Assembly (NCBI GenBank): GCA_026984935.1
Contig: JALSRD010000023.1
Span: forward strand, 1 to 64,000
DNA from: Desulfobacterales bacterium
Lineage (GTDB): Bacteria; Desulfobacterota; Desulfobacteria; Desulfobacterales; JALSRD01
Direction of reading: 5' to 3'
DNA: 64,000 bases
Positions within the stretch are counted from its first letter, which is position 1. Each line of letters opens with the position of its first letter. The position numbers and the translations under genes were made by a program. The notes below the pieces were generated by a model. It was not told the DNA's origin. It did no database searches and saw nothing but the letters and a program-made list of their open reading frames with translations. Below, piece after piece: positions 1 to 64,000 of the stretch.

Positions 1-80
1 TTCCGAACATACCAATGACGCTAAAAATTATCGCGCTGCATCCATAGACAACCATGAGATAACATTACAATTTTATAAGT

Positions 81-112
81 TTTCAAAATTGTCTGTGCAA
101 GATTCAGGTGAT
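81..112 (+). repeat. leader repeat, copy 1 of 3
   Basis: This copy has the core GTCTGTGCAAGATTCAGG, preceded by TTTCAAAATT. A second copy lies 71 bases downstream and a third near 23050. It sits in the AT-rich region upstream of the first gene of the window. It does not directly abut a start codon, unlike copies 2 and 3. The function is unknown; it could be a promoter or operator unit or part of a structured leader. Confidence 0.6.
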
Positions 113-151
113 AGGTCAGTACATCCAGGCAAGCAATAACTTGGCACTATT

Positions 152-182
152 TTTCAAAATAGTCTGTGCAGGATTCAGGTTA
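152..182 (+). repeat. leader repeat, copy 2 of 3
   Basis: The core is GTCTGTGCAGGATTCAGG preceded by TTTCAAAATA. Just after it come ATAACATG and the purine-rich ribosome binding site of the DUF4384-like gene. The same order (core, ATAACATG, ribosome binding site, ATG) recurs at copy 3 in front of the DUF1844 gene near 23106. This points to a shared 5' untranslated element rather than chance similarity. Confidence 0.65.
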
Positions 183-204
183 TAACATGTGGAGGGAGTA
201 TACT

Positions 205-984
205 ATGAGACATCTACTGAAAATGGTAATCGCAATCATCGCAACTACCACTATGGTTGTAGTTTCCAACGCTGCGGCGAAGAATGCCAAAGCTCTCTTT
301 TACGATTCCGGTACCGGAAGTACCATGGCCACGAACAAGGCCGCGTTAACCAAGAAAATCTTGCCTAAAGAGAAGGAAAGTAACGCTGGCGTGCGGTACT
401 GGATCGAACTTTCTCATCCAGGCGAAAATGAAATGTTTCGTGTCAATGCAGACCGCGTTTTCCGAAGCGGCGAGCGGGTTCGAATTCACTATACATCCAA
501 CTATGACGGCTACCTGTATGTAATGCAAAAGGGATCCACTGGGACCAATTCGCTTTTATTTCCTACTCGCCCGGGAACAAAGCAAAATTTGGTCAAGGCC
601 GGACAGGATTTTTCGGCTCCGGCACCAGGATGGTTTAAATTCGATAAGCACGCCGGCTTTGAGCGCATACAGGTTGTCTTTTTCCCACTCAATGGTGATC
701 CTGCAATGGTGACGAAGCTGTCGAGTAACCGTATATCCCGGGTTGTTTTGCAAGACGAATTGCGACGGCTGATTGCCCGCACTGCCGGCTCAAGAGACCT
801 TATCACTGAAATTGACAACAGTTTCTTCTCAAACCATCCCGATACTATTGGAGCACCCATAATGCCCAAACCTGGGTTGGCAAAGGTGTCGGATACAGCT
901 ATGCCGGCGGCCTATGTCGTTAACACAGCCAAAGGCCGGCATATCCCCCCAGTGGTTTTCGAAATAGTGATGAAACACGAATAA
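205..984 (+). CDS. exported DUF4384-like protein
   Basis: This is a 259-residue protein with an N-terminal hydrophobic signal segment (about residues 5-26, ending in ...VVVSNAAA), so it is probably exported. The body carries a region (about residues 75-175) that resembles DUF4384: a statement about a vector of properties (FRSGERVRIHY), a 'DGYLYVM' strand and a 'LLFPTRPG' strand. DUF4384 domains are often fused to, or encoded beside, caspase-fold (C14) proteins in bacteria, and a caspase-like gene lies 1.5 kb downstream. The ATG at 205 is preferred over an in-frame ATG at 166 because GGAGGG lies at 191-196. The coding sequence is clearly more AT-rich than most of the window, which suggests transfer. 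The molecular role is unknown. Confidence 0.65.
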   Translation: MRHLLKMVIAIIATTTMVVVSNAAAKNAKALFYDSGTGSTMATNKAALTKKILPKEKESNAGVRYWIELSHPGENEMFRVNADRVFRSGERVRIHYTSNYDGYLYVMQKGSTGTNSLLFPTRPGTKQNLVKAGQDFSAPAPGWFKFDKHAGFERIQVVFFPLNGDPAMVTKLSSNRISRVVLQDELRRLIARTAGSRDLITEIDNSFFSNHPDTIGAPIMPKPGLAKVSDTAMPAAYVVNTAKGRHIPPVVFEIVMKHE

Positions 985-1007
985 AATTATCCCAACGGAG
1001 GAATAAC

Positions 1008-1523
1008 ATGAAAACCTTAGTTACTCCAAAAAACGTCTTTGCCTTCGGCTTCCTGCTTATTTTTCTTTCTGCCTGTGCTACTGAAGTCACCAGAATTGAA
1101 AAAATGAATTCTTGCGATAAGGCGCGGGAAAATTTGCGCCAAGGAATGGCTTACTCCGGAAACCGGAATTATGGAAATGCAGAAACCGAATTTAAAAAAG
1201 CCATCGAGCTGTGTCCGAAACTGGCCGAAGCTCACGCTAACCTTGGTGTGACTTACATCGCCACACATCAGCTGAACAAAGCGGCGCGATCATTAAACCA
1301 AGCCATATCGTTGGATCCCCAAAACGCTTATGCTTACTATAACCTCGCCGCTGTGTATTCTTTGCAGAAGAAGCTCGATCTTGCATTGGAATCACTAGGG
1401 AAATCACTCGACAGGGATTTTAACAACATAGACGCCTTGCGTAACGATCCAGATCTTAAGAACCTGAGAAGAGAGCCCGGCTTTACCCATCTATTAGAAA
1501 CTCATCGGATATTTCTGAAATAA
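1008..1523 (+). CDS. TPR-repeat lipoprotein
   Basis: This 171-residue protein has a signal peptide ending in a lipobox (LSAC, Cys about residue 23), so it is predicted to be lipid-anchored. Residues ~40-145 contain about three tetratricopeptide repeats, with typical small and aromatic positions (AYSGNRNYGNAETEFKKAIE, then AHANLGVTYIATHQLNKAAR, then AYYNLAAVYSLQKKLDLALE). TPRs mediate protein-protein contacts. The start is supported by CGGAGGA ten bases upstream. It follows the DUF4384-like gene by 23 bases and precedes a second lipoprotein and a caspase-like protein, so it may be an envelope scaffold for that set. The DNA is AT-rich like the gene before it. Confidence 0.75.
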   Translation: MKTLVTPKNVFAFGFLLIFLSACATEVTRIEKMNSCDKARENLRQGMAYSGNRNYGNAETEFKKAIELCPKLAEAHANLGVTYIATHQLNKAARSLNQAISLDPQNAYAYYNLAAVYSLQKKLDLALESLGKSLDRDFNNIDALRNDPDLKNLRREPGFTHLLETHRIFLK

Positions 1524-1645
1524 CAGTTCAGGGCTATCTTATAATAATGAGAGCCTAAAGCGACTCACATTTAACATTTAATCGAAAAATCGAATTGATA
1601 GAACGCCTTCCTTTTTAGAACTGTACATTTTTGTAAGGTTGCAAA

Positions 1646-2452
1646 ATGCGAATAATCATGCGAGGCACAATTATAGTATTTCTTCTTTTGCTGTCTTTAT
1701 ACAGCTGCGCCGGTATAAAATCCGGCATCTTCCAGGAAAAGCTGCCGACCATCGCCCATGTGCATATCGGGCATGCCATCACGAGCTGGAAGACCACCCC
1801 GGACAAGAAAGGACTTCTCGTCGTGGCCGAAGAAGAAGCGGCCATTGCGCTGTCGGAGTCTGAAAAAGCGGTGGCCAAGCCGGAAGACCTGAAGCTGATC
1901 CAGAAACATGTCGGGTATGCAATGAATGCCATCGACCCTGGGTCATATAAAGTGGGCCCGGGCCTCGGTTTCGGTTTAAAAAGAGCGCTGTCGGAATCCA
2001 TCAACCATATCACCTTTGCCGCCCAGTCGGATGACGCCAGCCCGAACGTTAAAGCATTTGCCCCACGCTACGCCACAGCGGCAGAAGCAACCATCAGCCG
2101 ATGCGATCTTATCCTTGCGCTTGGCAGAGAAGTTCTCGAAACGCCATCGGCTACCGAGGCCAGCGCCCTGGCGGAAGAGATTTTAACGCTGAGCCGCGCC
2201 AATGTATCGGGCAGTCAAAAGAAAAACACCCGGGATGTCAACAAGTACGGACTGAAACAGATCAGACGCGAACTCACAGCGATGATTGACCGGGAAAATC
2301 CACCTTACCAGCCGGTTGCGCAACGCTACTTGCTGGGCATCATTCGTCTTCCCAGCGGGAAATGGACCTTTTCCTGGCTGGTCGATCCGTTTTATGATGA
2401 TGTACAAGCCGGCGGCGGGGGTGGAGGTGGCGGCGGCGCCGGGGGTTATTGA
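1646..2452 (+). CDS. unknown lipoprotein with polyglycine C-terminus
   Basis: This is a 268-residue protein of no family I recognise. It begins with a hydrophobic segment and a lipobox-like LYSC (Cys about residue 21). The middle is mixed helical and contains charged stretches (AEEEAAIALSESEKA). The last dozen residues are almost pure glycine (nine consecutive Gly, then AGGY). A second in-frame ATG lies four codons in; 1646 is chosen because AAGG lies seven bases upstream. Its stop is two bases before the start of the caspase-like gene, so the two are probably co-translated. An envelope role next to the caspase-like protein is inference from context only. Confidence 0.6.
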   Translation: MRIIMRGTIIVFLLLLSLYSCAGIKSGIFQEKLPTIAHVHIGHAITSWKTTPDKKGLLVVAEEEAAIALSESEKAVAKPEDLKLIQKHVGYAMNAIDPGSYKVGPGLGFGLKRALSESINHITFAAQSDDASPNVKAFAPRYATAAEATISRCDLILALGREVLETPSATEASALAEEILTLSRANVSGSQKKNTRDVNKYGLKQIRRELTAMIDRENPPYQPVAQRYLLGIIRLPSGKWTFSWLVDPFYDDVQAGGGGGGGGGAGGY

Positions 2453-2454
2453 CC

Positions 2455-4056
2455 ATGCACGCCTTCAGGCACTCCATATGCATACTGGCAACGGCCTTTT
2501 TGCTGTTGTCAGCCGTCGGCGCACAAAAAGCCACGTCCGCTTCAGTGCCTGCCGATGCGACCCGATATGCAGACACCTGCTTTTACGGATCAGGCCAAAA
2601 AGCACTTGAAGCCTGCAAACGGTCTCTTGAAATTACACCCAACCACATCGGGTTGATGCTGAAAATGGCCCAACGGCTGAAAGATCTGCAACGATACGAT
2701 GAAGCCCTCCTGGTGGCCCACAAAACGATACTGCTTTATCCGGCCAGCAGAAAGGCCAAGTATATTATTGAGGAAATCAAAAGCCTCCGGCAAGAGAAAA
2801 AATGGGCCCAGCAACGGCAGAAGCAGGTCTCCGGCGCCAAAGATAAAAAAAACAGCACCCGGTTTAAGCTGAACCGCATCAAATGCCTCAGCCTCAAGGG
2901 GGATAAAGGCCTCAGATCCTGCAATGCGGCCCTGGAAACGGCGCCCGAAGATCCCGCATTGCACCGTGCCCGGGGCGACATACTGCTGAAGATGGGGCGT
3001 AACGCCGATGCAAAGTCCGCTTATGTGGCTGCCCTGCAACTTGCCCCCAACAACCCTGCCTATCAGAAAAAAGTCAACCTGTGGGTAAAATCAGGGCAGC
3101 CGGCCGGATCCGATCACGCAGAAAAAACCCCGACCGTCCACGGAGCTGTTCCAAAACCATTAAAAACGCCCAGTCCAGCAAAAGAGAAGATTATTGGCGA
3201 GATGGCGCTGCTGCGATCTCTTTACGACAAATCACTCATCAGCCAAAAGGAATACAGTCATCGCAAGAAGCTGCTGCTTGATTCTGCTTTTAAGCAACCG
3301 AAAAGCAAACCCCGCGCTGCTGAAACGCCATCCGCCGCGGGTATAGATTTCGGGAAATACCATGCGCTGGTCATCGGGATACAGGACTATCAATATTTAC
3401 CCAAACTCCAAACCGCAAAAAATGATGCCGCCGCGGTGGCCCGGGTTCTCGAAAAAGACTACGGGTTCAAAGTCAAAAGATTGTACAACGCAACGCGGCG
3501 GAAAATCCTGCTGACCCTGACACGGTACCGTAAAAATCTCGGCCCTGACGATAATCTGCTAATTTATTATGCCGGACATGGATGGCTCGACAAGGAAGCC
3601 GATACGGGTTACTGGCTGCCTGTGAACGCCGTTACTGACAACGACGTCGACTGGCTCTCCCTAAACACCATTACCTCGTCCGTAAGGGCGATCGCATCGA
3701 GGCATGTAATGATCGTAGCCGACAGTTGCTACTCCGGGAAACTGACCCGGGGGATACACGTCAAACGTAGAACGCCGGATTATTTTACACGCATCATCAA
3801 AAAACGTGCCCGCGTAGTGCTCACTTCCGGCGGCCTCGAACCGGTTTTAGACAGTGGGGGGGACGATGATCATTCGGTATTTGCAAGCGCCTTTTTAAAC
3901 GCCTTGAAGGACAATCACGGCGTTATCGACGGCACCATGCTGTTTACCAAAATTCGTCGACCGGTCATGCTGAAAGCCTCCCAGACCCCGGAATATGCGG
4001 ACATTCGAAGGGCCGGGCATGAAGGTGGCGATTTTATTTTCGTGCGAACAAGATGA
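2455..4056 (+). CDS. TPR and caspase-like (peptidase C14) protein
   Basis: This 533-residue exported protein has a signal peptide (residues ~1-25), N-terminal TPR-like helices (~30-215), a linker, a SHOCT-like helix pair (~248-282, LRSLYDKSLISQKEY) and a C-terminal caspase-fold peptidase domain (~300-530). The catalytic dyad is visible: His375 in YYAGHG and Cys425 in ADSCYSG. Domains of this C14 type are cysteine peptidases, usually with Arg or Lys specificity. The TPR part probably binds partners or substrates. ATG 2455 is chosen over TTG 2449 because of the GGGGG tract about nine bases upstream and because the signal peptide starts there. It closes a four-gene set with a DUF4384-like protein and two lipoproteins. 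The signal peptide places the peptidase outside the cytoplasm. Confidence 0.85.
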   Translation: MHAFRHSICILATAFLLLSAVGAQKATSASVPADATRYADTCFYGSGQKALEACKRSLEITPNHIGLMLKMAQRLKDLQRYDEALLVAHKTILLYPASRKAKYIIEEIKSLRQEKKWAQQRQKQVSGAKDKKNSTRFKLNRIKCLSLKGDKGLRSCNAALETAPEDPALHRARGDILLKMGRNADAKSAYVAALQLAPNNPAYQKKVNLWVKSGQPAGSDHAEKTPTVHGAVPKPLKTPSPAKEKIIGEMALLRSLYDKSLISQKEYSHRKKLLLDSAFKQPKSKPRAAETPSAAGIDFGKYHALVIGIQDYQYLPKLQTAKNDAAAVARVLEKDYGFKVKRLYNATRRKILLTLTRYRKNLGPDDNLLIYYAGHGWLDKEADTGYWLPVNAVTDNDVDWLSLNTITSSVRAIASRHVMIVADSCYSGKLTRGIHVKRRTPDYFTRIIKKRARVVLTSGGLEPVLDSGGDDDHSVFASAFLNALKDNHGVIDGTMLFTKIRRPVMLKASQTPEYADIRRAGHEGGDFIFVRTR

Positions 4057-4159
4057 ACCCCGGCCGGCAAAAAGCTAATCAGCCCAGACGGCGTCGGCCG
4101 CCATCAGAGGTGTCATGGCGATGGATTCCTGTTTTCGGGCATATTTTATAAAGACGCAC

Positions 4160-4885
4160 CTATGATTTACCGGCCGGCTTTCGCGGGCCGTCTGCGAGCT
4201 GCAGCGCTTCCCGCGCCAGGTCCCCGACACTGGTGGGTTGCAGCCGGCCCCGGCAGTAGATCTCCAGCAACGCAGCATCGTCGCACAGCGCTTTCAGCGG
4301 CTCCCTGAACCCGTCCCATGCGAGGGCGCCTGCCGTCCAGGCCGCCAGGCCGCGGTGAAAAGGGTCCGGCGAACCCAGAAAGGGCAACAGGCCGGATGCA
4401 GCCGGCCGGACCCGCAATGGGCTGACATGCGCCAGCCGGCCCAGGCCCCAGAGGAGGCCGCGCTGCAGCAGCGCGTGCTCCAGGTAGTTGTTTCCCTGGG
4501 GCTGGAGGTAAGACAACAGGATCGCACCGAATTCGTCCGCCAGTGTCCGGCTGCGGGCCATGATCTCACCCATGGCCTCGGGGGCGCCCCAGCCGATGCC
4601 GCCGGACTCGTCGTTCAGGCTCCACATCAGGCGGCGCATCACCACACGTGCAAACTCAGCCTCCCCGGCGGCCAGGTTGGCCACCACGGCCCCCATGGCC
4701 GACACCGCCCGCCATTTCAGCATCGGGTCCAGGCTGCAAAAAAAAGAGAACAGGGGGTTGACCACCTGCCGCGGCGGCAGCCGACGGATCTGCGCCAGGG
4801 CGCTGTCCAGATCCGGGCCGCCGAGAAGACTGCGCACTTTGCGCTTCAGAGCCCGTCCGCCGATTTTAGCACCGCCTGTGACCAT
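4160..4885 (-). CDS. HEAT-like repeat protein
   Basis: This 241-residue, largely helical protein has alanine- and leucine-rich repeated helices (MLKWRAVSAMGAVVANLA, ALLQRGLLWGLGRLAHV, HRGLAAWTAGALAWDGF) characteristic of HEAT or PBS-lyase-like armadillo repeats. Similar small HEAT proteins occur in sulfate reducers, and I believe the family is named after DVU0298, but that is from memory. The ATG at 4885 is preferred over the longer open frame because GGAAGG precedes it and the upstream part overlaps the ferredoxin gene. It is the last gene of a tight run with the ferredoxin and FprA/Roo. Its function is unknown; a chaperone or maturation role for a redox partner is speculation. Confidence 0.65.
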   Translation of the reverse strand: MVTGGAKIGGRALKRKVRSLLGGPDLDSALAQIRRLPPRQVVNPLFSFFCSLDPMLKWRAVSAMGAVVANLAAGEAEFARVVMRRLMWSLNDESGGIGWGAPEAMGEIMARSRTLADEFGAILLSYLQPQGNNYLEHALLQRGLLWGLGRLAHVSPLRVRPAASGLLPFLGSPDPFHRGLAAWTAGALAWDGFREPLKALCDDAALLEIYCRGRLQPTSVGDLAREALQLADGPRKPAGKS

Positions 4886-4940
4886 GAATCCTTCCAATAC
4901 GCCCTTCGGCCGTTCACGCCCCGGCCCCCGGGATCGCCGG

Positions 4941-5132
4941 TTACACCTCTTGCCAGGAAATACAGTCTTCCGGACAGTAGCGGATCGCCAGGTCCACGTC
5001 CTCCTGCGGGTAGGCGGAAAGCTCGGCGACCGCCACATAGCCGGCATCCGTGATGCGAAATACCGCCGGGCAGACTTCGACGCAGGTGCCGCACACAGAG
5101 CATTCGCTCAAATCGACGACCGGCACTTTCAT
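4941..5132 (-). CDS. [4Fe-4S] ferredoxin
   Basis: This 63-residue monocluster-type ferredoxin has CSVCGTCVEVCP near the N-terminus (Cys11, Cys14, Cys17) and a distal YCPEDC. The layout resembles Desulfovibrio ferredoxins with one regular cluster. It is a soluble one-electron carrier of the cytoplasm. Its ATG overlaps the stop of the upstream fprA/roo gene (ATGA), implying translational coupling and a stoichiometric partnership with that flavodiiron enzyme. The usual donor to such enzymes is rubredoxin, which is also encoded here on the other side of fprA. Confidence 0.9.
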   Translation of the reverse strand: MKVPVVDLSECSVCGTCVEVCPAVFRITDAGYVAVAELSAYPQEDVDLAIRYCPEDCISWQEV

Positions 5133-6322
5133 TTCAGCTCCTGCAGAATGCGCTCCCCGATCTTCCTGCCGAAGTCAAAACAGGCGGTCATGGAGGCCTC
5201 GTCCGGCACATACTTGATGCGCAGCCCCGGGTCGACGATTTCCAGCTTCATGTCTTCGAAGGCCTGGTTGATGTGCTTTACGGCCTCTCCGCTCCAGCCG
5301 TAGGAGCCGAAGGCCGCGGCGATCTTCTTCTGCGGCCGCAGACCGCGCATGTAGGTCAGCATATCGGCAACCGTCGGAAACAGCCCGTTGTTCAGCGTCG
5401 GGGACCCCACCAGAATGGCGCCGGCATCCAGCACCTCGGTCATGACGTCGGAACGGTGCCATTTGCGCAGGCTCATGGGCCGCACCTCCACCCCCACGTC
5501 GTCCAGGCCGGAGGCGATGGCATCGGCCATCATTTCGGTGCTGTGCCACATGGAATCGTAAACCACGATGGCTTTGGCGCGGATTTCCTGACGGCTCCAG
5601 CGCGCGTAGGCGTCGATGATCTTGCCGATGTCCCGCCGCCAGAGCACCCCGTGGTCGGGGCAGATCATGCGCGGCGCCAGGCCCATTTTAGGCACATTGT
5701 CCAGCAGCTTGAGCACCTGGGGAGAAAAATGCATCAGAATGTTGGCGAAATATTTCTTGGCATGCGGCATGATGGCACCGCCGATGACATCGTCGAACTT
5801 CTCGTTGCCGGCGTAGTGCTGGCCGAAGGCATCGCTGGAAAACAGGATGTTGTCCGGCTGCACATAGGTAAACATGCTGTCCGGCCAGTGCAGCATGCGG
5901 GTTTCAATGAACTTCAAAGTTCTTCTGCCCAGGTTCAGCTTTTCGCCGTTGGCCACGGCGTGATAATTCCACGGCTGGGTGAAATGCCCGGATAGGTTTT
6001 TGGCACCCATTTTGGAGCAGAAAATGGGTGTTTCTTCCCCGATGGCCCGCATCACCTCGGGCAGGCCCCCGCTGTGATCCATCTCAGAATGGTTGCTGAT
6101 CAAGATGTCGATCTTGCCTGGATCCACAATCTGGGATATCTTGCTGAACAGTTCGGCTTCAAATCCCTTTTTGACCGTATCGATCAGGGCGATTTTTTCA
6201 TCCAGGATCAAAAAAGCATTATAGCTGCTGCCGTAGGGTGTGGAATATCCATGAAAATCTTCAATATTCCAGTCATTTACCCCTACGTCGTATATGCCTT
6301 CGGCGATTTCTACTGGTTTCAT
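5129..6322 (-). CDS. fprA/roo: A-type flavoprotein, rubredoxin:oxygen oxidoreductase
   Basis: This 397-residue flavodiiron protein reduces O2 to water (and often NO to N2O) in the cytoplasm with electrons from rubredoxin. The N-terminal beta-lactamase-like domain has the diiron ligands His78, Glu80, Asp82 and His83 (HSEMDH), with further ligands in HWPDSMFTY and PDHGVLW. A flavodoxin domain begins near residue 250 (AIVVYDSMWHSTEMMADAIA), and SPTLNNGLFP is the FMN-binding loop. ATG 6322 is chosen because AGAGGTG precedes it; the longer frame adds only a basic non-homologous tail. The length is typical of the family. It lies between rubredoxin (upstream) and an overlapping ferredoxin gene (downstream), which together form an O2-scavenging unit. 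Confidence 0.95.
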   Translation of the reverse strand: MKPVEIAEGIYDVGVNDWNIEDFHGYSTPYGSSYNAFLILDEKIALIDTVKKGFEAELFSKISQIVDPGKIDILISNHSEMDHSGGLPEVMRAIGEETPIFCSKMGAKNLSGHFTQPWNYHAVANGEKLNLGRRTLKFIETRMLHWPDSMFTYVQPDNILFSSDAFGQHYAGNEKFDDVIGGAIMPHAKKYFANILMHFSPQVLKLLDNVPKMGLAPRMICPDHGVLWRRDIGKIIDAYARWSRQEIRAKAIVVYDSMWHSTEMMADAIASGLDDVGVEVRPMSLRKWHRSDVMTEVLDAGAILVGSPTLNNGLFPTVADMLTYMRGLRPQKKIAAAFGSYGWSGEAVKHINQAFEDMKLEIVDPGLRIKYVPDEASMTACFDFGRKIGERILQELK

Positions 6323-6494
6323 TTGCACACCTCTGCTTTGCGGTTGCCGGCCCCGGCGGTCTCCCATAAGGCAACGCCCTTTCCACCCCGTACAGTTCGG
6401 CAGAAAGGGCGCTTTAAAAAAAATGCCGCACGGGAAACCGGAAAAATTTTCAGGCCGGTTACCGTCTGACTGTTAACCGTCGTTCAAAATACGC

Positions 6495-6656
6495 CTACTC
6501 TTCCTTTTCAAAGTCATCCTTGGGCGCACCGCAGATCGGACATTCCCAGTCATCGGGCACATCCTCCCACTTGGTGCCGGCCGCCACGTCGTTGTCCGGG
6601 TCACCTATTTCCGGGTCGTAAACATAACCGCAAATCGTGCAGACGTACTTGTCCAT
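6495..6656 (-). CDS. rub: rubredoxin
   Basis: This 53-residue protein has both CxxCG knuckles of a rubredoxin ([17 protein letters not shown] and [12 protein letters not shown]) and the conserved aromatic core (Tyr, Trp in DDWECP). One iron is held by four Cys. It is the expected electron donor to the flavodiiron enzyme encoded 172 bases downstream. The start has a strong ribosome binding site (GGAGGAG). It is too short to appear in a standard ORF listing but is unmistakable. Confidence 0.97.
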
Positions 6657-6735
6657 TTCCGTTTCTCCTCCTCAACTTTATTGGAATCATGATTGATGTA
6701 CAGGCTTTTTCGCTGCCACCCCGAGAGGTGCCAGT

Positions 6736-7701
6736 TCAGCCTCGTTCCCGAACCAATGAGCGCACACGTTCTTCAAGGGCGTCGCGCAGTAATCGCAATT
6801 TTTCAGCAGACTCCGCCCGTTCCAGCGGCCAATGGATTACCCGGCGGTTCCTCAGCGCCGGCGGGCAGTCTTTCAGGCCCACCAGAACGGCCGTGTCCGG
6901 ACGCCCCTCAGCCAGCGCCTGTTCCAGGCCCCGCGGCTGCCGAAAGGCCATGTCGATTTTTTTTTCGGCCATTACCGCCGTGCTGACGGCATCAATTGTG
7001 CCGGCCGGCTCAATGCCGGCGGTGTTCACGTCAAGGCGGTCTCCCGCAAGCAGCTGCGCAAAGGCGCCGGCCATCTGGCTTGCGCAGCTGTTGTCACGGC
7101 CGACGAAAAGTATTTTCGGCCGGTTCAAAAGCGGCCCCAGGAATTCACCCGCCGCGCGGGTGACATCCGGCAGCACATCCGGATCTTGCGCCAAGGTACC
7201 GGCGCCATCGAAACCGCGATAGGTCAGTTCGCCTTCGTAGCTTGCCGAGATGGCATCAAAGAAATACCTCGTCGAAAGCCTGATGGCATCGAACAGGTTT
7301 TTCCCGCGTGTGGCACCCACCGCCAGCAGAAAGCCGCGGCGGTAACGGCTGGCCGGGTCCCTGAGGCCCAGCCGGTACTTTCGGGCCCACAGGGTCTGGC
7401 AGCGGTCCACCAGTGCCTTCAGCTGGGCGGACATGTTGTAAAAAAATACGGGCGTGGCGGCGACCACCACCTCGGCCCGTCGCAAGAGAGGATAAATCTG
7501 GTCCGGCATATCGTCGTCGATGGGGCAAAAGCCTTTTTTTTCACAGACCGTGTATTCCCTGCACGGCAGGATATTGCGTTTGGCCACATCGACGAGTTCG
7601 ATGGCTGCGCCCAGCTTTTCCGCTTCCGCCAGAAAAGTTTTCATCAGGAAACGGGTATTGCCTTTTTTGCGCGGACTTCCCTGGAGCCCCAGAACCAGCA
7701 T
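6736..7701 (-). CDS. NADPH-dependent FMN reductase fused to degenerate ArsC-like domain
   Basis: This is a 321-residue two-domain protein. Residues ~1-190 are a flavodoxin-fold NADPH-dependent FMN reductase/iron-sulfur flavoprotein-like domain: the FMN loop GSPRKKGNT at 8-16, Cys47, Cys53 and Cys59 in the compact cysteine region (PCREYTVCEKKGFCP), and TPVFFYNMSAQLKALVDR. Residues ~195-321 have the fold signature of low-molecular-weight phosphatase/ArsC arsenate reductases. The P-loop reads VGRDNSCASQMAG: Gly201 stands where the nucleophilic Cys should be and Ala207 where the essential Arg should be, while Asn204, Ser205, Cys206, Ser208 and QMA are kept. The second domain is therefore probably non-catalytic and may bind an anion or partner. 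GGGGAGGGC precedes the ATG. It lies inside the oxygen-defence cluster. Confidence 0.8.
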   Translation of the reverse strand: MLVLGLQGSPRKKGNTRFLMKTFLAEAEKLGAAIELVDVAKRNILPCREYTVCEKKGFCPIDDDMPDQIYPLLRRAEVVVAATPVFFYNMSAQLKALVDRCQTLWARKYRLGLRDPASRYRRGFLLAVGATRGKNLFDAIRLSTRYFFDAISASYEGELTYRGFDGAGTLAQDPDVLPDVTRAAGEFLGPLLNRPKILFVGRDNSCASQMAGAFAQLLAGDRLDVNTAGIEPAGTIDAVSTAVMAEKKIDMAFRQPRGLEQALAEGRPDTAVLVGLKDCPPALRNRRVIHWPLERAESAEKLRLLRDALEERVRSLVRERG

Positions 7702-7720
7702 GCCCTCCCCCTCGATTCGC

Positions 7721-8077
7721 TCACTTCCGCTTATGGCAGGTGCGGCAGGAAACCGGTCCGGCCGGTCTGCCGGCCTTTTTCCGCTTACGGTGGCAATGGA
7801 TGCACAGATGCTTCATGACCTGCTTCTTTTCCAGTTTTCCCTCGGCCTTCAGCTTCTCGATACTGCCGCCCTTCTGGGGGAAAAACCGGTGGCAGATCCG
7901 GCAGTCTTTCAGGCGCTGCTGGTGCTGCCGGTGCGGCAGGCGCACGTTCCCCCGCCGGCCGCCGTTGATGATCAACGTCTCAGGCCCCCGGTTCTGGTCC
8001 TCGGCACGGATTCCGGAGCAAAAGGCCGCTGCCAGCAACAGCGCCAAGCCGATTATCGCCGCCCGGCGAAATCGCAT
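7721..8077 (-). CDS. small exported multihaem (class III-like) cytochrome c
   Basis: This 118-residue protein has a signal peptide (RRAAIIGLALLLAAAFCSGI) followed by three CxxCH haem-binding motifs (CRICH, CIHCH, CRTCH) and additional histidines (LPHRQHQQ) suited to be distal ligands. This is the pattern of triheme cytochrome c7 / truncated c3 proteins, which act as periplasmic electron carriers. The ATG at 8077 is chosen because the signal peptide begins there; there is no strong ribosome binding site. It lies 19 bases upstream of the FMN-reductase/ArsC fusion on the same strand. It is very basic (many Lys and Arg), as in tetrahaem c3. Confidence 0.8.
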   Translation of the reverse strand: MRFRRAAIIGLALLLAAAFCSGIRAEDQNRGPETLIINGGRRGNVRLPHRQHQQRLKDCRICHRFFPQKGGSIEKLKAEGKLEKKQVMKHLCIHCHRKRKKAGRPAGPVSCRTCHKRK

Positions 8078-8136
8078 TAAGGAAAAGCGTCCCGTGTTTC
8101 CACCGCCAAATCTGCGGGCTATATCATGCCCGGCTT

Positions 8137-8349
8137 TCAACGCGGATCCGGCGCCGCCGCCGAACCGTCCAGGCGGCACTGTGAGAAGTCGATGGCCTGC
8201 CCGCATTTTTTACACTTGCGCGGCCGGTCGAATTCATCCGAAAAGATCTCGACCTCCTGCCCGCAGGAGGGGCACTTGCAGATAAAAGATTGCAGGTTCT
8301 TGAAACTCTGAAAACCGGGGCAGTGCTGGGGCGTAGATTCCTGCGTCAT
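8137..8349 (-). CDS. small zinc-ribbon protein
   Basis: This 70-residue protein has one CPSCG...CKKCG zinc ribbon (about residues 24-49) with FICKCPSCGQEVEIFSDE and RPRKCKKCGQAIDF. It has no other recognisable domain. ATG 8349 follows AGGAGGT, which fixes the start over a longer frame. Zn-ribbon mini-proteins are often nucleic-acid-binding or scaffold proteins; no specific function can be assigned. It lies among redox genes, 59 bases upstream of the small cytochrome, and is probably co-transcribed with it. Confidence 0.75.
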   Translation of the reverse strand: MTQESTPQHCPGFQSFKNLQSFICKCPSCGQEVEIFSDEFDRPRKCKKCGQAIDFSQCRLDGSAAAPDPR

Positions 8350-8569
8350 TTCTACCTCCTTGCGATGGGTCCCTGTATTGCTCTTGCAACCGCTGCCAGC
8401 CAAATTCAGAAGCCCGGGGAAAAATAAACTCCCCGTTCCGACTTGTCTTTGTGGCCCGGTGACTGCGCCGCGCCGATCGTCCCCTACAACCCGTCTGAGA
8501 CACCGATGCGCCCTGTAGCCGAACCAAAATCCAGGCGTGATATCCGTGGCTTTATTCTTTCCGCGGTCT

Positions 8570-9004
8570 TTACTGCAGTTTCTCGGCGATTTTCTTGCCG
8601 TACTCCTGAGCCATCTGCATGCCGCCTCCCAGCGAGCTGGATTTGAGCCGCAGAGGTTCGGACACCATGTTCATTTTCAGAATGTACTGCATGGTGTCGA
8701 AGATGCGGTCCGGTGCTTCCCCACTCCAACCGAAAGCGCCGAAAGCGCCGCCGACCTTCCCCGCCAGTCCGGCCTTTTCCGCCAAAAACAGAAATGTCTT
8801 CATGCCCTGCATCATGTCACCATGGTAAGTCGCTGAACCGAATACCAGCGCATCATAACCCTGCAGGTCCTTTTCGGACTTGATATCATTGGTTTTGGCG
8901 ACGACGGCATCCATTCCGTTGATGCGCAGTCCCTCGGCAATCAGTTCCCCGATGCGCTGAGTCTCTCCGGTCCTGCTGGTGTACACTACGAGTGCCTTGG
9001 CCAT
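8570..9004 (-). CDS. flavodoxin
   Basis: This 144-residue single-domain flavodoxin has the FMN phosphate loop YTSRTGETQRIGE at residues ~8-20, GSATYHGDMMQGM (50s loop) and AFGAFGWSGEAPDRI (90s loop). It carries electrons at low potential in place of ferredoxin or rubredoxin. ATG 9004 has GGAGGGCGGAG upstream. It sits in the oxygen-defence island, between a zinc-ribbon gene and a rubredoxin-like gene. FprA enzymes carry a homologous domain (compare AFGSYGWSGEAVKHI in the neighbouring enzyme), so this protein may share ancestry or partners with it. Confidence 0.92.
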   Translation of the reverse strand: MAKALVVYTSRTGETQRIGELIAEGLRINGMDAVVAKTNDIKSEKDLQGYDALVFGSATYHGDMMQGMKTFLFLAEKAGLAGKVGGAFGAFGWSGEAPDRIFDTMQYILKMNMVSEPLRLKSSSLGGGMQMAQEYGKKIAEKLQ

Positions 9005-9224
9005 ACTCCGCCCTCCTTCATAACCTTGTGCCTGCAGCAAACCCCGCAGGCCGTCTGCAATGGCGCGCCTGCCGAACCAGCTGCATACTGCGGCCGACGG
9101 TTTCCCGGACGTTCATCGAAAGTCCCACCGTGCCGACCGGCGGTCGGCATAGCGGCCGACGCATCAGCGCACACGCATCAATGTGCACACAAGATACCCC
9201 GGCCGATCCGACATCCGAAAGGGG

Positions 9225-9380
9225 TTATCCCAGGCGCTTGTCACTGCCGTCAAATTCGCAATCCGGCGTGTAGCAGGAGACGTCCAGGAATTCGCATTTT
9301 TCCTTGCACGACGGGCAGGTGTCCGGTGGACTGTCTGCCTCGAAGGTGTATCCACAGCTGCCACATTTCCAGGTTGCCAT
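9225..9380 (-). CDS. rubredoxin-like protein (Rdl-like)
   Basis: This 51-residue protein has paired cysteine knuckles, [20 protein letters not shown] and CKEKC, plus two more Cys in SCYTPDC. The first half is like the rubredoxin domain of rubrerythrin, but the loop between knuckles is short. Desulfovibrio encodes a comparable protein (Rdl) with rubrerythrin under PerR control, which fits its position two genes from rbr here. A ribosome binding site (AGGGGGC) precedes the ATG. It presumably carries an Fe(SCys)4 site. The gene is short but well supported by both motifs and spacing. Confidence 0.85.
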
Positions 9381-9497
9381 GCCAGCCCCCTTTTTATAGT
9401 CAAATATTGCAAGAAAAGCCGGGTGTCATCCGGCCGGTGCCGCGGATGCTGTTCCCGGGCCACCGATGGCACCCGACCGCGGTTCGGGAAATGCCGC

Positions 9498-9872
9498 CTA
9501 TGCTTTCCACAGGCCGTGCAGGTTGCAGAACTCCCTGGCCGACAAGGTGTCCGCCTCGACGTTGAAGGTGGCCTCGGGCTTATCGCCGGGCTTCAGAAAC
9601 TGCCGGTAGGCCGTGCCATCGGCAATAATCTGGATCCACTCGATGTAATGCTTTTCCTCCATCGGATGCGCCACGTCGCCTACTTTGACCTTGACGCCGC
9701 CGGCCACCTTCTCGATGACCGGGACGTGTTTTTCCTTAGCCGCATCCACGGTGTTTTCCGTAAACAGCACCATGGGCTGACCGCAGCACACCAGTTCACC
9801 GTCTCCGCCATGCAGAACTTCAACGATATTGCCGCACAGTTCACACTTGTAAATCTCAAGTCTTTCCGCCAT
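9498..9872 (-). CDS. dfx/sorA: desulfoferrodoxin, two-iron superoxide reductase
   Basis: This 124-residue protein reduces superoxide to hydrogen peroxide in the cytoplasm. Centre I (desulforedoxin-like, Fe(SCys)4) is formed by Cys10, Cys13, Cys29 and Cys30. Centre II (Fe(His)4Cys) has His49, His69, His75, Cys116 and His119, and the catalytic Glu47-Lys48 is present in KEKHVPV. All family ligands are in their usual positions and the length is typical. The start follows AAGGAGG. It lies between rubrerythrin (which disposes of the peroxide) and the rubredoxin-like gene, a classic anaerobe arrangement. Confidence 0.97.
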
Positions 9873-9927
9873 TGCCTTCCTCCTTGTAAGATAATTTTAA
9901 CGTTTCAACGTTCAGCGCGTTGTCCGA

Positions 9928-10503
9928 TTACCAGTTCTCCGCCAGCAGCTCGAAGTGCGCCTTGGGATGGGCACAGGCCGGGCACATTTCCGGGGCTGCC
10001 GTGCCCACGTGCAGGTAGCCGCAGTTGCGGCAGCGCCAGACCACTTCCTGGTCGCGCTTGAAAACGCGGTCAGCCTCGATGTTGGCCGCCAGGTCCAGGT
10101 AACGCTTTTCGTGCTGCTTTTCCGCCACGCTAACCATCTCCCAGACCATGGCGATGGCATCAAACCCCTCTTCGCGGGCCTGTCTGGCGAAACCGGGATA
10201 CATCTCGGTATGTTCATAATGCTCCCCGGCGGCCGCGGCTTTCAGGTTTTCGAGGGTCGTACCGATCACGCCGGCCGGAAAAGCCGCGCTGATCTCAACC
10301 TCGCCGCCTTCCAGGAACTTGAAAAAGCGCTTGGCGTGCTCCTTTTCCTGATCGGCGGTTTCCGCGAAAATATCCGCAATCTGAACATAGCCGTCCTTGC
10401 GCGCTTGGCTGGCAAAATAAGTATAGCGGTTGCGCGCCTGGGATTCGCCGGCAAAGGCGGTTAACAGATTTTTTTCCGTCCGGGACCCTTTTAGATTCGC
10501 CAT
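9928..10503 (-). CDS. rbr: rubrerythrin
   Basis: This 191-residue non-haem peroxidase reduces H2O2 to water. The N-terminal four-helix ferritin-like domain (residues ~1-145) holds the diiron site: ExxH pairs in QEKEH and EKQHE and the Glu of AGESQARNRY. The C-terminal rubredoxin-like domain has CRNCGYLHVG and CPACAHP. ATG 10503 is preceded by AGGAGGT. The extra upstream open frame is not conserved and is not used. It is the first gene of the cluster and faces the long spacer that holds a possible PerR-like dyad. Confidence 0.97.
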   Translation of the reverse strand: MANLKGSRTEKNLLTAFAGESQARNRYTYFASQARKDGYVQIADIFAETADQEKEHAKRFFKFLEGGEVEISAAFPAGVIGTTLENLKAAAAGEHYEHTEMYPGFARQAREEGFDAIAMVWEMVSVAEKQHEKRYLDLAANIEADRVFKRDQEVVWRCRNCGYLHVGTAAPEMCPACAHPKAHFELLAENW

Positions 10504-10923
10504 TTTCGAATACCTCCTGCCTGGATTTGCTTGCACCCTGCGGCCGAACCTGCCGCGGCCGCCGTCTCTTGCTTCCACAGCCTCAAGCCAAAGAGCGTTA
10601 GATAACACAAATCATGAATTTTCGCAAACGACAATTACGATATTATCGCTCCGCTTTATCTGAGCCCGCGGCCCGCCGCCCAGCAGGCTCTGTTCGCCGG
10701 ACACGCTTTCAGTATACCGGCCCGACCCGCCGCGTGACAAGTCTTTTTTAAAACCGACGGGCCGGCAGCCGCAAACCGGATCTCACGCCTCTTCCCACGG
10801 GATCGTGCATTGATTGTCACCGGAAAGTCCGCTATAGGCAGTCAGTGAGTTCTAAATGGATAGAAAAACCGGTTTCCACTGCAGAACGCGTGAAACCTGC
10901 GACATGCCCAAACCGGCTCAGAT
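10504..10923. other. divergent spacer between rbr and the AsmA-like gene
   Basis: This is 420 bases without a convincing gene. It is AT-richer near 10600-10660, consistent with promoter DNA for rbr, then GC-rich. It contains an imperfect 18-base dyad at 10630-10647 (listed separately). A run of T followed by A (CTTTTTTAAAA) lies near 10743. No strong ribosome binding site or RNA motif was recognised before the AsmA-like start. Confidence 0.5.
10630..10647. promoter_or_regulatory. candidate Fur/PerR-type operator
   Basis: GACAATTACGATATTATC is an imperfect dyad (GAYAAT and ATTRTC arms; six of nine positions pair) in the rbr promoter region, 127 bases upstream of the rbr ATG. Fur-family regulators bind AT-rich GATAAT-type dyads, and a PerR-type regulator is encoded 4 kb away. 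The dyad is imperfect, so this is a weak candidate. Confidence 0.3.
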
Positions 10924-13900
10924 ATGCCGACAACATTTACCAGGAAGATCCTGCGGCTGGCCCTTGTGGCAGCCGCTTGCGGTATCGCACTGCTTGTGGC
11001 CACAGGCGTCGCACTGCGGCGGCCTGATGTGCAGAACTGGCTGATAGCGCATATATGGCGGCCGGCGGGCTACCAGCTGCGCATGCAGATCACCGGTCTC
11101 GATCTGAGCAACGGAGTCGGATTCAGGGCCCGCAATTTGATGCTGACCCGGCCGCACTCAGCACCCGTCACGGCCCAACGCCTGCATGTCAGTTTCCGGC
11201 TGCCGGCGCTTTTAAAGGGGCGGCTGGTTCCCGATCGCCTGGACATGTCCGGCCTGCAGCTGGAAATCAGCGGCGGGCGACAGCTGGGTTTCCGTCCTGC
11301 GGAGGTTTTCGAAAAAGCCTGGCCGTACATCCGGCGCCTGCGGCGCGTGCACGTCCAAAAGGCACAGGTACTGTTCCGGAAGCGCGGCGTTCAGCTGTCC
11401 AACCTCGAGCTGCACCTGTCCCGTTCAGCAGCCGCGAAACCCCGGCTGCGCCTCCAGGCGACGGCAGTTGCGCAATACCGACAGCGGGACGTTGCAATTG
11501 AAATCAGCACCCATGCCGGTAAACGTTCCGGCGCGTCCGCAGCCTTTTGGATCCACGGGCAGCTGACAGCCCGGCAGGTTCCGTTCACCTGGGTTCCTGA
11601 AAACCGTTTTTTTGCCTTCGCAGACACGACGGCCGATGTCAGGCTGCAGTTCTCGGCCGCGACGGACAACGCCCTCACCATAAGCGGCCAGGCAGAAGGC
11701 CGGCGCCTGAACTTCGTCCTGACCAAAGGATCGGCCCGCAAGGCTTACCACCTGCGCCAGCCGCGGCTTGCATTTCGCCTCGTCAGGAACGGTCACGATA
11801 TTGAACTACCCGACTTTTCGCTTGACAGCGAGCGGCTGCATCTGGCCGGCAATGCCGCCTTCGGCATTCAAGACGGCGCTGCGCCCCGTCTTTCGCTGAC
11901 GGTTCAAAGCACCGAGATGCCCATGGAGACCGTAAAAGCGATCTTTCCCTCCCCTATCCTGCCGGCATGGTATCAAACCCGCCTGCTGCCGCTGTTCACC
12001 GCCGGACGGGTGCGCATCGATGCTTTCCGCCTGGAGGGCACACTGGACCAGCTTGCGCACCTCGACCACAGCTCCAACAGGAATCATCTGGCGCTGGCGC
12101 TGACCTTAAAGGACATGCAGGCCTTTAAACCGGTGCTGCCGCTGGCATTTGAGAAGGCTTCCGGCCGTCTGATCCTTGCCGACGGCAATCTCAAAATTAC
12201 CGGGATCGACGGCATATTCGGCCGTTCCACAATCCATGCTGCTGCCTACCGCATTCCGGACCTTTATGCCCGGCCGGCCTTGGAAATCATCGATCTCAGG
12301 GGGCGTTTTGCGCTGGAAGATTTCAACAAGCTAAGGCACAGCCGCCTGTTTTCCACCGGCCGCAACAACGCGCTGCAAGCCTTTGAACCGCTTTCCGGCA
12401 CCATGCAGGGCCGACTGACCCTGCGCGTTCGCCACTGGAGTGAAGCGCCCGATATCACCGCCGCCCGCCTGCAGCTCAGGGACTGCCGCATCAACTGGCG
12501 GCCACGGAACATGGCCCTGGCCCTCAACCGCGCACAACTGATACTGTCCGGCACCCGGGAATGGCAATACCGCGGGCAGGGCCGCTGGAAAAATTCGCGC
12601 TTTGATTTTTCGGGAACGCTGGATTCCTCCCAGGCTGCGGGCCATGTGGAAATTGCGTCTCAAACCGACTGGCGGGCAGTCCTGGCGCACTTCGGCAATC
12701 CCCTCGGGCTGAAAGCCGACTCCCGGACACTGGGCAACAGCCGTTTCCAGATCCGCTGGAAACCGGGCATCTGGCGCATGACGGCAGATGCCGATCTGTC
12801 GGGCACCGGGGTCCGTTCGCCTGCTTTTGCCATCGCGGCCTTCAAACCGGGCAGCCGGCTTTCACTGGACATCAGCTCCTCTGCCGGCCACATCATCCAT
12901 ATCCGCCGGGCCGATTTGAACAGCGGCACGACATCCCTGTCCATAACGGGAAATTTCGGCACCGGGGCCAAGCCTTCCGCCCATCTGGAGCTGCAAACGG
13001 ATTATTTTTCGATACAGGACATGGGATTGCGTCTGGCTTCAACCCATCTTCCGGCGGGCGGGATTTTCAGCGGCCGTATCGCCATCGATATGCCTCTGCG
13101 CGACCTGTCGCACGCGGTCGTTCACGGTAATCTTACGGGCCAAGAAGTCACACTGCCTGCCGGTGCGCTCCCTCTGCCGGTGGGCGAGGCAAGCTTCAAA
13201 CTCACCTTTTCCGGCCGGCAAGTGCAAATCGGCCTGCTCAGGCTGCCGGTCAACGGCCATCCGGTTTTCATCAGGGGAAGCATCGATCTGAAAAAGCCCC
13301 TGAAGGGGGCTTTGACGCTGGCGGCCGATACGCTGGATCTGTCCCGCATACCGCACCGCGCACCGGGAGGCAGGGCACCGGCCCCGAGTTATCTCGACGG
13401 TGCGGAGCTCAAACTGCACATCACCGCCGCCCGTGCCCGGCTTCCCGGTTTTTCGGCAGGGCCGCTGGAGGCTGTCTGTACATATCGTGATACCGGCGTC
13501 ACCGTCGATACCGCAACCATCCGGCTCAGCCATGGTATGATTCGCACCCGGGGCGAATACACCCCCGGCAGCCAGCCGGCCTGGCATTTGTATGCCCATG
13601 TCGAACTGACCCGACAGCCCATCGCGCAGCTGTTCAAACAGCTCGGGGTACCCACCGACCGTTTCGATGGTTCAGCGACTTTGCTGGGTGTTTTTTCCAC
13701 GCGCGGCAACCGCTGGCCGGAACTGGTTTCCGGCCTCAACGGGACGTTCAACCTGTGGGTGCAAAATGGAATCATCCGGCGCTCGTCCGTCATCATCCGG
13801 GTGCTGGACTTTCTCAGCTTGAAAAACATACTGGACCGGCGGCCGGACTCCGTCAGCGGGGAGGGGTTTTACTTCGAAGATCTGCAAAACAAGTCCACCA

Positions 13901-14334
13901 TAACCAACGGATCCCTCTCGCTGGACTACTTCAAGATGGAGAGCCCGGTCTTCAACGCACTGGTCGGCGGTTCCATCGACTTGCCCAGCGGCCGCCTGGA
14001 TATCGACCTGGGCGCCCAGCCGCTGGGAACCATCGACACCCTGATCAGCCACATCCCCATTGTGGGGCACATCCTGACCGGCAAAAACAAAACCGTGATG
14101 GTTTACCGTTTCAAAATCGACGGGAGCCTGCGGCATCCTGAAATCAAGTATCAGCCCTTCAAACACATGGGGAAAAGCGCCCTGGCCTACTTCCGGCGCA
14201 TCCTGTTGACCCCCGGCCGTCTGTGGGGTCGTTTGGCTGACTTTAAAAATGATTTTGTCAAGCGCTTCAAGGAGCCGGGAGTCGGTCCCTGGCAACGGGA
14301 AAATGACCCGCGATACAGCCATACGATCCGCTGA
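10924..14334 (+). CDS. giant AsmA-like / DUF3971 envelope protein
   Basis: This 1136-residue protein has one N-terminal transmembrane helix (LALVAAACGIALLVATGVAL) followed by a very long, beta-rich region with AsmA/TamB/YhdP character. Repeated patterns such as 'LDMSGLQLEISGGRQLGF', 'LRDCRINWRPRNMALALNRA' and a C-terminal AsmA-like end (GTIDTLISHIPIVGHILTGK, then DGSLRHPEIKYQPFKHMGK) are visible. Proteins of this class are thought to form lipid-conducting bridges across the periplasm to the outer membrane, so a diderm envelope is implied. There is no clear ribosome binding site at the ATG chosen. It is convergent with the PerR-type gene downstream. Confidence 0.85.
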   Translation: MPTTFTRKILRLALVAAACGIALLVATGVALRRPDVQNWLIAHIWRPAGYQLRMQITGLDLSNGVGFRARNLMLTRPHSAPVTAQRLHVSFRLPALLKGRLVPDRLDMSGLQLEISGGRQLGFRPAEVFEKAWPYIRRLRRVHVQKAQVLFRKRGVQLSNLELHLSRSAAAKPRLRLQATAVAQYRQRDVAIEISTHAGKRSGASAAFWIHGQLTARQVPFTWVPENRFFAFADTTADVRLQFSAATDNALTISGQAEGRRLNFVLTKGSARKAYHLRQPRLAFRLVRNGHDIELPDFSLDSERLHLAGNAAFGIQDGAAPRLSLTVQSTEMPMETVKAIFPSPILPAWYQTRLLPLFTAGRVRIDAFRLEGTLDQLAHLDHSSNRNHLALALTLKDMQAFKPVLPLAFEKASGRLILADGNLKITGIDGIFGRSTIHAAAYRIPDLYARPALEIIDLRGRFALEDFNKLRHSRLFSTGRNNALQAFEPLSGTMQGRLTLRVRHWSEAPDITAARLQLRDCRINWRPRNMALALNRAQLILSGTREWQYRGQGRWKNSRFDFSGTLDSSQAAGHVEIASQTDWRAVLAHFGNPLGLKADSRTLGNSRFQIRWKPGIWRMTADADLSGTGVRSPAFAIAAFKPGSRLSLDISSSAGHIIHIRRADLNSGTTSLSITGNFGTGAKPSAHLELQTDYFSIQDMGLRLASTHLPAGGIFSGRIAIDMPLRDLSHAVVHGNLTGQEVTLPAGALPLPVGEASFKLTFSGRQVQIGLLRLPVNGHPVFIRGSIDLKKPLKGALTLAADTLDLSRIPHRAPGGRAPAPSYLDGAELKLHITAARARLPGFSAGPLEAVCTYRDTGVTVDTATIRLSHGMIRTRGEYTPGSQPAWHLYAHVELTRQPIAQLFKQLGVPTDRFDGSATLLGVFSTRGNRWPELVSGLNGTFNLWVQNGIIRRSSVIIRVLDFLSLKNILDRRPDSVSGEGFYFEDLQNKSTITNGSLSLDYFKMESPVFNALVGGSIDLPSGRLDIDLGAQPLGTIDTLISHIPIVGHILTGKNKTVMVYRFKIDGSLRHPEIKYQPFKHMGKSALAYFRRILLTPGRLWGRLADFKNDFVKRFKEPGVGPWQRENDPRYSHTIR

Positions 14335-14365
14335 GGGCCTGTACAAAGCATGCACCGGACAGAGG

Positions 14366-14394
14366 CGGCCGCCGGTGGGAGTTGGCGGCGGCCG
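14366..14394. terminator. possible GC-rich terminator between convergent genes
   Basis: A nine-pair all-GC stem (CGGCCGCCG with CGGCGGCCG) and an 11-base loop lie between the convergent AsmA-like and PerR-type genes. No U-tract follows on either strand, so termination is only suggested by position. Confidence 0.25.
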
Positions 14395-14467
14395 GCGCAC
14401 GCCTGCGCCCGGCGGGGGAAACGAACCCGCCAAGATCGCCTGGAAAGGTTGCGCGTTGCCGCAAACC

Positions 14468-14917
14468 TCACCTGGAATCAGCGTCTAAACGAATTTTTTT
14501 GAGCTTGTCGACCATATAGTCGGCGGACTTTTCAGCGCACACCGGACACAAACCGACGAACTCGAAGTGATGCCCGTCGATCTGGTAGTCGGTGATGCCT
14601 TGAAGGCGGCTTTCCATGTGGGCCAAAGGGGGGATGGGCGCGTCGTCGATGCGCCCGCATTCCAGACAGCGGATGTGGTAATGCTGCGCGGGGTTCCAGT
14701 CGAAGCGTTTCACCGCTCCGCCATACTCCAGTTTTTGAATTTCACCCAGCTCGGAGAGCACTTCCAGGTTGCGGTAGACGGTCCCCAGGCTGATGCGCGG
14801 CAGTTGTTTCCTGACCACTTCGTAAACTTCATCCGCGGACAGGTGCCGCTTGATCTTGCGCAGCTCCTCCAGAATCAGCTTGCGCTGCCGGGTCATTCTC
14901 AACTGGCGTGCTTTCAT
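14468..14917 (-). CDS. perR: PerR-type Fur-family regulator
   Basis: This 149-residue Fur-superfamily repressor has a winged-helix DNA-binding half (residues ~8-70, ISLGTVYRNLEVLSELGEI). The dimerisation half has two CxxC zinc sites (Cys84, Cys87 and Cys124, Cys127). The regulatory metal site matches PerR: His25, Asp73, His79, His81 and Asp92 align with B. subtilis His37, Asp85, His91, His93 and Asp104, including the Asp (RFD) that distinguishes PerR from Fur. It is therefore predicted to sense peroxide by metal-catalysed His oxidation. Start 14917 is chosen because homology begins there. It lies 4 kb from the rubrerythrin/desulfoferrodoxin island, its likely target. Confidence 0.85.
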   Translation of the reverse strand: MKARQLRMTRQRKLILEELRKIKRHLSADEVYEVVRKQLPRISLGTVYRNLEVLSELGEIQKLEYGGAVKRFDWNPAQHYHIRCLECGRIDDAPIPPLAHMESRLQGITDYQIDGHHFEFVGLCPVCAEKSADYMVDKLKKIRLDADSR

Positions 14918-14964
14918 GCGATCAGGCCGACGGACGGCTTTACGCTGGTCTGCGTGGTGCGGAT

Positions 14965-16152
14965 TCAACGCGCATCCATTGGAACGAAGGCACATTCCTC
15001 CGGCCCGCAGTAATCTCCGACATACTGGGAAGACGGGCGGTACAAAAGTGGTTTGGGGGCCGCCTCGGCGAAACGCTCCTCGATGACATGGGCCGTCCAT
15101 CCTGCGATTCTGGAGACGGCAAATACGGGTGTGAACATGTCGATGGGAATGCCCATGGCATAGTAAAGCGATGCGCTGTAGAAATCGACGTTGGCGTAAA
15201 TGTCGATCCCCTTGCGTTTCTTGAAAATCTCCTTGCCCGTTTTTTCCAGTCGGTGCGTAATTTCATACCACTGGGGCTGGCCGATGCGCTGGCCCATACG
15301 CTGCGACATGGGCGCCAGGATACGGGCCCTGGGATCATCAACCTTGTAAACGGCGTGCCCCAGCCCATAGATCAATTTGCCGGCGTTCAGCTGCTCTTCG
15401 ACGTATGCCGGCACATTTTCAACACTGCCGATCTCCATGAGCATCTTCATCACGCGGGCGTTGGCGCCGCCGTGCAGATCGCCGGAAAGCGATCCCACGG
15501 CCGCCGAACAGGCCGCGTACATATGGGCCCGTGTCGAAGCCACCTGGCGGGCGGTGAACGTCGAGGCGTTGAACGAATGCTCCGCATGCAGCACCAGGCA
15601 GACATCCATGAAGCGGGCCAGTTCATCGTCCGGCTGGTCCCCGCTGAGCATGTAAAGAAAATTGGCGGCATGGCCCAGTTCCGCTACCGGTTCAAGCGGG
15701 GTTTTTCCCCGGCGGATACGCTGCCAGGCGGCCAGCAGCATCGGTACCCGGGCGATCAGCCTTATCGCCGTGCGCCGGAAGCCCGGTTCTGAATCATCCC
15801 GGCTGTCCGGATCGTGGCTGGCCAGCATGGAAATACCGGCCTGCAGAACGTCCATGGGGTCGGCATCTGTGGGCCAGGTTTTCAGCGCCGCGATCACCGC
15901 CGGATCCAGATGCCGTTCCGCCGACAGCCGGGCGCCGAAATCCGCCAGTTCGGCGGCGGTGGGCAAGTGCTCGTTGAGCAGCAGGTGCACCACCTCCTCA
16001 TAGCTGGCGTTTTCCGCCAGCGTCTTGATCAGATAGCCCCGGTAGATCAGCTTTCCCGCCTGGCCGTCGACATCGCTGATGCGCGTACTGGCCACCGTTA
16101 CACCGCGCAACCCGGTGTTTACAGTAGGTATGCAGGCTTCTGTTTCTGTCAT
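14965..16152 (-). CDS. gltA: citrate synthase (si-type)
   Basis: This 395-residue enzyme condenses acetyl-CoA and oxaloacetate to citrate. Family motifs are present: LHAEHSFNASTF, LHGGANARV (His of the oxaloacetate site), GLGHAVYKVDDPRA (catalytic His), and NVDFYSASLYYAMGIP followed by MFTPVFAVSRIAGW (catalytic Asp region). The length is that of the small, dimeric bacterial type without the extra N-terminal domain. An ATG at 16152 is chosen over the GTG four codons upstream because of TGAGGTG. It lies 47 bases upstream of the PerR-type gene on the same strand, so the two may share a transcript. It is an entry point of an oxidative or reductive TCA route in this organism. Confidence 0.95.
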   Translation of the reverse strand: MTETEACIPTVNTGLRGVTVASTRISDVDGQAGKLIYRGYLIKTLAENASYEEVVHLLLNEHLPTAAELADFGARLSAERHLDPAVIAALKTWPTDADPMDVLQAGISMLASHDPDSRDDSEPGFRRTAIRLIARVPMLLAAWQRIRRGKTPLEPVAELGHAANFLYMLSGDQPDDELARFMDVCLVLHAEHSFNASTFTARQVASTRAHMYAACSAAVGSLSGDLHGGANARVMKMLMEIGSVENVPAYVEEQLNAGKLIYGLGHAVYKVDDPRARILAPMSQRMGQRIGQPQWYEITHRLEKTGKEIFKKRKGIDIYANVDFYSASLYYAMGIPIDMFTPVFAVSRIAGWTAHVIEERFAEAAPKPLLYRPSSQYVGDYCGPEECAFVPMDAR

Positions 16153-16254
16153 GGCGGTATTCACCTCAGACGAAAAAACGTTTCACGGTGCCTTCCCTGC
16201 GGCGGCCAGACAGCCCGTCGCCGTTACCGGCCACAGGGCACAGAAGGCACGCCA

Positions 16255-16497
16255 TCAAACATCGATCCACATCTCGGCTTCATTGCCGCAGTGGGCGCAT
16301 GTGGCGGTACCTTTGGCCTGGCCGGGCCTGCCCCCGGGCGTGGATGGGGGCCTGGCTGCCAGTCCGCCCGCCGGCACCTTCTCTTCAGGCTCCAGCCGGC
16401 AGGTAAACTCCATTTCGGCTTCGTTGCCGCACTTTGTACAGCGGCATACCTGGCGGACCCTTTTGATGGGCGTGGATTTGTCTTCACTTGGCGTCAT
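16255..16497 (-). CDS. protein with two related zinc ribbons
   Basis: This 80-residue protein contains two near-identical zinc knuckles, CTKCGNEAEMEFTC near residue 20 and CAHCGNEAEMWIDV at the C-terminus, separated by a proline/glycine-rich linker. The internal repeat suggests duplication. It lies directly upstream of citrate synthase on the same strand. The start at 16497 has only a weak AAAGGGC upstream. The function is unknown; it may bind nucleic acid or act as a metal-binding adaptor. Confidence 0.65.
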   Translation of the reverse strand: MTPSEDKSTPIKRVRQVCRCTKCGNEAEMEFTCRLEPEEKVPAGGLAARPPSTPGGRPGQAKGTATCAHCGNEAEMWIDV

Positions 16498-16649
16498 GTC
16501 TGCGCCCTTTCTTTGGAAAACGGCATTACCTGCGGCCATGTTACCCGCTAACACTAAACATGGAATCTGTCAGGCGAAATGTCAAGCAAGATTTATTCGG
16601 CATGTCAGCCTGTACCCGGAAAGCGCCATGCCCGGAGCTTCGTTTTGGT

Positions 16650-16840
16650 GATTTTGCCAAAAGCCCGGACTTCCCGCTTGCACAAGTCTTTTCGGAAGCT
16701 GGGCGCCTTTTGCCAAATCCCGGTAGCGCGTCGCTTTTTCCCTCAAACAGCCTGGGATTTTTAAACGCTTAACGATGCCCAGCGCTTTTTACCGAAAAGT
16801 CTTGAAATCCGCTCGAAACCGACTTTTACGCGTCAGTCAG
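16650..16840. repeat. ~190 bp direct repeat, copy A
   Basis: This is non-coding sequence closely similar to 17488-17680 (about three quarters identical by eye), in the same orientation. Conserved blocks include CTTCCCGCTTGC, AACAGCCTGGGAT and a 23-base identical segment at 16806-16828 (AAATCCGCTCG...GACTTTT). It ends two bases before the stop codon of the ferredoxin:thioredoxin reductase gene, so it directly borders the two-gene unit. It occupies most of the 345-base spacer from 16498; the rest of that spacer shows nothing recognisable. Confidence 0.75.
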
Positions 16841-16842
16841 TT

Positions 16843-17175
16843 TTAAAACGCTATTTTTTCCGGAGGCCGACGCTCCGGTACATAGGCATGATCGATGCCG
16901 CCTTCGTTCCAGGCTTTGGATACATAGAGGTTGCAGTAGCAGCTGCCGTACTGTTCGACGTCCGCTTGCCGGTAAACGCAGGGGCAGATAATGTCGCGGT
17001 CTTTTTCCCGGTCGCCGCAGGCCAGCCGGCAGGGACAGGCCATGTAGCCGTAGCGCTGTTTGTTCACCAGCAGGGCTTCCAGCAGGTCGAAAACCCGCTC
17101 CCGGTCGACATTAAAGTAATACCCCTTGGCTTCCTGCGTTTTTTTCAATTTTTCGTACAGCGTTTCGGCATTCAC
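16843..17175 (-). CDS. ftrB: ferredoxin:thioredoxin reductase catalytic-like subunit
   Basis: This 110-residue protein has the full cysteine signature of the FTR beta chain: CPC (about residue 47-49), C, then CPC and CYC, which hold a [4Fe-4S] cluster beside a redox-active disulfide. FTR passes electrons from ferredoxin to a thioredoxin-like partner. The gene overlaps by four bases with the glutaredoxin-like gene upstream, which is the natural partner. No variable (alpha) subunit is seen, as is usual in anaerobes. Confidence 0.9.
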   Translation of the reverse strand: MNAETLYEKLKKTQEAKGYYFNVDRERVFDLLEALLVNKQRYGYMACPCRLACGDREKDRDIICPCVYRQADVEQYGSCYCNLYVSKAWNEGGIDHAYVPERRPPEKIAF

Positions 17176-17426
17176 AGTCCCAGGGCCTCCCGGATCTCTT
17201 TTTCCTTGAACCCCACGATCACCTTATCGCCGATGATGATCGTCGGAAAGGAACATTTGGGGTTGAATTTTTTCACATCGGCCAGGATGGCGGCGCGTTC
17301 CGCCCCCTCCAGCAGGTCCACGTCGACAAAATCGTACTGGATGGTGCAGTCCGCCAGCATCTTTTTGGTCGACTTACAGTGGCTGCAGGTACTCAATGAA
17401 AATATTTTTACAGGTTTATCGTCCAT
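17172..17426 (-). CDS. glutaredoxin-like protein (FTR partner)
   Basis: This 84-residue thioredoxin-fold protein has a CSHC redox motif (residues ~14-17) and the cis-Pro region SFPTIIIGDKVIVGF. It belongs to the glutaredoxin/NrdH-like group. The next gene encodes the FTR catalytic subunit with a four-base overlap, so a ferredoxin to FTR to glutaredoxin thiol relay is likely. The pair is bracketed by two direct repeats of about 190 bases. Confidence 0.9.
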   Translation of the reverse strand: MDDKPVKIFSLSTCSHCKSTKKMLADCTIQYDFVDVDLLEGAERAAILADVKKFNPKCSFPTIIIGDKVIVGFKEKEIREALGL

Positions 17427-17487
17427 AGAACGTATCCTTTCGCTGCAGAACTCTTACGTTGAAATCACAGGGCCGTCCAGCATTGAT

Positions 17488-17680
17488 GATTTCGTCAAAA
17501 ACCCGGGCTTCCCGCTTGCGAAAAGCCCTTTCGGGAGCTGTGGACCGTTGCGCCAAATCCCGAAAACGTTGTCGCTTTTTTCCTCGAACAGCCTGGGATA
17601 GTTAACGCTTGACGATGCCCCGCTTTCGAAGAAAAGTTTAGAAAATCCGCTCGAAACCGACTTTTCACCAGTCCGTCATC
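17488..17680. repeat. ~190 bp direct repeat, copy B
   Basis: This is the second copy of the repeat at 16650-16840, same orientation, starting about 60 bases upstream of the glutaredoxin-like gene. Differences are spread along the copy rather than clustered. Neither copy has a clear ORF. The rest of the 523-base spacer (17427-17949) contains the cooS promoter region at its right end and otherwise no recognised feature. Confidence 0.75.
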
Positions 17681-17830
17681 ATTGCAAACGGCTGTAAAAG
17701 CCGGCGGCAGATCGGGCGGCGTCTGGAAAGATGGCGGAAGATCCGCATGGCGGCCCCTGTTGCCGTCGGAACATGGTCGCCAGAGTAATATAAGGTGTGC
17801 CATTATTCAATTAAAAAATTCAACAGGCCC

Positions 17831-17859
17831 TTGACAGGTTTTCGAATTTATCATAAAAG
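17831..17859 (+). promoter_or_regulatory. candidate sigma-70-like promoter of cooS
   Basis: A perfect TTGACA (17831-17836) is followed by a 17-base spacer and TAAAAG (17854-17859, four of six matches to TATAAT), about 90 bases upstream of the cooS ATG. It lies in an AT-rich spacer. The region between it and the gene is short of features. Confidence 0.4.
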
Positions 17860-17949
17860 TAACAGTAACGATTATCAATAGCGAATCGGCCCTGCATCCG
17901 CAAGCCAGAATTTTGGTTACCCCACAATTTTTCCACGAAGGGAGAAAAC

Positions 17950-19947
17950 ATGGCAGACAAGAAGATCGACATCAAAAAGAAGGTTAAAAAGGAAGTGGAT
18001 GTCCGCGACCTGACCATCTGTGACGCCACCCAGCAAATGCTTTTAAAGGCCCGCAAAGACGGCGTCGAAACCGCCTTTGACCGTGCGCTGGACATGAAAC
18101 CCTGCCCCATCGGATCCCAGTCGGCCTGCTGCAAGAACTGTTCCATGGGCCCCTGCCGCCTCAACGCCAAAGACCCCTACGCCAAGGTGGGCGTCTGCGG
18201 CGCCACCGTGGACACCATCCAGTCACGCAACTTCGCCCGCATGGTAGCAACCGGTGCCGCGGCCCATACCGATCACGGCATGGCCATGCTGGAACTGTTC
18301 CGTGAAGTGGTGCGCGGCAACATCGCCGATTACAAGATCCAGGACACCCGCAAACTGGAAGAGGTCGCGCAGAGCATCGGCATCGAAACCGTCGGCCGCA
18401 GCGTGGAGGACATCGCCACCGATCTTTACGAACAGCTGGAAGCCACCTACACCCAGATCGAAGGCGAAATCCCCTTTGCCAAGCGTGTGCCGCCCAAAAC
18501 CCTGGAGACCTGGCGCAAATACGGCCTGGTGCCGCGCGGCGCCATGATCGAGGTCATGGAGCTTTTGCACCGTACGCACATCGGTGTCGACCAGCACTAC
18601 GACAACATCACCAAACAGTCCAGCCGTTGTGCGCTGTCCGACGGCTGGGGCGGCTCCATGGTGGCCACCGAGATCGGTGACATCCTCTTCGGCACGCCCA
18701 CGCCGGTGGCCGTGGACGTCAACATGGGGGTATTGAAGGAAGACGAAGTGAATGTGATCGTACACGGCCACGAGCCCAACATGTTCGAGTCCATGGTATC
18801 GTCGGTCAACGATCCGGAACTGATCAAGGCCGCCCAGGCCGCCGGCGCCAAGGGCATCAACCTGGTGGGCATGTGCTGCTCGGGCGCCGAGATGATGTCG
18901 CGCCACGGCGTGCCGCATGCCGGCAACTTCATGTCCACCGAGGCCGTGCTGGCCACCGGTGCCGTGGATGCCATGTGCGTCGACATCCAGTGCATCAAGC
19001 AGGGTCTGGCCACGGCGGCCGAGTGCTACAAGACCAAATTCATCACCACCAACCGGCGGGCGCATATCGAGGGCGCTACGCACATCGAGTTTGACGACCA
19101 CGAACCGCGCGCCTGCACCGACGAGATCGTTATCCAGGCCATCGGACGCTTTAAGAACCGCAGCCTGCCCATCGAGATCCCCAAGATCACCAACCCGGGC
19201 ATCCACGGGTTTTCGCACGAGTACATCAACTACATGCTGGGCGGGACCTTCCGGGCCTCCTACACGCCGCTCAACGACAACATCATCAACGGCCGCATCC
19301 GCGGTGTGGCCGGTGTCGTGGGCTGCACCAATCCGCGCGTCAAGCAGGACTGGGTGCACGTGGAACTGGTCAAGGAGCTGATCAAAAACGACGTGCTGGT
19401 ACTGCAGACCGGCTGCGCCCAGATCGCCCTGGCCAAGGCCGGGCTGTATACGCCCGAAGCCGCGCATCTCGCCGGCCCCGGCCTCAAGGAGGTCTGCGAA
19501 ACCGTGGGCATGCCGCCGGTGCTGGGCATCGGATCCTGCGTGGACAACAGCCGCATCCTGATCGCGGCCTCCGAGATGGTCAAGATCGGCGGTTTGGGCG
19601 ACAGCATCGCCGACCTGCCGGCCGCCGGGGCGGCCCCCGAGTGGATGAGCGAAAAGGCCATCAGCATCGGCCAGTACTTCGTGGCCTCGGGGGTGTACAC
19701 CGTTTTCGGTGTCACCTTCCCGACCATGGAAGGCACCAAGTTCCAGAAGCTGCTCTTCGACGGACTGGAATCCACCTACGGCTTGGGCAAGTGGGATTTT
19801 GTCGCCGATCCTTACGAGATGGCACAAAAAATGATCGCCCACATCGACAAGAAACGCAAGGCCCTGGGCATCGACAAGGCCCGTGAGCGCGTCCTCATGG
19901 ATATGGACAGCCGCCGCGAAATGGAAGCCAAGTACCAGGCCATGTAA
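17950..19947 (+). CDS. cooS: anaerobic Ni carbon monoxide dehydrogenase, catalytic subunit
   Basis: This 665-residue enzyme interconverts CO and CO2 (CO + H2O to CO2 + 2H+ + 2e-). The N-terminal cluster ligands are in CCKNCSMGPCRL; the C-cluster region includes His in VHGHEPN, MCCSGAEM, the GCTNPR and TGCAQ motifs, and IGSCVDNSRI. The length is close to that of CooS proteins that act in CO oxidation or with acetyl-CoA synthase. No cooC (Ni-insertion ATPase), cooF or acs gene is adjacent, so its electron partner must be elsewhere in the genome. ATG is preceded by GAAGGGAG. A perfect-stem terminator follows it. Confidence 0.97.
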   Translation: MADKKIDIKKKVKKEVDVRDLTICDATQQMLLKARKDGVETAFDRALDMKPCPIGSQSACCKNCSMGPCRLNAKDPYAKVGVCGATVDTIQSRNFARMVATGAAAHTDHGMAMLELFREVVRGNIADYKIQDTRKLEEVAQSIGIETVGRSVEDIATDLYEQLEATYTQIEGEIPFAKRVPPKTLETWRKYGLVPRGAMIEVMELLHRTHIGVDQHYDNITKQSSRCALSDGWGGSMVATEIGDILFGTPTPVAVDVNMGVLKEDEVNVIVHGHEPNMFESMVSSVNDPELIKAAQAAGAKGINLVGMCCSGAEMMSRHGVPHAGNFMSTEAVLATGAVDAMCVDIQCIKQGLATAAECYKTKFITTNRRAHIEGATHIEFDDHEPRACTDEIVIQAIGRFKNRSLPIEIPKITNPGIHGFSHEYINYMLGGTFRASYTPLNDNIINGRIRGVAGVVGCTNPRVKQDWVHVELVKELIKNDVLVLQTGCAQIALAKAGLYTPEAAHLAGPGLKEVCETVGMPPVLGIGSCVDNSRILIAASEMVKIGGLGDSIADLPAAGAAPEWMSEKAISIGQYFVASGVYTVFGVTFPTMEGTKFQKLLFDGLESTYGLGKWDFVADPYEMAQKMIAHIDKKRKALGIDKARERVLMDMDSRREMEAKYQAM

Positions 19948-19981
19948 GCCGCCGGCACACAACAGCTGGCAACGAAGGGCT

Positions 19982-20014
19982 AAAAAGGGGCACCTGCCGA
20001 AGGTGCCCCTTTTT
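19982..20014. terminator. intrinsic terminator after cooS, probably bidirectional
   Basis: A perfect 14-pair stem (AAAAAGGGGCACCT with AGGTGCCCCTTTTT) and a five-base loop end in T5 on + and, being flanked by A on the left, in T on - too. It lies between convergent cooS and sfsA. Confidence 0.9.
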
Positions 20015-20219
20015 GTCTTGAAAGAGAAAGATGGGCGAAAAGTTTACCCGGAAAAGCCCCGCCGACGCGCGTTTTTGAAAAAACAGCCGGACAATCGGTA
20101 TCCTGCGCCCGAAGACTCCGACACGCAGGTCCGCAGGCCGCATTGCGGGCCCCTGGAACCGTCTTTTGCTAAAAACGGCCGCTGTTGACCAAGCGCCGCC
20201 TTACACTGCGCGTGCCGCG

Positions 20220-20954
20220 TCAGAGCTCCACCGGCACGTGGCACCTGAGGGCAATTCTTTCCAGATCGACCGCCACGTCGTAGACCAGCATCTCCACGCC
20301 CTGCCCGATGACCTGCCGCAGTTTTTGACCGTAGGCCGCGTCGATATGGTCGGCAGGCCGAAAAACCGCCGCATCCATGCGCTGGATCAGGTAAAACATG
20401 ACACAGCGGCTGCCGCTGGCGGCCAGCGCCTGCAGCTCTTGGAGGTGTTTCAGCCCGCGGGTGGTCACGGCGTCGGGAAAACAGGCCACCCGGTCCTCAA
20501 CCAGGGTGCAGTTTTTGATTTCGACAAAACAGTCGCGCCGCCCTTCCGCCGTCAGCTTCAGGTCCAGGCGCGTGTGGCGGCTGGTTTTGACTTCCGGCCG
20601 CACAACCGTGTAGCCGCCCAGTTCCGGCACCTTCCCGCAGCTGACAGCGGTATGCACCAGCCGGTTGGGGACCTGGGTATTGACCCCTACCAGTGAAGTC
20701 GGCATTGCGATCATCTGCCAAGTGTACTTCAGTTTGCGCCGCGGGTCATCATGGCGGGACAAATAGACCGGCCGGCCCGCCTCGGCACAGGCCTGCATGC
20801 TGCCGGAATTGGGACAGTGGGACGTTACCCGCTCGCCGCTTTCCAGCTGCACTTCGGCCATGAACCGCTTGTAGCGCCTGAGCAGCGTGCCGCACACCAG
20901 CGGCGGCCACATCAGGCCCCCCGACACCTTATCGATTTCAAAAGGCTGTGCCAT
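20220..20954 (-). CDS. sfsA: SfsA-family DNA-binding protein
   Basis: This 244-residue protein is recognisable as SfsA (sugar fermentation stimulation protein family): RYKRFMAEVQLESGE, HCPNSGSM, PNRLVHTAV, then VEIKNCTL and FPDAVTTRGLKHLQEL. The fold has an OB-like N-terminal half and a nuclease-like C-terminal half (Asp/Glu in YTVVRPEVKT...FVEIKN). The physiological role is not settled in the family. It lies alone between convergent cooS and divergent serA. Confidence 0.93.
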   Translation of the reverse strand: MAQPFEIDKVSGGLMWPPLVCGTLLRRYKRFMAEVQLESGERVTSHCPNSGSMQACAEAGRPVYLSRHDDPRRKLKYTWQMIAMPTSLVGVNTQVPNRLVHTAVSCGKVPELGGYTVVRPEVKTSRHTRLDLKLTAEGRRDCFVEIKNCTLVEDRVACFPDAVTTRGLKHLQELQALAASGSRCVMFYLIQRMDAAVFRPADHIDAAYGQKLRQVIGQGVEMLVYDVAVDLERIALRCHVPVEL

Positions 20955-21231
20955 GCAAAGAGGCCTCCTTCCACAGGCAAAAGGTTTTGCTGTGTGCCTG
21001 TCGACGATCCTTACCCTTTACACCCGCTGGGGTCAATGGGAAACCCGGCGCTGCACCCGCCGGCCGCAGGCCATGCGGGCTTTCTGCTTGACAATCGCCC
21101 GCGAATCGGTAAATTACGAGAAATAAAAGCCGTATACGGTATTGCTTTTTTCGCTAAAGCATCTTTTGCGGCCGCAACCCGGCCGCCGCAGGATGCCGCA
21201 GACAGCCGGACAGACACAAGGAGGGCGCAAG

Positions 21232-22812
21232 GTGAAGGTTTTGATCAGCGACAATCTGGGTGAAATCGGGATTCACATGCTCCAGCGGGAAGAGGGTCTT
21301 GACGCTGACATCCGAACCGGCCTTGCACCTGAAGAGTTAAAATCGGTGATCGGCGATTACGACGCGCTGATCATCCGCTCGGCGACCCGGGTGGACGAAG
21401 ACCTGCTGCAGGCCGCCGGCAGGCTCAAGGTGATCGGCCGGGCCGGCATCGGGCTCGATAATGTGGACATACCGGCAGCCACCAAACGGGGCATTGTGGT
21501 CATGAACACTCCCGGCGGCAACGTGGTGACCACCGCCGAGCACACCATTGCCATGATGATGGCGCTCACGCGCAACATCCCCCAGGGCACGGCGACCCTG
21601 AAGGCCGGCAAATGGGAAAAAAAGAAGCTGCAGGGCCGTGAACTGTTCAACAAGGTCCTGGGGGTCATCGGTTTCGGCAAGATCGGATCCATCGTGGCCG
21701 ACCGCGCCCGGGGCCTGAAAATGCAGGTTCTCGTGCACGACCCCTTTGTCAATCCCGAGCAGATCGAAAAGGCGGGTTTCAAAAGCGTCGACATGCGCGA
21801 ACTCCTCCAACAGGCGGATTACATCACCGTCCATGTACCCAAACTCAAGGAAACCACCGGTATCCTGGGCCGGGAGGCTTTTGAGCACGTCAAGAAGGGT
21901 GTCATGGTGCTCAACTGTGCCCGCGGCGGCATCGTGGACGAAAGCGCGCTTTACGACGCCATCGTTTCCGGCAAGGTGGCCGGCGCCGCGCTGGATGTCT
22001 TTGAAACCGAACCGCCGGGACAGTGTCCGTTGCTGAAACTCGACCAGGTCATCGGCACGCCCCATCTGGGGGCCTCCACCCGCGAAGCCCAGGCCAACGT
22101 GGCGGCCGCGGTGGCTGAACAGGTGATCGCCTTTTTGAAGCACGGAACCATCATCAACGCCGTCAACGTTCCCTCGGTGACCGGTGAACTGCTGGAACAG
22201 CTCAGCCCATTTTTGACCTGCGGCGATCAAATCGGCTCCCTGCAGGCCCAGCTCATCAGCGGCGCGCTGAAAGCCGTCAGCATCGAGTACGCCGGCGATT
22301 TTCAGGGACTCGACCTGGAACCCGTGTCCACCGCCGTTTTAAAGGGACTTCTGGCACCGGTGGTCAAGGACGATGTCAACTTCGTCAATGCGCACGTTCT
22401 GGCGAAAGAGCGCGGCATCAAGGTCAGCGAAACGGTCAGCAGCGAATCCGAAGATTACCTGAACCTGATCCGGGTCAGCGTGGAGACCACCGAGATGACC
22501 AACTCGGTGGCCGGCACCATTTTCGGCAAAAACAGCCCGCGTATCGTCAAAATCAACACCTTCCGGCTGGAAATGATCCCCAGCGGACATCTGGCCCTGA
22601 TCCACAACATCGACCGGCCCGGGTCCATCGGCCAGATCGGCACCACCCTGGGCAAGCACGGCATCAACATCGGCAAAATGCAGGTCGGCCAGGAGGAAGA
22701 GGGCGACCGCAACATTATCTTTCTGAGCACCGACACGCCCATTCCGCCGGAGGTGATCGAGGAGCTGCGGCAGCTTTCGCTGGTGAAAACAGTGACGCCG
22801 CTCGAGTTTTAG
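21232..22812 (+). CDS. serA: D-3-phosphoglycerate dehydrogenase
   Basis: This 526-residue enzyme starts serine biosynthesis by oxidising 3-phosphoglycerate with NAD. The NAD-binding GFGKIG motif (GVIGFGKIGSIVADRA), the catalytic Arg/His region (CARGGIVDE, GTPHLGASTREAQANVA), a C-terminal substrate-binding domain and an ACT-type regulatory domain (IDRPGSIGQIGTTLGKHGIN) follow in order. This is the long SerA form. GTG at 21232 is chosen because AGGAGGG is eight bases upstream; longer open frames upstream have no such site. Confidence 0.96.
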   Translation: MKVLISDNLGEIGIHMLQREEGLDADIRTGLAPEELKSVIGDYDALIIRSATRVDEDLLQAAGRLKVIGRAGIGLDNVDIPAATKRGIVVMNTPGGNVVTTAEHTIAMMMALTRNIPQGTATLKAGKWEKKKLQGRELFNKVLGVIGFGKIGSIVADRARGLKMQVLVHDPFVNPEQIEKAGFKSVDMRELLQQADYITVHVPKLKETTGILGREAFEHVKKGVMVLNCARGGIVDESALYDAIVSGKVAGAALDVFETEPPGQCPLLKLDQVIGTPHLGASTREAQANVAAAVAEQVIAFLKHGTIINAVNVPSVTGELLEQLSPFLTCGDQIGSLQAQLISGALKAVSIEYAGDFQGLDLEPVSTAVLKGLLAPVVKDDVNFVNAHVLAKERGIKVSETVSSESEDYLNLIRVSVETTEMTNSVAGTIFGKNSPRIVKINTFRLEMIPSGHLALIHNIDRPGSIGQIGTTLGKHGINIGKMQVGQEEEGDRNIIFLSTDTPIPPEVIEELRQLSLVKTVTPLEF

Positions 22813-23105
22813 CACCTTGGTTTTGCAGACGTCGCGTTTGCCGCATGTACAAAATACAGCATGCAGCTGTGGCGGGCTGCCCAAATGGCTTGCAACGCGC
22901 CGGATGCTGCAGAATCGGCGCTCCCGGCAGGCGGGACGTCGCTGCAAGCGAAGCCCGAAGGGCAAACAATTTTGGAGCAAAAGCGGAAGTGTTTCGAATA
23001 TACCCATCGAGCAAAAAACACCGGCTTTAATGCAAAGCTAATAAAATAAATTGTCTGTGCAGGATTCAGGCGGCAATCCGGCGCATAACATGCAGGAGAA
23101 TACAG
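22813..23105. other. spacer between serA and the DUF1844 gene
   Basis: This stretch of 293 bases holds no gene. Its right end, 23049-23104, is AT-rich and contains the third leader repeat and the ribosome binding site of the next gene. The rest (22813-23020) shows no recognisable element, only short GC-rich inverted stretches. Confidence 0.5.
23049..23070 (+). repeat. leader repeat, copy 3 of 3
   Basis: The core is GTCTGTGCAGGATTCAGG preceded by AAATT, identical over 18 bases to the copy at 162-179. It is followed after 14 bases by ATAACATG and an AGGAGA ribosome binding site of the DUF1844 gene. See copies 1 and 2. Confidence 0.65.
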
Positions 23106-23534
23106 ATGGAAGAAGAAAAAAAAGATTTTACGGTCAAGGATCGACGTGCCTTTTCCGAAGAAGGTCGGCCCACCCGGGAGAAATCTGAGGCTGAAAAGCC
23201 AGAAACCGCGGCCGCCGAAAAAGAAAAAAAAGACCAGCGGAAAGCAGACGCCCAGCCCCAGGCCTCCGGGGACACAAAAACTTCGCCCCTGCCCGAGGTC
23301 AACTTTGCCACCTTCATCTTTTCGCTGAATTCATCCGCCCTGCTGCATTTGGGCGTCATCGGCGATCCCACCACCGGGAAACGCGCCAAAAACCTGCCGC
23401 TGGCCAAGCAGACCATCGACATCCTCGGCATGCTGGAGGAAAAAACCAGGGGCAACCTGACAGATGAGGAAAGCGCCATGCTGACCAACATTCTCTACGA
23501 CCTGAGGATTATTTACGTACGCGAAACCAGTTGA
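23106..23534 (+). CDS. DUF1844 family protein
   Basis: This 142-residue protein has a long charged N-terminal tail (residues 1-60, many Lys and Glu) and a C-terminal DUF1844 domain with the conserved VNFATFIFSLNSSALLHLG and LPLAKQTIDILGMLEEKT blocks. DUF1844 proteins are small cytoplasmic proteins of unknown function, widespread in Desulfobacterota. The start follows AGGAGA. It is next to an HtrA protease gene 58 bases downstream. Its leader carries the third copy of the leader repeat. Confidence 0.88.
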   Translation: MEEEKKDFTVKDRRAFSEEGRPTREKSEAEKPETAAAEKEKKDQRKADAQPQASGDTKTSPLPEVNFATFIFSLNSSALLHLGVIGDPTTGKRAKNLPLAKQTIDILGMLEEKTRGNLTDEESAMLTNILYDLRIIYVRETS

Positions 23535-23592
23535 TCGCCTGCGACATTGCACAGCCACCGGGCCATCACCCAACGAAGGGAAAACCACTCAA

Positions 23593-25065
23593 ATGCAACT
23601 TGCCAACCAACGCTTACGTGTTCAGAAACCGGTGGCGTTCCGGCGGGCGCTTGCCATACCGCCGGCAGCTTTTCTGGCGGTATTTTTCACCCTCGCCGCC
23701 TCCGGACCGCTGCAGGCCAAAACCATGCCGGCCCTGGCCCCACCGGCCAGCTTCAGCGAGCTTGCCGCACGGGTCAGCCCGGCGGTCGTCAATATCAGCA
23801 CCGTCAAAACCATCAAGGGCGGCGGCCGCGTGTTCCGGCACTTCAAACGCAACCCCTTCGGCAACGACGACGGGATGGACGATTTCTTCCGGCGCTTTTT
23901 CGGTGAGAATCCCCATCGCAAATTCAAACAGCGCAGCCTGGGCTCCGGCTTTATCATCGACAGCCAGGGGTATATCGTCACCAACAACCACGTCGTGGAG
24001 GATGCGGACAAAATCAAGGTCATCCTCAAGGACGAAAAGGAGTTTGACGCCAAGATCGTGGGCCGCGATGCCAACACAGACATCGCCCTGATCAAGATCA
24101 AACCCGGGGAGGAAAAACTCCCCGTGGTCAAACTGGGCGACTCGGATGCCATCAAAGTCGGGCAGTGGGTGGTGGCCATCGGCAACCCCTTTGGCCTCGA
24201 CCATACCGTCACGGCGGGCATCGTTTCCGCCAAGGGCCGTGTGATCGGATCCGGCCCTTACGATGACTTCATTCAGACCGACGCCTCCATCAACCCGGGA
24301 AACAGCGGCGGCCCGCTTTTGAACATGCAGGGTAAAGTCATCGGCATCAATACGGCCATCATCGCCAGCGGACAGGGCATCGGTTTTGCCATACCCATCA
24401 ATCTGGCACGGCCGATTATCGGGCAGCTCAAACGCAGCGGTGAAGTGGTACGCGGCTGGCTGGGTGTAACCATCAAAGATCTGCCGAAAGACCTGGCCGA
24501 GTATCTCGGCATCAAAGACCGCAAAGGCGCCCTGGTGATCGACGTGGTCGCCGGCGACCCCGCCGACAAAGCGGGCATCCGTTCCAGGGACGTGATCGTC
24601 GAAGTCAACGGCAGAAAGATAAAAAACAGCCACGATCTGACCACCGTTATTGCCGCCATCGGTGTGGGACAGCACGCCAAGGTGGGCATCATCCGCGACG
24701 GGCACCGGAAAGAGGTTGACGTCAAAATCGGAAAACGTCCGGACACGCGTAAGCTGGCCAAAAACCGCCGGCCGCATCAGCAGGAAGAACTCGGCATCCG
24801 CGTGACAGACATCACGCCGGAAACGGCCGACCGGCTGAATCTGCCGGATGCCAAGGGCGTTATGGTCAGCGCCGTCGAACCGGACAGCAAGGGAGATCAG
24901 GCCGGTGTGCAGCGCGGGGATGTGATCAAGGAGATCAACCACCGCACGGTTGCCGGCGTTGCCGATTACAGCCGCATCCTGGGCAACATCAAGAGCGGGG
25001 CTACGGTGCACCTGTTCATCTGGCGGGCCAAAGCCGGGTTTCTGGTGCTCAAGCTGGAAAAGTAA
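23593..25065 (+). CDS. degP: HtrA-family periplasmic serine protease (DegP/DegQ-like)
   Basis: This 490-residue protease/chaperone has a long N-terminal signal segment (to about residue 43) and then the trypsin-like core. The catalytic His is in VTNNHVVED, Asp in DANTDIALIKI and Ser in INPGNSGGPLLN. Two PDZ domains follow (about 295-385 and 395-490; GWLGVTIKDLPKDLAEYLGI and LGIRVTDITPETADRLN). It degrades or refolds damaged periplasmic proteins. Two PDZ domains and the linker fit DegP/DegQ rather than DegS. It is probably co-transcribed with the DUF1844 gene. Confidence 0.95.
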   Translation: MQLANQRLRVQKPVAFRRALAIPPAAFLAVFFTLAASGPLQAKTMPALAPPASFSELAARVSPAVVNISTVKTIKGGGRVFRHFKRNPFGNDDGMDDFFRRFFGENPHRKFKQRSLGSGFIIDSQGYIVTNNHVVEDADKIKVILKDEKEFDAKIVGRDANTDIALIKIKPGEEKLPVVKLGDSDAIKVGQWVVAIGNPFGLDHTVTAGIVSAKGRVIGSGPYDDFIQTDASINPGNSGGPLLNMQGKVIGINTAIIASGQGIGFAIPINLARPIIGQLKRSGEVVRGWLGVTIKDLPKDLAEYLGIKDRKGALVIDVVAGDPADKAGIRSRDVIVEVNGRKIKNSHDLTTVIAAIGVGQHAKVGIIRDGHRKEVDVKIGKRPDTRKLAKNRRPHQQEELGIRVTDITPETADRLNLPDAKGVMVSAVEPDSKGDQAGVQRGDVIKEINHRTVAGVADYSRILGNIKSGATVHLFIWRAKAGFLVLKLEK

Positions 25066-25141
25066 TGCGCCGACACCGGGTAAACGGGACGAGCGCACGG
25101 CGGATGTCGCATCTCACCCGTGCCCAACGCCGCCGATAGCC

Positions 25142-25996
25142 ATGAACCACCCGACCCTGAAAATCCTGGCGCCGGCCAAGGTCAACCTGTTCCTGCAGGT
25201 CACCGCCAAGCGGTCCGACGGTTATCATACGCTCAACACCTTGATGTGTTGCGTGGGCCTTAGCGATGTGCTCACCTTGCGGATCGCCGGCGCGGGAATC
25301 CGCATACACTGTTCCCATCCACAGGTGCCCGAAAATCACACCAACCTGGCCCACCGGGCAGCGGAGCTGTTTTTCACGGCACAAAACCGCCCCGGCGGTG
25401 TTCACATTCACCTTCGCAAAAACATTCCGGTGGCCGCCGGTCTGGGCGGCGGCAGCAGTGACGCCGCCGCCGTGCTGCTGGCCCTGAACCGCCACTTCCG
25501 GTATCCGCTTGCACCCCATGAACTGATGGCCATGGGGCAGCGCATCGGCGCGGATGTTCCCTTTCTGATCCACAGAAAACCAGCCATTGCCACCGGCATC
25601 GGGGAACGCCTGGCCGCTTTCGACGGTCTGGCCCCCCTGCCTGTCCTGCTGATCTATCCCCGCGTGCAGGTGTCAACGGCGTGGGTCTACGAAAATCTCA
25701 ATTTAGGATTGACAAAGCACAAAAAAAAACTTAAATATCGTCTCTTTAAGGGTACGCCCGAACAAATCGGGGCGGGGTTGCGCAATGATCTTGAAGAAGT
25801 GACGCAATCCCGGTTCCCGGTGATTCGGACCGTCAAAACGGCCCTGATGCAGGCGGGTGCGCTGGGGGCCCTGATGTCCGGCAGCGGTTCGACGGTTTTC
25901 GGCGTTTTCGCTGACCGCGCAGCGGCCGGGCGTGCTGCGAGTGAAATTCGCCGCGGCCACCGCTGGGAAGTGCACCTGACACGGCTGGTCGTGTAA
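25142..25996 (+). CDS. ispE: 4-diphosphocytidyl-2-C-methyl-D-erythritol kinase
   Basis: This 284-residue GHMP kinase phosphorylates CDP-methylerythritol in the MEP isoprenoid pathway. The family glycine-rich ATP site [16 protein letters not shown], the N-terminal [11 protein letters not shown] and the C-terminal [10 protein letters not shown] are all present. ATG 25142 is the first good start and gives the usual length; a longer frame upstream overlaps degP and is rejected. It is followed by tRNA-Gln and prs, an arrangement seen in many Desulfobacterota. Confidence 0.97.
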
Positions 25997-26062
25997 GCCG
26001 GGCTTTTCGGCACACCCGGATTTATTGCATCCCTGGATGCGCATGTGGGGGCGATCTTACAA

Positions 26063-26137
26063 TGGGGCGTCGTCAAGCGGTAAGACACAGGATTTTGGTT
26101 CCTGCATTCGGAGGTTCGAATCCTCCCGCCCCAGCCA
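26063..26137 (+). tRNA. tRNA-Gln (TTG anticodon)
   Basis: A 75-base cloverleaf including an encoded CCA. The acceptor stem pairs TGGGGCG with CGCCCCA. The anticodon stem CAGGA/TCCTG holds the loop TTTTGGT with anticodon TTG (26095-26097), read as glutamine. The T arm GGAGGTTCGAATCCTCC is intact. It sits between ispE and prs. Confidence 0.97.
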
Positions 26138-26195
26138 TACACCGTTGTACGAAAATCGATTTTTACCGGACCGCGCCAGCCGGCAGGAGGTATGC

Positions 26196-27134
26196 ATGAA
26201 GGGTCTTGCACTGTTTACCGGCAACGCCAACCCGAGGCTTGCGGAAAAAATCAGCCGTTATCTCGAAAAGCCCTTGGGCGGTGCCAAGGTTAAAACCTTC
26301 AGCGACGGGGAAGTGCAGATTGAAATCGACGAAAACGTCCGTTTGAAGGATGTTTTTATCATCCAGTCCACCTGCCGTCCGGTCAACGACTCCCTGATCG
26401 AGCTGCTCTTGATGATCGATGCGGTTTCGCGCTCCTCCGCCTTTCGCATCACGGCGGTAATGCCCTATTACGGCTATGCCCGCCAGGACAAGAAAGTGGC
26501 GCCGCGGGTGCCCATCAGCGCCAAGCTGGTTGCCGACCTGCTGACCACAGCCGGGGCCGATCGCATCATTACCATGGACCTGCATGCCGGGCAGATCCAG
26601 GGATTCTTCAACATCCCGGTGGACAATCTCTTTGCCGCGCCGGTGCTGCTCAGCTATATCCGTGACACCTTTACCAATGACCTGGTGATTGTATCTCCGG
26701 ATGCCGGCGGTGTGGAACGTGCCCGGGCATTCGCCAAGCGCCTGGGCGCCGGGCTGGCCATCATCGACAAGCGCCGCGACGCCCCCAACCGCGCCAGGGC
26801 CATGGCCGTTATTGGAGACGTCTCCAATAAAACAACGATTATTCTGGATGACATGGTTGACACGGCCGGCACATTGACCGAAGCCGCCGAAGCGCTTTCG
26901 CGCAACGGCGCGAAAGCGGTGCATTCCATCTGCACCCATCCGGTGCTCTCCGGACCGGCCGTGGAACGGATCATGGACTCAAGCCTGAAAAGTGTTGTGG
27001 TGACAGACACCGTGCCGCTGACCGAAGCCGCGGCAGGCTGTGGAAAAATCCAGATTCTGTCCATTGCCGAACTGGTAGGCGAAGCCATTATCCGGAGTCA
27101 CCGCGGTGATTCGGTGACTTCTCTTTTTGTATAA
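26196..27134 (+). CDS. prs: ribose-phosphate pyrophosphokinase
   Basis: This 312-residue enzyme makes PRPP from ribose 5-phosphate and ATP. Family motifs are visible: [10 protein letters not shown], the [10 protein letters not shown] loop, [31 protein letters not shown] and the PRPP-binding [14 protein letters not shown]. It is the class I form. ATG 26196 is chosen over an ATG three bases earlier because the spacing to GCAGGAGG is better. It is the first gene of a run with rplY and pth. Confidence 0.97.
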
Positions 27135-27236
27135 ACCCGTGCCAAACGGCGCCAGCAGCGATGCGTCCGTTTTGCCAGCCAGAGCTGCACCGCCCACGGC
27201 GGGCAGCCCGAATGAACAAATTAAGGAGGCAATCCC

Positions 27237-27878
27237 TTGAAACCCATTGAAATTAAAGCCAACATCCGTCAGGCCACCGGCAACGGCCCGGCCCGCAGCC
27301 TGCGACGTCAGGGAAAATTGCCGGCCGTCCTGTACGGCCCCGGCCGGGAGCCGGTGCTGCTCAGCATCCAGACCTATGAACTGGAACAGGTGGCGGGCAG
27401 AGGGCAGGTCGGACAACAACTCCTGAACCTGACCCTCGACGACCGGGAAAAACACCCGGCCATGATCAAGGAGCTTCAGCGGCACCCGGTGACCAGGACC
27501 CCGCTACACGTCGATTTTTATGAAATTGCCATGGACCGTAAAATTTCGGTTAAAGTTCCCGTCGTGACCACCGGGAAATGCCGGGGGGTCGAGATGGGCG
27601 GCATGCTGCAGATTATCCGCCGCGAACTGGAAGTCGCCTGTTTCCCCGGGCAGATACCGGAAGTTATTGAAGTCGACATCTCCGAACTGGACATCGGAGA
27701 TTCCGTGCATGTCCAGGAAATCCCGTTGGAAAGCGGCGTCGAGATCGCTTCTGAAACCAATTTCACGGTCATGACCGTGCTCAGCCCCAAGATGGAAGCC
27801 GAAGAGGAGACCGAGGAAGAAGAGGCTGAAGCCCTTGCCGAAGGTGAAGAAGAAACCGAAACCGAAGCTGCCGAATAG
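27237..27878 (+). CDS. rplY: large ribosomal subunit protein bL25 (CTC form)
   Basis: This 213-residue protein belongs to the long CTC form of L25: an N-terminal 5S rRNA-binding domain (~1-95) and a C-terminal TL5-like domain (~95-185), then a strongly acidic tail of Glu and Ala. Motifs include RQATGNGPARSLRRQGKLPA and VHVQEIPLESGVEI. It starts with TTG at 27237, fixed by AAGGAGG at 27223-27229. It is followed 17 to 29 bases later by pth. Confidence 0.95.
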   Translation: MKPIEIKANIRQATGNGPARSLRRQGKLPAVLYGPGREPVLLSIQTYELEQVAGRGQVGQQLLNLTLDDREKHPAMIKELQRHPVTRTPLHVDFYEIAMDRKISVKVPVVTTGKCRGVEMGGMLQIIRRELEVACFPGQIPEVIEVDISELDIGDSVHVQEIPLESGVEIASETNFTVMTVLSPKMEAEEETEEEEAEALAEGEEETETEAAE

Positions 27879-27907
27879 CCCCAGGGCCAAACGGATTGCG
27901 GACGGCA

Positions 27908-28507
27908 GTGAAACCTGTGAAAGCACTACGCTTGGTGGCGGGCCTGGGAAATCCCGGGAAAGCCTACGCCTGCACGCGCCACAATGCGGGATTTGCCGCC
28001 ATCGATGATCTGGCCCGGTTTTTCGGCATCCGGCTGGATAAGAAAAAATTCGCGGCCGCTTACGGCAGGGGGGCCATCGAGGCAAATGCCGTGATACTGG
28101 CAAAGCCGATGGCATTCATGAACCGCAGCGGTACGCCGCTCAAACAGCTTGCACAATACTACCGCATAGAATGCAGGGACTGGGTCATCCTCCACGATGA
28201 CATCGACCTTGCACTGGGTAGCATAAAAATCAAACAGAAAGGGGGGAGCGGCGGACACAGAGGCATTCGATCGTTAATGGACGCCTGCGGCCACGGGGAT
28301 TTTACGCGTGTGCGCATCGGCGTCGGACGACCCGGACCCGGAATGGAAGCGGCCGATCACGTTCTGGCAGCCTTCAGCGCCCGGGAAAGACGTGTTTTCG
28401 ACCAGGTGATACCCGTGGTCCGGGAGGCAGTGGCGACCATTCTCTGCGAAAATGCGGAGGTGGCCATGAATCGTTTCAACGGTTTGAGCACGCTGAGTTC
28501 AGGCTAA
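27908..28507 (+). CDS. pth: peptidyl-tRNA hydrolase
   Basis: This ~199-residue enzyme releases peptides from peptidyl-tRNA. It carries GLGNPGKAYACTRHNAGF (catalytic His and Asn), AKPMAFMNRSG, the catalytic Asp region LHDDIDLALG and GGSGGHRGIRS. The start is uncertain: GTG at 27908, GTG at 27917 and TTG at 27896 are in frame and none has a strong ribosome binding site. GTG 27908 gives the family length. Confidence 0.95.
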   Translation: MKPVKALRLVAGLGNPGKAYACTRHNAGFAAIDDLARFFGIRLDKKKFAAAYGRGAIEANAVILAKPMAFMNRSGTPLKQLAQYYRIECRDWVILHDDIDLALGSIKIKQKGGSGGHRGIRSLMDACGHGDFTRVRIGVGRPGPGMEAADHVLAAFSARERRVFDQVIPVVREAVATILCENAEVAMNRFNGLSTLSSG

Positions 28508-28522
28508 ATGATGGAGGTAAGC

Positions 28523-30535
28523 ATGGATTATGTAATGGGGAATCTACCATTGGTGTGCACTCTGGTGGGTCTGGTTGGTGTCGTTTATGCCTTGATTGCA
28601 GCCGGGGCCGTGAAGGGAAAATCGCCCGGCAATGAACGCATGCAGGAAATTGCAGCAGCCATCAAGGAAGGCGCGGTGGCCTATCTGAATCGTCAGCTGA
28701 AGAGCGTCAGCATCGCCGGCGGCATTATTTTCATCATCATCTTCGCCACCCTGGGAGCCAAGACGGCCATCGGCTTTCTGATCGGCGCCACAGCTTCCTA
28801 TGCGGCCGGCTATATCGGCATGCGCGTTTCGGTGCTGGCCAACGTGCGCGTGGCCGAAGCCGCCAAAAAGGGACTGGCCGCCGGTCTGGCGCTGGCTTTC
28901 AGGGGCGGGTCCGTCACCGGCATGCTGGTCGCCGGCCTGGCGCTGACCGCCGTCGCCGGCTACTATCATTTCACGCATGATGTCGTGGCCCTGGTGGCCC
29001 TGGGCTTCGGCGGCAGCCTGATCTCCATTTTCGCCCGTCTGGGCGGCGGTATCTTCACCAAGGGCGCCGACGTGGGCGCCGACCTGGTGGGCAAGGTGGA
29101 AGCCGGCATCCCCGAAGACGACCCGCGCAACCCCGCCGTGATCGCCGACAACGTGGGCGACAACGTGGGTGACTGCGCCGGCATGGCCGCCGACCTGTTC
29201 GAGACCTACGCCGTCACCGCGGTGGCCGCCATGCTCATCGGACACCTCATGTTTCCCAAGGTGGCCATGGCCGTTGAATTCCCGCTGATGCTGGGCGCCG
29301 TTTCCATCCTGGCATCGATTCTCGCCAGCTTCTTCGTGCGCCTGGGAAAGAGCGAATACATCATGGGCGCCCTGTACAAGGGTATGTTCGGCGCTGCCAT
29401 CCTGGCCTCGGTGGGCTTTTTCTACATCACCACGCGGGTGATGACGCCACTGCCGGAAATTGCCCCCCTGGCGCTGTTTTACGCGACCCTGTGCGGCATC
29501 ATACTGACCGTGGTCATCGTGATCATCACCGAGTACTACACGGGCATTTACGGACCCGTTAAGAGTGTCGCACAGGCATCGACCACCGGACATGGCACCA
29601 ACATCATCTCGGGCCTGGCCGTCAGCATGCAGGCCACGGCCATGCCGGTGATCGCCATCTGTTTCGCTATTTTCTTCTCCTATCACTTTGCCGGGCTCTA
29701 CGGCATTGCCACGGCCGCCATGGCCATGCTCTCCATGACCGGCATGGTGATCGCCATCGATGCCTACGGCCCCATCACCGATAACGCCGGCGGCATTGCC
29801 GAAATGGCCGAACTGGACGACGCCGTGCGGGCCGTCACCGACCCGCTGGATGCCGTGGGCAATACCACCAAGGCCGTAACCAAGGGTTACGCCATCGGCT
29901 CCGCCGCGCTGGCGGCACTGGCGCTGTTTGCCTGCTACGTTTTCGAGTTTACCGCCCACGGCGCCAAGGGCGGCGCCATCAAGTTCGACCTGGGCGACGT
30001 CAACGTAATCGTCGGCCTCTTCATCGGCGGCCTGCTGCCCTACCTGTTCGCCTCGGTGGCCATGAAAGCCGTCGGCCGTGCCGGCGGTGCGGTGGTCAAT
30101 GAGGTGCGCCGCCAGTTCCGGGAAATTCCGGGCATCATGGAAGGTACGGCCAAGCCGGACTACGGCACCTGCGTGGACATCGTCACCAAGTTTGCCTTGA
30201 AAGAGATGATCTTTCCGGCCCTGCTGCCGGTGGTGACACCGCTGATCGTGGGTTTCCTGCTGGGTAAAGTGGCGCTGGGCGGCCTGCTCATCGGCAGCAT
30301 CGTCACCGGTATTTTCGTGGGCATCTCCATGACCACCGGCGGCGCGGCCTGGGACAACGCCAAGAAGTACATCGAAGACGGCCACCTGGGCGGCAAGGGC
30401 AGCGATGCCCACAAGGCCGCCGTTACCGGCGACACCGTAGGCGACCCCTACAAAGACACTGCCGGTCCGGCCATCAATCCGATGATTAAAATTCTAAACG
30501 TGGTGGCGGTGCTGATGGTACCCTTTCTGATCTGA
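28523..30535 (+). CDS. hppA: membrane H+-pumping pyrophosphatase, K+-independent type
   Basis: This 670-residue integral membrane enzyme hydrolyses pyrophosphate and pumps H+. About 16 transmembrane helices are predicted. The substrate-binding motif [19 protein letters not shown] is intact. The residue that separates subfamilies is Lys450 in VGNTTKAV, diagnostic of the K+-independent, H+-pumping type (K+-dependent enzymes have Ala). ATG 28523 has GGAGG eight bases upstream, chosen over ATG at 28508. It can recover the pyrophosphate made during sulfate activation. A strong terminator follows it. Confidence 0.95.
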
Positions 30536-30569
30536 CGATCGGGTAAGCGGCACCTTCTTCGGCCACATT

Positions 30570-30604
30570 AAGGATTGGCGTTTTCAAGCGCCAATCCTTT
30601 TTTA
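30570..30604 (+). terminator. intrinsic terminator after hppA
   Basis: An 11-pair stem (AAGGATTGGCG with CGCCAATCCTT), eight-base loop and a run of T after it. Confidence 0.85.
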
Positions 30605-30745
30605 TTGATTGTCGCCTCTGAATATGGTATTTTAAGCTTGTTTCCAATTGCAAAACGGTCGACTTGCATCCTTGGCTCCCGTCAACCGGCGGCTGTGCAT
30701 GCAAGCGCTAATCGGATTTACGCCACCCTACCAGCAGTTTTGACG

Positions 30746-30761
30746 AAGACCTGCAGGTCTT
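30746..30761. promoter_or_regulatory. perfect 16-base palindrome before the CarD-like gene
   Basis: AAGACCTGCAGGTCTT is a perfect palindrome that ends 16 bases before the ATG of the CarD-family gene. It may be an operator or a small hairpin that affects translation. The function is not shown by sequence alone. Confidence 0.45.
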
Positions 30762-30777
30762 GAAAAGCGGTGTCACT

Positions 30778-31323
30778 ATGAACGAAAAAAGTGCCAAACA
30801 ACAGACTCAGGCGGCGAAACCGGAAGTTCCCGAATTCTGCATTGGCGACCTGGCGGTTTATCCGGCCCACGGCGTCGGTCGCATCGAGGCTATCGAGACC
30901 AAGATGGTCAACGGCGAGGAGCATGATTTTTACATCATGAAAATCCTGGAAAACGGCATGGTCATCATGATTCCAACCTGGAACGTGGCCTCTGTCGGGC
31001 TGCGCGGCATCATCGACGAGGAAGAAATCCCCAAAATCTACGCGGCCATGCAGACCGACCGCGTGCCGTCGCCCGAAAGTCAGACCTGGAACCGCCGCTA
31101 CCGCGAATACATGGATAAAATCAAGACCGGCTCACTGTTCGATGTGGCCGAAGTTTACCGCGACCTTTTCCTGCTCAAGATGACCAAAGACCTCTCCTTT
31201 GGGGAACGCAAACTCTACGACACCGCCCAGGTGCTGCTGGTCAAGGAGCTCTCGACCGCCAAAAATACTTCCGAGGAAAAAATCATTTCAGAAATCGAGT
31301 CGCTTTTCACAGTTGACAACTAG
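30778..31323 (+). CDS. CarD/CdnL-family transcription factor
   Basis: This 181-residue regulator has the CarD-type RNA polymerase-interacting domain (residues ~22-80, FCIGDLAVYPAHGVGRIEAIE) and a helical DNA-interacting C-terminal domain (~95-175, YREYMDKIKTGSLFDVAEVY and SFGERKLYDTAQVLL). CarD proteins stabilise open promoter complexes, notably at rRNA promoters. ATG 30778 is chosen; a TTG six codons upstream is also in frame and would place the palindrome nearer the start. It is followed by rluD-like gene after nine bases. Confidence 0.9.
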   Translation: MNEKSAKQQTQAAKPEVPEFCIGDLAVYPAHGVGRIEAIETKMVNGEEHDFYIMKILENGMVIMIPTWNVASVGLRGIIDEEEIPKIYAAMQTDRVPSPESQTWNRRYREYMDKIKTGSLFDVAEVYRDLFLLKMTKDLSFGERKLYDTAQVLLVKELSTAKNTSEEKIISEIESLFTVDN

Positions 31324-31332
31324 CCCGCTTCC

Positions 31333-32307
31333 ATGACTGGCACTGCGCGATCTTTCGACTTTTGCGCCGCGCCGGCCGAAGACGGCCAGCGGCTCGATGT
31401 CGTCATCGCCGCACACCTGGCCGACTGTTCGCGCTCTGCCGCCGGGCATGCCATCCGCAGCGGCCATGTGCAGATCGGCGGCCGGGTCCGGAAAAAGGCC
31501 GCCTACCGCGTCAAATCCGGCGATGCGATCCGCGGCCAGCTGCCGGCGGCGGAAATACCGACCTTCAGCGCGCAACCCATCGACCTCGATATCCTTTATG
31601 AAGACGTGAACCTGCTGGTAATCAACAAACCGGCCGGCATGGTGGTGCACCCTGCCCCGGGACACGCCGGCGGCACGCTGGTCAATGCCCTGCTGTTTCA
31701 CTTTCCACAGCTCGCGCCATCGGCTGCCGACAACCCCCGGCCGGGTATCGTCCACCGCCTGGACAAAGATACCAGCGGTTGCCTGCTGGTTGCCAAAAGC
31801 CAGGCGGATCAGTTGGTTTTGTCGCGCCAGTTTGCCCTGCGGCAGGTAAAAAAAACCTACCTGGCACTGGTGCGCGGACAGCCCGCCGGCACTCATGGAC
31901 AGATCGATCTGCCGGTGGGACGGCACCCCACGGACCGCAAAAAAATGTCCACCCACAGCCCCAGGGGACGTACCGCCCTGACGTACTGGAAGATCCGCGA
32001 GCGCCTCGAATGCGCGGCGCTGCTGGAGGTGTCCATAAAATCCGGCCGCACCCACCAGATCCGGGTGCATCTGGCAGCCGTCGGCCATCCCGTGGTGGGC
32101 GACCCGGTATACGGCGGCCGCAAGCGCAAATACGCACCCACCGATCCGCTGCAGACCGCCCGCCGGCAGATGCTGCACGCCCGGCGTCTGGAATTCATCC
32201 ACCCCCGCAGCGGCCGGCGCCTGTCTTTTACAGCCCCCCTGCCAAATGACATGCAGCACCTCTTGGAGCGCCTGCGACAGGCAACATCCCGTGATAACGA
32301 CCTATAA
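31333..32307 (+). CDS. rluD: RluA/RluD-family 23S rRNA pseudouridine synthase
   Basis: This 324-residue enzyme has an N-terminal S4 domain (residues ~15-75) and the catalytic domain with the motif HRLDKDTSGCLLVAK, where Asp is the nucleophile, plus SGRTHQIRVHLAAVGHPVVGD. RluD types modify helix 69 of 23S rRNA; the exact subtype (RluC or RluD) cannot be told from sequence alone. It starts nine bases after the CarD-like gene, likely in one transcript. Ahead of it the sequence turns AT-richer and gene-poor. Confidence 0.92.
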   Translation: MTGTARSFDFCAAPAEDGQRLDVVIAAHLADCSRSAAGHAIRSGHVQIGGRVRKKAAYRVKSGDAIRGQLPAAEIPTFSAQPIDLDILYEDVNLLVINKPAGMVVHPAPGHAGGTLVNALLFHFPQLAPSAADNPRPGIVHRLDKDTSGCLLVAKSQADQLVLSRQFALRQVKKTYLALVRGQPAGTHGQIDLPVGRHPTDRKKMSTHSPRGRTALTYWKIRERLECAALLEVSIKSGRTHQIRVHLAAVGHPVVGDPVYGGRKRKYAPTDPLQTARRQMLHARRLEFIHPRSGRRLSFTAPLPNDMQHLLERLRQATSRDNDL

Positions 32308-32826
32308 GGGCCCAGGCTCAGCTGCAAGCCGCGCTTCCGCTGCTGCAAAGTTTCCCTGCTGAACAACTCGGCGGTCTCACGCGTCTGCGGCACAAACCGC
32401 GTGAATTCGCGCTGCTCAAAACTGCAGCATTTCAAATAGTTGGCTTAAGTCCGGCTCAGGTTTTAAACACGGAGCATTTCCTCTGCTCTTCATTCCTTGT
32501 CATCCCTCGTGGCGTTTAAATACGGCGGTGATGACCCGGCTTCTGTTCAAAAGCGCCACCGGGACAATTGGGCGATTGCTGGGACAGCCGCCGGTTGAAG
32601 ATGTCGGTTTTCAGGATTGGCAAGCGCTATATCACGAACAAGCTGAAAAACATCCGGGGTGCTGCCCTGTATGCGGCAGGCGTCGGATCAGCTTTGCAAA
32701 AAGCGTTTCAGGACCGTCAGGTTGACTTTCTGTAAACCGACTGGCAGATTAAAGAGGAATTCCACCAAGCTATATTTCGATCAAACACCGCGACGTTATA
32801 CGGCACTTAGGAGACTGTGGTCACAA
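32308..32826. other. gene-poor stretch after rluD
   Basis: This is 519 bases of lower-GC DNA without a convincing gene. It includes two short overlapping open frames (32528-32725 with a CPVCG knuckle; 32601-32735, 44 residues) that lack ribosome binding sites. Nothing is recognised with confidence. Together with the neighbouring fragment it looks like an old recombination scar. Confidence 0.5.
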
Positions 32827-33159
32827 ATGAAAAACCGTGCTCTTTTTGTAAAACGTACAGGTATTGTGCAGGCGACAGGGGCACTACTCGGTATCCTGTC
32901 GGGGGCGTTCATTGATCCGCTTGGAGGGCATCCCAGTTTATCGGTTTTGGTTGGACTGGCAGTCATTCCACTGAATATCGTTTTGGCGTTCGTACAAATT
33001 GTTATTTTGGTGGTGCTTCTAAGACAGTCCGATTCCGGGCATATGACCCAGATGAAGTTAGCCGGGGTTTATGTGGCAGCTGGTTGGTTACTCACCCTTG
33101 CTTTTATTGGCTGGCAGTGGCCGCCGCTATTTTTCTCATTCGGGTGTCTAAACCAATAA
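32827..33159 (+). CDS. small hydrophobic membrane protein, perhaps truncated
   Basis: A 110-residue protein with about three predicted transmembrane segments (GIVQATGALLGILSGAF, LVGLAVIPLNIVLAFVQIVI, LAGVYVAAGWLLTLAFIGW). I recognise no family. GGAG lies upstream with a long spacing. Its C-terminal end runs into the epimerase-like fragment, so the natural 3' end may be lost. The DNA is lower in GC than its surroundings, suggesting foreign origin. Confidence 0.45.
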   Translation: MKNRALFVKRTGIVQATGALLGILSGAFIDPLGGHPSLSVLVGLAVIPLNIVLAFVQIVILVVLLRQSDSGHMTQMKLAGVYVAAGWLLTLAFIGWQWPPLFFSFGCLNQ

Positions 33160-33306
33160 CAGAGGACTCATTTATTGCTCCTCGATCAAAGAAAGGCGAA
33201 TTGCGAGCAAAATGGCAGATGAGGTGATGGCTGCACATCAACGCGGTGAAATTCAAGCGGCCGCTTTACGCTCAAGCGACTATTACGGACCAGGGGTGTC
33301 TAAGAT
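33144..33306 (+). pseudogene. fragment of an NAD-dependent epimerase/dehydratase
   Basis: About 50 codons read without a stop and closely match the middle of atypical SDR epimerases: PITEDSFIAPRSKKGELRAK, then MADEVMAAHQRGEIQAAALR and SSDYYGPGV. Typical relatives read ...TEDTPF.PRSRKGE.RA.... and R.SDFYGPGV. No start codon, NAD-binding N-terminus or C-terminal half is present on either side. The fragment ends beside the 3' end of the rnfB fusion gene. It is a remnant left by a deletion or rearrangement. Confidence 0.7.
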
Positions 33307-33309
33307 TTC

Positions 33310-35382
33310 TCAGGCCACTTTACTGACGTCCGGGTCGTAGCACAGCCGGCAGCACGACAGGCAGCGTTGGGATTCGGCCACGGCGCTTTCCTCGCTGAGC
33401 ACCAGATCCGCTTCGGCAAAGGAGTGAATGCGCTCATCGACGGGCAGTTCCGGCATCTTGGCACGCGGTTTCCGGCGAACGCCTTCCACATGCTCGAAGA
33501 GCGTTTCGCGAATATGGCGGCCGTACAGCACCCCCGGGGGCGCTTCTACCTTTTGGCCCGTCACATACTGGTTAATGGAGCGTGCCGCCCGACGGCCGGC
33601 ACCGATGGCCTCGATCACCAGAGAAGCCCCGGTGGCGGCATCGCCGCCGGTAAAAATATAGGGAATCGCGGACTGCATGGTGATGGGGTCGTGCGCAATG
33701 GCGCGACGCCGGGTGATTTCCAAGTCTTTGAGGCGGGTAACATCGCTTTTAAAGGACACGTCCGGGGCCTGGCCGATGGCCGTAATCAGCATGTCCACAT
33801 CCAGCCGCGTCTCCGACCCTTCGATGGGCACCGGCCGCCTTCGGCCGCTGGCATCCGGCTCGCCCAGTTCCATCTTCAAATACTCCAGCTGCTTGACATG
33901 CCCCCGCTCATCACCGATGACCCGCACGGGTGCCGCCAAAAAGTGGAATTTGACGCCTTCGTGTTCGGCCGCGTCGATTTCGACGGCGTTGGCCGGCATT
34001 TCCCTGCGCGTCCGGCGGTAAACGATATAAACTTCCCTGGCGCCCAGGCGAATGAGGGTACGCACGCAGTCGATGGCGGTATTGCCGCCGCCGATGACCG
34101 CCGCCCGACGGCCGATGGTGATTTTCTCACCCAGCCCGATGCGCGATAAAAAGTCGATGCCGGTAAAGCAGCCCTCCAGGTCCTCGCCGTCGATATTCAA
34201 ATTGTAGTCGTTCCAGGCCCCCACGGAGAGAAAGATGGCGTCGTAGCCGGCCGAGACCAGTGATCCGACGTCGAAGTCCACGCCCAGTTTGACATTGGTG
34301 TGGTAATCGACGCCCAGGTTCAGGATCCCATCGATTTCCCAGTCCAGCACTTTCTTCGGCAGCCGGTACTCGGGAATACCGTAGCGCAGCATGCCGCCCA
34401 GCTTGGGCATGGCCTCGTAAATCGTGGCATGGTGCCCCACACGTCTGAGGAAGTACGCGCAGCTCAGTCCCGCCGGTCCGCCGCCGATAATCGCCACGCG
34501 CTTGCCGGTCTCGGGCGCACAGGTAATGGGATAGCGCTTGCCGGAATTCATCTCCAGGTCCGCCACGAAGCGCTTAAGCTGGTTGATGGAAACCGGCTCG
34601 TCCTCCAGCCCCCGGCGGCAGTAGGATTCGCAGGGGTGCGGACAGACCCGGCCGCAGGCCAGCAGCAGCGGGTTGCGCTCGCGGATGGTGCGCACGGATC
34701 CCTCGTAATCCCCCTCGCGCACCTGGGCGATGTACTGGGGGATGTTGATCTCCGCCGGACAGGTCTGCCGGCAGGGTGCCAGGGCGTCTTCCTCGCAGTT
34801 GAGCTCCAGTAGCCGTTGGGACATGCTCTTGACGTTGATGATCTCCTTGGGGCAGGCCTTTTCGCAGGCCATGCAACCCACGCACTTGACCTCATCGACC
34901 ACCGGGTACCCCTTGGGGTCCATGTGGATGGCGTCGAACTTGCAGGCCTTGATGCAGTCGCCGTATCCCAGGCAGCCGATGTGGCAGACCCGCTTGCCGC
35001 CGTAAAAGGCGGCCAGTGCGCGGCAGCTTTTAACCCCGGTGTAGTAAAAGCGGTCTTCGGCGCGCTTGCCGCCCTGGCAGGTGTTCAGGGAACGCAACGG
35101 TTCGGCGGTACCCGGGTCCAGGCCCATGACGGCGGCCACCTTCTGGGCGGATTCCGGGCCGCCGATGATGCACACATTGGCCTGGGCCTGGCCGCCCACC
35201 ACGGCCACCGCGGCCGCACTGCAGCCGGCGTAGCCGCATGCCCCGCAGTTGGCGCCGGCCAGACAGCCCTCCACTTCCGCAATGCGGGGATCCTCATAGA
35301 CATAGAAGACTTTCGAGGCAATCCCCAGAATCGTCCCGCAGACCGCACCCAGGCCGAGCATCATCAAAATGGCTTCAACCAT
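33310..35382 (-). CDS. rnfB: RnfB fused to GltD/NfnB-like NAD(P)H:ferredoxin-type oxidoreductase
   Basis: This 690-residue protein has two parts. Residues ~1-185 are RnfB: a short N-terminal membrane segment, the NCGACGYAGC cluster and two ferredoxin-like [4Fe-4S] motifs (CHIGCLGYGDCIKAC and CVGCMACEKACP). Residues ~190-690 are like the GltD/NfnB/glutamate synthase small chain: CRQTCPAEINIPQYI, the FAD site GGGPAG (300-305) and a pyridine nucleotide site GGGNTA (431-436) with YRRTRREMPA (454-463), whose Arg residues favour NADPH. C-terminal SQRCLSCC adds cysteines. It sits last in the operon, two bases after rnfA. It should pass electrons between ferredoxin and a pyridine nucleotide directly at the RnfB subunit. 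Confidence 0.93.
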   Translation of the reverse strand: MVEAILMMLGLGAVCGTILGIASKVFYVYEDPRIAEVEGCLAGANCGACGYAGCSAAAVAVVGGQAQANVCIIGGPESAQKVAAVMGLDPGTAEPLRSLNTCQGGKRAEDRFYYTGVKSCRALAAFYGGKRVCHIGCLGYGDCIKACKFDAIHMDPKGYPVVDEVKCVGCMACEKACPKEIINVKSMSQRLLELNCEEDALAPCRQTCPAEINIPQYIAQVREGDYEGSVRTIRERNPLLLACGRVCPHPCESYCRRGLEDEPVSINQLKRFVADLEMNSGKRYPITCAPETGKRVAIIGGGPAGLSCAYFLRRVGHHATIYEAMPKLGGMLRYGIPEYRLPKKVLDWEIDGILNLGVDYHTNVKLGVDFDVGSLVSAGYDAIFLSVGAWNDYNLNIDGEDLEGCFTGIDFLSRIGLGEKITIGRRAAVIGGGNTAIDCVRTLIRLGAREVYIVYRRTRREMPANAVEIDAAEHEGVKFHFLAAPVRVIGDERGHVKQLEYLKMELGEPDASGRRRPVPIEGSETRLDVDMLITAIGQAPDVSFKSDVTRLKDLEITRRRAIAHDPITMQSAIPYIFTGGDAATGASLVIEAIGAGRRAARSINQYVTGQKVEAPPGVLYGRHIRETLFEHVEGVRRKPRAKMPELPVDERIHSFAEADLVLSEESAVAESQRCLSCCRLCYDPDVSKVA

Positions 35383-35384
35383 GG

Positions 35385-35960
35385 CTACACCATTCCCTTG
35401 AATGCGAAAAAGGTTAACGAAAGAATGCCGGCCGTCACCAGTGCAATGGAGGTATCCTGCAGCGGCGTCGGCACACGCGCCAGCAGGATGCGTTCACGAA
35501 TGCCGGCAAACAGCACCAGCGCCAGCCCGTATCCCACCGCATAGCTGAAAGAGGCCACCAGGGCCTGCAGGAAATTGTACTCCTCTTTCATGTTGATCAG
35601 GCACACGCCCATGACGGCGCAGTTGGTGGTGATCAGCGGCAGGAAGATGCCCAGGCCGGAGTAAAGGGCCGGAATGCTTTTCTTCAGGAACATCTCGACG
35701 AACTGCACCAGGGCGGCGATCACCAGGATGAAGGCGATGGTCTGCAGAAAGACCAGGTCATACTTCTGCAGGATGTAGGTATTGACGATCCAGGTGATCA
35801 CACCTGCCATGACCAGTACGAAAACCACGGCCATGGCCATGCCCACCGCCGTTTCCATTTTCTTGGAAGTACCCAGAAAAGGGCAGTTCCCCAGGTACTG
35901 CGCCAGCAGGATGTTGTTGACCAGGATGCAGCTGATGGCAAGGACAATGTAGTCGCCCAT
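35385..35960 (-). CDS. rnfA: Rnf complex membrane subunit RnfA
   Basis: This 191-residue membrane protein has six predicted helices and the RnfA/NqrE signature (LAISCILVNNILLAQYLG, LPLITTNCAVMGVCLINM). The paired Cys in the helices match the membrane [2Fe-2S] ligands described for NqrD/E and RnfA/E. ATG 35960 follows AGGAGAGGT; the upstream part of the open frame overlaps rnfE and is rejected. It lies between rnfE and the rnfB fusion in an operon. Confidence 0.95.
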   Translation of the reverse strand: MGDYIVLAISCILVNNILLAQYLGNCPFLGTSKKMETAVGMAMAVVFVLVMAGVITWIVNTYILQKYDLVFLQTIAFILVIAALVQFVEMFLKKSIPALYSGLGIFLPLITTNCAVMGVCLINMKEEYNFLQALVASFSYAVGYGLALVLFAGIRERILLARVPTPLQDTSIALVTAGILSLTFFAFKGMV

Positions 35961-35971
35961 GGTGACCTCTC

Positions 35972-36565
35972 CTACTTCTTCCCCACGAGATTCATCAAAC
36001 ACAGCATCAGTCCCAGGCACATGAACGCCCCGGGGGCTTTGACCATAAAGGTAAAGGGCTCGAAAGATGGCCCGAAAACCGCATGCCCCAGAAAGGTACC
36101 GGCGCCCAGCACCTCGCGTACGGCGCCCAGGGCCCCCAGCGCCAGGGTGAACCCGATGCCGATGCCCAGACCGTCGGCCGTGGAAGGCAGGATGCCGTTC
36201 TTGGAAGCGAAGGCTTCGGCCCGCCCCAGCACGATGCAGTTGACCACGATCAGCGGGATAAAAATGCCGAGCTTCAAAAACAGCGGATACGTAAAGGCCT
36301 GCATCAGCAGCTCCACGACGGTGACAAAAGCTGCGATGATGACGATGTAAGCTGCGATGCGCACCTTGGAGGGGATCAGCTTACGCAGGGCTGAAATCAG
36401 AATATTGGAAAAGACCAGCACAAAGGTAGTGGCGACACCCATGCCGATACCGTTCTCCACACTCTTTGTCACGGCCAGCGTCGGGCAGAGCCCCAGCACC
36501 AGCCGAAAGGGCGGAATCTCCTCCCACAGCCCCTTGGTAAATTCCTGCACCAGCGTTTTCGCCAT
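35972..36565 (-). CDS. rnfE: Rnf complex membrane subunit RnfE
   Basis: This 197-residue membrane protein is RnfE (NqrD-like): LWEEIPPFRLVLGLCPTLAV, IFIPLIVVNCIVLGRAEAFA and DGLGIGIGFTLAL are typical. It has about six helices. With RnfA it forms the membrane electron and ion path. It starts 67 bases after rnfG. Start is preceded by GGGAGGAA. Confidence 0.95.
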   Translation of the reverse strand: MAKTLVQEFTKGLWEEIPPFRLVLGLCPTLAVTKSVENGIGMGVATTFVLVFSNILISALRKLIPSKVRIAAYIVIIAAFVTVVELLMQAFTYPLFLKLGIFIPLIVVNCIVLGRAEAFASKNGILPSTADGLGIGIGFTLALGALGAVREVLGAGTFLGHAVFGPSFEPFTFMVKAPGAFMCLGLMLCLMNLVGKK

Positions 36566-36632
36566 CTCGTTCCTCCCGCCGGAAATTGCCTTACTGCTTC
36601 CCGGCTGACAATTGTACAGCGCCGGCCCGGCG

Positions 36633-37223
36633 CTATTTGAACTTCTGCAGGTCTTTTTGAATCTCGGGCTTGAGCCGCTTGAAAATCCGGCCGGCCTCGG
36701 TGGTCGCCAGGCACACCGCCCGCGAAGTAATGGTGGCGCCGCTCAAGGCGTTGATCTGTCCACCGTCCTTGGTTACCCTGATGGTCTGCTGGCTGGATTT
36801 TCCTTTAAACTGCTCCACGAAGCCCGGATCGGTCTTGGCCCGGGCGCCCATGCCGGGGGTCTCGGAATGCGTGGTTACCGCAACGCCCACGATCTTGCCG
36901 GTGTCGACATCAATGCCCACCATGACGCCCACATCGCCGCCAAACCCCTTGGCCGCGGTTTCCAGCGCCACCGCCTTGGGTTTGCCGTCGAACTTGCCCA
37001 CGAAAAAACTGCGCTCGACCTTGCCGTCGGCAATTTTAAAGCGGTCTTTAATGGGGTCATTGGAACAGCCCTTCAGGATCTGCATGATGGCCGGGCCCTT
37101 GACAAACTGCAGCTGCTGGTTTTCGATCCGTTCCATGGTGCCCTGGCGGATGGCGGCCAGCAGACCGCCGGCAAAAGCGCACAGCACCGTCAGCACGGTG
37201 ATCATCCGGATGATTTCACGCAT
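36633..37223 (-). CDS. rnfG: Rnf complex subunit RnfG
   Basis: This 196-residue subunit has a single N-terminal membrane helix (IRMITVLTVLCAFAGGLLAA) and a soluble FMN-binding domain. Its flavinylation motif ALSGATITSRAV is intact, so covalent FMN at the second Thr is expected. ETPGMGARAKTDPGF is also typical. ATG 37223 follows GGAAAGG. It is the one Rnf subunit here whose flavin signature is complete. Confidence 0.94.
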   Translation of the reverse strand: MREIIRMITVLTVLCAFAGGLLAAIRQGTMERIENQQLQFVKGPAIMQILKGCSNDPIKDRFKIADGKVERSFFVGKFDGKPKAVALETAAKGFGGDVGVMVGIDVDTGKIVGVAVTTHSETPGMGARAKTDPGFVEQFKGKSSQQTIRVTKDGGQINALSGATITSRAVCLATTEAGRIFKRLKPEIQKDLQKFK

Positions 37224-37225
37224 CT

Positions 37226-38185
37226 TTAAAGAACCTTTCCTATTGCCTTGGGCCGAATCTTGTCCAGCAGCGGGTTCACCATGTTCATGGCCAGCACCGC
37301 ATAGAGGCTCCCGTCGATATGAGCACCGATATTGCGGATCAGGATGGTCAGAACCCCCCCGCAAAATCCGTAGATCAGCATGGGAATCAAGTTCACCGGA
37401 GAAGACGAATCTTCAGTCAGCAGAAAAAAAGCGGCAAAGAGGGTATAACCGGTCAAAAGGTGAAAAAAAGGTCCGCCAAAGCGCACCGGGTCTGCCAGGT
37501 TGAAGATCTGCGCCGTCAGGAAGATGCCGGCCAGAAACGATAGCGATATCTCCCAGCGGATGAAGCCGCGGTATATCAGATAGGCGCCGGCGGCAACCAG
37601 GGCCGCCCCGCAGCCGGTGCCCAGCCCGCCGGTCTGCCGGCCGAAGAAGAGATCACCCAGATGAAAGATGCGTGTGGCCGGTACACCGAAATGCTTGAGC
37701 ACGCCCAAGGGGTATTGTGCGGCAAAGCCGAAACTGTAGTTAACGTAGGCCGCGTCGAAGTTGAAGCGCTCCTTCCAGGCCACCATCAGGATGGCAACCG
37801 CCAGCACGGCCGGATTAAAGGCGTTGCTGCCGATACCGCCGAAGATCTGCTTGCCGATAATCACGGCGATAAAGGTACCCGTAACCACGGCCCACCAAGG
37901 CGTTGCGGCCGGCAGCAGCATACCGAACAGCATGCCGATCAGGGCCGCGTTGCCGTCCGCGATGGTCAGCGGGCGTTTGGTCACGGCCGTAAAGGCGAAT
38001 TCCCAGAAGATCGCAAAAGAAATCGAAAGGCTCATGACACCCACGGCCGGCATGCCGTACAGCACGAAGCCCGCCAGCGCCGGCAGCAGCGCAGCACCCA
38101 TGATGTGATAGCTGCGTTCATGGATGCTGCTGCCATCGTGCCAGAAAGGGGCATGCGAGACGATGAGTTTCTTCTGCTCAGCCAT
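37226..38185 (-). CDS. rnfD: Rnf complex membrane subunit RnfD, flavinylation Thr missing
   Basis: This 319-residue protein has about nine transmembrane helices and aligns to RnfD/NqrB (GKQIFGGIGSNAFNPAVLA, PVNLIPMLIYGFCGG). RnfD normally has an S-G/A-A-T-P-L motif where Thr holds FMN. The equivalent here is A155-A156-Q157-Y158-P159-L160 with no Thr, and no GAT is found anywhere in the protein. So a covalent FMN at this position is not expected. The ATG at 38185 follows GGAGGCGG and overlaps the end of rnfC by eight bases. Confidence 0.9.
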   Translation of the reverse strand: MAEQKKLIVSHAPFWHDGSSIHERSYHIMGAALLPALAGFVLYGMPAVGVMSLSISFAIFWEFAFTAVTKRPLTIADGNAALIGMLFGMLLPAATPWWAVVTGTFIAVIIGKQIFGGIGSNAFNPAVLAVAILMVAWKERFNFDAAYVNYSFGFAAQYPLGVLKHFGVPATRIFHLGDLFFGRQTGGLGTGCGAALVAAGAYLIYRGFIRWEISLSFLAGIFLTAQIFNLADPVRFGGPFFHLLTGYTLFAAFFLLTEDSSSPVNLIPMLIYGFCGGVLTILIRNIGAHIDGSLYAVLAMNMVNPLLDKIRPKAIGKVL

Positions 38186-39461
38186 GGGCCGCCTCCAGGG
38201 ATTGCATATGCTCGAGTTCGTGTTTCGCCAGACGGATATACTGAAAGATGGGAATACGCGCCGTGCAGACGTAGCTGCACAAACCGCACTCCATGCAGGC
38301 ATACAGGTCGTACTCGGCCGCCGCGGTTTCATACTGGGCGGCTTCCAGAAAGCGCACCAGCATGTTGACCGGGATTCGCGCGGGGCAGATGCGCACGCAC
38401 TCTCCGCAGTTGATGCAGGGGTAACTGGAATACAAAGGTACGTCCGCACCGTCCTGCACCATGACGGCATCGGTATCTGTCTGTACCGGGAAGTCCTCCG
38501 AATAAACGGCTGAACCGGTCATGGGCCCGCCGATGATGATACGGTCGCGGTCATGGATCTCGATGTCCAGGGCTTCGAAAATCACCTTCAGCGGCGTTCC
38601 CAAAACAGCCTCCACCAGGCAGCCGCGTCCTCTCTTGTCGATCAGGGTCATCAGCTTGGAGGCCGGCGGACGGCCACTGTCAAAAGCCCGGCCGATGGCC
38701 GCCACGGCTTCGGCCTTGAAAAAAGCCGCCCCCACGTCCCGGCATTCACTGCCCGCCGGTACGGTCCTGCCAAAGACATCGTGCATGATCTTCGCGGGCA
38801 TGGCCGCCGGATGCCGCGGTTCGACGGCCCGCAGCTCCATTCCCAGGTGGCCGAATCCCTGGATGCGGTCGCGCAGCACCACACCGACGATCTGGTCCAC
38901 ACCCGTAGCCTGCCGCAAAATTTCAACCCCGCGCTTGATGTCTGCCGCGCGGTTGGCCATGACATACTGGTTGGTGACCACCAGCAGGTCGCTGTCCACA
39001 CCGCATACCACCAGGGTATCGATCCTGCCGCGGGCGGCGTCGCCAAACAGGTCAAGGGGCGGGGCCCCCGGGATACCACTCAGGAATCTCTTAAGCACTT
39101 CCAGGCTCGGCTTTTCCGCACGCCGGGCAAAAGTGTCATCCTGCGGACCTTCGGCATCGGCAGCCATTCGAAATGCCGTGCAGGACCGGCCGAAATCGCC
39201 GGCAAAATCCTCGACTGCCAGCAGCTTGCCGGCCGCCGGCGCCACCAGGGCCGGCACATTCTCATCCGGCGCCAGCAGAAGCTGGCCGGCGGTTAGCGCG
39301 TCTCCGGGTTTGGCGGCCAGGGCCCGAATATCACCACTGGCACATTCGGCATACAAGGTCAGCGTCGCGGGAAGCGGAATTTTAACAGGATCGCCATAAC
39401 GATTCGCGGATGCATACACCAGTCGGTGTCCGGCCGGATGGAAGATGGATCGTTTTGTCAT
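38178..39461 (-). CDS. rnfC: RnfC-like subunit without recognisable FMN/NADH motifs
   Basis: This 427-residue protein has the RnfC domain order: a barrel-sandwich-like N-terminus (~20-85), a Nqo1-like core, an SLBB domain (~290-340) and two [4Fe-4S] motifs (CINCGECVRICP and CMECGLCSYVCT). However, where standard RnfC reads GGAGFPT this one reads GIPGAPPLDLF (129-139). ECEPY is replaced by VDSDL, the YPxG loop by HPAAMP (217-222) and NVGT by FFKA. These residues normally bind FMN and NADH. The start at ATG 39461 has AAGG upstream. It is preceded by a multihaem cytochrome gene, so cytochrome might replace NADH as its partner (inference). Confidence 0.9.
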   Translation of the reverse strand: MTKRSIFHPAGHRLVYASANRYGDPVKIPLPATLTLYAECASGDIRALAAKPGDALTAGQLLLAPDENVPALVAPAAGKLLAVEDFAGDFGRSCTAFRMAADAEGPQDDTFARRAEKPSLEVLKRFLSGIPGAPPLDLFGDAARGRIDTLVVCGVDSDLLVVTNQYVMANRAADIKRGVEILRQATGVDQIVGVVLRDRIQGFGHLGMELRAVEPRHPAAMPAKIMHDVFGRTVPAGSECRDVGAAFFKAEAVAAIGRAFDSGRPPASKLMTLIDKRGRGCLVEAVLGTPLKVIFEALDIEIHDRDRIIIGGPMTGSAVYSEDFPVQTDTDAVMVQDGADVPLYSSYPCINCGECVRICPARIPVNMLVRFLEAAQYETAAAEYDLYACMECGLCSYVCTARIPIFQYIRLAKHELEHMQSLEAAHG

Positions 39462-39537
39462 TGTCAAGCCTTATCGTCCCTTGTTCATTTTGGCCATTGG
39501 GAGACGGCTGCATACCGTCTCGTCCGGAATGCCGCCG

Positions 39538-39969
39538 TTATTTGACATGACAGCCTGAACATTCCACCGGCCCGGCTCCGAAATCCTGGTGGCAGGAAAT
39601 GCACTGGCCGTGGAAAGCATCGCCGGTTTTCAGCATTTCCTGGTCCTCGATCTCATCTGCATCGTGGCAGTCGCCGCAGGCCTGGGGGGGCGTTTTGCCC
39701 GTTTTGGCCGGATGACACTCGGAACAGGCGCGTGTATCGGTGTCATCCTCAGCGGGATGGTGGTGGCAATCCTTGCAGTCCAACCCGTAACCGGGAACCG
39801 ACATGTGGGCATGGTGATCGAAGAGGACGTCCCCCACGGCAACTTTGAACATCATACGTAAAGGAGGGTCCGGGGCTTTGCGGGAAAAGGCGGAATAACT
39901 CAACACGCCCACGATGAACAGCACGATCGCCAGGCTGCAGATAAACCGCAGCGCTCTGGGTGAGCCCAT
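39538..39969 (-). CDS. membrane-anchored pentahaem cytochrome c of the rnf operon
   Basis: This 143-residue protein has an N-terminal signal-anchor helix (ICSLAIVLFIVGVLSYSAF) and five CxxCH motifs (CKDCH, CSECH, CGDCH, CISCH, CSGCH). Extra His in DHHAHMSV and CHHHP can serve as distal ligands. It lies directly upstream of rnfC, an arrangement known from Desulfovibrio and Methanosarcina, where a multihaem cytochrome links Rnf to the periplasmic pool. An AAAGGA site precedes the ATG. It probably delivers or takes periplasmic electrons. Confidence 0.88.
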   Translation of the reverse strand: MGSPRALRFICSLAIVLFIVGVLSYSAFSRKAPDPPLRMMFKVAVGDVLFDHHAHMSVPGYGLDCKDCHHHPAEDDTDTRACSECHPAKTGKTPPQACGDCHDADEIEDQEMLKTGDAFHGQCISCHQDFGAGPVECSGCHVK

Positions 39970-40076
39970 CTTCAGTCCTTTCAGGTCAGGCGTTGGCTTT
40001 GGCTATTTGGCGAAAGAGACATTAAAACAACGATTTTCGCATAAGGGAACTCGCGTACCACAATGCACAAACGCTT

Positions 40077-41810
40077 TCAAGATCTTTTTGGCAAAGACCG
40101 TCCGCACACGCCGCACGCATCACAGGCCGTCATGGGGCAGGATTTGGACGGCAGCGCCAGTCCCGCACGCTCGAACTCCCGCCACAGAAAGTCGCGCCGG
40201 GTGCCGTGGTCAATCACCTCCCAGGGGAAGCGCTCGTCCGCACGCCGCTGCCGCAGGGCATAAAAGTCCGGGTTCAGCGGCGTCTCCTTGAAGGTTTGGG
40301 CCCAGTTGCCCCGATTCTGCAGGGCCAGTTGCAGCATTCCGGATACGCGCCGGTCGGCGCGTGCAAGCAGTGCCTGCACATAGGCCCAACGCGGAATATC
40401 CGCGTGCACGCGTACGTTGGGCACTTTGGCCAGCGCGCGTTTGACGCGCCGGATCTTGCCTTTCAGGGTGGCCACAGTGTCCATGGGCGCCCATTGGAAG
40501 GGTGTGAAAGGCTTGGGAACGAAACAGTTCAGGCTCAACGTGATGCGGCCCATCTGGCCGCGCGTGCGGCTGGCCTTCAAAAAGGTATGCTTGATTTTGC
40601 GGCTCAGGACCGCAATCGCATCCACATCGTCCAGCTGCTCGCCGGGAAGCCCGAGCATGAAGTAGAGTTTGAAGTTGGCGATACCGGCGGCCACCAGCGC
40701 CGCCACGGCATCGAGAATCTGTTTCTCGGAAAGCCCCTTGTTTATGACCCGGCGCATGCGCTCGGAGCCGGCGTCCGGCGCCAGTGTGGTGGTCTTGCTG
40801 CCGCTCTTGCCCAAAGCTTCGATGAGCGCCGGCGTCAGCGCGTCAGCCCGCAGCGAGCTGAACGACAGGGGGATCTGATGATCTCGGGCGTATCGGCAGA
40901 GTTCGGCGATTCCCGGCAGATCGGACACCGCCGCACCCACCAGGCCGACACCTCCGGCCAGTGCGCTGCCCCGGGCAACGGCCGCCTCGAGTGCGGACAG
41001 CGGCCGGAAACGCGGGGGGCGGTAAATATATCCCGCGCTGCAGAAACGGCAGCCGTGGGGACAGCCCCGGCCGACTTCCACCAGGTACCGACGGCCGAAA
41101 GTGGTGTCCTTTGTTACCACCGCCGTAACGGTTTCGGCTTCGGCCAGATCCTTGAGAAAAACCCGCTTGACGCGTGCCGGGACGCCGGCGGCCGGCACCA
41201 TGGCCTTCAGGGTGCCGTCCGCGTGGTATGTGGTTTCATAAAGGCAAGGAACGTAGACGCCGGGCGTTCGGCGCGCCAGGTCCAGAAGAAGCTGCCTGCG
41301 GTCCGAATGGGCCCTGAACTGCGCCAGAAAAGCGGGCAGCAGGACCTCGGCTTCTCCAATCAGGAAACAGTCGATGAAATCGGCAATGGGCTCCGGGTTG
41401 AGCTGGCAGGCGACCCCCCCTGCAATCACGAGGGGGTGGGGAGTCCCTCGTTGTTGCGACTGCAGGGGAAGGCCGGCCTGTTCCAGCACACGCAGCAGGT
41501 TGAGGTAGTCGTTTTCAAACGATACGGAAAAGGCGACGATGTCAAAATCCGTCAGCAGCGCCCCGGATTCGAGGCTGCGGACCGCGCCCGGCGGATGGGC
41601 TTCCGGTGCCGGGAAAACACGTTCACACACCACATCGTCAACTGCATTGAACAGACGGTATACATTCTGGTAGCCGAGGTTGGACATGCCCACGGCGTAT
41701 GGCTGGGGATATACCAGCGCAACCCGAATACGGCCCTGCCATTTTTTACGAACGGCGCCCCTTTCGTTATCTGCGCCGGACCTGGGATGTCGCCCCCTTT
41801 TGCGTGCCAT
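40077..41810 (-). CDS. B12-binding-like radical SAM protein (TIGR03960 type)
   Basis: This 577-residue protein has an N-terminal cobalamin-binding-like domain (~30-190), the radical SAM cluster motif CPHGCRFC and the TIM-barrel region to about 470, ending in a Cys-rich tail CDACGVCG. It looks like the TIGR03960 family, which in many genomes sits near ribosomal or RNase G genes and is often joined with a TIGR03936 domain. Its substrate is not known to me. It lies 75 bases downstream of ftsZ on the same strand, an arrangement that could be shared with other Desulfobacterota. Confidence 0.88.
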   Translation of the reverse strand: MARKRGRHPRSGADNERGAVRKKWQGRIRVALVYPQPYAVGMSNLGYQNVYRLFNAVDDVVCERVFPAPEAHPPGAVRSLESGALLTDFDIVAFSVSFENDYLNLLRVLEQAGLPLQSQQRGTPHPLVIAGGVACQLNPEPIADFIDCFLIGEAEVLLPAFLAQFRAHSDRRQLLLDLARRTPGVYVPCLYETTYHADGTLKAMVPAAGVPARVKRVFLKDLAEAETVTAVVTKDTTFGRRYLVEVGRGCPHGCRFCSAGYIYRPPRFRPLSALEAAVARGSALAGGVGLVGAAVSDLPGIAELCRYARDHQIPLSFSSLRADALTPALIEALGKSGSKTTTLAPDAGSERMRRVINKGLSEKQILDAVAALVAAGIANFKLYFMLGLPGEQLDDVDAIAVLSRKIKHTFLKASRTRGQMGRITLSLNCFVPKPFTPFQWAPMDTVATLKGKIRRVKRALAKVPNVRVHADIPRWAYVQALLARADRRVSGMLQLALQNRGNWAQTFKETPLNPDFYALRQRRADERFPWEVIDHGTRRDFLWREFERAGLALPSKSCPMTACDACGVCGRSLPKRS

Positions 41811-41884
41811 CGGCCGTTGTGCAACCTTTTCGTCTATACCGCCCGCCGGCCGCGATCCTGCTTCAGGAAACGGGCCAGGCGGTA

Positions 41885-43096
41885 TCAGTCTGCTTTTTTC
41901 CGCAGAAAGGTTGGCACATCCAGATCGCCGTTGTCAATGACCAGTCCTTTGTAGCCACGGTAGACCCCGCCGGAATCTTCACCCACGGCCTGCTTGCGGC
42001 GGATAAAGGTCGGTTCATCATAATTGACGGCCGCCTCCAGGTCCGCAGGCGTCACGTCACGGATTTTACCACGCAGCACGGTGCGGTCAGGTTCGGCCAC
42101 CGAGAGCGTCTCGGAGGGGCCTGACCCGATACCCGTGGCGATTACCGTGACGCGCATCTCGTCACCCAAGGAATCGTCCACCACCGCGCCCCAGATGATT
42201 TCGGCGTCTTCCCCGACCTCCTCGTAGATCCGTTCGGAAGCCTCGGTCATCTCCTCCATGGTCAGGTCACTGGAACTGGTGATGTTCATCAGCACCCCCT
42301 TGGCGCCGGAGATGGAGATATCTTCCAACAGCGGATGGGAAATGGCTTTTTCGGCCGCATCCATGGCCCGGTTCTCGCCCGAGGAAACGCCGATGCCCAT
42401 GATTGCCATGCCGGCCTTGGACATGGTCGTGCGCACGTCGGCGAAGTCGAGGTTGACCAGACCCGGCATCATGATCAGGTCCGTAATGCCCTTGACCGAA
42501 TGCAAGAGGATCTCGTCGGCCTTTTTGAACATATCGATCATGCGCGCATTCTTGGAGGCCAGCCCGCGCAGACGGTCATTGGGAATCGTAATCACGGTGT
42601 CGGCCACGCCCTTCAGGGCCTCAATACCCTCTTCAGCCATGCGTTTGCGCTTGCGGCCCTCGAAGGAAAAGGGTTTGGTGACCACCGCCACGGTCAGCGC
42701 CCCGATGTCCTTGCAGATCTGGGCGATAACCGGCGCCGCGCCGGTGCCGGTGCCGCCGCCGAACCCGGCGGTGATGAAAACCATATGGCTGCCCTCGAGC
42801 ATCTTGCGGATATCTTCGGCCGTTTCATGGGCCGCCTCGCGGCCGATATCCGGATTGGCGCCGGCACCCAATCCCTCGGTCAGCTTCTCACCGATCTGAA
42901 TCTTCTTTTGCGCCCTGGACACCTCCAGGGCCTGCAGGTCGGTGTTGGCCACGATGAATTTGACCCCCTGCAGCTGTGACTCGATCATGTTGTTGACGGC
43001 ATTGCCCCCGGCCCCCCCGACGCCGATCACACGGATCCGGGCGGATTTTTCAGGGTCAATTCCAGCATTCTCGGGTTCCACATAGGTAAATGCCAT
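41885..43096 (-). CDS. ftsZ: cell division tubulin homologue FtsZ
   Basis: This 403-residue GTPase forms the Z-ring. The G-box GGGTGTGAAPV, the synergy loop region (NLDFADVRTTMSKAG) and N-terminal GVGGAGGNAVNNM are canonical. The C-terminal peptide ends in DLDVPTFLRKKAD, the usual FtsA-binding tail. A strong ribosome binding site (AAGGAGGT) precedes the ATG. It is the last gene of the dcw cluster. Confidence 0.98.
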   Translation of the reverse strand: MAFTYVEPENAGIDPEKSARIRVIGVGGAGGNAVNNMIESQLQGVKFIVANTDLQALEVSRAQKKIQIGEKLTEGLGAGANPDIGREAAHETAEDIRKMLEGSHMVFITAGFGGGTGTGAAPVIAQICKDIGALTVAVVTKPFSFEGRKRKRMAEEGIEALKGVADTVITIPNDRLRGLASKNARMIDMFKKADEILLHSVKGITDLIMMPGLVNLDFADVRTTMSKAGMAIMGIGVSSGENRAMDAAEKAISHPLLEDISISGAKGVLMNITSSSDLTMEEMTEASERIYEEVGEDAEIIWGAVVDDSLGDEMRVTVIATGIGSGPSETLSVAEPDRTVLRGKIRDVTPADLEAAVNYDEPTFIRRKQAVGEDSGGVYRGYKGLVIDNGDLDVPTFLRKKAD

Positions 43097-43199
43097 CTCC
43101 CCACCTCCTTAAACGGTTGTTGAACATGCGTTGACGTTGAAAAAGCCCATCCCCGATTTATAAGCCTGCTGAGGCTGAAGGCCCGGCTGTGCGCCGCAC

Positions 43200-44426
43200 C
43201 TACAGCACTTCTTTGAACCACCGCTTCATACGGCTGACGATGCGGTTGAAAATATTGCGGTCACGAATACGGAATTTCTTCTCCGGCTGATGGCGGGCAC
43301 CGTAAAGCACCAGCCCCACACCGGTGGCGTACATGGGGTTGTTGACCACATCCACCAATCCGCCGATGCCCATGGGCTTGCCCATGCGGCTGGGCAGGTT
43401 GAGCACCGCCTCGGCGATCTCCGTGGCCCCCTCCAGCAGCGCCGTGCCGCCGGTCAGCACGATGCCCGAGGCCGGCACATTCTCCATGCTCACGCGGTAA
43501 ATTTCACGTTTGATCAGTTCGAACATCTCTTCCATGCGCGGCTCCAGGATTTCACCCAGAATCTGACGCGGCAGTTTGCGCGCAGGACGACCGCCCATGC
43601 CGGGAACTTCGATGATCTCCTCGGAGTTGATGTTGCGCGTCATGCACAACCCGTACTTTTTCTTGATCTTTTCGGCTTCGCTCAGCGGCGCCCGCAGCCC
43701 CACGGCAATATCATTGGTCAGGTTGTTGCCGCCTAAAGCCAGCACAAAGGTATGCCGGATGTTTTTGCCCGCAAAAATGGCCAGGTCCGACGTGCCGCCG
43801 CCCAGGTCGAGCAGGGCGGCACCCAGTTCGCGTTCCTCCTGGGTCAGCACGGCTTCGCCGGAAGCCAGCGATTCGAGCACGATATCGCATACATCCAGGC
43901 CCGAACGGTTGGCGCATTTCACGATGTTATGGGCCGATGTCACGGCGCCGGTGACGATGTGGATCTTGGCCTCCAGGCGCACTCCGGCCATGCCCACGGG
44001 ATTCTGGATGCCGATCTGGTCATCGACGATGTACTCCTGCGGCAGTACGTGGATGACCTCGCGGTCCATGGGAATGGCCACCGCACGCGCCGCATCGATG
44101 ACGCGCTCGACATCCACCGCTGTGATCTCCGGACCCTTGATGGCAATGATACCGCGGCTGTTGAAGCTGGTGATGTGGCCGCCGGCGATACCGGCATACA
44201 CCGAGCGAATCTCGCAGCCGGCCATCAGTTCGGCTTCCTCGACGGCCTTTTTAATGGACTCCACGGTGGATTCGATGTTGACGACCACACCCTTGCGCAG
44301 CCCGATGGAAGGATGCGTCCCGATGCCGATGATATTGATCTCGCCTCCGGAAAGCTCTCCCACAACAGCGCATATTTTGGTGGTCCCGATATCGAGACCG
44401 ACGACGATATTCTCGTTTGCGGCCAT
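43200..44426 (-). CDS. ftsA: cell division protein FtsA
   Basis: This 408-residue actin-like ATPase tethers FtsZ to the membrane. It carries GLDIGTTKICAVV at the N-terminus, LDLGGGTSDLAIF, LTGGTALLEGATE and a C-terminal amphipathic helix (NRIVSRMKRWFKEVL). It ends about 100 bases before ftsZ, in the normal order. Confidence 0.97.
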   Translation of the reverse strand: MAANENIVVGLDIGTTKICAVVGELSGGEINIIGIGTHPSIGLRKGVVVNIESTVESIKKAVEEAELMAGCEIRSVYAGIAGGHITSFNSRGIIAIKGPEITAVDVERVIDAARAVAIPMDREVIHVLPQEYIVDDQIGIQNPVGMAGVRLEAKIHIVTGAVTSAHNIVKCANRSGLDVCDIVLESLASGEAVLTQEERELGAALLDLGGGTSDLAIFAGKNIRHTFVLALGGNNLTNDIAVGLRAPLSEAEKIKKKYGLCMTRNINSEEIIEVPGMGGRPARKLPRQILGEILEPRMEEMFELIKREIYRVSMENVPASGIVLTGGTALLEGATEIAEAVLNLPSRMGKPMGIGGLVDVVNNPMYATGVGLVLYGARHQPEKKFRIRDRNIFNRIVSRMKRWFKEVL

Positions 44427-44430
44427 CTGG

Positions 44431-45267
44431 CTACACCTCCTTGTCTTTTCCAGCAGGGTTCGAGACCACCATGGGACTGACGACTACGCGATTCAGATCC
44501 TGCAGGTCGATCCAGGCAAAATCCAATACACCCGTTCGCTTTTTCAGGTAATCGAGAATACCCACCAACCGTGAATACTTACCCGGGTAGTTCGTAAAGC
44601 CCAGTTTAATGATTTTGCGCCGGTTGAAAACTTCCAGCGTCAGGCCCAGATCCCGGTCGACCCGGATCTGCCGGATCTGGCTGTTGGGCAAAACACTTTT
44701 TCTGCGGCTGCCCAGCCGCAGCACGGACATTATGGCTTTAAACGGCCGGCTGCGCGGCGCGCCCGCAACGTTCAAATCATTCAGGTTAAGCCCCGTAACC
44801 AGTGGCAGGGTTTCGTGATCGGAAGGCTCCAGTTTTTTAAAAATCTGCCCCTGGGTGTTGATGAGAAAGCGGCGTCCAAAATCAACAACGGCCAGCGCCT
44901 TTTGCTCGCGCACGCGCACAAAGATCCGGTCCGGCATTTCACGCCGCACCTGGGCTTCGGCAATCCAGGGATGCGCCAGCAGCCGTTTGCGCGCCAGTGT
45001 GAGGTTGACGGCCAGAACATTGATCCCCTTGCGGATCTGCGCCTGCGTGAGGATCTCGGTGCGTGTCAGCCGGTGCAGCCCCTGAATGTCCACCCGGCGG
45101 CACTTGAAGTAATCCCACTGGGTGAAAAAGTCGTAGCCGAAAATCAGCCCCAGGCTGACGGTCGACAACAGCAACAGGGCGGCTCCCAGCCTGAAAATAT
45201 ATGCCATCCGCCTGCGGATGTGCTGCCTGTTTCGGGCAACGCGTCTTTTATAGCGATTTTTGTGCAT
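44431..45267 (-). CDS. ftsQ: cell division protein FtsQ
   Basis: This 278-residue bitopic protein has a basic cytoplasmic tail, one membrane helix (FRLGAALLLLSTVSLGLIFG), a POTRA domain (VDIQGLHRLTRTEILTQ) and the beta domain with RREMPDRIFVRVREQKALAV. ATG 45267 is chosen because the basic tail and helix start there; a much longer upstream frame is only coincidental. It links FtsL/FtsB with the divisome in the periplasm. Confidence 0.92.
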   Translation of the reverse strand: MHKNRYKRRVARNRQHIRRRMAYIFRLGAALLLLSTVSLGLIFGYDFFTQWDYFKCRRVDIQGLHRLTRTEILTQAQIRKGINVLAVNLTLARKRLLAHPWIAEAQVRREMPDRIFVRVREQKALAVVDFGRRFLINTQGQIFKKLEPSDHETLPLVTGLNLNDLNVAGAPRSRPFKAIMSVLRLGSRRKSVLPNSQIRQIRVDRDLGLTLEVFNRRKIIKLGFTNYPGKYSRLVGILDYLKKRTGVLDFAWIDLQDLNRVVVSPMVVSNPAGKDKEV

Positions 45268-45296
45268 GGACGTTTTCCGCCGATTCCTCGAAATCC

Positions 45297-46286
45297 CTAC
45301 TCGCCGACGATCACAACCTCGGGCTGCAGCCGCACGCCGCAGCAGCGCCAGACGGCTTCCTGTATGGTTTCCATCAAGGCCAGCACGTCCGCGGCCGTGG
45401 CGTGGCCGGTATTGATGATAAAATTGGCATGCCGGGTCGATATGCTCGCCCCGCCGATGCGCTTCCCCTTCAGGCCGGCCTGTTCGATCAGCGCCCCGGC
45501 AGCATACCGGCCCGGCGGGTTCCGAAACATGCAGCCGGCGCTGGGCACCGTCAGCGGCTGGGCGGCACGGCGGGCGCGGATCCGTCTGAGGGCATCTTTT
45601 CTCAGCACCGGCCGTTCTCCCGGCGTCAGGCTGAACGTGCCTTCCAGGATCAGCGGGCGCCGGCCACCGGTGGTCTGGACTTCCGGCAACAAATCCAGCC
45701 GGCGGTAGCCGAAGCACAGATTTTCGCGCGGCTGGCTGACGATCCGGCCGTCCGCCGTCAGCAGCCGCACCGCGGTCAGCACCTGGGATATGCTGCCGTC
45801 GGCTGTGCCGGCGTTCATGGCAATGGCGCCGCCCACGCTGCCCGGGATCCCGACAGCAAAGTTCATTCCCTCCAGGGCATGCTGCAGGGCAAAGCGGCAC
45901 AATCCCGGCAGCCGCGCCCCGGCCATGGCCGTCACGCGCCTGCGGCCGGCGGCCTCCTGCGCCGGGGCCAGGCGGATACCCGTGAGCCTTTCGGTGGAGA
46001 CCACCAATCCACGGATCCCTCCGTCTCTGACCAGCAGGTTGGTGCCGCGCCCCACCACGAACACGGGGATCTGCCGCCGGCGGGCACCGTCGATCAGCGC
46101 CGTCACCTGCCCGCAGCTGGCGGGAACGGCAAAGGCGTCGGCGGTACCTCCCACCCGCAGCGAAGTATGCCGCGCCATGGGCTCGTCAAACCGAACCGCC
46201 GTCCGCAAAAGATCCACCAGCCACTTGCGGCTCTGCGCGTCCAGCACGCTACCCGTTTCAGCGGCACGGCGCGCGGCGGCGCTCAT
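45297..46286 (-). CDS. murB: UDP-N-acetylenolpyruvoylglucosamine reductase
   Basis: This 329-residue FAD enzyme reduces the enolpyruvyl group to give UDP-MurNAc. The FAD site [30 protein letters not shown] and the YRRLDLL and SAGCMFRNP motifs are visible. It is the type II-like (Bacillus form) length. Its ATG overlaps the murC stop by four bases. The enzyme lies between murC and ftsQ in the dcw order. Confidence 0.97.
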
Positions 46287-47662
46287 GACCGGCCCACCGG
46301 GCGTGCGAGCAGCATTTCACCCACCTGCCAGACATCGCCGGCACCCAGGGTCAGCAGCAGGTCACCGGGCTGCAGCACGCTATCCAGATAGTCCACGGCA
46401 TCTTCGAATCCCGGCTGGTAAACCGCCTCGCGGTGCCCGTGGGCCTGAATCTGGCGGCAGAGCCCGGCCGCCTCGATGCCGTCGATGCGCTCCTCGCCGG
46501 CGGAATAAACGGGCAGCACCACCAGCAGGTCCGACTGGTAAAAGGCCGTCGTGAAGTCGTCGAAAAGCGCCTGGGTGCGTGTGTAGCGGTGCGGCTGGAA
46601 AACCACTACGATGCGCTTCTCCGGCCAGCTTTCCCGCACCGCTTCCAGCGTGTGCTTGATCTCGGTGGGATGATGCCCGTAGTCGTCGTACACGCTGACG
46701 CCCGCACGCGTGCCCTTTTTCTCCAGCCGCCGCTGGACGCCCTCGAAGGCCCCCAGCGTGTCGCGGATCACCGCAAAGGGGATGTTGAGCTCCATGCCCA
46801 CGGCGATGGAAGCCAGCGCATTGGCAACGCTGTGCCGGCCCTGCAGATTCATCCGGATTTCACCGAGACGCTCCCCCATGTGATACGCTTCGAAGCGTGT
46901 CACGACACCCTCGAAGCGCACCTGCCGGGCCTGGAAATCGGCCTGGCTGCTCATGCCGTAAGTGGTCATGCGCTTTTCGATGCGCGGAATCAGTTCCTGC
47001 AGCGGAGGGTTGTCCAGGCACAGCACCGCCAGCCCGTAGAACGGCAGCCGGTCGATGAACTGCAGAAAGGTTTCCTTGATGGCCGCAAGGTCGCTGTAGA
47101 AATCCAGATGCTCACGGTCGATGTTGGTAACCACCGCGATGGTCGGGGAAAACTTCAAAAACGACCCGTCGCTCTCGTCGGCCTCGGCGACGATGAAATC
47201 CCCCTTTCCCAACAGCGCATTGCGCCCGATGCTCTTGAGCTTGCCGCCGATCACCACCGTTGGGTCCAGCCCTCCATGCCCCAGCACGGATGCGATGATG
47301 GACGTGGTCGAGGTCTTGCCATGGGCGCCGGCCACGGCGATGCTGTACTTCAGCCGCATCAGCTCCGCCAGCATCTCGGCCCTTGGTATCACCGGAATGG
47401 CGGCCTTGCGCGCACTGACCACCTCGGGGTTGTCGGCACGCACGGCCGAGGAGGTCACCACCACGTCGGCACCCTCGACATGCTCCGCGGCGTGCCCGCG
47501 GTGGATGATGCCGCCGATCTGCTGCAGGTGGGCGGTGATGTCGCTGGCCTTGAGGTCCGACCCGGAGACCCGGTAGCCCAGGTTGAGCAGCAGCTCGGCG
47601 ATCCCGCTCATCCCGATGCCGCCGATGCCTACAAAGTGGATGTGGTATTTCTTAAGATACAT
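46283..47662 (-). CDS. murC: UDP-N-acetylmuramate:L-alanine ligase
   Basis: This 459-residue Mur ligase adds L-Ala to UDP-MurNAc. Motifs include the P-loop [20 protein letters not shown], the [10 protein letters not shown] loop and the substrate region [15 protein letters not shown] at the N-terminus. The length is normal. It lies after murG and overlaps murB. Confidence 0.97.
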
Positions 47663-47701
47663 GCGCTCCCCGCTGAATTTTTCAGAAGCTCCGCGTGCGT
47701 T

Positions 47702-48829
47702 TCAACATGCTGCGCCGGCCAGCAACCGGCAGCAGTGTTCGACCATGACCGTTGCCGCATCCGGTTTTGCCCGTGCCGCCGCCCGTCGGCCCATCCGCGC
47801 CAGCATGCGGGGGTTTTCGATATAGTGGGTGATCCGTTCGGCCAGTCGATCGGCCGTCAGTTTCTCCTCGGCAATCACCTCGCCGGCTCCGGCCGCCGCC
47901 ATGGCATGTGCGTTGTGCCATTGGTGGTTGTCGGCGGCGAAGGGGTACGGAATATAGATGGCCGGGCACCCGGCGGCGGCAAGTTCGGCAACCGTGACGG
48001 CGCCGGCCCGGCAGACGGCCAGATCGCACGATCTGTAGCGCCGCGGCAGGTCATCGAAAAAAGATTTGACCTGCGCTTCGAGTCCCAGGCGCATGTAAGC
48101 CGCACGCACCCGGGCTTCGTCCGCCGCTCCGGTCTGGTGAACAAACCGCATTTCCCGGCCGCCGGCCAGACGTTCCAGCGCCCCGATCATCAGGCTGTTG
48201 ATCCGCCGTGCGCCCTGGCTGCCCCCGGTGATCAGCACCGTCGGTACGTCCTTTTTTCTCTCGGCCTTTCCCCCGGCGTCACCATCTGCGCCGGCATCCG
48301 CCCGCACAGCTGAAAGTTCGCGCCGCAGCGGGATGCCGGTCACCCGGACCCTTTTGCCGCCGAAGGCCGGCACACTTTCGTCAAAGGCGACGAAAATGCA
48401 ATCGGCCAGCGGCGCCAGCAGCCGGTTGGTCAGGCCGGGCCGCAGGTTCTGCTCGTGCAGCACGATTTTGCGCCGGCAGAGCCACGCGGCCAGCACCACC
48501 GGGCCCGCCGAGTAGCCGCCCACGCCCAGCACGAGATCCGGTTTAAACCGCAGCATCAGCGCCATGGATTCGAAAATTCCCCCCGCCACCCGGCCAAAGG
48601 CATCCAGTTTCCCGGCCAGCCGCCGCCCCTTGATGCCGGCCGCCCGGATGGCCACGTGGGCAAAACCCGCCTTGGCGACCTCGCGGATCTCAAAAGGCCG
48701 CCGGGTCCCTACGAACAGTACAAGCGTGTGCGGGCAGCGATCACAGAAGGCCCGTGCCAGGGCAATGGCCGGAAACAGGTGCCCACCGGTCCCGCCGCCG
48801 GCAATCAAAAGGCGCCGTGGTTTGCGCAT
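47702..48829 (-). CDS. murG: lipid II glycosyltransferase MurG
   Basis: This 375-residue GT-B enzyme adds GlcNAc to lipid I at the inner membrane. It begins with LLIAGGGTGGHLFPAIALA; the donor site GGSQGARRIN and CRAGAVTVAELAAAG follow. A low-complexity acidic/glycine insert (DAGADGDAGGKAE) near residue 180 is unusual. Its ATG overlaps the ftsW stop (ATGA). Confidence 0.96.
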   Translation of the reverse strand: MRKPRRLLIAGGGTGGHLFPAIALARAFCDRCPHTLVLFVGTRRPFEIREVAKAGFAHVAIRAAGIKGRRLAGKLDAFGRVAGGIFESMALMLRFKPDLVLGVGGYSAGPVVLAAWLCRRKIVLHEQNLRPGLTNRLLAPLADCIFVAFDESVPAFGGKRVRVTGIPLRRELSAVRADAGADGDAGGKAERKKDVPTVLITGGSQGARRINSLMIGALERLAGGREMRFVHQTGAADEARVRAAYMRLGLEAQVKSFFDDLPRRYRSCDLAVCRAGAVTVAELAAAGCPAIYIPYPFAADNHQWHNAHAMAAAGAGEVIAEEKLTADRLAERITHYIENPRMLARMGRRAAARAKPDAATVMVEHCCRLLAGAAC

Positions 48830-49956
48830 CACATCCCGCTCCTGGCACCGATGTTCATCAGAATTCCCACCGAGGCCATGCTCAGCAACAGTGACGTGCC
48901 GCCGTAACTCAAAAAGGGCAGCGGCAACCCCTTGGTCGGCAGCAGCCCAAGGGCAACACCCATATTCACACAGACCTGCAGGCCGATGGCCGTGGTCAGG
49001 CCCAGCGCCATCAAGGCCCCGAAAACATCCGGCGCCCGGCGTGCGATCTGTATGCCGCGCCACAAAACAGCGGCATACAGCCCGATAATGACCAGTACGC
49101 CCGCCAGGCCGAGCTCCTCGCCGATCACCGAAAAGATAAAATCCGTGTGCGGCTCGGGCAGGTAGAAAAGTTTCTGGTATCCCTTGCCAATGCCGGTGCC
49201 CCAGATCCCACCGGTACCGAAGGCCATCAGCGAATGCACGATCTGGTAACCCTGGTCCGCGGCATAATCCCATGGGTTTAAAAAGCTCATGAGCCGCTTC
49301 AGGCGGTACGCGGCATGGATCATCAGGAAATACGCGGCCGGCAAGAGCACCAGCATTGATGCCGACAGGTGCACAAGGCGCACCCCGCCGGCAAACAGCA
49401 TCACCAGGGTAACGGCGGCCAGGATGGCCACGGACCCGAAATCGGGTTCCATCAGCATCAGCACCGAAAAAACCCCCAGCACGACGACATGCGGCAGGAA
49501 TCCGATACTGAAGATCCGGATCTGGTCCTGCTTACGGCTCAGAGAATCGGCCAGGTAGACCACCATGGCAAAACGCACGAATTCGGAAGGCTGGACGTTC
49601 AGGCCGCCGAAGTGCAGCCAGCGCGTCGCACCGCCGGCGGTCAGCCCCAGCGGCGACCACAACAAAAGGGCCAGCCCGATGATGCCGGCTGCCAGCAGCG
49701 GATAGGCCAGCGGCCGATAAAAAGTATAGGGAATGTGCCGGCAGACGATCAAAGCACCGATACCCAGGCATATGAAAACGAGCTGTTTTTTCAGGAAATA
49801 GTAATCGGAACCGAATTTTTTCATGGCCAGGGCCGAACTTGCGCTGTAAATCATGACGATGCCGATACCCACCAGAAAGAGCACCGGAAACAACAGCCCG
49901 AGGTCATAGGGCAACACCCTGGAACTATGCATGGCCGTCGTGCCGGATGTCCTCAT
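48829..49956 (-). CDS. ftsW: septal peptidoglycan polymerase FtsW
   Basis: This 375-residue SEDS protein has ten predicted transmembrane helices and the signatures FADSLSRKQDQ-like loop and GLPLPFLSYGGTSLL. It polymerises lipid II for septal wall with FtsI. It overlaps murG by four bases. The murD gene overlaps its start region (49953-49956). Order matches the standard dcw cluster. Confidence 0.96.
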   Translation of the reverse strand: MRTSGTTAMHSSRVLPYDLGLLFPVLFLVGIGIVMIYSASSALAMKKFGSDYYFLKKQLVFICLGIGALIVCRHIPYTFYRPLAYPLLAAGIIGLALLLWSPLGLTAGGATRWLHFGGLNVQPSEFVRFAMVVYLADSLSRKQDQIRIFSIGFLPHVVVLGVFSVLMLMEPDFGSVAILAAVTLVMLFAGGVRLVHLSASMLVLLPAAYFLMIHAAYRLKRLMSFLNPWDYAADQGYQIVHSLMAFGTGGIWGTGIGKGYQKLFYLPEPHTDFIFSVIGEELGLAGVLVIIGLYAAVLWRGIQIARRAPDVFGALMALGLTTAIGLQVCVNMGVALGLLPTKGLPLPFLSYGGTSLLLSMASVGILMNIGARSGM

Positions 49957-51323
49957 TTCAGTGCCGCCACCTGTTTTATGAAATCTTCACCGCGCTGCCG
50001 GTAATCGCTGTAGCGGTCAAAGCTCGCGCATCCCGGCGCCAGCAGCACCACGTCCCCCCGCCGCGCCGCACGCCGGGCCAGACGAACGGCATCAGCCATA
50101 TCTTCGGCAACAGCCGTCGGCACCGCCGCAGACAGGCAATCCATCAGCTGCTGGCGGGCCTCTCCCATAACGACCAGTTGCTTCACATGCCCCCGTACCA
50201 GGGGCTTTAACATTGAAAAATCGGTTTCTTTGCTGCGTCCACCCATGATCAGTACGATAGGTCGTTCAAAAGACTGCAGCGCCTTGGCCACCGCATCCAC
50301 GTTGGTGGCCTTGGAGTCGTTGACGAATTCGACACCGCCGAGACGTCCGGCCGGCGCCAGGCGGTGCGCCAGGCCCCTGAAACCCGCCAGGGCCCTGCGA
50401 ATCCCGTCAAGTGTCGCGCCGCCGGCCAGCGCCGCCATGGCTGCGGCGCAGGCGTTTTCGCGGCTGTGGGCCCCCGGCAGGTGCGTTCCGGAAAGCTCGA
50501 GACGCGCCCGGCCGCCCACCTCGCGCATGTAAAAGGTCAGATCGGTTTTGCCGATGACGGCGCCTTCGTCCGTGGGCAGGTCCTGTCGCGTGCCGTGCAT
50601 GAAGGCCAGCCGTCGGGCCGCGGTGCTTTCGCTCAACTGCCAGGAGCGGCGGTCGCCGGCATTGACCACGGCGCTGTCGCCGGGCTGCTGATTTCTGAAG
50701 ATACGGGCCTTGGAAGCCGCATAAGCCGCCATGTCCCTGTAGCGGTCCAGATGGTCCTCGGAGATATTTAACAGTACACTGACGTGCGGCCGCAGGCTTT
50801 CCAGGGTGTCCAGCTGAAAGCTGCTGAGTTCCAGCACCAGCAGGTCAGCCGCATCACCCTGCACAACGAAGTCGATCAGCGGACGCCCGATATTACCGCC
50901 CACGAAGACACGCCGGCCGGACGCCTTCAGCATATCGCCCAGCAGGGTCACGGTGGTGGTCTTGCCGTTGGTGCCGGTCACCGCCAGCACGGGCTGGCGG
51001 ATGAAACGCGCCGCCAGTTCGATTTCCCCGATCACCGGGATGCCTTTTTCGCGGGCCGCGGCCAGCGGACCAAGGGAAAGCGGCACACCGGGGCTTACGG
51101 CGATCAGATCGGCACTTTCAAAGGTCCCGGTGAGATGTCCACCGCTCTCCAGCGCCACACCCAGGGACCGCAGTTCGGCGGCCGGCAGCCCGATTGCCGC
51201 CGGCGGCCGGCGCTCGGAAACGGTCACACGGGCGCCGGCGGCACTGAAAAAGCGCGCCAGTGCCACGCCGGTTTTGCCGCAACCGATGACCACCACCCGT
51301 TTGTGAGCAAATTCAGATGCCAA
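49953..51323 (-). CDS. murD: UDP-MurNAc-L-Ala:D-glutamate ligase
   Basis: This ~456-residue Mur ligase adds D-Glu. It shows VVVIGCGKTGVALARFF (uridine-binding Rossmann), the P-loop TGTNGKTTTVTLLG, SSFQLDTLESL and NDSKATNVDAVAKAL. The preferred start is TTG at 51323 with AAGGAG nine bases upstream; a GTG at 51356 is in frame but has no clear site. Its end overlaps the ftsW start. Confidence 0.94.
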   Translation of the reverse strand: MASEFAHKRVVVIGCGKTGVALARFFSAAGARVTVSERRPPAAIGLPAAELRSLGVALESGGHLTGTFESADLIAVSPGVPLSLGPLAAAREKGIPVIGEIELAARFIRQPVLAVTGTNGKTTTVTLLGDMLKASGRRVFVGGNIGRPLIDFVVQGDAADLLVLELSSFQLDTLESLRPHVSVLLNISEDHLDRYRDMAAYAASKARIFRNQQPGDSAVVNAGDRRSWQLSESTAARRLAFMHGTRQDLPTDEGAVIGKTDLTFYMREVGGRARLELSGTHLPGAHSRENACAAAMAALAGGATLDGIRRALAGFRGLAHRLAPAGRLGGVEFVNDSKATNVDAVAKALQSFERPIVLIMGGRSKETDFSMLKPLVRGHVKQLVVMGEARQQLMDCLSAAVPTAVAEDMADAVRLARRAARRGDVVLLAPGCASFDRYSDYRQRGEDFIKQVAALK

Positions 51324-51362
51324 CCCGTCAGACTCCTTCAGCGACGCTGCAACCACCGGGCA

Positions 51363-51635
51363 TCAAAACAGCTGGTGCAGGTGGCCCCAGTCGCGCTGCG
51401 CGCCATCCGGGGAAAAAAACCGCTCGCCGCAGGTGACGATGCGGCTGCCTTCCCCCTGTGGCAGTTCAAACTCGCCTTCCAGCACGACGCCCCAACGTCC
51501 GCCGGCCGCTTTCACCGCAGGCTCCACCAGAAGCACCCGATAGCCTTCGCTCTGGGCAAGGAAAGCATGCAGCCGGCGATGACGTTTACGGACCTCGTTC
51601 AGCAGGTTCAGCGCCTCGGCCAGGTAAGCGCCCAT
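51363..51635 (-). CDS. unknown 90-residue protein inside the dcw cluster
   Basis: A 90-residue protein between mraY and murD. It has a helical N-terminal half (LAEALNLLNEVRKRHRRLHAFLA) and a second half with alternating strands (YRVLLVEPAVK, WGVVLEGEFELP). I recognise no domain. Its ATG has an excellent ribosome binding site (AAAGGAG), and mraY ends 15 bases before it, so it is expressed with the wall genes. It may modulate MurD or MraY, but that is only location-based inference. Confidence 0.6.
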   Translation of the reverse strand: MGAYLAEALNLLNEVRKRHRRLHAFLAQSEGYRVLLVEPAVKAAGGRWGVVLEGEFELPQGEGSRIVTCGERFFSPDGAQRDWGHLHQLF

Positions 51636-51650
51636 GGGGTCTCCTTTCTC

Positions 51651-52730
51651 CTACCGTAGTTTGAGTGTGCTCATGGCAATCAGCGCCAGGGCGATGGCAA
51701 TGATCCAGAAACGTACGATAACCTTGGGTTCGGGCCAGCCCTTGAGTTCAAAATGATGGTGCAGCGGCGCCATTTTGAATATCCGGCGGCCCCGGGTCAT
51801 TTTATAGAACCCGACCTGGAAAATTACCGACAGCGCCTCGATCACGAACAGTCCGCCCACGAGTATCAATGGGATCTCCTGCTTGGTGACCACGGCCAGC
51901 GTTCCCAGAGCCGCTCCCAACGGCAGCGACCCCACATCGCCCATGAAAATCTGGGCCGGATAGGTGTTGAACCATAAAAATCCCAGACCCGCCCCGACCA
52001 GCGCCCCACAAAAAACCGACAGCTCGCCGCAGCCGGCCACGTAACTGACCTGAAGATAAGTGGCGATCTTGACGTGCCCGGCCACATAGGCAAAAATCAT
52101 ATACGTGCCGAAAGCGATGACCGCCGGGCCGATGGCCAGCCCGTCCAGCCCGTCGGTCAGGTTGACGGCGTTGGAACAGCCCACGATAACCAGCGCGGCA
52201 AAGGGGATGTACCCCCATCCCAGGTCCGGCGATACCTGTTTGAAAAAGGGCACCGTCACGCGGGTATTGAAATCCGGCCACCGGTACAGCAAGAGGCCGG
52301 CCGCCAGGGCGACCAGCGCCTGCAGGCCGAGTTTACCGGCAACCGAGAGCCCCTTGCTGCGGCGTTTGACCTGCATGAGGTAGTCGTCCGCAAAGCCGAT
52401 CAGCGCAAATCCGACGGTGGTCATCAGAACCACCCAGAAGGGAAAACTGGCGAAATTGACCCACAGCAGGGTGGATACGATGACGGCAAACAGAATCAGC
52501 ACGCCGCCCATGGTGGGCGTGCCGGCTTTTTTGAGGTGGCTGCGTGGCCCGTCATCGCGAATGTACTGTCCCACCTGCCAGCGGCTCAGCTTGCGGATCA
52601 CCCACGGCCCCAGCATAAAACTGATCAGAAATGCCGTCAGACTGGCATAGATGGTCCGAAACGTGATGTAGCGGAAGACGTTCAAGACCGACAGCGACGT
52701 ATGCAGGGGATAGATCAGATAATAAAACAC
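51651..52730 (-). CDS. mraY: phospho-MurNAc-pentapeptide translocase
   Basis: This 359-residue membrane enzyme transfers phospho-MurNAc-pentapeptide to undecaprenyl phosphate. It has about ten helices and the motifs [27 protein letters not shown] (DDxxK), [15 protein letters not shown] and [11 protein letters not shown]. It starts 42 bases after murF. Confidence 0.98.
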
Positions 52731-52772
52731 GCCGTCACCATCCTGTCGTCTGCCGCTCCGCCGGTCGGGCGT

Positions 52773-54206
52773 TTATTCCGCCTTGCACCCATCGTCCGCT
52801 CCCCATTCTTTGAGCCGCTCGACCACACGCTCCATGGCCGCAGCCCGGGAACCCTTGACCAACACCCAGTCACCGGGCCTGAGCCAGTCCCGCAGGGCCT
52901 GGAAAAGCTCCTCCCGGCTGCCCGTCACCACATCCGCCGTGGCCATACCGGCTTCACGCGCACCGTCCGCCAGGCAGGAGGCGAAACCGCCGCAAGCGAA
53001 GATCCGCGTCACGCCGCTGCGGGCCGCAAAGGCACCCACATCCCTGTGCAGCTGCGCGCTTTGTGCGCCCAGTTCGTACATTTCACCGGCGACAAAGGCG
53101 GCCCGCGCACGCCCCTTCAGGTTTTTCAGGGTTTCCAGGGCGGCTTGCATGGACCCCGGGTTGGCGTTATAGGTGTCATCGATAATATGAATCCCGTTGG
53201 CGGTGCATTCCAGGTTCAGACGTCCCCGCACCGGCTTAAAGGACTCCAGGCCGGCCCTGATGCCATCGGCATCCATGCCCAGCTGCCGACCCACGGCCGC
53301 CGCCGCCAGGGCGTTGGCCACCATGAAACGCGCCGGCGTGGCCAGCACCACCTCCACCGCGTCTCCATCGAACTCCAGCAGGAACCGCACACCGTTTCCG
53401 GCGGCGCGTATGCCGCGGGCCCGTACCTCCGCGCCGCCGCTCAGGCCGAAGTACCGCACCCGCACGGCGACGCGCTCTTTCAGCGAACGGACCAGGGGAT
53501 CGTCGGCGTTCAGCACGGCGGCGCCGCCCGGGCGCAGATGGTCGAGCAGTTCGGCCTTGGCCTGCCGGACGCCTTCGAGGCTCGCCAGCCCCTCGAGATG
53601 GGAGCTGGCCACATTGGTGATCACCCCGATATCCGGTTGACAGATACGCGCCAGGCGGTTGATTTCACCGGGATGGTTGGCGCCCAGCTCAACCACCGCC
53701 CACTGGTGTTCCGGACACAGGCCGAGCAGCGTCAGGGGCAGGCCGATCTCGTTGTTGAAGTTTCCGCTGGTGGCCAGCACACGGTATTTCCGCGACAATA
53801 CGGCCGCCGTCATGGCCCGCGTGGTGGTTTTCCCGTTGGACCCCGTGATCGCCACCACCGAAACCGCCGCGCGTCTGCGCCGGAAGGCCGCCAGCGCTCC
53901 CAGGGCGCGCACGGTGTCCGGCACGGCCAGGCAGAAAATCCCCCGCCGCTGCCAGTCGGCCACTGGCAATGCGGGCCGTTTGCGGGCGTCGATCACCACT
54001 CCGCGCACGCCCCGCGCCAGAACGTCCGCAATGAAGCGATGCCCGTCATGCACGTCACCCTCGATGGCCATGAACAGCTCGTTCTCCCGGATACGGCGCG
54101 AGTCGATGCCGATGGCCGAAAATTCCGCTGCGGTCCCGGCACTCAGCAACTCACCGCCGGTTGCGGCCATCAGATCATCTGTCTTCCAGGATTCGGGGTG
54201 CATCAT
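52773..54206 (-). CDS. murF: UDP-MurNAc-tripeptide:D-alanyl-D-alanine ligase
   Basis: This 477-residue Mur ligase adds D-Ala-D-Ala. The P-loop ITGSNGKTTTRAM, NFNNEIGLPLTLL, ELGANHPGEI and DDTYNANPGSM are intact. It overlaps the murE stop by four bases. Its N-terminal domain (residues ~20-95) is the normal substrate-binding domain. Confidence 0.97.
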   Translation of the reverse strand: MMHPESWKTDDLMAATGGELLSAGTAAEFSAIGIDSRRIRENELFMAIEGDVHDGHRFIADVLARGVRGVVIDARKRPALPVADWQRRGIFCLAVPDTVRALGALAAFRRRRAAVSVVAITGSNGKTTTRAMTAAVLSRKYRVLATSGNFNNEIGLPLTLLGLCPEHQWAVVELGANHPGEINRLARICQPDIGVITNVASSHLEGLASLEGVRQAKAELLDHLRPGGAAVLNADDPLVRSLKERVAVRVRYFGLSGGAEVRARGIRAAGNGVRFLLEFDGDAVEVVLATPARFMVANALAAAAVGRQLGMDADGIRAGLESFKPVRGRLNLECTANGIHIIDDTYNANPGSMQAALETLKNLKGRARAAFVAGEMYELGAQSAQLHRDVGAFAARSGVTRIFACGGFASCLADGAREAGMATADVVTGSREELFQALRDWLRPGDWVLVKGSRAAAMERVVERLKEWGADDGCKAE

Positions 54207-55765
54207 AGCGCCTCTTTGGCGGCGAACTCCGCCAGCGCTTTGCGTACCTGCTCGCGATCGTCGAAAGGCACTTTCCGTTCGCCGATAATCTGATAGGTTT
54301 CATGACCCTTGCCGGCGATCAGCACACAGTCGTCTCTTCCGGAGACGGCGATGGCCAGCGCGATGGCCTGGTCGCGCTCGGCCAGTGCCACAAATCCGCG
54401 CCGATCGAAATCCGCCGTCAGTTCGCCGGCAATGTAGGCGACCCCGCCCACCCGGCGCACACCCTCCAGGATCTGGTCGATAATGGCCTGGGGCGGTTCG
54501 CTGCGCGGGTTGTCGGAGGTCACGATCGTCAGGTCACTGTATCGGGACGCAATTTCACCCATCTGGGCGCGCTTGCCGCGGTCGCGGTCACCGCCGCAGC
54601 CGAATACGCAGATGATCCGGCGCACCGCCAGCGCCTTCAGGCAGGCCAGCGCGTTTTCCAGAGCGCCGGGCTTGTGGGCGTAGTCCACGAAAATCAGGCG
54701 GCCGGCAGGATCGGAAACCCTTTCCAGCCGTCCGGGAACGCTGTCCAGCGTTTCGATTCCCCGGCGCACGGCCGCAAGCGGCAACCCCAACGCCAGGCCG
54801 GCGGCCGCGGCATTGAGGATATTCTCCAGGTTGTGGCGCCCCAGCAGGGCCGACCGGAAGGCCAGTGTCCCCTGGGGTGTCCGGAGATTGCCCCGGATGC
54901 CCGCAGCGTCGATCTGCGCTTCCGTGGGATGCAGGTCCCATTCACCAGAAAACCCCGTCGTCATCACGGCTTCTTCTGGCAGCGCCTGCAAAAGCTCCCG
55001 GCCGTGGGCGTCATCGGCGTTGACCACGGCACACACCGGACCGGCCGCAGGGGCTGCCTTCAGGTATTCGCCAAACAGGCGTTTTTTGCAGTTCCAGTAG
55101 GACTGCATGTCGCCGTGGTAGTCCAGGTGATCCCGGCTCAGGTTCGTAAAGACGCCCACATCGACGCCGCAGCCCTCCATGCGATGCAGATCCAGTGCGT
55201 GGGAAGAAACCTCGGCAACCACGTGGCTGACACCGGCTTCGCGCATGCGCGCCATGAGGCGCTGAAGGTCCAGCGATTCGGGCGTCGTCATGGCCAGCGG
55301 CAGCACCTGGCCGTCAAAACGGCAGTTGAGCGTTCCGATGACGCCGACCCGCCGGCCGGCCGCCTTGAGCATGCTCTCGATCAGACTGGCGGTCGTGGTC
55401 TTGCCGTTGGTGCCGGTAATCCCGACGACCACCAGGGCGCGGCAGGGCTGCCCGTAAAACCGCGCCGCCACCCGGGCCAGGGCGGTCCGCGTATCGCGCA
55501 CCGTGACGGCAACGGCGGACGGGCATTTTACGGATTTTTCGCTAAGGACGGCCACCGCTCCGTTTTCCAGCGCCTGGCCGATAAAATCGTGCCCGTCACG
55601 CACCAGGCCCCTGACCGCCACGAAAAGACCGCCGGGCCGGACGTCCTGGGCACGATAATGAATCGATTGAATTTCAGGATCCCGGACCGGCTTTTCCGTG
55701 GCGGCACCACCGGCGGCGCCAGTTTGCCGGACTACCATGCCTGTGAGCAGTGCGGAGAGTTTCAC
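54203..55765 (-). CDS. murE: UDP-MurNAc-dipeptide:meso-DAP ligase
   Basis: This 520-residue Mur ligase adds the third residue. The P-loop GITGTNGKTTTASL is intact. The DNPR motif (TSDNPRSEPP) is present, which in MurE enzymes selects meso-diaminopimelate rather than lysine. VEVSSHALDLHR is also typical. It overlaps ftsI at its start (ATGA) and murF at its end, so the order ftsI-murE-murF is tightly coupled. Confidence 0.96.
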   Translation of the reverse strand: MKLSALLTGMVVRQTGAAGGAATEKPVRDPEIQSIHYRAQDVRPGGLFVAVRGLVRDGHDFIGQALENGAVAVLSEKSVKCPSAVAVTVRDTRTALARVAARFYGQPCRALVVVGITGTNGKTTTASLIESMLKAAGRRVGVIGTLNCRFDGQVLPLAMTTPESLDLQRLMARMREAGVSHVVAEVSSHALDLHRMEGCGVDVGVFTNLSRDHLDYHGDMQSYWNCKKRLFGEYLKAAPAAGPVCAVVNADDAHGRELLQALPEEAVMTTGFSGEWDLHPTEAQIDAAGIRGNLRTPQGTLAFRSALLGRHNLENILNAAAAGLALGLPLAAVRRGIETLDSVPGRLERVSDPAGRLIFVDYAHKPGALENALACLKALAVRRIICVFGCGGDRDRGKRAQMGEIASRYSDLTIVTSDNPRSEPPQAIIDQILEGVRRVGGVAYIAGELTADFDRRGFVALAERDQAIALAIAVSGRDDCVLIAGKGHETYQIIGERKVPFDDREQVRKALAEFAAKEAL

Positions 55766-57495
55766 CGGGTCTCCCTCTCAACCCAGGCCACGTTGAGTTT
55801 GCCCATCGACCGGCGCGGCGGGATGTGCAGACGGTCCATGACACTGCGTGCGATTTTCCTGAAAGCGGGCGCCGCCACGGTGCCGCCGTAATGAAACTTA
55901 CGCGGTTCGTCGACGACCACCAGGATACAGGCCTCGGGCTGATCGGCCGGCACGAAACCGATGAAAGATGCCAGGTATCGGCCGTGCGCATAGGTGCCGC
56001 CCGGGCCGATTTTCTGGGCGGTACCCGTTTTCCCGCCAACGGGATAGTCCGCCAGCGCGGCATTGACGCCGGTGCCTCCAGGACCGGTCACCGTCTGCAT
56101 GATGCGGCGCAGCGTTGCGGCCGTTTTCGCGGAAATCACCCGTCGGATGGGGTGCGGACCGTTTTTCCGCACCAGGCGCCCGTTGTGGTCGGTGATGGCC
56201 TGCACCAGATACGGCCGCATGAGCATGCCGCCGTTGGCGATGGCCGACGCCGCCGCCACCAGCTGTACGGCGGTCACCGCAATTCCCTGGCCGAAGGTGA
56301 TGGTACCGGCATCGATGCGGGTCCATTTGCGGTAGGGTGTCAGGCTGCCGCTGCTCTCTCCGGGTGCGTCGATACCGGTCTTGGCGCTGAACCCGAAATC
56401 GCGCAGCGTGCGGTAGAGGCGGCGCGCACCGAGCATGCTGCCGACCTTGGCGGCGCCGATGTTGCTGGACACCTTGACGATCTGCTGCAGCGAAAGCCAG
56501 CCGTGGGGGTGGGTGTCGTGAATGGTGTTGCGACCGATGCGGTAGGCGCCGTTTTCGCAGAAAAAAATACTGTTGGCCGAAATTTTTCCGGATTCGAGGG
56601 CCGCCGCGGCCACGAAGATCTTCATGGTGGAACCGGGTTCGAAGGGATCGGTGATGGCCCGGTTGCGCCAGCGTGAACGCGGAAACGACGTATAGGTGTT
56701 GGGGTTGAAGCCCGGGTAGTTGGCCAGCGCCAGGATGGCCCCGGTAGCCGGCGCCATGACGACGGCCATGCCGCCTTTGGCGCTGAATTTTGCTACAGCC
56801 GCCGCCAGGGCCTGTTCGGTGATGTACTGGATGCCGGCGTCAATGGTCAGCACCAGATTTTTCCCGCTGTCGCCGGGGAACCAGTTTTTGTTCATCTCGA
56901 AACGCCGGCCGCGGGCGTCGCGCCACACGGTATAGCGGTCCTGGCTGCCACGCAGCACACGCTCGTAGAAAAATTCGAGGCCCTCGAGGCCTTTGCCGTC
57001 CACTCCGGTGAAACCCAGCACCTGCGCAGCCAGCTCGCGATTGGGATAAAAGCGGTTGCGCTCGGTCACGAAGGCCACGGCCTTGGCGTGCAGGGCCCGG
57101 ACGGACGTCACCTCTTTCGGGGAGGCCTTGCGCTTGAGCCACACGAAGGGCCTTTTGGAGGTGATTTTTTGCTGCAGCCGGCGCCGGTCGATCTTCAGCG
57201 CGCGGGAAAGCTTTCGCAGCAGCGTGCGCGGATGCACCACACGCCGCGGGTGCAGCCCGATGGAAGTGACATCCAGCGTCAGCGCCAGGTTGCGGAACTT
57301 GTCGTCGTATATGCTGCCGCGTTTGCCCCGGTATACATAAGATTTTTCGTACTGGCCGGCCGCCAGCTCGGACAGCCGGCTGCGCCGGCAGACTTGCAGG
57401 TTCACCGCCCGGGCAACGATCACCGCCAGCAGCAGCCCGAACCCGATGCCCACCAGTGTAACACGCAGGCGCATATACTTGTTGCCGGTTTTCAT
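55762..57495 (-). CDS. ftsI: penicillin-binding protein 3, FtsI
   Basis: This 577-residue septal transpeptidase has a basic tail and membrane helix (LVGIGFGLLLAVIVARAVNL), a pedestal domain and the transpeptidase domain. Active-site motifs: STMK (FEPGSTMKIF), SSN (KVSSNIG) and KTG (VGGKTGTAQK). There is no C-terminal PASTA domain. ATG 57495 overlaps the ftsL stop and starts the protein just before the helix; an internal ATG seven codons on is also possible. Confidence 0.95.
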   Translation of the reverse strand: MKTGNKYMRLRVTLVGIGFGLLLAVIVARAVNLQVCRRSRLSELAAGQYEKSYVYRGKRGSIYDDKFRNLALTLDVTSIGLHPRRVVHPRTLLRKLSRALKIDRRRLQQKITSKRPFVWLKRKASPKEVTSVRALHAKAVAFVTERNRFYPNRELAAQVLGFTGVDGKGLEGLEFFYERVLRGSQDRYTVWRDARGRRFEMNKNWFPGDSGKNLVLTIDAGIQYITEQALAAAVAKFSAKGGMAVVMAPATGAILALANYPGFNPNTYTSFPRSRWRNRAITDPFEPGSTMKIFVAAAALESGKISANSIFFCENGAYRIGRNTIHDTHPHGWLSLQQIVKVSSNIGAAKVGSMLGARRLYRTLRDFGFSAKTGIDAPGESSGSLTPYRKWTRIDAGTITFGQGIAVTAVQLVAAASAIANGGMLMRPYLVQAITDHNGRLVRKNGPHPIRRVISAKTAATLRRIMQTVTGPGGTGVNAALADYPVGGKTGTAQKIGPGGTYAHGRYLASFIGFVPADQPEACILVVVDEPRKFHYGGTVAAPAFRKIARSVMDRLHIPPRRSMGKLNVAWVERETR

Positions 57496-57797
57496 GGAAG
57501 CGTAATGACCTGTTCGGGGGACGGCGTCACCAGTCCCAGTTTCTGCTTGGCGATTTTTTCGATGCGCTCGGGTGATTTCAGCCGGGCCAGCTCGACTTTC
57601 AGCTTGTTCTGCATGTCCGTCAGGCGCTGATGGTCGGCGGTGGCCAGGGAATAGGCATAGCCGATTTTCACATACTGCACGCGGCACCAGGTGTAGAGCA
57701 GAAGCTCTGCCACGAAGACCAGCAGCAGCAGCAGCCAGACCCGGGTCCTTCGCCGGAAGGACTTCAGTTTCCGCTTTTTAACGTTTCTGGCCGCCAT
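57492..57797 (-). CDS. ftsL: cell division protein FtsL
   Basis: This 101-residue bitopic protein has a strongly basic N-terminus, one membrane helix (VWLLLLLVFVAELLLYTW) and a periplasmic coiled coil (ADHQRLTDMQNKLKVELARL) followed by IEKIAKQKLGLVTPSPEQ. This is the FtsL pattern. It lies between rsmH and ftsI with overlapping stops and starts. Confidence 0.9.
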   Translation of the reverse strand: MAARNVKKRKLKSFRRRTRVWLLLLLVFVAELLLYTWCRVQYVKIGYAYSLATADHQRLTDMQNKLKVELARLKSPERIEKIAKQKLGLVTPSPEQVITLP

Positions 57798-58762
57798 TAC
57801 GCAGGGCCTCCCGGCCGTTCTTCGATTTTTTCAGCCGCCCGCAGCTTTGCACTGCGGGACAATGGGTTTTCGCGAATCTCCCGTTCCCCGGGCCGCATCA
57901 CCTTCTTATGCAAAAGGCGCATTGCCGGACGGTGGCCGCAGGCACACCGGGGCAGGCCCGGGGGACAGACACACCCGCTGGCCATATATTTCATCTGACG
58001 TTTGACGATACGGTCTTCGAGGGAGTGAAAGGTCAGCACGCACAGCCGGCCGCCGGGGTTCAGCCATTCGGCCGCCTGCGACATAAAACTTTCGATGCAC
58101 GCCAGTTCCCGGTTCACCGCAATCCGCAGCGCCATGAAAACCCGCGTGGCTGGATGAATCCGGCCGTGGGACGCCTGGCGCCGGCGGGGCACCACGCGGC
58201 TGACCAGCTCGGCCAGCTGCCGCGTGCTTGTGAGCGGTTGCCGCTGCCGCTCAGCCACGATGGCGCGCGCAATGCGCCCGGCCCAGCGTTCCTCGCCGTA
58301 CTGCTTAAAGAGCTGCGCCAGCTCCTGCGCCGAGCTGCGCTGGAGGATTTGTCCGGCACGCAGACCGGAGTCCGGATCCATACGCATGTCCAGCGGTTCG
58401 TCGCGCTTGAAACTGAACCCGCGTCCGCTGGATTCCAGCTGGTGGGACGAAATCCCGAGGTCCAGCAGAATGCCGTCTGCGGCCACGATGTCCAGCTGCG
58501 CCAGAAAATCGGGAAGCTGCAGAAAATTCCCGCGAAAGAGGTGGACCTCGGCCGGCAGCGGCCCCAGCACTCCGCGGGCATGCCGGATGGCGTCCGGGTC
58601 CCGGTCGATGCCGATGAGCACACCGCCGGGCAGAATGCGCTCGCAGATCGCCCGGGCATGACCCGATCCGCCCAGTGTGCAGTCCACGTAGACACGCCCC
58701 GGCCGGCAGTTTAAACAGGCCAGCACTTCCTCTGGCATGACCGGAGTGTGCCGGTAGCCCAC
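57797..58762 (-). CDS. rsmH: 16S rRNA (cytosine1402-N4)-methyltransferase RsmH
   Basis: This 321-residue SAM methyltransferase modifies C1402 of 16S rRNA. The conserved start HTPVMPEEVLACLNCRPG, VDCTLGGSGHARAI (SAM site) and DLGISSHQLESSGRGFSF are canonical. It overlaps ftsL by one base at its end and follows mraZ by three bases. Confidence 0.97.
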   Translation of the reverse strand: MGYRHTPVMPEEVLACLNCRPGRVYVDCTLGGSGHARAICERILPGGVLIGIDRDPDAIRHARGVLGPLPAEVHLFRGNFLQLPDFLAQLDIVAADGILLDLGISSHQLESSGRGFSFKRDEPLDMRMDPDSGLRAGQILQRSSAQELAQLFKQYGEERWAGRIARAIVAERQRQPLTSTRQLAELVSRVVPRRRQASHGRIHPATRVFMALRIAVNRELACIESFMSQAAEWLNPGGRLCVLTFHSLEDRIVKRQMKYMASGCVCPPGLPRCACGHRPAMRLLHKKVMRPGEREIRENPLSRSAKLRAAEKIEERPGGPA

Positions 58763-58765
58763 GGG

Positions 58766-59212
58766 TCAGAGCCCCAACGCGGCAATTTCGGCGCCCACGG
58801 TGCCCTGCTGCATGTCGGCCTTCATCTGCTGTTTTTCCTTCTCCCAGTTTTCGCGGGACCAGATTTCAAAGTGGTCCAGCAGGCCGGCCAGCACAATGTC
58901 CTTTTCAAGCTGGGCATCTTCACGCAGGCTCTGGGGAATCAGGATACGGCTCTGTTTGTCGCACATGCACTGGTGGGCGCCGCCGATGAAAAAACGTTTG
59001 AAGCGCCGCATACTGGTGCTGGTTTCGGCCAGTGACAGCACCTTGGCTTCAATTTTGTTCCACTGCTCGAAGGTATAGGCGTACAACCCTTTTTCCAGGG
59101 TGGTCAGCATCACCCCGTTGCCGCCGACAGCATGGATCACGTCCCGGAAACGGGCCGGAATGACCAGCCGCCCCTTGGGATCGACGGTATGAAAAGAGTT
59201 GCCTCGAAACAC
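58766..59212 (-). CDS. mraZ: transcriptional regulator MraZ
   Basis: This 148-residue protein has two SpoVT/AbrB-like MraZ domains (FRGNSFHTVDPKGRLVIPAR and CDKQSRILIPQSLRED). It represses the dcw cluster in E. coli and activates it in Mollicutes by binding tandem short repeats at its own promoter. It starts with GTG at 59212, and its ribosome binding site lies within such repeats. It is the first dcw gene here. Confidence 0.95.
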   Translation of the reverse strand: MFRGNSFHTVDPKGRLVIPARFRDVIHAVGGNGVMLTTLEKGLYAYTFEQWNKIEAKVLSLAETSTSMRRFKRFFIGGAHQCMCDKQSRILIPQSLREDAQLEKDIVLAGLLDHFEIWSRENWEKEKQQMKADMQQGTVGAEIAALGL

Positions 59213-59214
59213 GA

Positions 59215-59244
59215 ATCCCCCTCTTTACCCCACTTTATTCCACT
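59215..59244 (-). promoter_or_regulatory. MraZ-type operator, three tandem 10-base repeats
   Basis: Read on the minus strand, three direct repeats of ten bases follow one another: AGTGGAATAA, AGTGGGGTAA, AGAGGGGGAT. With the preceding AA this is AAAGTGG repeated, as reported for MraZ binding sites. The last repeat contains the mraZ ribosome binding site (GAGGGGG) directly before the GTG start. Regulation could therefore be autogenous at both levels. Confidence 0.75.
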
Positions 59245-59254
59245 TTCTGGGATT

Positions 59255-59282
59255 ACTAAATATATTTTTAGCCATCTGTCAA
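59255..59282 (-). promoter_or_regulatory. candidate promoter of the dcw operon
   Basis: A perfect TTGACA (59277-59282 on -) is followed by a 16-base spacer and TTTAGT (59255-59260), four of six to the -10 consensus. The transcript would pass through the MraZ repeats before the mraZ start. The -10 match is modest. Confidence 0.4.
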
Positions 59283-59440
59283 GCAAAAAGAACATTGCAA
59301 TAAAAAAATTTAATAATAATTCACGAATGTTAAAACCATAATCCCGTGTTGTTGGCGCCAGTGGCAAATTGTGGTGCAATTTTAATAAAATCAGGGGGCC
59401 TTATCCAATGCCAACGGGTGCGCCGGACAATCTTGACCAT

Positions 59441-59547
59441 CTCGTAAAAAGTCGAAAATCCGAATCGCAACCACAAGATAACCAAATAAAAACTGCTCAG
59501 AGACACATTATTTTGTGCACCACAGAAAATTACGGGACTTTTTGCGA
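59441..59547. repeat. MITE-like inverted repeat
   Basis: CTCGTAAAAAGTC (59441-59453) and its near-complement GACTTTTTGCGAG (59535-59547) face each other across about 80 bases, with one mismatch in 13. Partly complementary bases continue outward (TTGACCAT and GTCCATCAA). This resembles a small non-autonomous inverted-repeat element. No ORF is inside. No other copy was noticed in the window. Confidence 0.45.
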
Positions 59548-59873
59548 GTCCATCAACCTTGACAATCATGAAATATTTTCCTATGCTGGATTTAAATGGC
59601 ACGCCCACGTGCGCGCCAACCCTTCCGATTATTGTACGTTGGGCGCCTCTTCCAGCGGCGCCGGCGGGAGCAGTTCCACCCCCGGAATTGAAAACTTTTA
59701 GTCAGCTAATCGGTCTGATATTGCTTAAAAATCCTGGTTAATATACCTGCGCTGGGCTGCGAGAGCTTACCGGTGTGCAACAGGGGCGGTAAACCGCCCG
59801 AATGGCCACCGCAATGAGGGATATATAGCCAAAACACCGTAACCGGCTGCATTCGGAGACACTGACGCTTTCC

Positions 59874-62822
59874 ATGGATCGGCGGACCTTTCTCAAACTC
59901 AGCGGCAGCTGTGCGATTTCCATCTCAGCCGGCTGCAACAGCGAACCTGCCAAACACCTCTTTTCCATGGTCCGTGCACCGCAGGATATGGTCGCCGGCC
60001 AACCCACCTGGTACGCCACCACCTGCCGGGAATGTCCGGCCGGCTGCGGCATGCTGGCCAAGATCAGGGAGGGGCGCGTAATCAAAGTGGAGGGAAATCC
60101 CCTGCACGCCATCAACCGCGGCCGGTTGTGCATGCGGGGCCAGGCAACCCTGCAGGGAATCTACAACCCGGACCGCATCAAAACAGCGCTGCTGAAGCAC
60201 AACGGGAAATTCAAGCCCATATCGTACGCCCGCGCCCTGTCGCTTCTGGCACAACGATCCCGGCAGGCTGCAGACCGTGGACCGGATCGGGTGTACGTCC
60301 TGACGGAAAGCGTGGGCGAATTCGTACACGCACATTTTTCCAAAACGCTGGCGGCGTTGAACTCCACCCGGCTGATGGTCTTCGAGCCTTTTGCCTACGA
60401 AGCGCTCAAAACCGCCAACCGCCAGATTTTCGGCCTCGACGGGCTCTGCGCCTACCGCATGCAAACGGCCGACCTGATCGTTTCACTGGGTGCCGATTTC
60501 CTGGAAACCTGGCTGTCGCCGGTGGAATACGCGCGCAAATTCAAGGCCATGCATGCAGCCCGGGGAAATGCGAAAACGGGACGCTTCTTCCACATCGGCC
60601 CCTACCGGTCACTGACCGCCGCCAACGCCGACCGCTGGCTGGCCTGCCGCCCCGGTGCCGAAGCCTTCGTCGCCATGGGGCTGATCCGGCAGGCGCTCAA
60701 TGCCGGTGCCGGCGGCGCACTGGGGCCGGCGGCACAGCAGACGCTGCGGGAGCTGACCGCCGGCTACCGTCTCGAAAAAGTCGCCGCCGTGAGCGGCATT
60801 TCCACGGACATCCTGCAACACCTGTCCCAGGTCATGCTGGCGTCCAGGCGCCCGTTGTTTCTGGGGACGCCCAGCGCCGCCTGCGGGCCCAACGCCCTGC
60901 AGGCCAACATAGGCGCCAACCTGCTGCAGCGCATACTGGACCCGGAACTGCAGCGCATCGACTTCAACGGGCGGCACCGGGTGGAAACAGCCCACCGGCG
61001 TTCGGAAATATACAGCTTCTGCCGGCAACTGGCCGCCGATCCGCAGGGTGTTCTGCTGCTGCACAACGCCAACTTGCGCCACTGTCTGCCCCCCCAAAAC
61101 GGCATCGCCCGCGCCCTGGCAGAGAAAACCCTTTTTACGGTCAGCTTCAGCAACTTCATGGACGCGACCACCCGGCATGCCGACCTGGTCCTGCCCGTAC
61201 GGCTGCCCCTGGAAAGCTGGGGTGAATACGGCGGAAAGGCGGGCCTGGTGTCCACCCTGCAGCCGGCCATGCCGGCGCTGACCGGAGCGCCGCATCTGGT
61301 CGACGTACTGGCGGCCCTGATACCGGATGTGCGGCCGGGTGGCCGGTACGCACGACACTCCCTTTATACGCATCTGAAGCACACCGGGGTCTTGAGAAAC
61401 CGGCTGCAGTGGACCCAGACCCTGCAGAAGGGGGGCATTTTCCAAAAGTTCGCCGCAGAGGACAGACCGCCACTGCCGGAACTTGCCGAGGGGCCCCACA
61501 TGGATGCGCTGCGCGCAATGGTGCCCCCGCAGGCCGGCGGGTTGAGCCTGATCGCCGCGCCATCTATACGGGTTTTCGACGGACGCGGCGCCAATCGGCC
61601 CTGGCTCAGCGAAATTCCGGACCCGCTGACCAAAGTGGCCTGGCAGACGCCGGTGCAGGTGCACCCCGCAACACTGGCCCAGCGCGGCCTGGCCCAGGGA
61701 AGCGTGGTGCGCGTCCAGTCCGAAAAGGGCGTGCTGGAAACACCGGCCTACGCCAGCCACGGCACCATCCCGGACGTGCTGATCATGGAAATCGGCCAGG
61801 GGCATGCAGGATTCGGCCGCTACGCCCAGAAGGAAAGCGTCAATCCCTTTCACCTGTTTCCCGCACGCACCGACGCGCGCAGCGGCGGCCCCGCATTCTA
61901 CACGCCGCTGACGACCATCAAAGACAGCGGGCAGCGTGCAGACATCGTACATACCGACGGCAGCCGCACCCAACACGGCCGGCAAATTGCGCTGGCAGTG
62001 CCCGTTTCCGATCTGGTCGAAGGGAAACGCCCGCCTGCGCCGGGCCTGACCATGGAGACTTTCCCGCTGACCCTGCCGCTGCCGGCCGGCTATGACAAAA
62101 AGCGGGATTTCTACCCCGCCCACCCGCACAGCCGGTATCGCTGGTCCATGATCGTCGACCTGGACCGCTGCATCGGCTGCGGCGCGTGCGCGGCGGCCTG
62201 CTACGCCGAGAACAACCTGGCCGTGGTGGGCAAAGCGCGCATGCTCGAGGGCCGTGAAATGTCCTGGATGCGCATTGAGCGCTACCTGGACCCCGAGCAT
62301 CCCGAACGGGTGATTTTTCTGCCCATGCTGTGCCAGCACTGCGACAACGCACCCTGCGAGCCCGTCTGCCCGGTTTACGCCCCGCACCACTCCAAAGAGG
62401 GCATCAACAACCAGATATACAACCGCTGCATCGGCACCCGCTTCTGTTCCCAGAACTGCCCTTACAAGGTGCGCCGCTTCAACTGGTTCGACTGGCAGCG
62501 CCCCGACCCGCTGCCTTTGCAGCTCAATCCCGATGTCACCGTGCGCGCCAAGGGCGTCATGGAAAAATGCTCTTTCTGCGTCCAGCGCATCAAAGACGCC
62601 CATGACCGCGCCAAGAACGCAAAACGGGCTGTTTTCGACGGGGAGGTGACGCCGGCCTGCGCCCAGACCTGCCCCACGCAGGCACTCACCTTCGGCAACC
62701 TGATGGACCCGCACAGCCGGGTCGCGCGACTGGTGCACAACCCGCGCGCCTACCAGGTGATGGGCTACCTGAACACCAAACCGGCGGTGATCTACCTGAA
62801 AAAAGTTATCTGGGAGGGTTAA
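59874..62822 (+). CDS. actB: fused molybdopterin-family / iron-sulfur subunit of an Act/Qrc-type complex
   Basis: This 982-residue protein has an N-terminal twin-arginine signal (DRRTFLKLSG), a molybdopterin-oxidoreductase-like domain (~40-730; TTCRECPAGCGM then LCMRG provide a cluster), and a C-terminal NrfC/PsrB-like domain (~745-980) with four cysteine groups (CIGCGACAAAC, CQHCDNAPCEPVCP, CIGTRFCSQNCP and CSFCVQRI...CAQTCP). Such fusion is typical of ActB of alternative complex III; in Qrc of Desulfovibrio the two parts are separate proteins. These domains in ActB/QrcB lack Mo and act in electron transfer to or from quinone. An NrfD-like gene follows seven bases after. The signal indicates periplasmic location. 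Confidence 0.85.
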   Translation: MDRRTFLKLSGSCAISISAGCNSEPAKHLFSMVRAPQDMVAGQPTWYATTCRECPAGCGMLAKIREGRVIKVEGNPLHAINRGRLCMRGQATLQGIYNPDRIKTALLKHNGKFKPISYARALSLLAQRSRQAADRGPDRVYVLTESVGEFVHAHFSKTLAALNSTRLMVFEPFAYEALKTANRQIFGLDGLCAYRMQTADLIVSLGADFLETWLSPVEYARKFKAMHAARGNAKTGRFFHIGPYRSLTAANADRWLACRPGAEAFVAMGLIRQALNAGAGGALGPAAQQTLRELTAGYRLEKVAAVSGISTDILQHLSQVMLASRRPLFLGTPSAACGPNALQANIGANLLQRILDPELQRIDFNGRHRVETAHRRSEIYSFCRQLAADPQGVLLLHNANLRHCLPPQNGIARALAEKTLFTVSFSNFMDATTRHADLVLPVRLPLESWGEYGGKAGLVSTLQPAMPALTGAPHLVDVLAALIPDVRPGGRYARHSLYTHLKHTGVLRNRLQWTQTLQKGGIFQKFAAEDRPPLPELAEGPHMDALRAMVPPQAGGLSLIAAPSIRVFDGRGANRPWLSEIPDPLTKVAWQTPVQVHPATLAQRGLAQGSVVRVQSEKGVLETPAYASHGTIPDVLIMEIGQGHAGFGRYAQKESVNPFHLFPARTDARSGGPAFYTPLTTIKDSGQRADIVHTDGSRTQHGRQIALAVPVSDLVEGKRPPAPGLTMETFPLTLPLPAGYDKKRDFYPAHPHSRYRWSMIVDLDRCIGCGACAAACYAENNLAVVGKARMLEGREMSWMRIERYLDPEHPERVIFLPMLCQHCDNAPCEPVCPVYAPHHSKEGINNQIYNRCIGTRFCSQNCPYKVRRFNWFDWQRPDPLPLQLNPDVTVRAKGVMEKCSFCVQRIKDAHDRAKNAKRAVFDGEVTPACAQTCPTQALTFGNLMDPHSRVARLVHNPRAYQVMGYLNTKPAVIYLKKVIWEG

Positions 62823-62828
62823 CGCGGT

Positions 62829-64000
62829 ATGCCACAATCGGCATATTCCAAAATCGACCGGACCATCCTCGACACCCTGAAACCGGCCGGGCGCAGCTAC
62901 TGGATCGGGGTGGGGCTGCTGGGCCTGGGCGTCCTGGTCGGTGCCGCCTGCTGGACCTACCAGCTCCTGGTGGGCATCGGCGTCGGCGGGCAGAACAATC
63001 CGGTGGGCTGGGGGACGTATCTGATCAACTTCGTCTTCTGGGTGGGGATCGCCCACTCCGGCACGCTCATTTCCGCCATCTTGCACCTCTTCCGCGCCGG
63101 TTGGCGCAACCCCATCGCGCGGGCCGCCGAAACCATGACCGTTTTCGCCGTTTGCACGGCGGGCCTGTTTCCCTTCATCCACCTGGGCCGGGCCTGGATG
63201 GTTTACTTCATGCTGCCCGTGCCCAACCAGCGCAACCTGTGGCCCAATTTTCAGTCCCCGCTGATGTTCGACGTGGTGGCCATCAGCACCTACCTGACGG
63301 TCAGCGTCATGTTCTGGTACACCGGCATGCTGCCCGACCTGGCGATCATACGCGACCGCGCCGCCGGAATGCGCAAAAAGATCTTTACGGTGCTGTCACT
63401 GGGCTGGACCGGGGCCCACGAAGAGTGGCGCCACTACTCGCGCGCCTACCTGTTTTTCGCCGCCCTGGCCACACCGCTGGTCATCTCCGTGCACTCGGTG
63501 GTTTCCTGGGATTTCGCCCTGGGCATCGCGCCGGGATGGCATACCACCATATTTGCCCCCTATTTCGTGGCCGGCGCCATCCATTCCGGCCTGGCCATGG
63601 TGCTGACCCTGCTGATCCCGCTGCGCAGCATGTTCAAACTCAAGGAAATCATCACCCTGCGCGTTCTGGAAAATATCGCCAAGACCATCATCTTTACCGG
63701 GCTGATCGTGGGATTTGCATACGGCACCGAGTTCTTCATCGCCTGGTACAGCCACAACTCGGTGGAAACCACGGTTTTCGCCTGGCGCGCCACCGGGCAC
63801 TACAGCGTGGAATTCTGGATCATGGTGATCTGCAATACCACTATCCCGCTTCTGTTCTTTTTCAGGAAAGTGCGCACGCACATCATCCCTCTGTTTGTAA
63901 TTTCAGTCCTCATTAACGTCGGCATGTGGTTTGAGCGCTTCGTGATCATCATCACCAGCGTGGCCCGTGATTTCATCCCGCACGCATGGGGGCTGTATGC
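62829..64000 (+). CDS. actC: NrfD/PsrC-like membrane subunit (ActC/QrcD-like), 3' end outside window
   Basis: This open frame runs without a stop to the end of the window (about 390 codons). It encodes a polytopic membrane protein with eight or more helices and the ActC-like blocks WGTYLINFVFWVGIAHSGT, HLGRAWMVYFMLPVPNQR, FFAALATPLVISVHSVVSWD and GMWFERFVIIITSVARD. NrfD-type subunits bind quinone and are thought to couple electron flow to proton movement. ATG 62829 is six bases after the actB stop. The rest of the operon lies beyond the window. Confidence 0.85.
   Translation, partial: MPQSAYSKIDRTILDTLKPAGRSYWIGVGLLGLGVLVGAACWTYQLLVGIGVGGQNNPVGWGTYLINFVFWVGIAHSGTLISAILHLFRAGWRNPIARAAETMTVFAVCTAGLFPFIHLGRAWMVYFMLPVPNQRNLWPNFQSPLMFDVVAISTYLTVSVMFWYTGMLPDLAIIRDRAAGMRKKIFTVLSLGWTGAHEEWRHYSRAYLFFAALATPLVISVHSVVSWDFALGIAPGWHTTIFAPYFVAGAIHSGLAMVLTLLIPLRSMFKLKEIITLRVLENIAKTIIFTGLIVGFAYGTEFFIAWYSHNSVETTVFAWRATGHYSVEFWIMVICNTTIPLLFFFRKVRTHIIPLFVISVLINVGMWFERFVIIITSVARDFIPHAWGLY

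Follow-up and report, generated by a model that had tools for sequence, protein, structure and literature searches.

The caspase gene cluster at the start of the window (the whole stretch of DNA analysed, bases 1-64000 of contig C23, from a 3.9-Mb Desulfobacterales genome of 112 contigs) is a locally expanded version of a recurrent, uncharacterised envelope module. With moderate confidence, we read its five co-directional genes as encoding an envelope-located orthocaspase module, which would carry out Arg/Lys-specific proteolysis in the periplasm or at the outer membrane. Discussion of caspase homologs in bacteria has mostly centred on cytoplasmic effectors of death or immunity. Many caspases of the order seem to be exported and linked to DUF4384, to which no function is assigned, and the presumed envelope role of this large exported group can now be approached through a small gene set open to experimental test.

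Four consecutive ORFs lie on the forward strand of C23 at the cluster, and all four were confirmed to be real (Table 1). ORF calls, Pfam, and a check of individual residues bear out the domains given for them in the preliminary description, including an intact catalytic dyad in the 533-aa ATG reading of gene 4. The gene 4 ATG is 2 nt past the gene 3 stop codon; downstream, an opposite-strand ORF convergent with the cluster ends at 4160, and an FprA-like flavoprotein gene (named by eye) follows the cluster. GC content is 0.487 in gene 1, 0.44 in gene 2, 0.548 in gene 3, and 0.525 in gene 4, against 0.601 for the window, so all four genes are AT-rich relative to it; the deviating composition first ascribed to genes 1 and 2 is therefore real but is shared by genes 3 and 4. 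Elsewhere in the window, local GC falls to 0.496 at 59001-60000, within surrounding DNA of ~0.64. A tRNA was the sole match of an Rfam scan.

Table 1. Features at the start of contig C23, in window positions
Feature	Position	Strand	Size and basis
3' part of ~260-bp interspersed repeat	1..110	+	contig C23 begins within the repeat
Second, partial copy of the repeat's 3' end	151..184	+	34 nt, 91% identical
Gene 1, DUF4384 protein, Sec-type N-terminus	205..984	+	259 aa; PF14326, N-terminus, ortholog in sister species
Gene 2, TPR lipoprotein	1008..1523	+	171 aa; TPR families, lipobox LSAC, counterpart in sister species
Gene 3, probable lipoprotein, no known family	1646..2452	+	268 aa; orthologous protein in sister species only
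Gene 4, TPR-(SHOCT)-Peptidase_C14, export-type N-terminus	2455..4056 (ATG)	+	533 aa; His375/Cys425; ortholog in sister species

The product of gene 1 matches PF14326 (DUF4384) with 47.2 bits (E = 2.4e-12; cut-off 27), and its N-terminus, MRHLLKMVIAIIATTTMVVVSNAAA, fits a Sec signal by hydropathy and rules. Its predicted fold is a β-sandwich (pLDDT 74.6; block means of 73-94 for residues 61-190) that had no significant match when the model was compared with the PDB (best E = 0.027), and we take it only as a hint of the possible fold class. Gene 2 matches TPR families (E-values down to 8e-18 in Pfam, and TPR_END_plus in NCBIfam), and its lipobox is a good one by rule. Gene 3 matches no family in Pfam, NCBIfam, or PADLOC. 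By the same kind of rule its lipobox, LYSC (SYGC in the sister protein), is acceptable though not ideal; the protein has a glycine-rich C-terminus and five His residues, all of which are retained in the sister protein. The gene 3 model is mostly helical at low confidence (mean pLDDT 55.8) and has no significant match in the PDB; weak structure matches to a cytochrome b562-like bundle are not counted as evidence. Gene 4 combines a Peptidase_C14 domain (70.5 bits; cut-off 21.4) with TPRs and a weak, sub-threshold SHOCT match, and its N-terminus also fits a Sec signal by hydropathy and rules.

That the cluster has four genes, as first described, is an artefact of where the contig starts: the four are indeed consecutive, but the sister species (G001, a Desulfobacteraceae MAG) has at least five. 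Its contig C368 encodes, in one direction, a PAS-LuxR protein, a 126-aa protein, a caspase-DUF4384 fusion of 472 aa, the DUF4384 protein, the TPR lipoprotein, the gene 3 ortholog, and the start of the TPR-caspase, which continues on C367. The set thus occurs in the same order in a sister species, which supports the preliminary description. The gene 1 ortholog, next in order after the fusion, is 40% identical, the gene 2 counterpart 38% identical over 98 aa, the gene 3 ortholog 63%, and the gene 4 ortholog, split across the two contigs, 60%. In the window's own genome, the PAS-LuxR gene and the gene for the 126-aa protein recur at the end of contig C108, followed by a fusion of 477 aa that is 72% identical to its sister and matches Peptidase C14 with 81.6 bits (cut-off 21.4). 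The gene order of the sister species strongly implies that C108 probably joins the start of C23, making a five-gene block. The last 100 bases of C108 are the first 100 of the window; we rejected this overlap as proof of adjacency, because it is repeat sequence common to other contig ends, and the exact 100-mer is also present on contigs C19, C83, and C109. The PAS-LuxR gene and the gene for the 126-aa protein, which belongs to no family, immediately precede the cluster in both species (L006 5674-8167; L005 5080-6905), and the 126-aa protein has just two further matches, both weak, among 58 relatives from the order.

The repeat itself is ~260 bp long and present in ~40 copies in this genome, mostly 93-98% identical, with ~14-nt inverted ends (ACCTGAATYTTGCA...TGCAAGATTCAGGT). 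It is located at many contig ends; the C108 copy (27155-27405) starts directly past the stop codon of the fusion gene, and the partial copy in the window lies immediately upstream of the gene 1 ribosome-binding site. A search of the sister species did not find it. The repeat has the appearance of a MITE-like element that has spread recently.

A C14 match, a His-Cys dyad, and two pocket Asp residues for a basic P1 place the cluster's caspases among the Peptidase C14 orthocaspases. The dyad of the fusion is H119/C171. In an alignment of the gene 4 caspase domain with its 11 closest relatives (12 sequences, 43-75% identical), the His and Cys are invariant, as are the DSC-motif Asp and an Asp toward the N-terminus (Asp40 of A2); the equivalent Asp residues of the fusion align to metacaspases with solved structures, metacaspase-1 among them. 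Such paired pocket Asp residues have been tied to basic substrates (PMC6426788), and the positions were assigned to the pocket from that work and from knowledge of metacaspases. From these pocket residues, the cluster caspases are predicted to cut after Arg/Lys.

In both species, every one of the five products has a Sec-type or lipobox N-terminus, and hydropathy gave no further or internal transmembrane segment in any of them (for the sister caspase, in the N-terminal part only); these and all other export calls come from hydropathy and cleavage or lipobox rules, not SignalP. Both the C14 and the DUF4384 products thus carry export signals by rule in both species. The TPR-caspase of the sister species has a signal sequence of its own that differs from the window's, which suggests that export has been kept by selection. 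An exported caspase had been proposed from the outset, and its export-type N-terminus, kept in both species, agrees with this; envelope location is the best reading of the N-termini of the cluster.

Among 58 relatives from the order there are 61 over-cut-off matches to PF14326, and 42 of these have a caspase match within 5 kb, where chance would give ~0.8 (three of the caspase places, G001:C367, G014:C22, and G037:C158, were drawn from a separate search); the pairing of C14 with DUF4384 does recur, as claimed. Pairs of an exported caspase and an exported DUF4384 protein are found in at least four other genera (G017, G026, G037, and G041); in three of these the caspase bears TPR or ankyrin repeats. 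G047 has a further adjacent pair in which the caspase start is unclear. These cassettes and the strong linkage indicate that a core module of exported caspase and DUF4384 protein recurs in the order. Among the closest caspase relatives, lipoproteins predominate, and their N-terminal repeat or Ig-like domains vary; in G048 an ankyrin-caspase lipoprotein is preceded by two TPR-type lipoproteins. Of the 59 caspase genes at the fetched loci, a sample biased toward close relatives and the surroundings of DUF4384 genes, at least 47 encode an N-terminus that the rules class as export-type (signal, membrane, or lipobox); the remaining 12 include several that are truncated or that the rules plainly missed. 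An exported caspase accompanied by lipoproteins, at first thought special in itself, is accordingly not so: most sampled caspases of the order look exported, and metacaspases that are exported or membrane-bound, as well as operons with several metacaspases, had already been described in 2012 (PMC3501461).

Tandem and duplicated arrangements were also observed. In G009, contig C122 carries five exported caspase genes in tandem (L049 3757-12677). In G014, contig C54 carries twice (L043 88-2651, 11563-13967), in copies 61-78% identical, a three-gene unit of a caspase lipoprotein, a small exported protein, and a lipoprotein of no family.

PF00656 matches occur in 37 of the 58 genomes, the largest number being 24, in G009; the other 21 genomes have no C14 match. 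Exported C14 paralogs so widespread, together with the hemC-like divergence of three of the five proteins, would suit a housekeeping role in envelope quality control or in the processing of lipoproteins by ordinary periplasmic Arg/Lys proteases, unrelated to signalling, death, or defence; we regard this as somewhat unlikely in view of the patchy distribution and of gene 3, which is genus-specific. A neighbourhood search anchored on this lipoprotein, as first suggested, recovered the same cluster in the sister species but none outside the genus: no gene 3 relative outside it was detected in the 58 order relatives, 395 phylum genomes, a scan of GTDB contigs (in which the sister species was the only match), or plasmids. 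The exact set including gene 3 was found only in two species of one genus. What sets the genus apart, on the sequences compared, is an expansion that comprises two caspases, a TPR lipoprotein, and a further lipoprotein for which no relative was detected outside the genus.

Between the two species, three of the five cluster proteins are 60-72% identical, and hemC is 68% identical. Genes 1 and 2 are just ~40% identical, and partner roles may consequently not be conserved. In the sister species the cluster (L005 382-4798, C368) has a GC3 of 0.36-0.47, against 0.857 for the PAS-LuxR gene, and the surrounding DNA has a GC of ~0.68. We did not accept recent horizontal transfer as the cause of the AT-richness, since three of the five proteins diverge about as hemC does; the difference in composition is, as far as these comparisons indicate, old but unameliorated.

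The same hemC-like retention in the genus argues against a cell-death or fratricide module, whose exported caspases would kill or lyse the producer or its neighbours at the surface. Surface cell death or fratricide has been suggested for exported metacaspases (PMC3501461), and the two proteases of the cluster could form a cascade; however, there is no lysin, amidase, immunity, or secretion gene among the cluster genes, and we consider this explanation clearly unlikely. Surface defence, raised in the preliminary description, fared worse. For anti-phage defence by a caspase effector exported to the surface there are a weak match to the generic PADLOC 'caspase' profile, the only PADLOC match, and a composition that differs from the chromosome. 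Against it, the cluster genes include no sensor, NTPase or other nucleotide-signalling component such as a nucleotide cyclase, nor a CRISPR, TIR, or nuclease part, and the nearby genes that were read look metabolic (hemC-, cobA/hemD-, and moaA-like genes on C108 and the FprA-like flavoprotein gene, named by eye). The known caspase effectors act in the cytoplasm, and we judge such a defence role highly improbable.

If the cluster is an envelope-located orthocaspase module, the TPR lipoprotein and the helical lipoprotein would be anchored in the outer (or inner) membrane and would hold the TPR-caspase there, in an inactive form, as their partner. An envelope signal might then cause the lipoproteins to release or activate the TPR-caspase, after which the caspases would cut proteins of the envelope or the surface on the C-terminal side of basic residues. 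The DUF4384 β-sandwich, common to protease and non-protease members, may be a ligand- or partner-binding domain, and the adjacent PAS-LuxR regulator may control expression of the cluster. A more elaborate version, in which an envelope or contact signal sets off a two-step extracytoplasmic cascade and the TPR-caspase, tethered by lipoproteins, is processed by the exported caspase-DUF4384 protein, seems to us quite improbable; if true, it would be a bacterial parallel, outside the cytoplasm, to initiator and executioner caspases.

Several described groups resemble the cluster in part. The best NCBIfam caspase profile for gene 4 is that of the EACC1-associated caspases (NF047832; 74.4 bits), but the match is below the 140-bit cut-off, and, unlike these and the conflict-system caspases, gene 4 is of exported type and no EACC1 or NTPase partners were seen. 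DUF4384 occurs in 23 of 473 cyanobacterial orthocaspases (PMC8283722), and the cluster shares with such C14-DUF4384 fusions and pairs both a fusion protein and a separate DUF4384 protein adjoining a caspase; it differs in grouping the fusion, the free DUF4384 protein, a second caspase, and lipoproteins. With the prokaryotic metacaspases or orthocaspases (C14, PF00656; PMC3501461) it has in common the C14 match, the His-Cys dyad, acidic pocket residues, a TPR fusion, an N-terminal helix or signal, and more than one caspase per cluster. The cluster goes beyond these in having a TPR lipoprotein as well as a helical one specific to the genus, and in that each of its five products looks exported.
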